NCBI RefSeq assembly: GCF_001375535.1
Contig: NZ_LN831197.1
Location: 225,184-263,148 of the forward strand
DNA: 37,965 nucleotides
Source: Bacillus niameyensis
GTDB taxonomy: Bacteria > Bacillota > Bacilli > Bacillales > Bacillaceae_C
Direction: 5' to 3'
Shown: positions 1-37,965 of the stretch, in pieces
How positions within the stretch are numbered: position 1 is the stretch's first letter
How the letters are laid out: each line of letters starts with the position of its first letter
The notes under the pieces: generated by a model
Told to the model about the DNA's origin: nothing
Seen by the model: only the letters and a program-made list of their open reading frames with translations
Databases searched by the model: none
Position numbers and translations under genes: made by a program

Positions 1-3000
1 TTTCTCTATCCAAGAGTATTTTTCTCTATCCAAGAGTATTTTTCTCTATCCAAGAGTATTTTTCTCTATCCAAGAGTATTTTTCTCTATCCAAGAGTATT
101 TTTCTCTATCCAAGAGTATTTTTCTCTATCCAAGAGTATTTTTCTCTATCCAAGAGTATTTTTCTCTATCCAAGAGTATTTTTCTCTATCCAAGAGTATT
201 TTTCTCTATCCAAGAGTATTTTTCTCTATCCAAGAGTATTTTTCTCTATCCAAGAGTATTTTTCTCTATCCAAGAGTATTTTTCTCTATCCAAGAGTATT
301 TTTCTCTATCCAAGAGTATTTTTCTCTATCCAAGAGTATTTTTCTCTATCCAAGAGTATTTTTCTCTATCCAAGAGTATTTTTCTCTATCCAAGAGTATT
401 TTTCTCTATCCAAGAGTATTTTTCTCTATCCAAGAGTATTTTTCTCTATCCAAGAGTATTTTTCTCTATCCAAGAGTATTTTTCTCTATCCAAGAGTATT
501 TTTCTCTATCCAAGAGTATTTTTCTCTATCCAAGAGTATTTTTCTCTATCCAAGAGTATTTTTCTCTATCCAAGAGTATTTTTCTCTATCCAAGAGTATT
601 TTTCTCTATCCAAGAGTATTTTTCTCTATCCAAGAGTATTTTTCTCTATCCAAGAGTATTTTTCTCTATCCAAGAGTATTTTTCTCTATCCAAGAGTATT
701 TTTCTCTATCCAAGAGTATTTTTCTCTATCCAAGAGTATTTTTCTCTATCCAAGAGTATTTTTCTCTATCCAAGAGTATTTTTCTCTATCCAAGAGTATT
801 TTTCTCTATCCAAGAGTATTTTTCTCTATCCAAGAGTATTTTTCTCTATCCAAGAGTATTTTTCTCTATCCAAGAGTATTTTTCTCTATCCAAGAGTATT
901 TTTCTCTATCCAAGAGTATTTTTCTCTATCCAAGAGTATTTTTCTCTATCCAAGAGTATTTTTCTCTATCCAAGAGTATTTTTCTCTATCCAAGAGTATT
1001 TTTCTCTATCCAAGAGTATTTTTCTCTATCCAAGAGTATTTTTCTCTATCCAAGAGTATTTTTCTCTATCCAAGAGTATTTTTCTCTATCCAAGAGTATT
1101 TTTCTCTATCCAAGAGTATTTTTCTCTATCCAAGAGTATTTTTCTCTATCCAAGAGTATTTTTCTCTATCCAAGAGTATTTTTCTCTATCCAAGAGTATT
1201 TTTCTCTATCCAAGAGTATTTTTCTCTATCCAAGAGTATTTTTCTCTATCCAAGAGTATTTTTCTCTATCCAAGAGTATTTTTCTCTATCCAAGAGTATT
1301 TTTCTCTATCCAAGAGTATTTTTCTCTATCCAAGAGTATTTTTCTCTATCCAAGAGTATTTTTCTCTATCCAAGAGTATTTTTCTCTATCCAAGAGTATT
1401 TTTCTCTATCCAAGAGTATTTTTCTCTATCCAAGAGTATTTTTCTCTATCCAAGAGTATTTTTCTCTATCCAAGAGTATTTTTCTCTATCCAAGAGTATT
1501 TTTCTCTATCCAAGAGTATTTTTCTCTATCCAAGAGTATTTTTCTCTATCCAAGAGTATTTTTCTCTATCCAAGAGTATTTTTCTCTATCCAAGAGTATT
1601 TTTCTCTATCCAAGAGTATTTTTCTCTATCCAAGAGTATTTTTCTCTATCCAAGAGTATTTTTCTCTATCCAAGAGTATTTTTCTCTATCCAAGAGTATT
1701 TTTCTCTATCCAAGAGTATTTTTCTCTATCCAAGAGTATTTTTCTCTATCCAAGAGTATTTTTCTCTATCCAAGAGTATTTTTCTCTATCCAAGAGTATT
1801 TTTCTCTATCCAAGAGTATTTTTCTCTATCCAAGAGTATTTTTCTCTATCCAAGAGTATTTTTCTCTATCCAAGAGTATTTTTCTCTATCCAAGAGTATT
1901 TTTCTCTATCCAAGAGTATTTTTCTCTATCCAAGAGTATTTTTCTCTATCCAAGAGTATTTTTCTCTATCCAAGAGTATTTTTCTCTATCCAAGAGTATT
2001 TTTCTCTATCCAAGAGTATTTTTCTCTATCCAAGAGTATTTTTCTCTATCCAAGAGTATTTTTCTCTATCCAAGAGTATTTTTCTCTATCCAAGAGTATT
2101 TTTCTCTATCCAAGAGTATTTTTCTCTATCCAAGAGTATTTTTCTCTATCCAAGAGTATTTTTCTCTATCCAAGAGTATTTTTCTCTATCCAAGAGTATT
2201 TTTCTCTATCCAAGAGTATTTTTCTCTATCCAAGAGTATTTTTCTCTATCCAAGAGTATTTTTCTCTATCCAAGAGTATTTTTCTCTATCCAAGAGTATT
2301 TTTCTCTATCCAAGAGTATTTTTCTCTATCCAAGAGTATTTTTCTCTATCCAAGAGTATTTTTCTCTATCCAAGAGTATTTTTCTCTATCCAAGAGTATT
2401 TTTCTCTATCCAAGAGTATTTTTCTCTATCCAAGAGTATTTTTCTCTATCCAAGAGTATTTTTCTCTATCCAAGAGTATTTTTCTCTATCCAAGAGTATT
2501 TTTCTCTATCCAAGAGTATTTTTCTCTATCCAAGAGTATTTTTCTCTATCCAAGAGTATTTTTCTCTATCCAAGAGTATTTTTCTCTATCCAAGAGTATT
2601 TTTCTCTATCCAAGAGTATTTTTCTCTATCCAAGAGTATTTTTCTCTATCCAAGAGTATTTTTCTCTATCCAAGAGTATTTTTCTCTATCCAAGAGTATT
2701 TTTCTCTATCCAAGAGTATTTTTCTCTATCCAAGAGTATTTTTCTCTATCCAAGAGTATTTTTCTCTATCCAAGAGTATTTTTCTCTATCCAAGAGTATT
2801 TTTCTCTATCCAAGAGTATTTTTCTCTATCCAAGAGTATTTTTCTCTATCCAAGAGTATTTTTCTCTATCCAAGAGTATTTTTCTCTATCCAAGAGTATT
2901 TTTCTCTATCCAAGAGTATTTTTCTCTATCCAAGAGTATTTTTCTCTATCCAAGAGTATTTTTCTCTATCCAAGAGTATTTTTCTCTATCCAAGAGTATT

Positions 3001-3447
3001 TTTCTCTATCCAAGAGTATTTTTCTCTATCCAAGAGTATTTTTCTCTATCCAAGAGTATTTTTCTCTATCCAAGAGTATTTTTCTCTATCCAAGAGTATT
3101 TTTCTCTATCCAAGAGTATTTTTCTCTATCCAAGAGTATTTTTCTCTATCCAAGAGTATTTTTCTCTATCCAAGAGTATTTTTCTCTATCCAAGAGTATT
3201 TTTCTCTATCCAAGAGTATTTTTCTCTATCCAAGAGTATTTTTCTCTATCCAAGAGTATTTTTCTCTATCCAAGAGTATTTTTCTCTATCCAAGAGTATT
3301 TTTCTCTATCCAAGAGTATTTTTCTCTATCCAAGAGTATTTTTCTCTATCCAAGAGTATTTTTCTCTATCCAAGAGTATTTTTCTCTATCCGAGAGTATT
3401 TTTCTCTATCCGAGAGTATTTTTCTCTATCCGAGAGTATTTTTCTCT
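1..3447. repeat. Giant 20-bp tandem repeat array (at least 172 copies)
   Basis: The unit TTTCTCTATCCAAGAGTATT repeats without interruption from base 1 to 3440 (172 full units), followed by a partial unit TTTCTCT to 3447. Copies are identical except the last three (3381-3440), which read CGAGAG where the others read CAAGAG. The window opens inside the array, so its true length is unknown. Each junction makes a T5 tract, giving one tract per 20 bp, close to two helical turns. Each unit also holds a short dyad, CTCT-N5-AGAG. The forward strand has no stop in any frame but also no ATG, GTG or TTG; the reverse strand has TAG in every frame. It sits just past the rnhC stop, where Bacillus genomes normally have the convergent pheT/rnhC junction (pheT is not visible). 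There are no unique spacers, so this is not a CRISPR array. Function unknown. Confidence 0.97.
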
Positions 3448-3461
3448 CTGGTCACACACAT

Positions 3462-4397
3462 TTATTGAATTCCGGCTAGTTTCTGCGCTTTCCCAGTATT
3501 TGCAAAATGTAATTTTGTAAATTCATTCAATGCATCTATCCCTTTTGCTTTAATCAGTCTTGCAGCATCTTGATCAACCTTAAATCCAGCCCCTTTAGTT
3601 AGTTTGAATCCAGCTTTATCACTTAGCTGATCAAAAGCTTTTAGAAATCCGTATCTCGCAATAATTGATGCTGCTGCAACCGAAAGATGGATACTTTCTG
3701 CCTTTGTACTAAAGTAAATATTATCGCGAATAATATTTTTCTGTCCTTGGAGATGACGATAATAAACGGGTGCTTCTGCAAATTGATCTACTAGGATAGC
3801 TTCTGGTTTTTCGGGGGATAATTTGTTCAACAAATGTCCGAGAGCTTGATTATGCAGTATGGCTGTCATTTTGCCTTGAGTCATACCCCGTGCCTGAAGT
3901 TGATTATATTTTTCGTTTGCTAATGTTAAACGACTGTAGGGTAAAAAGGTCAGTAAATCCTTGGCGATTTTAATAATTTGTTTGTCGGAAAGATTTTTTG
4001 AGTCCTGAACGCCTAATTCCTTCACAAGTTGTATTTGATCGTTACGAACGTAAGTTGCAACTACGACCAATGGGCCAAAATAATCTCCTTTACCGACCTC
4101 GTCAGAGCCCATACAAGATAGTAAAGAAATATCTGCAGGTAAAGGAGCACCTGATGACTTTACTTTAGACGGCTTTATTGGTGAATCAAGTGGTGCAACT
4201 CCCCAAATTTTAGACTCAGCTTCATTGCCGGGTCCTTGAAATAGTACTTTTCCTGAACGATAAGCGGTAATACTGCATCCATTTTTTTTTGCTGCAAATA
4301 CACTTCCGGGAGCGTTGTTCTCCTTCAAAAATGGTTTATAATAGGCTTTCATTTTTTCAATATCTATTTGAGTTACTTTAATGACGGTATTCGCCAA
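3462..4397 (-). CDS. rnhC: Ribonuclease HIII
   Basis: Cytoplasmic endonuclease that cuts the RNA strand of RNA-DNA hybrids and helps remove R-loops and primers. The protein is 311 aa, the usual length. Its N-terminal TBP-like substrate-binding domain (about residues 1-85) is followed by the RNase H fold with GSDEVGKGDYFGP at 97-109 (catalytic D99 and E100) and ILVDQFAE with D204. The stretch YFSTKAESIHLSVAAASIIAR is the conserved late motif. The start is TTG, with AAAAGGA about 10 nt upstream. The gene is divergent from the GH31 gene, and its 3' end stops 14 bp from the end of the 20-bp repeat array; I see no other terminator for it, so transcripts may run into the array. Confidence 0.96.
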   Translation of the reverse strand: MANTVIKVTQIDIEKMKAYYKPFLKENNAPGSVFAAKKNGCSITAYRSGKVLFQGPGNEAESKIWGVAPLDSPIKPSKVKSSGAPLPADISLLSCMGSDEVGKGDYFGPLVVVATYVRNDQIQLVKELGVQDSKNLSDKQIIKIAKDLLTFLPYSRLTLANEKYNQLQARGMTQGKMTAILHNQALGHLLNKLSPEKPEAILVDQFAEAPVYYRHLQGQKNIIRDNIYFSTKAESIHLSVAAASIIARYGFLKAFDQLSDKAGFKLTKGAGFKVDQDAARLIKAKGIDALNEFTKLHFANTGKAQKLAGIQ

Positions 4398-4509
4398 GTC
4401 GTCACGTCCTTTTGATTACTAGTATATTTTAGAGTTTATCATATATAATGATGTTTATTAATTACATTAGTTGAATGATGACAAAGGAAGGACTATAGGG
4501 AGAGATATT

Positions 4510-6039
4510 ATGAACAATCAACTTAAGTTAGAATTGTTAAATCATGAATACTGGTGGGGAGGAGCGGTATCAGATGGAGTTTCCATGCCATATGGAAATT
4601 CGGAGTTTGCTAGGCAATTAAATCCCGCATATACACCAAACCAGGCAAATCCGCTATTAATATCGAATAAGGGTAGATACATATGGTCTGATAAGCCTTA
4701 TAATTTTGAATTCAGAGATGGTTTTTTAAACATCTTCGATTGTGATGGAGAAATTAACAAAGGAGAAGGCTTTGAAAATTTGCGGGCCGTTTATAGCGCT
4801 GTTCAAGAAAGATATTTCCCTGCAAAAGGACAGATGTTGGAGCCATTAATGTTCACTGCACCACAATATAATACATGGATTGAATTAATGTATGATCAAA
4901 AGGAAGACAAAATCCTCGAGTATGCAGAAGCTATTATTAATAATGGTATGCCGCCTGGAATTTTGATGATTGACGATAATTGGCAGGAAGATTATGGAGT
5001 GTGGGAATTTCATCCGGGCCGGTTTCAAAAGCCGAAAAAGATGATTGAAAGATTGCATGAACTTGGTTTTAAAGTGATGCTATGGACGTGTCCTTTCGTT
5101 AGCCCCGATAGTGCAACTTATCGATTGTTAGCAGATAAAGATTATTTAATTAAAAATAAAAATGGAAGCATTGCCATAAGAGAGTGGTGGAATGGGTATA
5201 GTGCTGTTCTCGATTTGACAAATCCTCATGCCGTAGCTTGGTATAAATCCAAACTTGATTATTTAGTTAATGAGTATGGGGTTGATGGTTTTAAATTTGA
5301 TGCTGGGGATCCGATGTACTATCGTAATGACGATCAGTGTGAAATATCAATACATGCGAATGAGCATGCTGAGTATTTTGCGAAATTTGGTATGCAGTTT
5401 ACTTTAAATGAATTCCGGGCTTGTTGGAAAATGGCAGGCGAACCGATTGGGCAAAGATTGTGTGATAAATTACATAGTTGGGATACAAATGGACTCGGGT
5501 CGTTAATTCCTAATGGGCTTGCTCAAGGGTTAATGGGTTATGCATTTACATGTCCAGACATGATTGGTGGAGGCGAGTATCAAAATTTCATTGCTAATTC
5601 GGAGCGGTTAGATCAAGAGTTATTTGTACGTTATGCGCAATGTTCGGCTCTTTTCCCAATGATGCAGTTTTCAGCCGCACCATGGAGAATTCTCGATCAA
5701 GAACATTTCCAGTATTGTCTTGCTGCGGCTAATCTTCATCAGCAATTTGGAGAAGAGATTTTGGCGTTAGCTCATCATGCGGCGGATTCTGGAGAACCGA
5801 TTATTCGACATATGGCATTTAGTTTTCCGGATGAAGAGTTTGCTAGAGTGAATGATCAATTTATGCTTGGGGATCATATTTTAGTTGCTCCTGTTGTAGA
5901 AAAAGGGGCAATAGAAAGAATCATTCATTTTCCAGTAGGTACATGGCAAGGGGACGATGGAAGCATTATAGAAGGACCGTGTAAGCTTAATGTTCATGCG
6001 CCGTTATCAAGATTACCATGGTATAGAAAACAATCGTAA
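4510..6039 (+). CDS. Glycoside hydrolase family 31 protein
   Basis: Probable retaining alpha-glycosidase (alpha-glucosidase/xylosidase-like) without a signal peptide, so cytoplasmic. I chose ATG 4510 (509 aa), which has GGGAGAG 5 nt upstream; an in-frame TTG at 4471 lacks a good ribosome site. GH31 hallmarks are visible: MIDDNWQEDYG early in the barrel, DGFKFDAGDP with the likely nucleophile D264, and HSWDTNGLGS with the likely acid/base D325. It is shorter than many GH31 enzymes (600-800 aa) because the N-terminal beta-sandwich is reduced; the barrel looks complete. The substrate cannot be read from sequence. No transporter or regulator of sugar use is adjacent. In B. subtilis this position between rnhC and zapA is empty, so the gene is an accessory insertion. 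A terminator follows directly. Confidence 0.85.
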   Translation: MNNQLKLELLNHEYWWGGAVSDGVSMPYGNSEFARQLNPAYTPNQANPLLISNKGRYIWSDKPYNFEFRDGFLNIFDCDGEINKGEGFENLRAVYSAVQERYFPAKGQMLEPLMFTAPQYNTWIELMYDQKEDKILEYAEAIINNGMPPGILMIDDNWQEDYGVWEFHPGRFQKPKKMIERLHELGFKVMLWTCPFVSPDSATYRLLADKDYLIKNKNGSIAIREWWNGYSAVLDLTNPHAVAWYKSKLDYLVNEYGVDGFKFDAGDPMYYRNDDQCEISIHANEHAEYFAKFGMQFTLNEFRACWKMAGEPIGQRLCDKLHSWDTNGLGSLIPNGLAQGLMGYAFTCPDMIGGGEYQNFIANSERLDQELFVRYAQCSALFPMMQFSAAPWRILDQEHFQYCLAAANLHQQFGEEILALAHHAADSGEPIIRHMAFSFPDEEFARVNDQFMLGDHILVAPVVEKGAIERIIHFPVGTWQGDDGSIIEGPCKLNVHAPLSRLPWYRKQS

Positions 6040-6051
6040 GTTCGTTATTAA

Positions 6052-6083
6052 GGAACCAGTTTTAGCTCCTGGTTTCTTTTTTT
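6052..6083 (+). terminator. Rho-independent terminator after GH31 gene
   Basis: GGAACCAG pairs with CTGGTTTC across a short loop and is followed by a run of seven T. Confidence 0.75.
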
Positions 6084-6162
6084 CATTTAGACTTTATATT
6101 TCCATCTTTAGTCATTCATGATATGATAAATTGTAGGATTTTATCGAAATGAGGGAAATTGT

Positions 6163-6423
6163 TTGGCAGATAAAGAGAAAGTTCGAGTATCGGTCATGAT
6201 CTATGGAAAACAATATACAATTTCAGGTACCGAGCCTGCCGAGCATGTAATGAAAGTGGCGGGAACCGTCGACAAGAAGATGCGTGAAATTTACTCGGTG
6301 AATCCAAATCTTAATACGGAGTCATTAGCTGTATTAACGGCTGTTAACTCTATCCATGATTATATGAAACTACAAGAAGAATATCACCTTCTTCTGAAAG
6401 AATTTAATCGTTTAAAGGACTGA
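6163..6423 (+). CDS. zapA: Cell division protein ZapA
   Basis: Small cytoplasmic protein that binds and bundles FtsZ and stabilises the Z-ring. The protein is 86 aa, the usual Bacillus length. It has the N-terminal beta-hairpin region (VRVSVMIYGKQYTISG) and a C-terminal helix rich in leucine and charged residues (HDYMKLQEEYHLLLKEFNRL) that forms the dimeric coiled coil. The start is TTG, with GAGGGA about 6 nt upstream. It is followed after 7 nt by the CvpA-family gene, an arrangement conserved in Bacillus. Confidence 0.93.
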   Translation: MADKEKVRVSVMIYGKQYTISGTEPAEHVMKVAGTVDKKMREIYSVNPNLNTESLAVLTAVNSIHDYMKLQEEYHLLLKEFNRLKD

Positions 6424-6430
6424 AATAGTT

Positions 6431-6970
6431 ATGGTGGACTTGGCGATAGTTATTATTCTAATTATCGGTTTTATTGTAGGACTTAAAAGGGGTTTCATTT
6501 TACAACTGCTCCATATGATTGGTTTTATTGGATCATTTATCGTAGCATATCTTTATTATGATGAACTGGCACCGAAGCTAAAGCTTTGGATCCCTTATCC
6601 TGATGTTGGTTCGGGGGAGACCTTTAAAATGATATTGGATGGTGCGAATTTCGATGAGGCTTTTTATAGAGCAATTGCCTTTGTAATCATCTTTATTGCA
6701 GCTCGGATTGTACTAGGTATTATTGGCTCTGCATTAGATATTGTAGCCAGTTTACCAGTAATTAAAATATTAAATATTTGGGCTGGAGGTATATTAGGCT
6801 TAGTTGAAATGTATTTATTCCTATTTATACTTTTATATATTAGCGCACTTTTACCAGTTGAAATAGTTCAAAATGCTCTACAAGATTCTGCACTTGCTGA
6901 TACGATCTTGAAGAAAACGCCTTATTTTTCGGCCGAATTACAAAAATTATGGATCGATTTTGTAAAATAA
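6431..6970 (+). CDS. yshB: CvpA family membrane protein (YshB-like)
   Basis: Integral membrane protein of 179 aa with four hydrophobic segments, at about residues 3-15, 25-42, 80-105 and 118-145. The N-terminus (MVDLAIVIILIIGFIVGLKRGF) is the typical CvpA family signature. The E. coli family member is linked to colicin V export and purF regulation; the molecular role in Bacillus is not established. It is cotranscribed with zapA by position (7-nt gap), and a strong terminator follows. Confidence 0.88.
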   Translation: MVDLAIVIILIIGFIVGLKRGFILQLLHMIGFIGSFIVAYLYYDELAPKLKLWIPYPDVGSGETFKMILDGANFDEAFYRAIAFVIIFIAARIVLGIIGSALDIVASLPVIKILNIWAGGILGLVEMYLFLFILLYISALLPVEIVQNALQDSALADTILKKTPYFSAELQKLWIDFVK

Positions 6971-6975
6971 CTAGG

Positions 6976-7005
6976 AAACTTCTCTTTTTAAAAGAGAAGT
7001 TTTTC
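6976..7005 (+). terminator. Terminator after zapA-yshB
   Basis: An 11-bp perfect stem, AAACTTCTCTT with AAGAGAAGTTT, is followed by a T-rich tract. Confidence 0.88.
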
Positions 7006-7056
7006 TTTTAAGGGATGGTTTTGGTAGAATGTTAACAGGAGAATGAGGAACGGCTG

Positions 7057-8784
7057 GTGAATTATATGAAAGTCAATAAAAAAGATATTGTACGCTTGCT
7101 GGAGCAGATTGCTATTTATATGGAGTTAAAAGGAGAAAATCCTTTTAAAGTCGGGGCATTTCGGAAGGCGGCGAATGCACTAGAGGTAGATGATCGTAGT
7201 CTTTCAGAAATAGAGCATTTTACTGAAATATCTGGAATTGGAAAAGGGACAGAAGCAGTAATCGAGGAGTATTTACAAGAAGGTAAATCGAATGTTTTGG
7301 AAAACTTGCGTAATGAGGTGCCAAAAGGATTGATTCCTCTACTGCAACTTCCAGGGCTTGGCGGAAAAAAGATATCCAAACTCTATCAGGAGTTAGATGT
7401 CATCGACATAGATACTTTAAAAGAAGCGTGTGAAGCGGATCATGTTGCTCACTTAAAAGGGTTTGGCAAGAAGACGCAGGAAAATATATTAGCATCGATC
7501 GCACAGTTAGGTTCACAACCGGATCGTTTGCCAATAGCTTATATGTTGAAAATTGCCGAGCAAATCGAGGAACAATTAAAGGAAATTAAAGAGATTAGTC
7601 AATTTTCGAGGGCAGGCAGTTTACGGAGAGTGAGAGAGACAAGTAAAGATCTCGATTTTATAGTTGCAACAGATTCCCAAGCTTTAGTAAAGGAGAAACT
7701 GCTACAATTAACTGGGATGTCACAAGTAAGTGCTAGTGGAGATACAAAGGTAACCGTTATTTTTACAGGGAAATATGACGTATCAGTAGATTTTCGAATC
7801 GTCGCACCTGAAGAATTTGCATCTGCACTTCACCATTTTACTGGTTCAAAGGACCATAACATCCGAATGCGCCAATTTGCAAAAGAGCGTGGCGAGAAAA
7901 TTAGTGAATATGGTGTAGAAGTGATAGAAACTGGTGAAGTCTTAACGTTTGAACATGAGTCTGAATTGTATCACCATTTTAATCTGCCTTACATTCCTCC
8001 TGAAATTAGGGAAGATGGGAAAGAAGTAGATGATTTTAATGTTAGTACACAGCTGATTACACTGGAAGAGATAAAAGGCGACCTTCATATGCATACTACA
8101 TGGTCGGATGGAGCTTATTCTTTAGAAGAAATGGTTAATGCTTGCAGAAAAAAAGGCTATCGCTATATGGCAATTACTGATCACTCCGAATTTTTAAAAG
8201 TGGCAAATGGGCTTACACGAGATCGACTTAGAATGCAAATTGAGGAAATTCATCATCTAAATGAAAAATATAATGATATTACAATTTTAACTGGTATCGA
8301 GATGGACATTTTACCAGATGGCAGCTTGAATTTTGAAGATGATCTTCTCGCCGAACTCGATCTTGTCATTGCCTCGATTCATTCTAGTTTTTCGCAGCCG
8401 AGATCCAAAATAATGGAGCGATTAAAAAATGCATTAGAAAATCCACATATCGATATTATCGCACATCCAACGGGACGATTGATTGGCAGACGCGATGGTT
8501 ATGATGTAGATGTTGATCAGTTAATAGAGTGGGCAATGCAAACGAATACGGCTCTCGAGCTAAATGCCAATCCAGAGAGGTTGGATTTATCAGCTGTTTA
8601 TTTACGTAAAGCTCAGGAAGCTGGTGTGAAAATCGTGATTAACACAGATGCTCATAATATTAGAAATCTTGATTTTATGTCTCTTGGAGTATCTACCGCC
8701 AAGAAAGGCTGGATTGAGTCTCAATCTGTGATCAATGCGATGAGTTTGGAAGAGTTAAATCAATTTTTGAAAAGAAATGACTGA
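7057..8784 (+). CDS. polX: DNA polymerase/3'-5' exonuclease PolX
   Basis: Family X polymerase used in base-excision and gap repair. The protein is 575 aa, close to the roughly 570 of B. subtilis PolX. In order: a helix-hairpin-helix N-terminal region (about 1-150), a nucleotidyltransferase palm with SKDLDFIV (D198, D200) and VDF (D245), and a C-terminal PHP domain starting at GDLHMHTTWSDG (D342, H344, H346) that carries the Mn-dependent 3'-5' exonuclease. I chose GTG 7057, which has GAGGAA 6 nt upstream; ATG 7066 is an alternative. mutS2 follows after 33 nt, as in Bacillus. Confidence 0.95.
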   Translation: MNYMKVNKKDIVRLLEQIAIYMELKGENPFKVGAFRKAANALEVDDRSLSEIEHFTEISGIGKGTEAVIEEYLQEGKSNVLENLRNEVPKGLIPLLQLPGLGGKKISKLYQELDVIDIDTLKEACEADHVAHLKGFGKKTQENILASIAQLGSQPDRLPIAYMLKIAEQIEEQLKEIKEISQFSRAGSLRRVRETSKDLDFIVATDSQALVKEKLLQLTGMSQVSASGDTKVTVIFTGKYDVSVDFRIVAPEEFASALHHFTGSKDHNIRMRQFAKERGEKISEYGVEVIETGEVLTFEHESELYHHFNLPYIPPEIREDGKEVDDFNVSTQLITLEEIKGDLHMHTTWSDGAYSLEEMVNACRKKGYRYMAITDHSEFLKVANGLTRDRLRMQIEEIHHLNEKYNDITILTGIEMDILPDGSLNFEDDLLAELDLVIASIHSSFSQPRSKIMERLKNALENPHIDIIAHPTGRLIGRRDGYDVDVDQLIEWAMQTNTALELNANPERLDLSAVYLRKAQEAGVKIVINTDAHNIRNLDFMSLGVSTAKKGWIESQSVINAMSLEELNQFLKRND

Positions 8785-8817
8785 GTACGGGATATTAAGA
8801 GGGGGCAAGTAAACTCC

Positions 8818-11175
8818 ATGAATGAAAAAACTTTAAGAACATTAGAGTTCCATAAAATATTGATCCGGATGGAAAATCATGCTTCATCTGCGTTAGGTGT
8901 GGAAAAGGTAAGAAATTTGCGACCTATGAGTTCTATAGAAGATGTTGTAAGAGGACAGGAAGAAACAGATGAAGCTTCCCACGTCCTAAGGTTAAAGGGG
9001 CATGCTCCATTGGACGGCATTCATAATATTAAACAGCATGTAAAACGGTCAGTGATCGGTGGGATGCTCAATCCGATTGAATTGACCCAGATAGCAAGCA
9101 CTATACATGCAAGTCGCTCAATGAAACGATTTATTGATGATTTAGTGGAAAACGAAGTCGATATTTCTCTTTTAGCTGAAAAGGCTAATGAGATTATTCC
9201 TTTGCCAGAATTGGAAAAGGAAATCAGAAATGCTGTTGATGAAAGCGGAGAAATACTTGATTCAGCAAGTGTGACATTAAGGTCAATTCGCCAACAAACA
9301 AGAAGAGCGGAAAGTATGATTCGCGAGCGGCTTGAGAGTTTAACTAGAAACCGAAATGCTCAAAAAATGCTTTCAGATGCGATAGTAACGATTCGTAATG
9401 ATCGTTATGTAATCCCTGTAAAACAGGAATATCGTTCTCATTATGGCGGCATTGTTCATGATCAATCATCGTCTGGTCAAACGCTATTTATTGAACCGCA
9501 GGCGGTTGTTGATTTAAATAATTCCTTAAGGGAACTGCAAATGAAAGAATCCCAAGAAATTGAGCGCATTCTTGCTGGGTTATCTGCCGCAGTAGCTGAG
9601 GTCGAGGAAGAATTATATCATTTAGTAGATGTTATGGGCGAACTTGATTTTATTTTTGCAAAAGCACGCTTCGGAAAAGAAATGAAAGCAACGAAACCTG
9701 CCATGAACGAAAAAGGATTTATCGATATTCGAAAAGCTTGGCATCCTCTTTTACCAATGGAAGAGGCGGTTCAAAATGATATTTTACTAGGCCAAGATTA
9801 CACAACAATGGTTATTACCGGGCCAAACACTGGCGGGAAGACGATTACTTTAAAAACAGTAGGGTTATTAACACTTATGGCGCAGGCGGGACTTTTTATA
9901 CCAGCTTCCGAAGGCTCTGAAATGGCTATTTTTAAAGAGGTATTTGCAGATATTGGGGATGAGCAGTCGATTGAGCAAAGTCTTAGTACTTTTTCTTCCC
10001 ATATGGTCAACATCGTTGAAATTTTGAAAAAGGTTGATCATGAAAGTTTAGTGCTATTTGATGAATTAGGAGCTGGGACAGATCCGCAAGAGGGAGCAGC
10101 ACTAGCAATTTCGATTCTTGATGAGGTGTATCAGCGAGGTGCACATGTGATTGCAACAACACATTATCCAGAGTTGAAGGCTTATGGTTTTAACCGACCG
10201 AGTGTCATTAACGCTAGTGTTGAATTCGATGTTGAAACATTGCGCCCGACGTATCGACTATTAATTGGAGTTCCAGGGCGAAGTAATGCTTTTGAAATAT
10301 CGAGACGTTTAGGTCTTTCCAATAGCATCATTGAAAGTGCAAAGGGAATGATTGATACAGAAAGTAATGAAGTAGAAAATATGATTGCTTCTCTCGAAAA
10401 AAGCCGTCATGCTGCAGAAGAAGACTATCAGGAGGCGCATAATTATTTAAAAAATGCCGAACAACTTCATAAAGAGCTTCAGAAACAAATGATCGAGTAT
10501 TATGACCGAAAGCAAGAGTTGTATGATCGAGCTGAGCGAAAAGCAGCTGAAGTTATTGAAAAAGCTAAAGCAGAAGCTGAAGAAGTCATGCGTGAACTGC
10601 GGCAAATGCGACTTGAAAGTAGTACTAATGTGAAAGAACATGAACTTATTGAAGCGAGAAGGAGACTTGAGGCGGCAGTTCCTGAATTTGATAAAGGATC
10701 CGCAAAATCGCCAAATAAAAAGCAAAAGCAAGAATTTAATCCAGGTGATGAAGTTAAGGTTACTAGCTTTGGTCAAAAAGGACATTTAATAGATAAAGTG
10801 ACCGATTACGAATGGAATGTTCAAATCGGTATTATGAAAATGAAGGTTCATGAACGCGATTTAGAATATATTAAATCGGAGCAGAATAAAGAAACAAAAC
10901 CGATGGCAACAGTGAAGGGAAGAGACTTTCATGTTAGTTTGGAGCTCGATCTTCGTGGTGAACGATTAGAAGATGCGTTACTGAAAGTCGAAAAATATAT
11001 TGATGATGCTCTTCTAGCCAACTATCCGCGTGTTTCGATTATTCATGGTAAGGGCACAGGTGCATTGCGGTCAGGAGTTACGGAATATTTGAAACAACAT
11101 CGAGCTGTGAAACGTATAAGACTTGGGGAAGCAGGAGAAGGAGGAAGTGGTGTAACAGTTGTCGAATTTAAATAA
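8818..11175 (+). CDS. mutS2: Endonuclease MutS2
   Basis: MutS-family ATPase of 785 aa, the standard length. It suppresses homologous recombination in some bacteria and rescues collided ribosomes in B. subtilis. The core MutS helical domains are followed by the ATPase with Walker A GPNTGGKT (335-342) and Walker [15 protein letters not shown] long Lys/Glu-rich coiled-coil stretch comes next (about 500-640, rich in A, E, K and R). The protein ends in a Smr nuclease domain with [12 protein letters not shown] and [11 protein letters not shown]. It lacks the MutS1 mismatch-recognition domain, as expected. It forms an operon with polX and the DUF350 gene. Confidence 0.96.
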
Positions 11176-11214
11176 CTAACTACTTCTAAGCTAGCAAAGG
11201 GGAGGATGGCAGTT

Positions 11215-11622
11215 ATGGGATCTTTTTGGGCGAACCCTTATGTTGAAACGGCGGGATATTACACGGTAACGATCCTATGTATGCTTGTCTTTTTGTTTAT
11301 TTTTGAACTTGTAACGAAGTATAATAATTGGGAAGAAATACAAAAAGGAAATATGGCTGTTGCGATGGCTACTGGAGGAAAGATATTCGGCATAGCTAAT
11401 GTCTTTAGGCACTCCATTCTCCATCATGACTCGTTATTTGTAATGATTGGCTGGGGAATGTTCGGATTTTTCTTGCTACTGACAGGATACTTTATTTTTG
11501 AATTTTTAACACCGAAATTTCAAGTTGATAAAGAAATTGCAAACGACAATCGTGCCGTAGGCTTTATTTCCATGATCATTTCAGTTGGTTTATCTTATGT
11601 GATTGGTGCCAACATACAATAA
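11215..11622 (+). CDS. yshE: DUF350 membrane protein (YshE-like)
   Basis: Small integral membrane protein with four predicted helices, two at each end of a short soluble loop (TKYNNWEEIQKGN). Its function is unknown. I chose ATG 11215 (135 aa), which has AGGGGAGG 9 nt upstream; the upstream in-frame ATG at 11206 directly abuts that site. It follows mutS2 as in B. subtilis and is followed by a very short membrane peptide ORF. Confidence 0.86.
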   Translation: MGSFWANPYVETAGYYTVTILCMLVFLFIFELVTKYNNWEEIQKGNMAVAMATGGKIFGIANVFRHSILHHDSLFVMIGWGMFGFFLLLTGYFIFEFLTPKFQVDKEIANDNRAVGFISMIISVGLSYVIGANIQ

Positions 11623-11641
11623 GAAGGATGGGGAAGATTAG

Positions 11642-11722
11642 GTGGAAAAACTAGCAAAAATCCTGCTTGTTGTTTGTGCTCTATTTTTCTTAGCAGGAGT
11701 TATTTATTTAATCAGTACATGA
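11642..11722 (+). CDS. 26-residue putative membrane peptide
   Basis: This very short ORF starts with GTG (VEKLAKILLVVCALFFLAGV, then IYLIST and stop). It has AAGGATGGGG 7-15 nt upstream, lies 19 nt after the DUF350 gene and ends exactly at the base of the terminator stem. The peptide has two lysines followed by a single hydrophobic helix, a shape typical of small single-pass bacterial membrane proteins. It is too short for family assignment. Position, ribosome site and composition support it; expression is not shown. Confidence 0.5.
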   Translation: MEKLAKILLVVCALFFLAGVIYLIST

Positions 11723-11762
11723 ATAAGGGTTGCCACTTTTGAGTGGCAACCCTTATTTAAAC
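11722..11762. terminator. Bidirectional terminator between yshE operon and nhaC
   Basis: A perfect 16-bp stem (AATAAGGGTTGCCACT with its complement) surrounds the 4-nt loop TTTG at 11722-11757. It has an A/T-rich flank on both sides, so it can serve both convergent transcripts. Confidence 0.9.
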
Positions 11763-11789
11763 CCGTTCGCGGGAAAGTTATCCTTGTCA

Positions 11790-13310
11790 TTAAACATTCA
11801 AAGAAGAATTAACCTTTTTATTCTGAAACTTTGATAACAAGAAAACAGCCCCCACTAATAGCACTACCGTCAAAATCACTGTAAAAGCACTTCCAGTTAT
11901 TCCTGCAACAACAAATCCGATTAAAGCAATGAATGCGTTCAATAAAGCGTAAGGGACCTGAGTTTTTACATGGTCGATGTGATCGGCTCCTGCACCTGTC
12001 GACGATAGAATAGTCGTATCTGAAATTGGCGAACAATGGTCACCAAAAATCCCCCCTGATAATACGGCTCCAATACAGACCAATAAAGGCGCATCAAGTC
12101 CAACTGCCATTGGTATAGCAATTGGAAGCATAATCGCAAAAGTACCCCAAGATGTACCTGATGCAATCGACATGCCACAACCAACTAAAAATAAAATTGC
12201 AGGAATAATGAATCCAGGTACATTCCCCTTCAGTAATTCCACAATATAAGCAGCAGTTCCCATTTCTCCGATAACTTTGCCTAGCGCCCAAGCCAAAACA
12301 AGTGTAGTAGAAACATAGACCATTTTTTGCATACCGGATGTATAAATATCCATTACTTCCCCGAATTTCTTCACTTTAAAACCAATCATAAGCAAACCTA
12401 ATGTTAAAGCCGCAAATAAGTAAGCGGTGCTTAATGCAATTCTGAAATCTCCACCAGCTACCGGCTCCACAGGAAATCCAAAAGAAATCAATAAACCGAA
12501 TAACGTTACGAATAACACCAAAAGCGGTAACCAAACCATGATGGCACGACTATTTTTTGTTTCAGTTGACTGCTCCGCTCTTCTCAATGGGCTGGATGTT
12601 GACCAGTAAAGTTCTCCTGTCGTTTGCACCCTTTGTTCCGCTTTTGCCATTGGTCCGAAGTCTAGTTTTGTGAATGCAACTAACGGCACCATTAAAACAG
12701 CTAAGATAGCATAGAATTGAAACGGAATGACTTGAACAAACGCACTGAATTCAGAAGTAGTAATATTCAATGCATCAAATTCAGTTTTCATTAATCCCAT
12801 AATATAAACTCCCCAACCGATAAATGGAATTAAAACGGCGACTGGTGATGAAGTTGAGTCAATAATCCATGCTAATTTTTCGCGAGAAACCTTTAATTTA
12901 TCAAAAACTTTCTCAAACACAGGACCAACAATTAAGGGAGTTCCTAAGTCGGAGAAAAAGATAATAATTCCCCCAATCCATGCTGAAAGTTGTGCCTTTG
13001 CACGGCTATTGATAAGTTTGGTAGATTTTTCAGCAAGTGCCATGCCACCACCGGATTTTTCCATGAGTGCAACGAAGCCGCCGATGAAAAAGAGTAGGAC
13101 AAGGACGGCTGCATTATAACTATCTGTCAATTGTGGAAATAAAAAATCTCCGATGGTTGTCATTGTTGCTTCAAGTGGTTTTCCTCCAACAAGCATTAAT
13201 ACTCCAATATAAACACCGGAAAATAAAGAAATAATAACATTTCTAGTTGCTATGGCTAATACCACCGCTAAAATGGGTGGTATTAATGACAAAAATCCCA
13301 TATGTTCCAT
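11790..13310 (-). CDS. nhaC: NhaC-family Na+/H+ antiporter
   Basis: Polytopic membrane antiporter exchanging protons for Na+ (some relatives exchange organic acids such as malate and lactate). The protein is about 506 aa with ten or more hydrophobic helices. Conserved family motifs include SGTSWGTFAIMLPIAI and GGIFGDHCSPISDTTILSS near the C-terminus, and FSDLGTPLIVGPVFE in the N-terminal half. I chose ATG 13310, which has AGGGGG 8 nt upstream; TTG 13313 is one codon earlier. It is not part of the usual Bacillus block between yshE and lcfA, so it is probably an insertion. A sigma-A-like promoter lies upstream at 13367-13395. The ion specificity cannot be decided from sequence. Confidence 0.88.
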   Translation of the reverse strand: MEHMGFLSLIPPILAVVLAIATRNVIISLFSGVYIGVLMLVGGKPLEATMTTIGDFLFPQLTDSYNAAVLVLLFFIGGFVALMEKSGGGMALAEKSTKLINSRAKAQLSAWIGGIIIFFSDLGTPLIVGPVFEKVFDKLKVSREKLAWIIDSTSSPVAVLIPFIGWGVYIMGLMKTEFDALNITTSEFSAFVQVIPFQFYAILAVLMVPLVAFTKLDFGPMAKAEQRVQTTGELYWSTSSPLRRAEQSTETKNSRAIMVWLPLLVLFVTLFGLLISFGFPVEPVAGGDFRIALSTAYLFAALTLGLLMIGFKVKKFGEVMDIYTSGMQKMVYVSTTLVLAWALGKVIGEMGTAAYIVELLKGNVPGFIIPAILFLVGCGMSIASGTSWGTFAIMLPIAIPMAVGLDAPLLVCIGAVLSGGIFGDHCSPISDTTILSSTGAGADHIDHVKTQVPYALLNAFIALIGFVVAGITGSAFTVILTVVLLVGAVFLLSKFQNKKVNSSLNV

Positions 13311-13366
13311 CAAGTTTTCCCCCTAAATTTCTCTAATAAGGATTATGTATATTTATCCATAAATGT

Positions 13367-13395
13367 ATTATATTTAAACAATAACATTCCGTCAA
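13367..13395 (-). promoter_or_regulatory. Sigma-A-type promoter for nhaC
   Basis: On the minus strand, TTGACG and TATAAT are separated by exactly 17 bp. They lie about 55 bp upstream of the nhaC start. Confidence 0.7.
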
Positions 13396-13499
13396 TACTT
13401 AATACTCTGAAAGTATGAGTGAATATTTATAACATCATAAGATACTACGCATATTAACTACGATAATTTTTGTTTATAATTTAATTTTCCTAAATATAT

Positions 13500-13528
13500 T
13501 TGTACCGGTTGTGACAATATAATATAAT
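13500..13528 (+). promoter_or_regulatory. Candidate sigma-A promoter for lcfA
   Basis: TTGTAC - 17 bp - TATAAT, about 58 bp upstream of the lcfA start. The -10 lies in the repeated run TATAATATAAT. I found no full FadR box here. Confidence 0.55.
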
Positions 13529-13586
13529 AGAAGGAGTAATTTTAATTTTCTAACTGTTTTCTATGATAATAATGAGGGGGAATTGT

Positions 13587-15284
13587 ATGGAAAATAAGCC
13601 TTGGTTGAAAATGTATCCCGATTCCATACCTACGACTTTAAAGTATGAAACAAGAACAGTTCAGTCATATTTAACAGAAGCTGCCAAAAAACAACCAAAT
13701 AAAGCAGCAATTCACTTTATGGGAAACGAAATAACATATCGTGAATTATCCGATCAGGTTATGAGGATGGCTAACTATTTACAAGGTCTAGGTGTTAAAA
13801 AAGGTGATTGTGTTGCGATCATGTTGCCCAACTCTTCCCAAGGTGTTATAAGCTATTTTGCCATACTCCATACCGGTGCGATTGTTGTTCAAACAAACCC
13901 GCTTTATACAGAACGTGAATTAGAGTACCAAATGAAAGATTCCAATGCTAAAGTCATCATCGGACTAGATATTTTATACCCTCGAATTTCTAAAGTTATA
14001 GAGAATACAAATATAGAACATGTCATTGTAACCGCTATCAAAGACTATTTACCATTCCCAAAAAACATTATTTATCCGTTTATACAAAAAAAACAAACTG
14101 GTCTTGTCATTAACTTAAAGCATGAAGGAAATATTCATCTCTTCACAAAAGCACTTGCACTCGCCAAACCGTCACCTAAGGAAATTGATTTTGATTTTGA
14201 AAATGATTTAGCACTTTTACAGTATACAGGTGGAACAACAGGCTATCCGAAAGGAGTCATGCTTACTCATAAAAATTTAATTGCAAATGCAACAGCTTGT
14301 GCAGCGTGGATGTACGAAGCAACTCCGGGTGAGGAAAAAATACTAGGAGTCTTACCATTTTTCCATGTTTATGGCATGACAACAGTCATGATTTTATCAA
14401 TCATGCAAGGGTATAAAATGATTCTTCTCCCAAAATTTGATGTTAAAACAACCCTAAAAACAATTCATAAGGAGCGCCCAACTCTTTTTCCAGGAGCTCC
14501 AACTATTTATATCGGTCTGCTAAACCATCCTGAATTGCATAAATATGATCTTTCCTCTATAGAGGCCTGTATAAGTGGTTCTGCTCCATTGCCAGTAGAT
14601 GTCCAGCAAAAATTTGAGGATATTACTGGTGGAAAGCTTGTTGAGGGGTATGGATTAACAGAATCTTCTCCTGTTACTCATGCAAATTTTATTTGGGGGC
14701 AAAAGCGTGTTAAGGGAAGTATTGGTGTCCCATGGCCAGATACGGAGGCGATGATTGTCTCGGCAGAAACTGGAAAAGAAGCTCCGCCTGGTCAAATCGG
14801 AGAAATAGCTGTCAAAGGGCCGCAAGTTATGAAAGGCTATTGGAATCGTCCAGAAGATACTGCAGAAACGCTGAAGGATGGTTGGCTAATGACTGGGGAT
14901 ATGGGGTATATGGACGAGGAAGGTTTTTTCTATGTTGTTGATCGAAAAAAAGATGTAATTATTGCGGGTGGATATAATATTTATCCGCGTGAAGTCGAGG
15001 AAGTATTTTATGAGCACCCTGCAATTCAAGAGTTAGTAGTTGTCGGTGTTCCTGATGCTTATCGCGGAGAAACGGTAAAAGCCTATCTTGTCCTTAAAGA
15101 AGGGGCTAATGTAACGGAAGAAGAATTAGACCAATTTGCAAGGGAGAATTTGGCAGCATATAAAATTCCCCGAATTTATGAATTTCGTAAAGAGCTTCCG
15201 AAAACAGCTGTTGGGAAAATTTTACGGAGAACCTTGGTTGATGAAGAAAGAAAGAAGATGGAAAGTGAGGAAAAAACTACTTAG
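13587..15284 (+). CDS. lcfA: Long-chain fatty-acid--CoA ligase
   Basis: ANL-superfamily enzyme that activates fatty acids with ATP and CoA, the entry step of beta-oxidation. I chose ATG 13587 (565 aa), which has GAGGGGG 6 nt upstream, rather than ATG 13563. Motifs: the P-loop-like YTGGTTGYPKGVMLTH, the adenylate-binding GYGLTESSPV, WLMTGDMGYMDEEGFFYVVDRKKDVIIAGG with the hinge region, and a C-terminal lysine in PKTAVGKILRR. It precedes fadR and the etf genes, as in the B. subtilis lcfA operon. A terminator separates it from fadR. Confidence 0.94.
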   Translation: MENKPWLKMYPDSIPTTLKYETRTVQSYLTEAAKKQPNKAAIHFMGNEITYRELSDQVMRMANYLQGLGVKKGDCVAIMLPNSSQGVISYFAILHTGAIVVQTNPLYTERELEYQMKDSNAKVIIGLDILYPRISKVIENTNIEHVIVTAIKDYLPFPKNIIYPFIQKKQTGLVINLKHEGNIHLFTKALALAKPSPKEIDFDFENDLALLQYTGGTTGYPKGVMLTHKNLIANATACAAWMYEATPGEEKILGVLPFFHVYGMTTVMILSIMQGYKMILLPKFDVKTTLKTIHKERPTLFPGAPTIYIGLLNHPELHKYDLSSIEACISGSAPLPVDVQQKFEDITGGKLVEGYGLTESSPVTHANFIWGQKRVKGSIGVPWPDTEAMIVSAETGKEAPPGQIGEIAVKGPQVMKGYWNRPEDTAETLKDGWLMTGDMGYMDEEGFFYVVDRKKDVIIAGGYNIYPREVEEVFYEHPAIQELVVVGVPDAYRGETVKAYLVLKEGANVTEEELDQFARENLAAYKIPRIYEFRKELPKTAVGKILRRTLVDEERKKMESEEKTT

Positions 15285-15300
15285 TGAATTATTGACATTT

Positions 15301-15327
15301 CCGAGCCAACTATGGCTCGCTTTTTTT
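15301..15327 (+). terminator. Terminator after lcfA
   Basis: CGAGCCA and TGGCTCG form a stem with a 4-nt loop, followed by seven T. Confidence 0.88.
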
Positions 15328-15336
15328 AGTTCTTGC

Positions 15337-15365
15337 TTGACATAAGTACATGCGATTATTATCAT
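15337..15365 (+). promoter_or_regulatory. Sigma-A promoter of fadR
   Basis: TTGACA - 17 bp - TATCAT. The expected transcription start, near 15372, falls at the edge of the FadR box. Confidence 0.8.
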
Positions 15366-15372
15366 AATATTA

Positions 15373-15390
15373 TGAATGAATAGTCATTCA
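15373..15390 (+). promoter_or_regulatory. FadR operator
   Basis: TGAATGAATAGTCATTCA is an inverted repeat with 7-bp arms and a 4-bp centre. It fits the known B. subtilis FadR box (TGAATGAnnAnTCATTCA type). It sits just downstream of the -10 box, so FadR binding should block its own promoter and be relieved by long-chain acyl-CoA. Confidence 0.88.
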
Positions 15391-15420
15391 CCTATTGAGT
15401 TGCTTAAAGGAGTTATATCA

Positions 15421-16017
15421 TTGAAAAGAAACAAACCTAAATATAAACAAATTGTCGATGCAGCTGTGGTTGTAATTGCTGAAAATGGCTATCACCAATC
15501 GCAAGTTTCAAAAATAGCGAAACAAGCCGGTGTAGCTGACGGGACAATTTATCTTTACTTTGAAAATAAAGAGGATATTTTAATATCAGTATTTCGAGAG
15601 AAAATGGGATTATTCGTAGACCAGATAAAAGAAGTGATCAACTCGAAACAAACGGCTTCAGAAAAATTGTTAGTCATGATTGAAAATCATTTTAACATTT
15701 TATCGGAGGATCGCCATTTAGCCATTGTAACGCAATTAGAACTTAGACAATCGAATCATGAATTACGTAAAAAAATAAATGAAATTTTGAAAGACTATCT
15801 TATACTGATTGATCATATTTTACGATATGGGCAAGAACAAGGAGAATTTGCTGCACACTTGGATCTGCGGCTCGCAAGACAAATGATCTTTGGAACTATG
15901 GATGAAACAGTGACCTCATGGGTTATGAATGATCAGAAGTATGACTTGATTGCGCTTGCTCCAGCAGTGCATGATTTGATCTTAAATGGTTGTATTTCTA
16001 AAGATCACTTATCTTAA
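15421..16017 (+). CDS. fadR: TetR-family fatty-acid metabolism repressor FadR
   Basis: Repressor of beta-oxidation genes, released by long-chain acyl-CoA. I chose TTG 15421 (198 aa), which has AAAGGAG 8 nt upstream; an earlier in-frame ATG at 15376 lies inside the operator and would be implausible. The N-terminal TetR helix-turn-helix is clear (QIVDAAVVVIAENGYHQSQV, VADGTIYLYFENKEDIL, about residues 9-55), and a helical ligand-binding domain follows. Autoregulation is indicated by the operator at 15373. Downstream, fadB is broken. Confidence 0.93.
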   Translation: MKRNKPKYKQIVDAAVVVIAENGYHQSQVSKIAKQAGVADGTIYLYFENKEDILISVFREKMGLFVDQIKEVINSKQTASEKLLVMIENHFNILSEDRHLAIVTQLELRQSNHELRKKINEILKDYLILIDHILRYGQEQGEFAAHLDLRLARQMIFGTMDETVTSWVMNDQKYDLIALAPAVHDLILNGCISKDHLS

Positions 16018-16083
16018 CAAACTTTAAAATGGAGGCAATATAATTTAATCAGTGTACTATTTCAACACTAGATAAAGTCGCTA

Positions 16084-16385
16084 TTCGCAGCAGAACTGTT
16101 GATGATAAGTGATACTTTGACTGGGAAAGACGCTGTAAAATGGGGTCTAGCCGACTCTTCTTATCCTGAAGAAGAGCTGCTTGATAGAGGAAAAGATTTA
16201 GCCCATAAAATTGCTAAGAAAAGCCCGGTTGTTCTGAATGCAGCGATTGCTCAATTGCAATACAGCAGAACGGATAAATTTAATAGATGAATTGAGAAGA
16301 AGCCCGACACTTTGGCAAGCTGTTTGTTTCCGAAGCAGCTAAAGAGGGGATTCAAGCGTTTGTTGAAAAACGTGAAACTAAATTT
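16084..16385 (+). pseudogene. fadB: Decayed enoyl-CoA hydratase (fadB remnant)
   Basis: In B. subtilis, fadB (about 258 aa) follows fadR. Here only the last third survives. One frame reads AAELLMISDTLTGKDAVKWG through SPVVLNAAIAQLQYS, ending in TGA at 16290. A different frame then gives ARHFGKLFVSEAAKEGIQAF and VEKRETKF at 16302-16373, which is the C-terminal signature of crotonases. The active-site half (oxyanion hole and catalytic Glu) is missing. A ribosome-site-like AAAATGGAGG remains at 16026-16035, which points to an internal deletion of roughly 500 bp plus a frameshift. The original stop is also lost; the second frame runs to the etfB start. It is certainly not a functional hydratase. 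Confidence 0.88.
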
Positions 16386-16495
16386 TATTTTTTTAAGAAG
16401 ATGCTTATTCGCCACTGTCATCATGTTAAATTCAGCTCGGTAGAAAGTACGTCGCTATTCTTACAAAAATGTGATTATAGGAGGTTATCGTTCGA

Positions 16496-17260
16496 ATGAA
16501 TATCTATGTGCTGTTAAAAAGAACATTTGACACTGAAGAGCGAATTACCATCTCAGGGGGTCAGATCGATCAAGATGGTGCGGAATTCATTATCAATCCT
16601 TATGATGAGTATGCTGTTGAGGAAGCCATTCGTATTAGGGATAAACATGGTGGAGAAGTGACAGTTCTTTCTGTTGGTGAAGAGGATACTGAGAAGCAAC
16701 TGAGAACGGCCCTTGCAATGGGAGCTGATAAAGCAGCTTTAATTAACATTGAAGACGATGTTGAGGAGACGGACGAATTCTCAATCGCAATGATTATCGG
16801 AGAATTTTTAAAGGATAAAGAAGCAGATTTAATATTAGCTGGAAATGTGGCCGTTGATGGAGGATCTGGACAAATAGGTCCACGTATCGCCGACATTTTA
16901 GGAATTCCCCATGTTACTACAATAACAAAAATAGAAATTTCGGGAGAGCAAGTTACAGTAACAAGAGATGTGGAAGGGGATTCAGAAGTTATTGAATCGA
17001 CTTTACCACTACTTGTTACCACTCAACAAGGTTTAAATGACCCGAGGTATCCATCACTCCCCGGGATTATGAAGGCGAAGAAAAAACCGTTAGAAGAACT
17101 GGAATTAGATGATCTGGATCTTGATGAAGATGATGTTGAACCGAAAACAAAGACAATAGAGGTTTTTCTTCCATTGGAAAAATCAGCGGGACGAATATTG
17201 GAAGGAGAATTACAAGAACAAGTGAAGGAATTAGCTAACCTGTTAAGTAAACAGCTTTAA
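16496..17260 (+). CDS. etfB: Electron transfer flavoprotein beta subunit
   Basis: Together with EtfA it forms the soluble heterodimer that takes electrons from acyl-CoA dehydrogenases. The protein is 254 aa. The ETF-beta core includes NPYDEYAVEEAIRI, the AMP-binding strand-loop GEEDTEKQLRTALAMGADKA and AGNVAVDGGSGQIGPRIADILG, followed by the signature region VTRDVEGDSEVIESTLPLLV. The start is ATG, with AGGAGGT 10 nt upstream. etfA follows after 60 nt. The broken fadB precedes it. Confidence 0.95.
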   Translation: MNIYVLLKRTFDTEERITISGGQIDQDGAEFIINPYDEYAVEEAIRIRDKHGGEVTVLSVGEEDTEKQLRTALAMGADKAALINIEDDVEETDEFSIAMIIGEFLKDKEADLILAGNVAVDGGSGQIGPRIADILGIPHVTTITKIEISGEQVTVTRDVEGDSEVIESTLPLLVTTQQGLNDPRYPSLPGIMKAKKKPLEELELDDLDLDEDDVEPKTKTIEVFLPLEKSAGRILEGELQEQVKELANLLSKQL

Positions 17261-17320
17261 CCAATCCATTGATAAAATCTATGAAAATAGGATTTAAAGT
17301 AGGACGGGGAGGTTCTAAAA

Positions 17321-18301
17321 TTGGCAAATAAAGTATTAATACTTGCTGAATTGCGAGACCAACAAGTTCGAAATGTTTCATTTGAGGCTATTGCTGCTGG
17401 AAAGAAACTGGCTGCTGGTGGAGAGGTTGTAGCTCTCTTAATGGGTGATTCTGTTAAAAGCCAATGTGAAAAAATGTTTCAGTATGGTGCTGATCGAGTT
17501 GTGATTATTGAAGATGAAAAATTGGAAAATTATACTCCTGATGGATACTCACAAGCTTTTCTAGCTGTTTATGATAAAGAAAAACCACATGCTATTGTAT
17601 TTGGTCACACTGCACTTGGGAAGGATTTTTCCCCGAAGGTTGCGAATAAATTGAAGTTAGGCTTAATCTCGGATGTTATTGCAATTGAAGAGGAAAACAG
17701 AGAGTTTGTCTACACTAGGCCTATTTATTCAGGAAAGGCTTTTGAGAAAAAAGTGGTTAAAGAAGGAATTCCTTTTATTACGATTCGTCCTAACAATATT
17801 GAAGCATTATCAAAAGATGAATCACGAACGGGAGAAATTACACCAATTACAGTAGAAATTAATAATCTTCGTACGACTATTAAAGAAATTGTTCGAAAAG
17901 CAAGTGATGGAGTAGATCTTTCCGAAGCAAATGTCATTGTAGCTGGAGGCAGGGGAGTAAAAAGTGCGGAAGGCTTTAAACCACTTCATGAACTTGCGAA
18001 TGTTCTTGGTGGAGCCGTTGGTGCTTCTAGAGGAGCTTGTGATGCAGACTACTGTGATTATTCGTTACAGATTGGTCAAACTGGAAAAGTTGTCACACCC
18101 GATATCTATATTGCTTGTGGCATCTCAGGAGCGATTCAACATTTAGCCGGAATGTCTAACTCCAAAATTATTGTAGCGATTAATAAGGACCCAGAAGCAA
18201 ATATCTTTAATATTGCAGATTACGGGATTGTCGGAGATTTATTTGAAGTAGTTCCTCTTTTGACGGAAGAATTTCGCAAATTGAAAGCAATATCATCTTG
18301 A
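17321..18301 (+). CDS. etfA: Electron transfer flavoprotein alpha subunit
   Basis: FAD-carrying subunit of ETF, 326 aa. The N-terminal domain is followed by the C-terminal FAD domain with VAGGRGVKSAEGFKPLHELA, GAVGASRGACDADY, QIGQTGKVVTPDIYIACGIS and GAIQHLAGM, then NKDPEANIFNIADYGIVGD. These are all canonical. The start is TTG, with GGGGAGG 8 nt upstream. It forms a pair with etfB. Confidence 0.96.
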   Translation: MANKVLILAELRDQQVRNVSFEAIAAGKKLAAGGEVVALLMGDSVKSQCEKMFQYGADRVVIIEDEKLENYTPDGYSQAFLAVYDKEKPHAIVFGHTALGKDFSPKVANKLKLGLISDVIAIEEENREFVYTRPIYSGKAFEKKVVKEGIPFITIRPNNIEALSKDESRTGEITPITVEINNLRTTIKEIVRKASDGVDLSEANVIVAGGRGVKSAEGFKPLHELANVLGGAVGASRGACDADYCDYSLQIGQTGKVVTPDIYIACGISGAIQHLAGMSNSKIIVAINKDPEANIFNIADYGIVGDLFEVVPLLTEEFRKLKAISS

Positions 18302-18400
18302 TTTTAGGGGAGAATAGAGGAAAGCAGATTATTAGCATGTATATAACGTAGATGATATACTGTCTTTAGTTTCTCAATGTATATTAGGAGGGTTACAAAC

Positions 18401-18715
18401 ATGGCAATTTCACATGCTACTGACCAAAGCTTTGCCTCTGAAATTAGCGAAGGGGTAGTGTTGGTTGACTTTTGGGCTACTTGGTGCGGCCCATGTAAAA
18501 TGATTGCTCCAGTCTTGGAAGAACTTGATTCCGATTTGAATGGAAAGGCAAAAATCGTTAAACTAGACGTTGATGAAAACCCAGATACAGCTGCAAAATA
18601 TGGTGTTATGAGTATTCCAACGTTAATTCTTTTTAAAGACGGGGAACAAGTTGATAAAACAGTTGGTTTTCAGCCAAAAGAATCTTTGGCAGAACTAGTA
18701 AATAAACATTTGTAA
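18401..18715 (+). CDS. trxA: Thioredoxin
   Basis: Cytoplasmic disulfide reductase, 104 aa, the standard length. The active site is WCGPC at 28-32, with the conserved cis-proline in [13 protein letters not shown] chose ATG 18401, which has AGGAGGG 7 nt upstream, over an in-frame start at 18377. It stands between etfA and uvrC as in B. subtilis and has its own terminator. Confidence 0.97.
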
Positions 18716-18730
18716 TATGAAAAGACAAAT

Positions 18731-18757
18731 GATCCGGGCTGAGTCCCGGATTTTTTA
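18731..18757 (+). terminator. Terminator after trxA
   Basis: ATCCGGG and CCCGGAT form a stem with a 6-nt loop, followed by six T. Confidence 0.88.
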
Positions 18758-18790
18758 ATAAAGAAATTTTCACCAGGTGGGTGAATGGAC

Positions 18791-20563
18791 ATGAATATTC
18801 AAATAAAAAACAAACTAGAAATCCTTCCAGACCAACCAGGGTGTTATTTAATGAAGGATCGGCAAGGAACTATTATTTATGTTGGAAAAGCGAAAATTTT
18901 AAAAAACCGCGTGCGATCGTATTTTTCAGGTACGCATGATACGAAAACTCAAAGACTTGTTAGTGAAATTGAAGATTTTGAGTATATTGTCACTTCTTCG
19001 AATATCGAAGCACTTATCTTAGAAATGAACTTAATTAAAAAACATGATCCTAAATACAATATCATGTTAAAAGATGATAAAAGCTACCCATATATTAAAA
19101 TTACGAACGAACGTCATCCCCGACTTATTATTACGCGGAAAGTGAAAAAGGATAAGGGGAAATATTTTGGTCCGTATCCAAATGTGTATGCAGCCACGGA
19201 AACAAAAAAACTCCTCGACCGTCTCTATCCTCTGAGAAAATGTAAAACAATGTGTGACCGTATTTGTCTCTATTATCAGCTGGGTCAATGCCTTGCTCCA
19301 AGTGTGAATGATGTATCACTAGAGACGTATAAAAAAATAACTGATGAGATTAGCCGGTTTTTACATGGTGGCTATTTAGATATAAAAAAAGAGCTTCAAA
19401 GTAAAATGGAGGAAGCTGCTGAAAAACTTGAGTTTGAAAGAGCGAAAGAATATCGAGATAAAATTGCCCACATTGAAATAACAATGGAAAAACAAAAGAT
19501 GATGACCGCTGATTTTGTTGATCGTGATGTATTTGGTTATGCGATTGATAAGGGGTGGATGTGTGTCCAAGTGTTTTTCGTAAGGCAAGGAAAATTAATA
19601 GAACGTGACGTTTCAATTTTTCCTGTCTATGGTGAGCAGGAAGAAGAATTCCTAACTTTTCTTGGGCAATTTTATTCACAGCCTAACCATTTTAAACCGA
19701 AGGAAATTTTAATTCCAGAAACGGTAGACCAACTATTAGCTGAACAGCTCTTAGATATAAAAGTGTTCCAACCGAAAAAAGGACAAAAGCGAGATTTAGT
19801 AATACTTGCTGAAAAGAATGCTCAAATTGCTTTAAAGGAAAAATTTTCATTGATTGAAAAAGATGAAAAACGAACTGTTCTCGCAGTTGAGAAATTAGGG
19901 GAAGCAATGGGCATCTATCCTCCATATAGGATTGAGGCCTTTGATAACTCTAATCTTCAAGGTACTGATCCTGTATCAGCATTAGTTGTTTTCACGAATG
20001 GAAAGCCAGATAAAAAAGAATATCGTAAATATAAAATTAAAACCGTAAAGGGCCCAGATGATTATGAATCTATGCGAGAAGTTATTAGAAGGAGATATAC
20101 TAGAGTTCTTCGTTCAAAGTTGCCGCTACCCGATTTGATTTTAATCGATGGCGGCAAGGGACAGATTGAAGCAGCAAGAGAAATCTTAGAAGATGAATTG
20201 AATCTTGATATTCCAATCGCAGGATTAGCTAAAGATGAAAAGCATCGTACATCACAACTCCTGTTTGGGAGTCCTCTTGAGATAGTTCCCCTTAGTCGAA
20301 AAGCTCAAGAATTTTACTTGCTGCAAAGAATTCAAGATGAAGTTCATCGGTTTGCTATAACGTTCCATCGCCAATTGCGTGGGAAAACAGCCTTCCAATC
20401 CACTCTTGATGATATAGAAGGGATTGGACCGGCTCGGAAAAAAGCATTACTCCGTCATTTCGGATCGTTAAAAAAAATGAAAGAAGCAAGTGTAGATGAT
20501 TTTATAAACATTGGGATTCCGAGCAAGATTGCTACAAAGTTGAAAGAACATTTAAAAGAATAG
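18791..20563 (+). CDS. uvrC: Excinuclease ABC subunit C
   Basis: Dual-incision nuclease of nucleotide-excision repair. The protein is 590 aa (about 598 in B. subtilis). In order: an N-terminal GIY-YIG domain ([20 protein letters not shown]), a UVR motif around [20 protein letters not shown], the RNase-H-like endonuclease with [20 protein letters not shown] and [14 protein letters not shown], and tandem HhH motifs at the C-terminus ([20 protein letters not shown]). I chose ATG 18791, which has AGGTGGG 9 nt upstream; ATG 18785 is too near the site. Confidence 0.96.
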
Positions 20564-20565
20564 GG

Positions 20566-20594
20566 TTGTAAAGTAATAAAGCAAGTGCTATAAT
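20566..20594 (+). promoter_or_regulatory. Sigma-A promoter of lysC leader
   Basis: TTGTAA - 17 bp - TATAAT, ending 20 bp before the riboswitch begins. Confidence 0.8.
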
Positions 20595-20613
20595 GAATTC
20601 AATTTCATAAAAA

Positions 20614-20862
20614 TGATAGAGGCGCAAATCTTTAAGAGTAGAAACCAGGAGAAGTACGGGCTTCCTTGATAGGTTTTGAAAGGGAAGGTTTGCCGAAGTG
20701 GAAGAATGCCCATAACATTGTTCTGCTGGTTCTGCGTTTAAGAAATGTAGAATTGTCAAAGTGGAAAATATCACTTTGGAGAGCTATCTCATGTTGTGAT
20801 CTATAAACAATAACTAGTACATTTCACAAGCAATGAGAAGAAACTCTCATTGCTTTTTTATG
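20614..20862 (+). ncRNA. Lysine riboswitch (L box) upstream of lysC
   Basis: The untranslated leader carries the L-box landmarks in order: GATAGAGGCGCAAATC at the 5' side, TTAAGAGTA, GAAAGGGAAGG, TTGCCGAAGTGG, GGTTCTGC, and the closing GGAGAGCTATCTCATG. Its CTATC pairs with the 5' GATAG to form P1. A terminator hairpin at 20828-20861 ends the leader. Lysine binding should favour termination and lower lysC expression. The order and spacing match the B. subtilis lysC leader. Confidence 0.94.
20828..20861 (+). terminator. Riboswitch-controlled terminator
   Basis: AAGCAATGAGA and TCTCATTGCTT form an 11-bp stem with a 6-nt loop, followed by a T run. It is the expression platform of the L box. Confidence 0.92.
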
Positions 20863-20899
20863 TTGTGATGGATCACGAATTTACTTCGGAAGGGTAGGC

Positions 20900-22135
20900 A
20901 TGATAATGGAAACGATCGTGATTAAATTCGGTGGCTCATCATTAAGCACCACTGATAAAATTAAGACTGTAGCAAAACGGATATTGGATGTAAAAAAACA
21001 AGGTAATCAAGTAGTAGTTGTTGTTTCTGCCATGGGAAAAACAACAGACCAACTTCTAAATTTGGCAGGACAATTAACAGAACATCCAGCTAAAAGAGAG
21101 ATGGATATGCTCCTTTCCACTGGAGAACAAGTATCCATCTCACTGCTAACAATGGCACTTACTGAAATGGGAGAAGAGGCGATTTCATTTACTGGTTGGC
21201 AAGCAGGAATTATCACCGAAAGTGTTCATTCTAAAGCACGTATAGTAGATATTAAAGTCGAAAAAATGAAAAAGCATTTAAGTACTGGAAAAATTATTGT
21301 TGTAGCAGGTTTCCAAGGGGTTACAGAGGATGGAGAGATTACAACACTTGGAAGAGGTGGATCTGACACGACAGCAGTTGCAATAGCAGCAGCTCTTGAA
21401 GCAAAACGCTGCTTAATTTGTACCGACGTTACAGGAGTATTTACATCAGATCCAAGATATGTTTCTGATGCTCGGAAACTACCGTCTATCTCTTATGGAG
21501 AAATGTTAGAATTGGCCAATCTTGGAGCCGGAGTTCTACACCCGAGAGCAGTTGAATTTGCAAAAAATTATCAAGTTGATCTTGAGGTAAGATCTAGTAC
21601 CGAAAATGAAGAAGGAACAGTCATTGAGGAGGAAGCATCTATGGAATCTAACTTAGTAGTAAGAGGGGTAGCATTTGAAAAAGGTATTACAAGATTAACA
21701 GTGTTTGGATTGAAAAATGAATGGAATGGATTATCTGCTATCTTTTCTGCCTTAGCTCAAAATCAAATTGACGTCGATATTATTATTCAAAGCCAAACAG
21801 ATGCAAAAATGAATTTATCATTTTCAATTAAGAGTAAGGACTTAGAAGATGCTGTGCAAGTTTTGGAACATCAAAAAGAAGTGATTGGTTTTGAAAGTAT
21901 TGAATATGAAGCCAATTTGGCTAAAGTATCGATTGTAGGATCAGGAATGGTTTCAAATCCAGGTGTTGCTGCACAAATGTTTACAGCTTTAGCAAATGAT
22001 GAAATCCAAGTGAAGATGGTCAGCACATCTGAAATTAAAATCTCCGTAGTTGTTGGCGAAGAAAAAATGCAGAAAGCTGCACAAATTCTTCATGGGGAAT
22101 TTAAATTAAATGAGGTTACTCAAACGATCAATTAA
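20900..22135 (+). CDS. lysC: Aspartokinase II (lysine-sensitive)
   Basis: Phosphorylates aspartate, the first step to lysine, diaminopimelate and dipicolinate. The protein is 411 aa. The kinase domain opens with VIKFGGSSLS and contains STGEQVSISLL and TTLGRGGSDTTAVAIAAAL. The C-terminal half carries two ACT domains (GITRLTVFGL, AKVSIVGSGMVSNPGVAAQM). I kept ATG 20900, 5 nt after GGAAGGG; ATG 20906 (METIVIKFGG) fits the family equally well and is a real alternative. Expression is under the lysine riboswitch. An internal start for the beta subunit is present (see 21641). Confidence 0.95.
   Translation: MIMETIVIKFGGSSLSTTDKIKTVAKRILDVKKQGNQVVVVVSAMGKTTDQLLNLAGQLTEHPAKREMDMLLSTGEQVSISLLTMALTEMGEEAISFTGWQAGIITESVHSKARIVDIKVEKMKKHLSTGKIIVVAGFQGVTEDGEITTLGRGGSDTTAVAIAAALEAKRCLICTDVTGVFTSDPRYVSDARKLPSISYGEMLELANLGAGVLHPRAVEFAKNYQVDLEVRSSTENEEGTVIEEEASMESNLVVRGVAFEKGITRLTVFGLKNEWNGLSAIFSALAQNQIDVDIIIQSQTDAKMNLSFSIKSKDLEDAVQVLEHQKEVIGFESIEYEANLAKVSIVGSGMVSNPGVAAQMFTALANDEIQVKMVSTSEIKISVVVGEEKMQKAAQILHGEFKLNEVTQTIN
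21626..22135 (+). other. lysC: Internal ribosome site and start of LysC beta subunit
   Basis: GAGGAGG at 21626-21632 lies 8 nt before the in-frame ATG at 21641 (MESNLVVRGVAF). B. subtilis aspartokinase II is an alpha2-beta2 enzyme whose beta chain starts at the equivalent internal Met. The same site is preserved here and would give a 164-aa ACT-domain chain. Confidence 0.82.
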
Positions 22136-22237
22136 TATTTATTTTACATTTAATGGTGTAAGACAGCGTTTAAGAATGGTAAGTGGGGGACAAACAAGTA
22201 TTTTTAATCCATGCGTTAGATAGTCTGTACGTTCGTT

Positions 22238-22279
22238 AAAAAAGGGCATTCTCACTTGAATAATCAGTGAGGAAAGCCC
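22238..22279 (-). terminator. Terminator of yslB
   Basis: Read on the minus strand, GGGC plus CTCAC pairs with GTGAG plus GCCC with a small internal loop, followed by six T. It ends 12 bp after the yslB stop. Confidence 0.7.
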
Positions 22280-22290
22280 TGAATAACGGT

Positions 22291-22749
22291 TTAGCCATGT
22301 ATTGGGTCTTTTTTGTCCCAACGAACTGTAATTAAAACTTTATTTTTCTTTTTCAATATTTCATCATATGCTTCAGAGGTAAAATTCTTTTTGGACTGAA
22401 TTTGCTCTGCAATAAAACCGGCCTCAAGTCGGAAACTTGGATCCTGCTGCATTTCGATTCGTCTTTCGATGATGCCGCCGGTTAATTCAAACTTCATTTC
22501 TTGTTTGCTTTCTTCAATAAGCTCAAGATTGCCCCAAGCGGCTTCGAGAAAGAAAGAAACGATTTCATCAGTAGAAAGAAGCGGGAATTTGCGAGCAAGA
22601 TTTTTTCCGGCCCAATATGAAATTTCCTCTGTATCTTTACCTAACAGGTCAGGAATTAAAATATCCCGTAATAATTCATAAGCAAAAGTTGAAATTGTGA
22701 GTTGATTTTTGGATTCTTGGTCAAGATTTTGGTTTAATGTATCTTTCAC
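22291..22749 (-). CDS. yslB: DUF2507 protein YslB
   Basis: Conserved Bacillus protein of 152 aa with no assigned biochemical role; its fold is related to ligand-binding V4R/Bet3-like proteins. It has the family features ISTFAYELLRDILIPDLLG, YWAGKNLARKFPL and FFLEAAWGNLEL, plus a C-terminal FRLEAGFIAEQIQ segment. The start is GTG, with AGGGGG 6 nt upstream. As in B. subtilis it lies between lysC and sdhC, divergent from sdhC. Confidence 0.88.
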   Translation of the reverse strand: MKDTLNQNLDQESKNQLTISTFAYELLRDILIPDLLGKDTEEISYWAGKNLARKFPLLSTDEIVSFFLEAAWGNLELIEESKQEMKFELTGGIIERRIEMQQDPSFRLEAGFIAEQIQSKKNFTSEAYDEILKKKNKVLITVRWDKKDPIHG

Positions 22750-23072
22750 TATGATCCCCCTTTTTGGAATAAAACAACAAGGGAAGCAGCTCAGCTTATT
22801 AGCATTGCTATCGTTACCTTGGGAATAAGACTATTATATAATATAACTATTATATACGAATATAATAGAAATGAAAAAATATATTCTTATTTAAAACATG
22901 TATAATCAAGAAATAATCAATGTGAAACCGTTACCTTGACGCTTTGTAAAGGTAAGAGTAAAATGAAATGTGTCCACAAAATTGAAAAAAATATTAGTGT
23001 TGTTGGATCGTGTTATAAAATTGCTGCGGTTTTTTCCACAACACAGACGTTAACGACTAAGGGGGGTAAATT
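22750..23072. promoter_or_regulatory. yslB-sdhC divergent control region
   Basis: This is a gene-free stretch. It holds the sdhC promoter TTGACG (22936-22941) - 17 bp - TAAAAT (22959-22964). An inverted repeat TTACCTT (22931-22937) - 11 bp - AAGGTAA (22949-22955) overlaps the -35 and the spacer and could be an operator. The 10-mer CGTTACCTTG occurs twice, at 22812 and 22929. No regulator is assigned. The sdhC leader is about 100 nt long. Confidence 0.7.
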
Positions 23073-23705
23073 GTGGCGGGGAAAAATGAATTTTATTGGC
23101 GCAGGCTGCATTCTTTATTAGGGGTAATACCTGTTGGTCTTTTTTTAGTGCAGCATCTTGTGATCAATCACTTTGCTACACAAGGAGAAGAGGCATTTAA
23201 TAAGGCTTCAGGTTTCATGGGAAATCTACCATTTGTCATCTTCCTAGAATTCGGAGTTATTTACATACCGCTATTGTTTCATGCTATTTTAGGGATTTAT
23301 ATTGCTTTTACTGCAAACAACAATCCAATTAGATTAGGATGGTTCCGAAACTGGATGTTTACCATTCAACGAATTTCCGGAATTATATTGTTGGCATTTA
23401 TCGCATGGCATGTTTGGGAAACACGTATTCAGAAAGCGTTTTTTGGTGTAGAAGTGAATTTTAAAATGATGGAAGAGATTTTGTCGAATCCAGTCGTTTT
23501 AATTCTATACATTATCGGAATTCTCTCAGCTACCTTTCATCTATCAAATGGTCTATGGTCATTTCTTGTTAGGTGGGGGATTACGCAATCACCTAAATCC
23601 CAGCGAATTTCATCTTGGGTAATGGGCATTGTGTTTGTCGTGCTTACTATCATTGGGGTGCGTGCAGCATTAGCGTTTGTCTATCCGGATCTATTCGTTG
23701 GATAA
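23073..23705 (+). CDS. sdhC: Succinate dehydrogenase cytochrome b558 subunit
   Basis: Membrane anchor of complex II that carries two b hemes and reduces menaquinone. The protein is 210 aa with five transmembrane helices. Heme-ligand histidines typical of the Bacillus type are visible in RRLHSLLG and VQHLVINH (helix I), LFHAILG (II), AWHVWETR (III) and TFHLSNGLW (IV). The start is GTG, with AAGGGGG 6 nt upstream. It is first in the sdhCAB operon, but a 254-nt gap separates it from sdhA. Confidence 0.94.
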   Translation: MAGKNEFYWRRLHSLLGVIPVGLFLVQHLVINHFATQGEEAFNKASGFMGNLPFVIFLEFGVIYIPLLFHAILGIYIAFTANNNPIRLGWFRNWMFTIQRISGIILLAFIAWHVWETRIQKAFFGVEVNFKMMEEILSNPVVLILYIIGILSATFHLSNGLWSFLVRWGITQSPKSQRISSWVMGIVFVVLTIIGVRAALAFVYPDLFVG

Positions 23706-23959
23706 ATTGAAAAGTGTAACCACCTGGTGTAACAACAGCTAAAGATACGCTCTCAAGTTGGCCTGATATAAAGGGAACACGGTGAGACGATGGTGACTTA
23801 TTGTAGAAAAAAGTCGCTGCTCGCAGGAGCTAGTCAATAGAAACTTGTAAGCGCCCGCTTAGGGACGCATGAACTTTTAAGGTAAGGAAACACGATGGTT
23901 ATGTTGCTTAGAGCAACTAGACAATTTGAATTACGGTTAAAAAAGGAGTGAGTCACACG
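23706..23959 (+). other. Long sdhC-sdhA spacer with possible RNA structure and short ORFs
   Basis: Spacing between these genes is usually a few dozen nt; here it is 254. The stretch contains a direct repeat GTGTAAC (23717 region), a hairpin GCGCCC (23851-23856) with GGGACGC (23862-23868), and two similar segments containing GGGAACACG and GGAAACACG. Two tiny ORFs could be read: 23790-23840 (16 aa) and 23895-23951 (18 aa, with AAGGTAAGGA upstream and its TGA next to the sdhA ribosome site). No known riboswitch motif is recognised, and no promoter is clear. Confidence 0.45.
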
Positions 23960-25720
23960 ATGAGTAATGGGAAAATCATCGTGGTCGGTGGCGGATTAGC
24001 CGGCTTGATGGCAACAATCAAAATTGCAGAAGAAGGGAAGCAAGTGGATCTTTTTTCACTTGTTCCAGTTAAACGTTCTCATTCCGTCTGTGCGCAAGGC
24101 GGAATTAATGGAGCAGTTAATACAAAAGGTGAAGGGGATTCTCCTTGGATCCACTTTGATGATACCGTTTATGGTGGCGATTTTTTAGCGAACCAGCCAC
24201 CAGTTAAAGCAATGTGTGAAGCAGCACCAGGAATTATCAATCTATTAGATCGGATGGGGGTTATGTTCAATAGGACCCCTGAAGGTTTACTTGATTTCCG
24301 CCGATTTGGTGGAACACAACATCATCGGACGGCTTTTGCCGGCGCAACAACTGGACAACAGTTGTTATATGCTTTGGACGAACAGGTGCGCCGTCATGAG
24401 GTAGCGGGCTTAGTCTCCAAATTTGAAGGCTGGGATTTCCTAGGGATTATTCAAGATGATGCTGGGGTTTGCCGTGGAGTTGTTGCTCAAAATATGACAA
24501 CGATGGAAATTCAATCATTTCCAGCTGATGCGGTCATTTTAGCAACAGGTGGACCGGGAATTATCTTCGGAAAATCAACTAACTCTGTTATTAATACAGG
24601 TTCTGCTGCTTCTATTGTTTACCAACAGGGAGCAACCTATGCAAATGGTGAATTTATTCAAATACATCCAACAGCTATACCTGGTGATGATAAATTAAGA
24701 CTTATGAGTGAATCAGCTCGTGGAGAAGGCGGTCGTATCTGGACGTATAAAGATGGGAAACCATGGTATTTCCTTGAAGAAAAATACCCAGCCTATGGAA
24801 ACCTTGTTCCTCGTGATATAGCTACACGTGAAATATTCCATGTATGTGTGGATGAGAAGCTCGGCATTAACGGAGAAAACATGGTTTATCTTGATCTTTC
24901 TCATAAAGATCCGCATGAATTAGATGTTAAACTTGGTGGAATTATAGAAATCTATGAGAAATTTACTGGTGAGGATCCACGTAAAGTTCCTATGAAAATC
25001 TTCCCAGCTGTCCACTATTCAATGGGCGGTCTCTGGGTCGATTATCAACAACATACGAATATTGAGGGCTTGTTTGCTGCTGGGGAGTGCGATTATTCTC
25101 AGCATGGTGCGAATCGTCTTGGTGCTAACTCCTTACTATCTGCTATATACGGCGGGATGGTTGCAGGTCCAGAAGCTGTCAAATACATTAATGGCCTAGA
25201 AAAGAGTCACGACTCCCTTCCTTCTTCTTTATATGATTCTGCTGTTAAAAAGGAAGAAGAAAAGTGGGCAAATATCATGTCAATGAGTGGGGAAGAAAAC
25301 GCCTATGTTCTGCATAAAGAACTTGGGGAATGGATGACAGATAACGTAACAGTTGTCCGCTATAATGACAAATTAAAAGCAACAGATGATAAGATCCTTG
25401 AATTGATGGACCGCTGGAAAAACATCAATATTAATGATACATCTAGCTGGAGTAATCAAGGTGCAATGTTTACAAGACAGCTGTGGCATATGCTACAACT
25501 AGCTCGAGTGATTACAATTGGCGCGTTAAATCGAAATGAAAGTAGAGGCGCCCATTACAAACCAGATTTCCCTGAGCGAAATGATGCAGAATGGCTGAAA
25601 ACGACAAAAGCAGATTATAATGCTAGTAAAAATACACCTGAATTCAGTTATGAAGATGTGGATGTTTCACTTATTAAACCTCGAGAACGCAACTATGCTA
25701 AGAAGAAAGAGGTGAAATAA
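23960..25720 (+). CDS. sdhA: Succinate dehydrogenase flavoprotein subunit
   Basis: Oxidises succinate to fumarate. The protein is 586 aa from ATG 23960 (AAGGAG 11 nt upstream; GTG 23948 is in the ribosome site). The dinucleotide-binding motif VVGGGLAGLMATIK (8-21) is followed by RSHSVCAQGGINGAV, with H41 the expected covalent FAD ligand. Further motifs are FGGTQHHRTAFAG, HPTAIPGDDKLRLMSESARGEGG and HYSMGGLWVDYQ, with HGANRLGANSLL near the C-terminal FAD contacts. It is nearly colinear with the B. subtilis protein and ends in KKKEVK. sdhB starts 2 nt after its stop. Confidence 0.97.
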   Translation: MSNGKIIVVGGGLAGLMATIKIAEEGKQVDLFSLVPVKRSHSVCAQGGINGAVNTKGEGDSPWIHFDDTVYGGDFLANQPPVKAMCEAAPGIINLLDRMGVMFNRTPEGLLDFRRFGGTQHHRTAFAGATTGQQLLYALDEQVRRHEVAGLVSKFEGWDFLGIIQDDAGVCRGVVAQNMTTMEIQSFPADAVILATGGPGIIFGKSTNSVINTGSAASIVYQQGATYANGEFIQIHPTAIPGDDKLRLMSESARGEGGRIWTYKDGKPWYFLEEKYPAYGNLVPRDIATREIFHVCVDEKLGINGENMVYLDLSHKDPHELDVKLGGIIEIYEKFTGEDPRKVPMKIFPAVHYSMGGLWVDYQQHTNIEGLFAAGECDYSQHGANRLGANSLLSAIYGGMVAGPEAVKYINGLEKSHDSLPSSLYDSAVKKEEEKWANIMSMSGEENAYVLHKELGEWMTDNVTVVRYNDKLKATDDKILELMDRWKNININDTSSWSNQGAMFTRQLWHMLQLARVITIGALNRNESRGAHYKPDFPERNDAEWLKTTKADYNASKNTPEFSYEDVDVSLIKPRERNYAKKKEVK

Positions 25721-25722
25721 AG

Positions 25723-26490
25723 ATGAGTACAAATAAAAAGGTAACCTTTATTATTACTCGTCAGGATAAAGCAGACTCAAAGCCATATGAAGAAAGATTC
25801 GAGTTGGATTACCGTCCAAATATGAATGTGATTTCCGCCTTGATGGAAATTCGAAGAAATCCTGTAACGGCAGAAGGTAAAAAAACTACACCAGTTGCTT
25901 GGGATATGAACTGTCTTGAGGAAGTATGCGGTGCGTGCTCTATGGTCATTAATGGCAAGCCACAGCAATCTTGTACAGCTCTTATAGACAAGCTTGAACA
26001 GCCGATACGACTAGCTCCTATGGCAACCTTCCCAGTAGTTCGGGACTTAGTTGTTGATAGAAGTAGAATGTTTGATTCATTGAAAAGAATTAAAGCTTGG
26101 ATTCCAATTGATGGAACTTATGATTTGGGTCCAGGTCCACGTATGCCTGAAAGAAGACGTCAATGGGCGTATGAGCTTTCTAAATGTATGACCTGTGGTG
26201 TCTGTCTTGAAGCATGTCCAAATGTAAATAGTAAATCTAATTTTATTGGTCCGGCGTTTTTATCGCTTGTTCGTCTTTACAATGCCCATCCAACAGGTGC
26301 AATGAACAAGGATGAGCGTTTGGAAGCCTTAATGGATGAAGGTGGAATTCAAGATTGTGGTAATTCACAAAACTGTGTGCAAGTCTGCCCGAAAGGAATT
26401 CCTCTTACAACATCGATTGCGGCTATGAACCGTGCGACTAACGTCCAAATGTTTAAAAATTTCTTTGGAAGCGACCGTATGGTAGATTAA
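25723..26490 (+). CDS. sdhB: Succinate dehydrogenase iron-sulfur subunit
   Basis: Relays electrons from FAD to the heme anchor. The protein is 255 aa. The N-terminal ferredoxin domain has CLEEVCGACSMVINGKPQQSC for the 2Fe-2S cluster. The C-terminal domain has CMTCGVCLEACP and NSQNCVQVCPKGIPL for the 4Fe-4S and 3Fe-4S clusters. The ribosome site GAGGTG lies inside the end of sdhA, so the two genes are translationally coupled. A strong terminator follows. Confidence 0.97.
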   Translation: MSTNKKVTFIITRQDKADSKPYEERFELDYRPNMNVISALMEIRRNPVTAEGKKTTPVAWDMNCLEEVCGACSMVINGKPQQSCTALIDKLEQPIRLAPMATFPVVRDLVVDRSRMFDSLKRIKAWIPIDGTYDLGPGPRMPERRRQWAYELSKCMTCGVCLEACPNVNSKSNFIGPAFLSLVRLYNAHPTGAMNKDERLEALMDEGGIQDCGNSQNCVQVCPKGIPLTTSIAAMNRATNVQMFKNFFGSDRMVD

Positions 26491-26512
26491 TCAAATTAAT
26501 CACATATTACGA

Positions 26513-26545
26513 AACAAGCGGCTTATAGTAGCCGCTTGTTTTTTA
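26513..26545 (+). terminator. Terminator of sdhCAB
   Basis: A perfect 11-bp stem, AACAAGCGGCT with AGCCGCTTGTT, has a 6-nt loop and is followed by a T run. Confidence 0.93.
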
Positions 26546-26847
26546 TTTTTCAAGGTTAATTCCTTCTAGTAAAAAGAGCAATTCACAAATAGGTCTTTAG
26601 TATTGCGATCTATTGAAATTTACCATGCGATTAACATCCAAAGGTCTAATTGAGAAAAGAGAGGCTATTACCTATTTCTTATATTTTTAAAAATTCACAA
26701 AATTGGTTGTTTTTATTTACCCATTTGTTAAGCTTTTAGTGAACTTTAAGGCAGTTATTATAGAATAATTTGTCCCAGTTCTAATACATATGAGGGGGGA
26801 AATGTGTTAGTTTTTAATGATTATTGACAAAAGGGGAGGTATATTAT
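26546..26847. other. AT-rich upstream region of the surface protein gene
   Basis: About 300 bp without a gene. I found a ribosome site, GGGGAGG (26833-26839), for the TTG start at 26848. I found no convincing sigma-A hexamer pair and no full sigma-K -10 box (CATATGAGG at 26787 lacks the final TA). A TATTATAGAAT stretch near 26756 is a weak -10 candidate. Confidence 0.4.
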
Positions 26848-29800
26848 TTGCGCAAAAAGACAAAAATTTGTTTTTTTAGAACTTTCGCTGCAATCGTTCT
26901 TATTGCTGGATTATTCAATCCAGTTGTAGCAGCAGCTGAAAATTCAGATGGAAATGTTACACTAGAGAATTCAAAAGTCGATACTTCAAATAATGTTGAA
27001 AATGTAGAAGATGATGTTTTAGGCGAAGGGGAGACTGAAAATACAAAAAACTCTGAAGCCAAAATTCCTGATCAAGAATCTGAGAAAGAGAATACTACTA
27101 TCGAGGATACTAAAAATAATGAAAACTTAGAATCCGTAAATGAAGATGAAGGCCCAAAAGGTAAAGAATCTTCAGAGGGTGAAGGAACAGAGGGAGCTGA
27201 AAGTTCAGAGGAAGAATCTTCAAATGAAGAATCTCTAAATGATAGTGAAGTACCAGCAGAAGATCCAGAAACTGAGACTGAAGAAACTAATAGTGATGGT
27301 GCAAATGAAGTAGAAGAACCAGAAAAAGATACGTCATCTAGAACCGAAGAAACTAAAAAAGAAGATTCCCCTGAAGTAGAAGAATCTGAAGCAGATGTAT
27401 CATCTGAAGTTGAAGAAGAAGTATCATCGGATGATGAAGATCTAAATGATAATTCTACATTTAATACTAGTGAAGAGAATCCTTCTTCTATTTTCGAATA
27501 TGGCGAGTTCGTTGGAAATATGATCTCACCAAATGGGGATGGAAAACATGATAATTCATCCTTAAAATTTAAGTTAAATCAAGATGCAGAGTTTGGACTT
27601 TATGTGCATGATGCAATGAATCCAAGGTCTGGTCCATATGGTAATGGTATTATTGGGGAAATAAAAGGAGTCGCTTCCTATACAGGAGGAATAGAACATT
27701 CTGTACCTATAGATGGTACATTTACACCGTTTTCTGGTAGTAAGAAAACATTAGACGACAGTGTTTACCTAGCTGTAGCGGTTGGAGACGAAGGATCATA
27801 TGGAGAAATTGGTCCGCTTATCGTTAAATCATCTGCACCAGAAGTTGTCTTTGATTCAATTGACGATGTGATTAATGCTTCAAAAATAGATATCAAAGGT
27901 AAAATTAATGATAAATTTATTGACTATTTATCCGTAATTGATTTTCGCCTTGATCAAGCGTTAGAGGCAAACTGGGAATTAGTAAATGAAAATAACGAAG
28001 TAGTTGATAAGGGAAATCTTTGGATTTTTGATGTTGAGGATACTGAGTTTGAAATTAATTTAAAGGAATTGACGACGGGTAACTACACATTAAAAGTAAA
28101 AGTTCAAGATGCATTAGGAAATGCTACTGAGGAAACTTTACCCATTACTATTGCATTTGACTTACCAGATGATATATCAGAAATTGTGACTGAGGCATAT
28201 CTGGCTAACAATGTAGTAAGTTCTTCAAATCGTTATACGTATTTACATGTAAACCTAACGGAAGAAGTAAAATTAATGGGAATCGTATGGGATGCGTTGA
28301 ATCCTACTGGTGGTCCTTTAGGGGATGGTACTTTAGGTGCTATGCTTGATGAAGATTTCCAACATTGGAATTTATTCAAATATGGTCCTGAAGAAGATAA
28401 ATTGTTTACCAGTACACGTTATTGTCCGTATGATTGGGGCTGGATGCCATGTGCGTGGGACTTAGCTGATGGGGTATATACAATTCAACTCTCTGCTATA
28501 TTAGATGATATGTTCATAGATGGAGAGATTGAAGTTGGACCGTATTTCGTTAAGGAGTCTTCTGCAACAATTGACTTTGATCCGATCAATGGTCCAATCG
28601 AGCATACTTCTCTGACAGGGAATATTTCGGATAAGTTTATTGAGTGGGCGCCTACTGTTAGGGAAGTATATGATCCAAATTATGATGTTAATGAACATTT
28701 ATTTGCATCTTATAAAGTAATGGATAAGCAAAATCAAATCGTTAAAGAGGGGCCATTAAGACTTAATCAAGATGGAACATTCACTGTGCCTGTTGGTGGT
28801 TTAACTGCTGGGAAATATACGGTTACAGTGAAAACAGGAGATGCTGGCAATAATGAGCCAACAGAAAAAAGTGTTACTTTTGAAGTAGGTAATGACGGTA
28901 CACCTACTGATCCTGAAGAACCTGAAGAATTCGATATTAATTTGACTCCTTCAACAACTGAAGAAACAGATGGAGTGGTCACTGTATCCATTGATACGAA
29001 TAGTGATACAGAAATTACTTCAATAAAATGGTTAAAGGGTAATAAAACTGTTGAAGATTTTACGGAAGCAGGAAACGTAATTAATGTAAACAACCCTACA
29101 TTCCAAGTTGAAGAAAATGGAACATATACAATTTTTGCTCGGAATATTGACGGAATAACAGCTGTTAGTACTATTTCCATTAACAATATTGTTGAACCTG
29201 GAGAACCCGGTGAACCTGGAGAACCTGGAGAACCTGGAGAACCCGGAGAACCTGGAGAACCCGGAGAACCTGGAGAACCTGGAGAACCTGGAGAACCTGG
29301 AGAACCCGGAGAACCTGGAGAACCTGGAGAACCTGGAGAACCTGGAGAACCTGGAGAACCTGGAGAACCTGGAGAACCTGGAGAACCTGGAGAACCTGGA
29401 GAACCTGGAGAACCTGGAGAACCTGGAGAACCTGGAGAACCTGGAGAACCTGGAGAACCTGGAGAACCTGGAGAACCTGGAGAACCTGGAGAACCTGGAG
29501 AACCTGGAGAACCTGGAGAACCTGGAGAACCTGGAGAACCTGGAGAACCTGGAGAACCTGGAGAACCTGGAGAACCTGGAGAACCTGGAGAACCTGGAGA
29601 ACCTGGAGAACCTGGAGAACCTGGAGAACCTGGAGAACCTGGAGAACCTGGAGAACCTGGAGAACCTGGAGAACCTGGAGAACCTGGAGAACCTGGAGAA
29701 CCTGGAGAACCTGGAGAACCTGGAGAACCTGGAGAACCTGGAGAACCTGGAGAACCTGGAGAACCTGGAGAACCTGGAGAACCTGGAGAACCTGGAGAAC

Positions 29801-31599
29801 CTGGAGAACCTGGAGAACCTGGAGAACCTGGAGAACCTGGAGAACCTGGAGAACCTGGAGAACCTGGAGAACCTGGAGAACCTGGAGAACCTGGAGAACC
29901 TGGAGAACCTGGAGAACCTGGAGAACCTGGAGAACCTGGAGAACCTGGAGAACCTGGAGAACCTGGAGAACCTGGAGAACCTGGAGAACCTGGAGAACCT
30001 GGAGAACCTGGAGAACCTGGAGAACCTGGAGAACCTGGAGAACCTGGAGAACCTGGAGAACCTGGAGAACCTGGAGAACCTGGAGAACCTGGAGAACCTG
30101 GAGAACCTGGAGAACCTGGAGAACCTGGAGAACCTGGAGAACCTGGAGAACCTGGAGAACCTGGAGAACCTGGAGAACCTGGAGAACCTGGAGAACCTGG
30201 AGAACCTGGAGAACCTGGAGAACCTGGAGAACCTGGAGAACCTGGAGAACCTGGAGAACCTGGAGAACCTGGAGAACCTGGAGAACCTGGAGAACCTGGA
30301 GAACCTGGAGAACCTGGAGAACCTGGAGAACCTGGAGAACCTGGAGAACCTGGAGAACCTGGAGAACCTGGAGAACCTGGAGAACCTGGAGAACCTGGAG
30401 AACCTGGAGAACCTGGAGAACCTGGAGAACCTGGAGAACCTGGAGAACCTGGAGAACCTGGAGAACCTGGAGAACCTGGAGAACCTGGAGAACCTGGAGA
30501 ACCTGGAGAACCTGGAGAACCTGGAGAACCTGGAGAACCTGGAGAACCTGGAGAACCTGGAGAACCTGGAGAACCTGGAGAACCTGGAGAACCTGGAGAA
30601 CCTGGAGAACCTGGAGAACCTGGAGAACCTGGAGAACCTGGAGAACCTGGAGAACCTGGAGAACCTGGAGAACCTGGAGAACCTGGAGAACCTGGAGAAC
30701 CTGGAGAACCTGGAGAACCTGGAGAACCTGGAGAACCTGGAGAACCTGGAGAACCTGGAGAACCTGGAGAACCTGGAGAACCTGGAGAACCTGGAGAACC
30801 TGGAGAACCTGGAGAACCTGGAGAACCTGGAGAACCTGGAGAACCTGGAGAACCTGGAGAACCTGGAGAACCTGGAGAACCTGGAGAACCTGGAGAACCT
30901 GGAGAACCTGGAGAACCTGGAGAACCTGGAGAACCTGGAGAACCTGGAGAACCTGGAGAACCTGGAGAACCTGGAGAACCTGGAGAACCTGGAGAACCTG
31001 GAGAACCTGGAGAACCTGGAGAACCTGGAGAACCTGGAGAACCTGGAGAACCTGGAGAACCTGGAGAACCTGGAGAACCTGGAGAACCTGGAGAACCTGG
31101 AGAACCTGGAGAACCCGGTGAACCTGGAGAACCTGGAGAACCTGGAGAACCTGGAGAACCCGGTGAACCTGGAGAACCTGGAGAACCTGGAGAACCTGGA
31201 GAACCTGGAGAACCTGGAGAACCCGGTGAACCTGGAGAACCCGGTGAACCTGGAGAACCTGGAGAACCCGGTGAACCTGGAGAACCTGGAGAACCTGGAG
31301 AACCTGGAGAACCCGGAAAACCTGGGGAACCTGGAGAACCCGGAAAACCTGGGGAGCCTGGAGAACCTGGGGAGCCCGGAAAACCTGGAAAGCCAGAACA
31401 ATCAGGTGATCCAAAAGACCCTGGAAAATCCAATAATAATGGTTCTAATAAAAACACATCAAAAACCGATACTGATGGGAAACAACTGCCAAACACAGCT
31501 ACCCAAACATTTAATTTACTCGCAATTGGAGTAGCATTACTTATGATTGGTGGTCTCCTCTCTTTTATCGCTTATAGACGAAGACAAGACACAATGTAA
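26848..31599 (+). CDS. Giant collagen-like LPNTA cell-wall-anchored surface protein
   Basis: Probable sortase-anchored extracellular stalk protein of 1583 aa from TTG 26848 (GGGGAGG 8 nt upstream; TTG 26824 has none). Layout: signal peptide (about 1-30: RKK, then a hydrophobic core ending AAA); an acidic Glu/Ser/Thr low-complexity region (about 31-210); two related ectodomains (about 215-437 and 438-681), the first with ISPNGDGKHDN; an Ig-like segment (about 690-782); then residues 783-1516, made of 244 contiguous Gly-X-Pro triplets after one Glu-Pro (240 GEP, 4 GKP near the end). A Ser/Asn/Lys linker follows, then LPNTA (1547-1551), a hydrophobic helix and RRRQDTM. LPNTA is the motif known for class D sortases (B. 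anthracis SrtC). No sortase gene is in the window. The binding target is unknown. The gene interrupts the usual sdhB-gerE neighbourhood. Confidence 0.9.
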   Translation: MRKKTKICFFRTFAAIVLIAGLFNPVVAAAENSDGNVTLENSKVDTSNNVENVEDDVLGEGETENTKNSEAKIPDQESEKENTTIEDTKNNENLESVNEDEGPKGKESSEGEGTEGAESSEEESSNEESLNDSEVPAEDPETETEETNSDGANEVEEPEKDTSSRTEETKKEDSPEVEESEADVSSEVEEEVSSDDEDLNDNSTFNTSEENPSSIFEYGEFVGNMISPNGDGKHDNSSLKFKLNQDAEFGLYVHDAMNPRSGPYGNGIIGEIKGVASYTGGIEHSVPIDGTFTPFSGSKKTLDDSVYLAVAVGDEGSYGEIGPLIVKSSAPEVVFDSIDDVINASKIDIKGKINDKFIDYLSVIDFRLDQALEANWELVNENNEVVDKGNLWIFDVEDTEFEINLKELTTGNYTLKVKVQDALGNATEETLPITIAFDLPDDISEIVTEAYLANNVVSSSNRYTYLHVNLTEEVKLMGIVWDALNPTGGPLGDGTLGAMLDEDFQHWNLFKYGPEEDKLFTSTRYCPYDWGWMPCAWDLADGVYTIQLSAILDDMFIDGEIEVGPYFVKESSATIDFDPINGPIEHTSLTGNISDKFIEWAPTVREVYDPNYDVNEHLFASYKVMDKQNQIVKEGPLRLNQDGTFTVPVGGLTAGKYTVTVKTGDAGNNEPTEKSVTFEVGNDGTPTDPEEPEEFDINLTPSTTEETDGVVTVSIDTNSDTEITSIKWLKGNKTVEDFTEAGNVINVNNPTFQVEENGTYTIFARNIDGITAVSTISINNIVEPGEPGEPGEPGEPGEPGEPGEPGEPGEPGEPGEPGEPGEPGEPGEPGEPGEPGEPGEPGEPGEPGEPGEPGEPGEPGEPGEPGEPGEPGEPGEPGEPGEPGEPGEPGEPGEPGEPGEPGEPGEPGEPGEPGEPGEPGEPGEPGEPGEPGEPGEPGEPGEPGEPGEPGEPGEPGEPGEPGEPGEPGEPGEPGEPGEPGEPGEPGEPGEPGEPGEPGEPGEPGEPGEPGEPGEPGEPGEPGEPGEPGEPGEPGEPGEPGEPGEPGEPGEPGEPGEPGEPGEPGEPGEPGEPGEPGEPGEPGEPGEPGEPGEPGEPGEPGEPGEPGEPGEPGEPGEPGEPGEPGEPGEPGEPGEPGEPGEPGEPGEPGEPGEPGEPGEPGEPGEPGEPGEPGEPGEPGEPGEPGEPGEPGEPGEPGEPGEPGEPGEPGEPGEPGEPGEPGEPGEPGEPGEPGEPGEPGEPGEPGEPGEPGEPGEPGEPGEPGEPGEPGEPGEPGEPGEPGEPGEPGEPGEPGEPGEPGEPGEPGEPGEPGEPGEPGEPGEPGEPGEPGEPGEPGEPGEPGEPGEPGEPGEPGEPGEPGEPGEPGEPGEPGEPGEPGEPGEPGEPGEPGEPGEPGEPGEPGEPGEPGEPGEPGEPGEPGEPGEPGEPGEPGEPGEPGEPGEPGEPGEPGEPGEPGEPGEPGEPGEPGEPGEPGEPGEPGEPGEPGEPGEPGKPGEPGEPGKPGEPGEPGEPGKPGKPEQSGDPKDPGKSNNNGSNKNTSKTDTDGKQLPNTATQTFNLLAIGVALLMIGGLLSFIAYRRRQDTM
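29194..31395 (+). repeat. 9-bp coding repeat, 244 Gly-Glu/Lys-Pro codon triplets
   Basis: The unit is GGA GAA CCT. Bases 29308-31107 hold 200 identical copies. Variants (CCC for Pro, GGT or GGG for Gly, GAG for Glu, AAA/AAG for Lys) occur only near the two ends: before 29308, and after 31113. Each unit contains CCTGG, a CCWGG site. Because the period is a multiple of three, other frames stay open too and give long spurious ORFs. Confidence 0.97.
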
Positions 31600-31616
31600 T
31601 TTCTTTAATTTAGTGA

Positions 31617-31652
31617 AGCTCATTAAGCATATCTATGCTTGATGGGCTTTTC
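31617..31652 (+). terminator. Terminator after surface protein gene
   Basis: AGCTCATTAAGCAT pairs with ATGCTTGATGGGCT (two G-U pairs) over a 4-nt loop and is followed by TTTTC. Confidence 0.8.
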
Positions 31653-31727
31653 TAAATGTATGAAGTCAAATGACGAACGGGCAACAGCTTAAATTTCGCC
31701 TATTTAGTGATTACTTGCCTTTTGTAT

Positions 31728-31758
31728 GTCACTCAGTATCATTTTTCCACATATGATA
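31728..31758 (+). promoter_or_regulatory. Sigma-K-type promoter of gerE
   Basis: GTCACT and CATATGATA are separated by 16 bp. This fits the sigma-K consensus (mACm - 16 - CATAnnnTA) and agrees with the known mother-cell sigma-K control of gerE in B. subtilis. Confidence 0.75.
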
Positions 31759-31826
31759 ACGTGACAACCAAAAAAATACCCATCCCCACGGTTTAAAGCT
31801 GGCGAAGGCAAGGAGGGTTATCATAG

Positions 31827-32051
31827 TTGAAGGAGAATGAGTTCACACACAAACCACTGCTGACAAAAAGAGAAAGAGAAGTATTCGAACTGTTAGTACA
31901 AGATAAAACAACGAAAGAAATAGCGCAAGAGCTTTTTATAAGTGAAAAGACAGTTCGGAACCACATATCCAACGCCATGCAAAAATTGGGAGTTAAAGGT
32001 CGATCCCAGGCTGTCGTGGAGCTCTTGCGCATGGGGGAATTAAAGCTATAA
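31827..32051 (+). CDS. gerE: Spore germination/coat transcription factor GerE
   Basis: Late mother-cell DNA-binding regulator of coat genes. The protein is 74 aa, the same length as in B. subtilis and nearly identical by eye. It is a stand-alone LuxR-type helix-turn-helix: [20 protein letters not shown], then [20 protein letters not shown], ending in [20 protein letters not shown]. The start is TTG, with AAGGAGG 10 nt upstream. A sigma-K-like promoter and a terminator make it a single-gene unit. Confidence 0.97.
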
Positions 32052-32085
32052 GAGAGGGCGAAAGCAACTTTCTTATATCTAAAAC

Positions 32086-32115
32086 AAAACCGGCTACCTA
32101 TTGGAAGCCGGTTTT
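32086..32115 (+). terminator. Terminator after gerE
   Basis: AAAACCGGCT pairs with AGCCGGTTTT around a 10-nt loop. Confidence 0.85.
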
Positions 32116-32227
32116 GATGTTAACTTCTTTATTTTTTGCATTTATTCATTATTAAGATGGTTTCAGAATAAACATAGATGAAGGTTGTCCTTCATAGACA
32201 ATTTATTATAAGACAAGGATGAGGGCG

Positions 32228-32842
32228 ATGAAACCATTCATAATAAAAAATGGACTAGTTATGACCGGAGGCATTACCCAAGGGTTAGGGATGGGTTTAT
32301 TTTTATTTCCTCATTCAATTCCATCTGGAGGAGCTGGAGGTATAGCTGTTCTTTTGAATCATTTTTTTAATATTCATATGGGACTTGCTCTATGGATGGT
32401 TAATCTTTCCATGCTAGGACTAGCCCTAAAATATTTAGGAAAAAAAACAGTTATATGGATTATAATCGGGATCACGATCACTTCATTATCGATTTATTTT
32501 TTTGAAGAAACTATTGCCATTGTAAATCGTAATTTATATTATGATCTAATTATTGGCTCTGTTTTCCTTGGTACAGGCATTGGGATCCTAATGCGACAAG
32601 GAGTGTCCAACGGTGGAGTAGGTGTAATAGCCTTTATTATTTCCAATGGCAGAAATATCCTCCCAGGCAAGCCACTTTTTGTTATGAACTGTTGTATATT
32701 TGTAATTACTGCAGCGATTATCAATTGGAAAATTATTGTACTTGCTCTCGTCAGCCAATGGATATCAACAAAGTTGGTTGATCTTATTTGCAGTTTTGAA
32801 TTTTATCAATCGTATACGTTGGGGTGGCGTAAAAAACCTTAA
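32228..32842 (+). CDS. YitT-family membrane protein
   Basis: Polytopic membrane protein of 204 aa from ATG 32228 (AAGGA 8 nt upstream; ATG 32219 overlaps it). It shows the YitT (formerly DUF161) repeats: [20 protein letters not shown] followed by [21 protein letters not shown], and in the second half [20 protein letters not shown]. It has about five or six helices. It lacks the C-terminal DUF2179 domain found in the 280-290-aa YitT proteins. Substrate and function are unknown. Its TAA overlaps the stop of the convergent MFS gene. Confidence 0.82.
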
Positions 32843-34074
32843 ATATATTTATAGCGGATAGTCGTTTTTTTGGGATTTTTTCCGTCTAATCCTTTTACGT
32901 GTATTAATATTAAGGTGAGTAAACCAACGATTAAACAAAGGGCTGCAATCGTTAGAAACATTCCACTCCTTGACCAATCCATTAACCTTGCAAAAATAGG
33001 GGGCCCAATTGCAACGCCGATAAAACGGACTGATCCATATAAGGAAGAAACAAAACCGCGTCTTTCTTTTCCGACCGCACCCGTAATAAAACTATTAACG
33101 CACGGCAAAATGAGCCCAGCTCCAACACTACTTAATGCAAGTACACTGAGAAAAAGGATAAGTTTTTCAAAAAGAGCAAGTAAACCAAAAGAAATAGTCA
33201 TCAATGCAAACCCAATTAACATGAATTTCTTCATCTTTTCTAAGTTCTTCCCTATTCTACTCCCTGTTAAATAATTGGTGGTCACCATAACTAATAGCGG
33301 AATCGCTAAGATTAGCCCCTTAACAACTCCATCAATCTTGTGTTTTTCTTCCAAAGTATCTGATAAAAAGAAAAGAATCCCAAATAAAGTAAATAGACAG
33401 GTGAACCCCGCAAGATAGGTCGTAAAAAGCCATCTACCTTCATGTTTAAAAACGCTAAATAACCCTCGAACATATTTGCGAAAAGGAGGTGGAGCTTCTC
33501 GACTTGCTTTTTCTTTTATAAAAAACCATGTTAATAAAATAGAGATTAAACAGATAATCGGAAAGGCAAAAAAGACGGAATACCATACTATCAATCCTAA
33601 AAGTGAACCGAGAATGGGGGACAGTACTTTCCCCAACCCATTCGATGCTTCGAAGATCCCCAAGATCTTGCTCTGTTCGCTTCCTTTAAATAAATCACCA
33701 ATTAACGCCATCGCTATCGGCGCTGTTCCCGCTGCTCCTATTCCTTGCAGTGTCCTTCCGACAATAATCCATGTAAATGCCTGTGAAAATGAAGTAGCGG
33801 CAAAGCCAGCCAACAATCCGCCAATCCCATAGAGTATTAGGGATGGAAGAATGACCACTTTTCGAGAAAAACGATCCGAAAGATAGCCAAAAATTGGAAT
33901 GAATATGGCAGCAGCAATCGAGAATACCGTAATTGTTAAACTTACCTGCATTTGAGATATTTTTAAGGAGGATTTCATTGCAGGGAAAATAGGAATTAAC
34001 ATGGAATTTCCGAGCGTCATAATAAGCGGAATTGAACCAACCGCTATAACAGACAATCCCTTGTTTTTAGCCAT
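32839..34074 (-). CDS. MFS drug-efflux-type transporter
   Basis: Twelve-helix major facilitator of the DHA1 drug:proton antiporter type, 411 aa. Motif A is [11 protein letters not shown] after helix 2, [20 protein letters not shown] lies in helix 4, and an antiporter motif C-like stretch is [15 protein letters not shown] in helix 5. I chose ATG 34074, which has AAGGAG 11 nt upstream; the longer frame from TTG 34134 would overlap the DUF3231 gene. It lies 26 nt after that gene in the same direction. The substrate is unknown. Confidence 0.86.
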
Positions 34075-34100
34075 GTAACGCTCAGCTCCTTCTTGCCAAT

Positions 34101-34592
34101 TTATTTGATGTTGATTGGTGGAGGAACTAACCAACCTTTGTCTTTTGTTATCTTCAAAAGTTTTTCCTCATAATCTGCCTTAAGCGAATGAAATTCCCCG
34201 AACATTTCTCTAATATCTCCCCGATGAGAAACCCCCATTATGAAGCTGGTTAGAACTTTTCCTGTAAGAAATTCTTTTTGAACTAAACCAGCAATTTCCG
34301 CATCATTAAACCGGGCTCCGGCAGGGATATCTTGAAGTTCTACATTTGGGCGATCAGGAGGAGCTGGTGGTAAACGGATCCCTGTTTCTTTTAAGATCGC
34401 TTCAACTTGTTTTTCCTCATCTGTAAAGACATTTTCTAAAAGATCTTCTAAATATAATTTTAAATCTTGGTCTCCCGTATGATTAATTAAAACTTGCATA
34501 AATACTAAACAGTTTTTTGTTCCATATAAGTAAGACCAAAGATGGAAAACCTCTCCAGAATGTAAAGGTTCCTCTTGTTGTTTAGGACACAT
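34101..34592 (-). CDS. DUF3231 family protein
   Basis: Small helical protein of 163 aa with one DUF3231 unit; many Bacillus members have two. Recognisable parts are [40 protein letters not shown], a proline-rich segment [24 protein letters not shown], and the C-terminal [15 protein letters not shown]. The family resembles ferritin-like four-helix bundles and is common in spore formers; its function is not known. The start is ATG, with AGGGGGT about 6 nt upstream. It is likely cotranscribed with the MFS gene and divergent from ssuA. Confidence 0.82.
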
Positions 34593-34749
34593 GAGATAAC
34601 CCCCTAGTAATTTTAGTCAAGTTAGTTTTAGCCGGAAAGGGCATTAATATGTTTTCGTAATCAATTCTTTCGGGACAGGAACCTAGTTTTTATTTATACA
34701 TAATCTAAACCAGATGTTCATTTTCAACAAAAAAGGATGGTTTAGGGGT

Positions 34750-35721
34750 ATGAAAAAAAAGCTATTGATGGGTGTTACATGCCTATTATTATTAGGATTC
34801 ATTTTCTTAACAGGATGTGAATTAGAAGTAACCTCATCTGTGGGGAAAAGCAAGGAGCAAGTTGTAAAAATCGGTTACCAAAAAAATGGCCCACTTGTCA
34901 TTTTAAAATCCTTAGGAACATTGGAAGAACGGCTTGAGCTAGAGGGGTATACAGTGGAATGGAAGGAATTTCAAGCAGGCCCTGCATTAATGGAGGCATT
35001 GAATGCTGGAAGTATTGATTTTGGAAGAACTGGAAATTCACCAGTCATCTTTGCCCAGGCTGCAAATACGCCATTTACAATTGTTGCAGCAGGAAAGTCA
35101 AAGTTTGAAGGAAGTGGAATTCTCGTACCAGAAGAATCTCCAATCCAATCTGTAGCGGATTTAAAGGGAAAAAAAGTCAGTTTTTCAAAAGGATCAAGTT
35201 CACATTATTTAATTGTTAAAGCATTAGAACAAGCAGGCTTACAATATTCCGATATAACCCCTGCGTTTTTATCACCTGGAGATGCAAGAGTAGCATTCGA
35301 ACAAGGAAATATTGATGCAATGGTCGTATGGGATCCATTTGTTGCATCAACAGAAATTAATTCTAATGGAAAATTACTCATTAATGGAGAAGGAATTACA
35401 ACTGATCGAGATTTTTTTGTAGCAAATAAAGATTTTGCGAAAGAGCATAAGGAAATAGCCAATGTAATCATTGAAGAAGTTGAAAGGTCTTCCGACTGGG
35501 CCAATAAAAATCATAGTGAATTAATTGCTATGTTAGCTCCAATTTTAAATATAGATGAGGCTTCGATTGAAATGGCGGTAAATCGGCGTATTTACGGAAT
35601 CGATAAGATTAGCAAGGAGATTATCGAAGAACAGCAAGAAATAGCAGATACCTTTTATAATTTAGATATTATACCGAAGGAAATTGATGTAAATGATGTG
35701 ATGAACGTCACTGCGGATTAA
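34750..35721 (+). CDS. ssuA: Sulfonate-type ABC transporter substrate-binding lipoprotein
   Basis: Extracellular binding protein of the SsuA/TauA family, 323 aa. I chose ATG 34750 (MKKKLLMGVTCLLLLGFIFL), which opens a lipoprotein signal peptide with lipobox LTGC (Cys23); ATG 34714 would add a polar leader. Family features are VKIGYQKNGPLVILKSLGTLEERL, FQAGPALMEALNAGSIDFGRTGNSPVIFAQAA, VADLKGKKVSFSKGSSSHYL and GNIDAMVVWDPFVA. The ligand may be an alkanesulfonate, taurine or a related compound. The permease gene follows after 23 nt; no ATPase gene is next to it. Confidence 0.88.
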   Translation: MKKKLLMGVTCLLLLGFIFLTGCELEVTSSVGKSKEQVVKIGYQKNGPLVILKSLGTLEERLELEGYTVEWKEFQAGPALMEALNAGSIDFGRTGNSPVIFAQAANTPFTIVAAGKSKFEGSGILVPEESPIQSVADLKGKKVSFSKGSSSHYLIVKALEQAGLQYSDITPAFLSPGDARVAFEQGNIDAMVVWDPFVASTEINSNGKLLINGEGITTDRDFFVANKDFAKEHKEIANVIIEEVERSSDWANKNHSELIAMLAPILNIDEASIEMAVNRRIYGIDKISKEIIEEQQEIADTFYNLDIIPKEIDVNDVMNVTAD

Positions 35722-35744
35722 TCAATTCAAGGAGGATTGGACTG

Positions 35745-36509
35745 TTGAATCCTACTATAAAAAGATCGTTAATGAAAGTGTTACCGTGGACTTTTCCAGT
35801 ATTAGTGCTTATTTTCTGGCAAATTCTATCTTGGATGGGCACCATTCCAGAAAGAATATTGCCAGCACCTACAGCTGTTTTTCACGCTGCTATTGCGCTT
35901 TTTACTACTGGGGAGCTAGTTAACCATATTTCCGTTAGTTTAGGCAGAGCATTGGTAGGATTTTTAATTGGGGGAATAATTGGCTTTTTGTTCGGGCTGT
36001 TTAATGGTGTCTCTCGATTTTCTGATTTGCTCTTTGATACCTCCATCCAAATGCTAAGGAATATTCCACATTTGGCTTTAATTCCTCTTGTCATACTATG
36101 GTTCGGAATCGATGAAACATCTAAGATATTTTTAGTTGCTTTAGGAGTATTATTTCCTGTCTATATCAATACATATCACGGTATAAAGTCCGTTGATAGG
36201 GGATTAATTGAGATGGGGAGGGCATATGGGTTGAGGGGGAAAACGCTATTCTTTACAGTTATTTTACCAGGGGCATTATCCTCGATCCTCGTCGGAGTAA
36301 GATTTTCTCTAGGAGTCATGTGGTTAACGTTAATCGTTGCTGAAACAATCTCCGCACACGCTGGGATAGGTTATATGGCAATGAATGCACGGGAGTTTAT
36401 GCAAATGGATGTCATTGTTTTAAGTATTGTTCTCTATGCATTATTTGGGAAATTATCAGATGTTATTGCGAAATATTTAGAGGGGCGATTATTGAAGTGG
36501 AACGCTTAG
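35745..36509 (+). CDS. ssuC: Sulfonate-type ABC transporter permease
   Basis: Inner-membrane permease of the BPD_transp_1 type, 254 aa with six predicted helices. The N-terminal helix is followed by PAPTAVFHAAIALF. The ATPase-coupling EAA loop reads EMGRAYGLRGKTLFFTVILPGALSSILVG. The C-terminus (WLTLIVAETISAHAGIGYMA) is typical of SsuC/TauC. The start is TTG, with AAGGAGG 9 nt upstream. The gene is complete; insertion-sequence material begins right after it, where ssuD or ssuB might have stood. Confidence 0.9.
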   Translation: MNPTIKRSLMKVLPWTFPVLVLIFWQILSWMGTIPERILPAPTAVFHAAIALFTTGELVNHISVSLGRALVGFLIGGIIGFLFGLFNGVSRFSDLLFDTSIQMLRNIPHLALIPLVILWFGIDETSKIFLVALGVLFPVYINTYHGIKSVDRGLIEMGRAYGLRGKTLFFTVILPGALSSILVGVRFSLGVMWLTLIVAETISAHAGIGYMAMNAREFMQMDVIVLSIVLYALFGKLSDVIAKYLEGRLLKWNA

Positions 36510-36582
36510 TTGGTATTGTAAAAAGTTCTATGAAAACTAAAGCCTAATTTTAGTGATTCATCCCGAAACGGAGTGGAAACCC

Positions 36583-36725
36583 GTCGCAATCGCTCTTGAC
36601 AAACACGCCAATGGTTTGAATTCAGAGTAACAAGGGCGAAGGGGACAAAAGAAGGCAGGCCAAATAAGCCCTTGGTTTTTCCAATTTTAAACCATTGGCA
36701 AGTTCGGTTTGTCAAGAGTTCGCTA
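36583..36725. repeat. Nested imperfect inverted repeats beside the transposase gene
   Basis: The outer arms start with CTCTTGACAAAC (36593) and end with GTTTGTCAAGAG (36707-36718). Each is followed inwards by GCCAATGGTTT or its complement. The inner pair CAAGGGC (36631-36637) and GCCCTTG (36668-36674) is perfect. Together they could fold into one long hairpin. It may be part of the insertion sequence end, or an independent small element. Confidence 0.65.
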
Positions 36726-36776
36726 CGCCGATTGCTGAACAGATCCAAAAACACAAGGGCTCAGCTAAACAAAAAG

Positions 36777-37931
36777 TTAGGCTAACCGCTGTTGAACAAT
36801 CCAATGCTGAGCTAAATCGATCAATTTTGTCCACCGTGCTGGCATGGTAGGAAGACCCGATAACGCTGTGTTCACAACAGGTACCTTTCCTTCTAAAGAG
36901 GCATGTGGCCGCAGAAAATTAAAATAAGCGACAAACAAAGTGACATAGGAAACAGAACCATGTTCTGAACCAAAGCCATGCGTGGAACGATAGTTCCCCT
37001 TGAAAGTACGATTCAATCTCTCGATGATTTGTTTTAGCGGTCTGTATTCAGTTGAAATAGGATCCTCATTGGTAAGCCCAATCACTTGTTTCACATCAAA
37101 TTTGATGTCGTTCTGGGCAAAAAAGTGTTGAGCTAAAAGATAGATGGGATTTCCATCCACTACGAAGGTAAGATCTTTAGGGATATCTTGCATTTTAACT
37201 AACACTTCATCAATGGCACGAATAGCCGTTACCGTGTCGCGATTTGGAGACACTGGATAAGAGAGAATGATCTTCTTTACTGCATCAAAAAAGAAAAATA
37301 AATAGTGCCACTTTCCATTGACTCGGATATAGGTTTCATCGCCACAGAATTGATCAGAAAGCTCATAGGGATAATGATCCACATACGGTTTAAGCAATAG
37401 AGCCACACTGTTTTCGTAATTCAAAATGGTTTGGTGGGAAATTGCAACACCATGGACATCTTGCATAATGGCTGCTGTCTTACGGGCTGAAAGCCCATAA
37501 TTCACATGATAGGTTAAGATCAGACCCAAAACGTGTGGCGAAGCATAAATCCTAGATAAATCGACTTTTGGTAACTCGAATGATCTCTTAGATAAAGGTC
37601 TAAAATCAATGTGAAACTGACGAAAGATATACCTCAATTTAAATGCTTGAGGATCTTTCTTAAACCGCTTTTTCTCTTTTTTAGACATGGTCTTCAGTTT
37701 CTTTCGATAATAAGAACAGTCATTATTTCTACATTTGTAGACAGAGAAATCTTTTCTTTCTTTAATCTTATCAAGGGTCTTTGCACAGTGAGGGCACTTA
37801 AGAATGGCCTCTTTAGAAAAGCGATTCTTATCACTGAAAAGGCAAGAACAAACCTTGCATTGAAACTGCCCTTTATCACCATTATTGGCGTACAGATAAT
37901 CTGATGGAGCTCCACACTGTGGACAGTTCAT
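36777..37931 (-). CDS. DDE-type transposase with N-terminal zinc ribbons
   Basis: Transposase of 384 aa that catalyses movement of its element. Zinc-ribbon cysteines appear at the N-terminus (CPQCG, CKVC, CPHC, CRNNDC), followed by a helix-turn-helix region (NYGLSARKTAAIMQDVHGVA). The catalytic core has GDETYI (Asp), LTFVVDGNP (Asp) and LKQIIERLNRTFK (Glu), giving a DDE triad. The C-terminus, AYFNFLRPHASL, is typical of IS6/rve-type transposases. It looks intact. I see no good ribosome site before its ATG. It lies downstream of ssuC in convergent orientation. Confidence 0.88.
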   Translation of the reverse strand: MNCPQCGAPSDYLYANNGDKGQFQCKVCSCLFSDKNRFSKEAILKCPHCAKTLDKIKERKDFSVYKCRNNDCSYYRKKLKTMSKKEKKRFKKDPQAFKLRYIFRQFHIDFRPLSKRSFELPKVDLSRIYASPHVLGLILTYHVNYGLSARKTAAIMQDVHGVAISHQTILNYENSVALLLKPYVDHYPYELSDQFCGDETYIRVNGKWHYLFFFFDAVKKIILSYPVSPNRDTVTAIRAIDEVLVKMQDIPKDLTFVVDGNPIYLLAQHFFAQNDIKFDVKQVIGLTNEDPISTEYRPLKQIIERLNRTFKGNYRSTHGFGSEHGSVSYVTLFVAYFNFLRPHASLEGKVPVVNTALSGLPTMPARWTKLIDLAQHWIVQQRLA

Positions 37932-37965
37932 TGTTTTTGGTACAGTGGCCTTTGCGTTAGAACGT

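Follow-up and report, generated by a model that had tools for sequence, protein, structure and literature searches.

Does a wall-anchored protein whose stalk is an unbroken series of Gly-X-Pro triplets carry a collagen, or a spacer of another kind? A gene of Bacillus niameyensis (assembly GCF_001375535.1, contig NZ_LN831197.1), which we analysed within a 37,965-nucleotide stretch of DNA (the window), raises this question. A preliminary description of the locus had given a 1583-residue product with 244 uninterrupted triplets (240 GEP, 4 GKP), and retranslation reproduced the length, the counts and the coordinates exactly. We consider it probable, at roughly three chances in four, that the protein presents twin Ig-like-type modules, with no enzyme domain recognised among them, held off the wall on a slippage-expanded, polyanionic, PPII-like stalk.

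Architecture and anchoring of the wall protein

A terminator-like hairpin sets the gene apart from the succinate dehydrogenase genes to its left (Table 1), and a scan for sigma-70 promoters upstream of the gene returned nothing on the coding strand. Translation begins at a TTG codon; TTG also occupies the corresponding start position in the homologue from genome G153, described below.

Table 1. Positions of the wall-protein gene, its parts and other features, in window coordinates
Feature	Position	Strand	Residues	Basis or remark
20-bp tandem array	1-3447			Intergenic; contig C6:224996-228630
Lysine riboswitch aptamer	20609-20794	+		RF00168, 122.6 bits; precedes the aspartokinase-type gene
Aspartokinase-type gene	20900-22135
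Succinate dehydrogenase domain genes	23073-26490			Left neighbours (Pfam)
Terminator-like hairpin	26511-26542	+		After sdhB; single pattern-scan hit, shuffles giving 0.4 (sd 0.7)
Ribosome-binding-like AGGGGAGG	26832-26839	+		By eye; lies before TTG 26848
Wall-protein gene	26848-31599	+	1583 aa	Translated from TTG 26848
Signal peptide	26848-26937	+	~1-30	By eye: basic start, hydrophobic core, AAA
Acidic low-complexity N-terminal segment	26938-27492	+	~31-215	From sequence; acidic segment in G153 too
Module 1, SPNGDG-type plus Ig-like	27493-28182	+	~216-445	Big_13/Y_Y_Y matches at 397-435; homologous to module 2
Module 2	28183-28917	+	~446-690	C-terminal halves of long frames (G038, G148, G054, G412) are 39-43% identical
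Open frame opposite the gene	28767-31496	-	909 aa	By-product of the 9-bp repeat, as are long frames in other phases
Terminal Ig-like module	28918-29196	+	691-783	Also precedes stalks of other anchored proteins
(GEP)240/(GKP)4 stalk	29200-31395	+	785-1516	9-bp minisatellite, 244 units
Polar linker	31396-31485	+	1517-1546
LPNTATQ sorting signal, hydrophobic stretch, basic tail	31486-31596	+		NF058670, 42 bits (cut-off 32); LPNTA encoded at 31486-31500
YitT-family gene	32219-32842			Right neighbour (Pfam)
Transposase-like frame	36777-37931	-		Near the window's right end; IS6, IS66 and IS3 profile matches, each below cut-off

Two ectodomains had been proposed. Two mutually homologous modules are present (28% identity, E 1e-16), but the count omitted an acidic segment of ~185 residues and a third, Ig-like module. 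The modules, together with the Ig-like module, share homology with subtilases anchored to the wall, in the C-terminal half of those proteins: modules 2 and 3 are ~39-41% identical to their counterparts in two such proteins, L004 and L005, which likewise carry a stalk of Pro-rich repeats. These stalks are (PPGDGEQ)n, however, and L005, in which the sorting signal LPKTS was seen, contains a Peptidase_S8 domain, whereas none occurs among the Pfam matches of the window protein (E up to 0.01). A sequence search of solved structures returned weak matches only (best E 0.023). Binding or scaffolding is our guess at the putative role of the modules.

The LPNTA ending reported earlier was confirmed: the motif is followed by a hydrophobic stretch and a basic tail, and the signal scores above the cut-off of the NCBIfam LPxTATN model. 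Two sortase genes were found in the genome, one of class D and LPxTATN-specific (L001; NF058671, 248 bits, cut-off 140), the other of class B (L002); the right neighbour of the wall-protein gene was ruled out as the sortase by its YitT-family assignment. The window protein is thus a predicted wall-anchored substrate of the class D enzyme. In the account of an alkaliphilic Bacillus given in PMC3617157, enzymes are predicted to make up most of the class D substrates; in the window protein, Pfam recognises no catalytic domain. Among 34 genomes of the family (own included), LPxTATN-type signals were found in 24 at E up to 0.001 and in 22 above the curated cut-off. The B. niameyensis genome holds two LPxTATN-type proteins, the second of which (L132; G000:C6:2026369-2029394) lies in a frame of 3913 aa that contains long repeated domains; its Pro-rich stalk, short and of the KPEPN type, leads into LPNTATN.

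Stalks of related proteins

A homology search of the ectodomains, which the preliminary description had suggested, returned both a full-length homologue and a recurring module. Among 397 genomes of the order, own included, 28 matched the ectodomain, and besides the own genome only G153 matched nearly the whole of it (9-578 of 579). The G153 protein (L251), a 971-aa frame from a genome in another family, with 33% identity over 816 columns (E 3e-104), matches from the TTG to the Ig module, sharing the acidic segment, the two modules and the Ig-like module, and it too ends in LPNTATQT. Its stalk starts alike, with AEPGEPGEP, but then continues mainly as (EDPTDP)n, measures 162 aa and is almost free of Gly.

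The Ig module precedes an anchor in 15 other proteins (14 distinct proteins parsed by script, and L258 by eye), and the stalk in between is Pro-rich in all 15 and mostly acidic. None of these stalks contains a Gly-X-Y run of more than two triplets, and the 14 that were measured span 29-162 aa. Several have Lys-rich ends, one (L256) is Thr/Asn-rich and another (L253) mixes acids with Lys. Outside this count stand eight loci with no anchor in view (L004, L006, L010, L011, L268, L269, L270, L271) and five with no anchor motif in the longest frame (L007, L254, L257, L264, L266). Stalks are interchangeable behind the module, and the proteins that host it also vary, including the subtilase L005 and a GDSL-type esterase (L008; both by Pfam). 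Because all 15 stalks lack the Gly period, we regard that period as peculiar to the window protein and a Pro-rich, mostly acidic spacer as common.

We also surveyed pre-anchor stretches in 60 regions selected from the search matches, in 59 of which an anchor was parsed (in L170, an LPxTG signal). They vary: a number are Pro-, Gly- and acid-rich, some of these being tandem repeats at selected loci, and still others lack Pro repeats and are acidic or rich in Lys. In the congener G005, L131 carries (NEPGEP)n before LPNTATA, with Pro at every third and Gly at every sixth residue. A Gly-X-Pro run of at least three triplets occurs in only one of the 59, L112 (GDP, seven triplets); outside the 59, a run of 26 Gly-X-Pro triplets stands ahead of LPKTG in L034 of G033. 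The Pro-rich, mostly acidic stalks at the same place in relatives, along with the congener's (NEPGEP)n, favour the polyproline-like spacer that had been offered as an alternative to a triple helix. Some relatives, whose pre-anchor stretches are neither Pro-rich nor acidic repeats, count against it, as do L256 and L253.

By analogy, the nearest experimentally described counterpart is the Pro/Gly-rich region of Staphylococcus epidermidis Aap. The Aap repeat is of the AEPGKP type. As in the window protein, the region lies between ectodomain and sorting signal, but Aap is presented with an LPDTG signal and with domains of the lectin-like and G5-E kinds (PMC9802226). The region is described as a disordered, compaction-resistant chain whose hydrodynamic radius withstands changes in pH, temperature and solvent (PMC10618399, citing Yarawsky 2017). 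S. epidermidis SesJ, likened here by its description, is also sortase-anchored and is drawn with a collagen-like sequence in the place that a Pro-rich wall-spanning region takes in others, but it differs in its MSCRAMM-type A and B domains (PMC7403478). Periscope Proteins are likewise wall-anchored on stalks of highly identical tandem repeats, but the class is defined in PMC9704523 by individually folding repeat domains, whereas the unit here is a tripeptide. In the window protein, the corresponding Pro-rich part of low complexity comprises aa 784-1546, ~763 residues that separate the outer domains from the sorting signal, nearly all of them (GEP)n. The stalk is most likely of a design already known, of which the GEP tract is an extreme version.

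Charge and the collagen question

The calculated charge of the tract is ~-236 and that of the mature protein -352, with a pI of 4.05. These values, and the often acidic stalks of relatives, suit a reading in which the tract is itself functional, as a polyanion at the surface, binding cations or controlling surface charge and hydration, its reach being a by-product. We judge this unlikely: cation binding is putative, the tract occupies an ordinary spacer position, and some ordinary spacers, such as that of L256, are not acidic.

Read instead as a true bacterial collagen, the tract would join three chains in a triple helix of ~210 nm and display trimeric heads. Its Gly-X-Y periodicity is perfect across 244 triplets, and Pfam Collagen matches at 447.9 bits (cut-off 27.2), a score that counts against the spacer. 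So does the constancy of Gly and Pro in all 24 variant units, as a triple helix would need, although these units may reflect few events. The Pfam match follows from Gly at each third residue. More specific models fall short, with NCBIfam Scl1/SclA at 205.7 bits (cut-off 400) and Scl2/SclB at 239.9 bits (cut-off 325). Streptococcal Scl1 and Scl2, compared here at the level of sequence, likewise join their outer domain to the wall anchor through a Gly-X-Y tract, but the tract of the window protein consists of one repeated acidic triplet.

Composition separates the tract further from collagens. Pro is confined to Y, and an acid stands at X in 240 of the 244 triplets; the lack of Pro at X and of Thr at Y is unlike the figures for Gram-positive collagens reported in PMC8968730. 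It is also unlike the relatives' long collagen-like runs, which have Thr or Ala, not Pro, at Y: in 13 sense runs of at least 30 triplets from their collagen-family loci, Y was Pro in 0-9% and Thr in 32-100% (L035 and L047, apparently antisense readings of other repeats, were dropped from this count). In L039, where the run is shorter (19 triplets), Pro takes Y in 37%. With several of these loci incomplete, the fact that no anchor is in view there is weak evidence.

Charge crowding argues in the same direction. In the work described in PMC7824840, peptides that carry at least five like charges fail to homotrimerise, and the genome contains no second collagen-type gene that might supply a basic partner chain. 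It also has no match to PF13640 (2OG-Fe oxygenase, prolyl-hydroxylase type), the one hydroxylase family searched. Because two of three charge-crowded peptides were stabilised by higher salt and lower pH, according to PMC4030969, a triple helix is unlikely rather than impossible. The loss of the Gly period from homologous stalks and the like-charge argument nonetheless led us to reject it as the main reading; the collagen helix of the preliminary description was not borne out, and we hold a true collagen to be quite improbable.

A minisatellite of uniform units

Residues 785-1516 are the sole Gly-X-Pro run of at least three triplets in the protein. The 2196 bp that encode them are homogeneous: 220 of the 244 units are spelled GGAGAACCT, and 200 consecutive identical units form a perfect 1800-bp run (29308-31107), with the variant units located towards both ends of the tract. 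From the codon usage of 16 other window genes, this spelling would be expected in ~20 of the 240 GEP units. The 24 variant units comprise 20 synonymous changes and four of Glu to Lys, the resulting GKP triplets sitting at the C-terminal end; none alters Gly or Pro. Such uniformity beyond codon preference points to slippage or unequal exchange.

A repeat of this size, with so many identical units in succession, exceeds a short read and is prone to slippage, which invites the suspicion that the true tract is much shorter or of mixed length and that 244 is an outcome of assembly or culture. We think this quite unlikely, since this one contig accounts for 4.67 Mb of an assembly that totals 4.68 Mb in 6 contigs, which suggests long reads, and variant units are kept at both ends.

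The reach of roughly 200 nm given earlier holds for full extension, the contour of the 732 residues being 227 nm as PPII and 210 nm as a triple helix; it does not hold for a flexible chain, which would span only ~21-66 nm end to end under assumed persistence lengths of 1-10 nm.

The length is no record for Gly-X-Y triplets, because a Gly-X-Thr-type run in L036, from the same family, has at least 298 and reaches the edge of the available stretch. The tract-plus-anchor query matched in 176 of 299 genomes of the order; among the loci examined, which were the best matches, the longest other Gly-X-Pro runs have 40 (L225, no adjoining anchor), 32, 27 and 26 triplets. Longer ones may exist, both because only best-match loci were examined and because draft assemblies may collapse repeats. 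A tract-plus-anchor scan of the named genomes gave at least 16 loci, of which L205, L206 and L207 contain 15, 8 and 17 consecutive Gly-X-Pro triplets in the sense reading; an ectodomain search there yielded 39 stretches that fitted the pattern, none of them confirmed. The exact string GEPGEPGEP occurred in no paper in the literature searched.

None of 15 congeners matched the ectodomain. Nor was it found downstream of sdhB in 12 congeners (10 kb each) or in one more (2.7 kb); two contigs end within 1.1 kb. The frames downstream of sdhB differ between species, which makes gain at a variable site plausible. Plasmids gave no match to the ectodomain by tblastn, nor to the tract region by megablast, a weak search owing to low-complexity filtering.

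The window contains a second, intergenic repeat, the 20-bp array at its left end, with ~177-181 copies. Of the 172 units that lie within the window, 169 are identical, and weaker matches occur elsewhere in the own genome and in 4 of 15 congeners. A 120-nt piece of this array, taken as RNA, folds better than its shuffles (z -3.4).

Discussion

Our preferred reading, Ig-like-type modules on an expanded polyanionic spacer, would begin with a secreted protein joined to the cell wall by the class D (LPxTATN-type) sortase. A short EPGEPGEP seed beside the Ig module may have been the starting point of the spacer, and one 9-bp unit would then have been multiplied by slippage into a long one. That the G153 protein shares this stalk start and then continues with a different expansion, (EDPTDP)n, supports such a history. 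In all likelihood the tract is an extended coil of a single strand, biased towards PPII and strongly anionic, which would keep the modules clear of the wall, and its copy number should shift easily, in three-residue steps and without frameshift. A hybrid reading, in which the stalk is a single PPII chain while its glutamates are unscreened and forms homotrimeric triple helices under cations or salt, as a salt-switched collagen grown by minisatellite, strikes us as very unlikely.

A strong collagen profile match can thus belong to a Pro-rich wall stalk in which Gly happens to stay in register, and any such match in an anchored protein calls for a comparison with homologues. The EPGEPGEP seed, with two expansions in two homologues, is a clean case of spacer change by minisatellite slippage, and the tract is a test case, supplied by nature, for whether triple helices are open at all to a Gly-X-Pro polymer of like charges.
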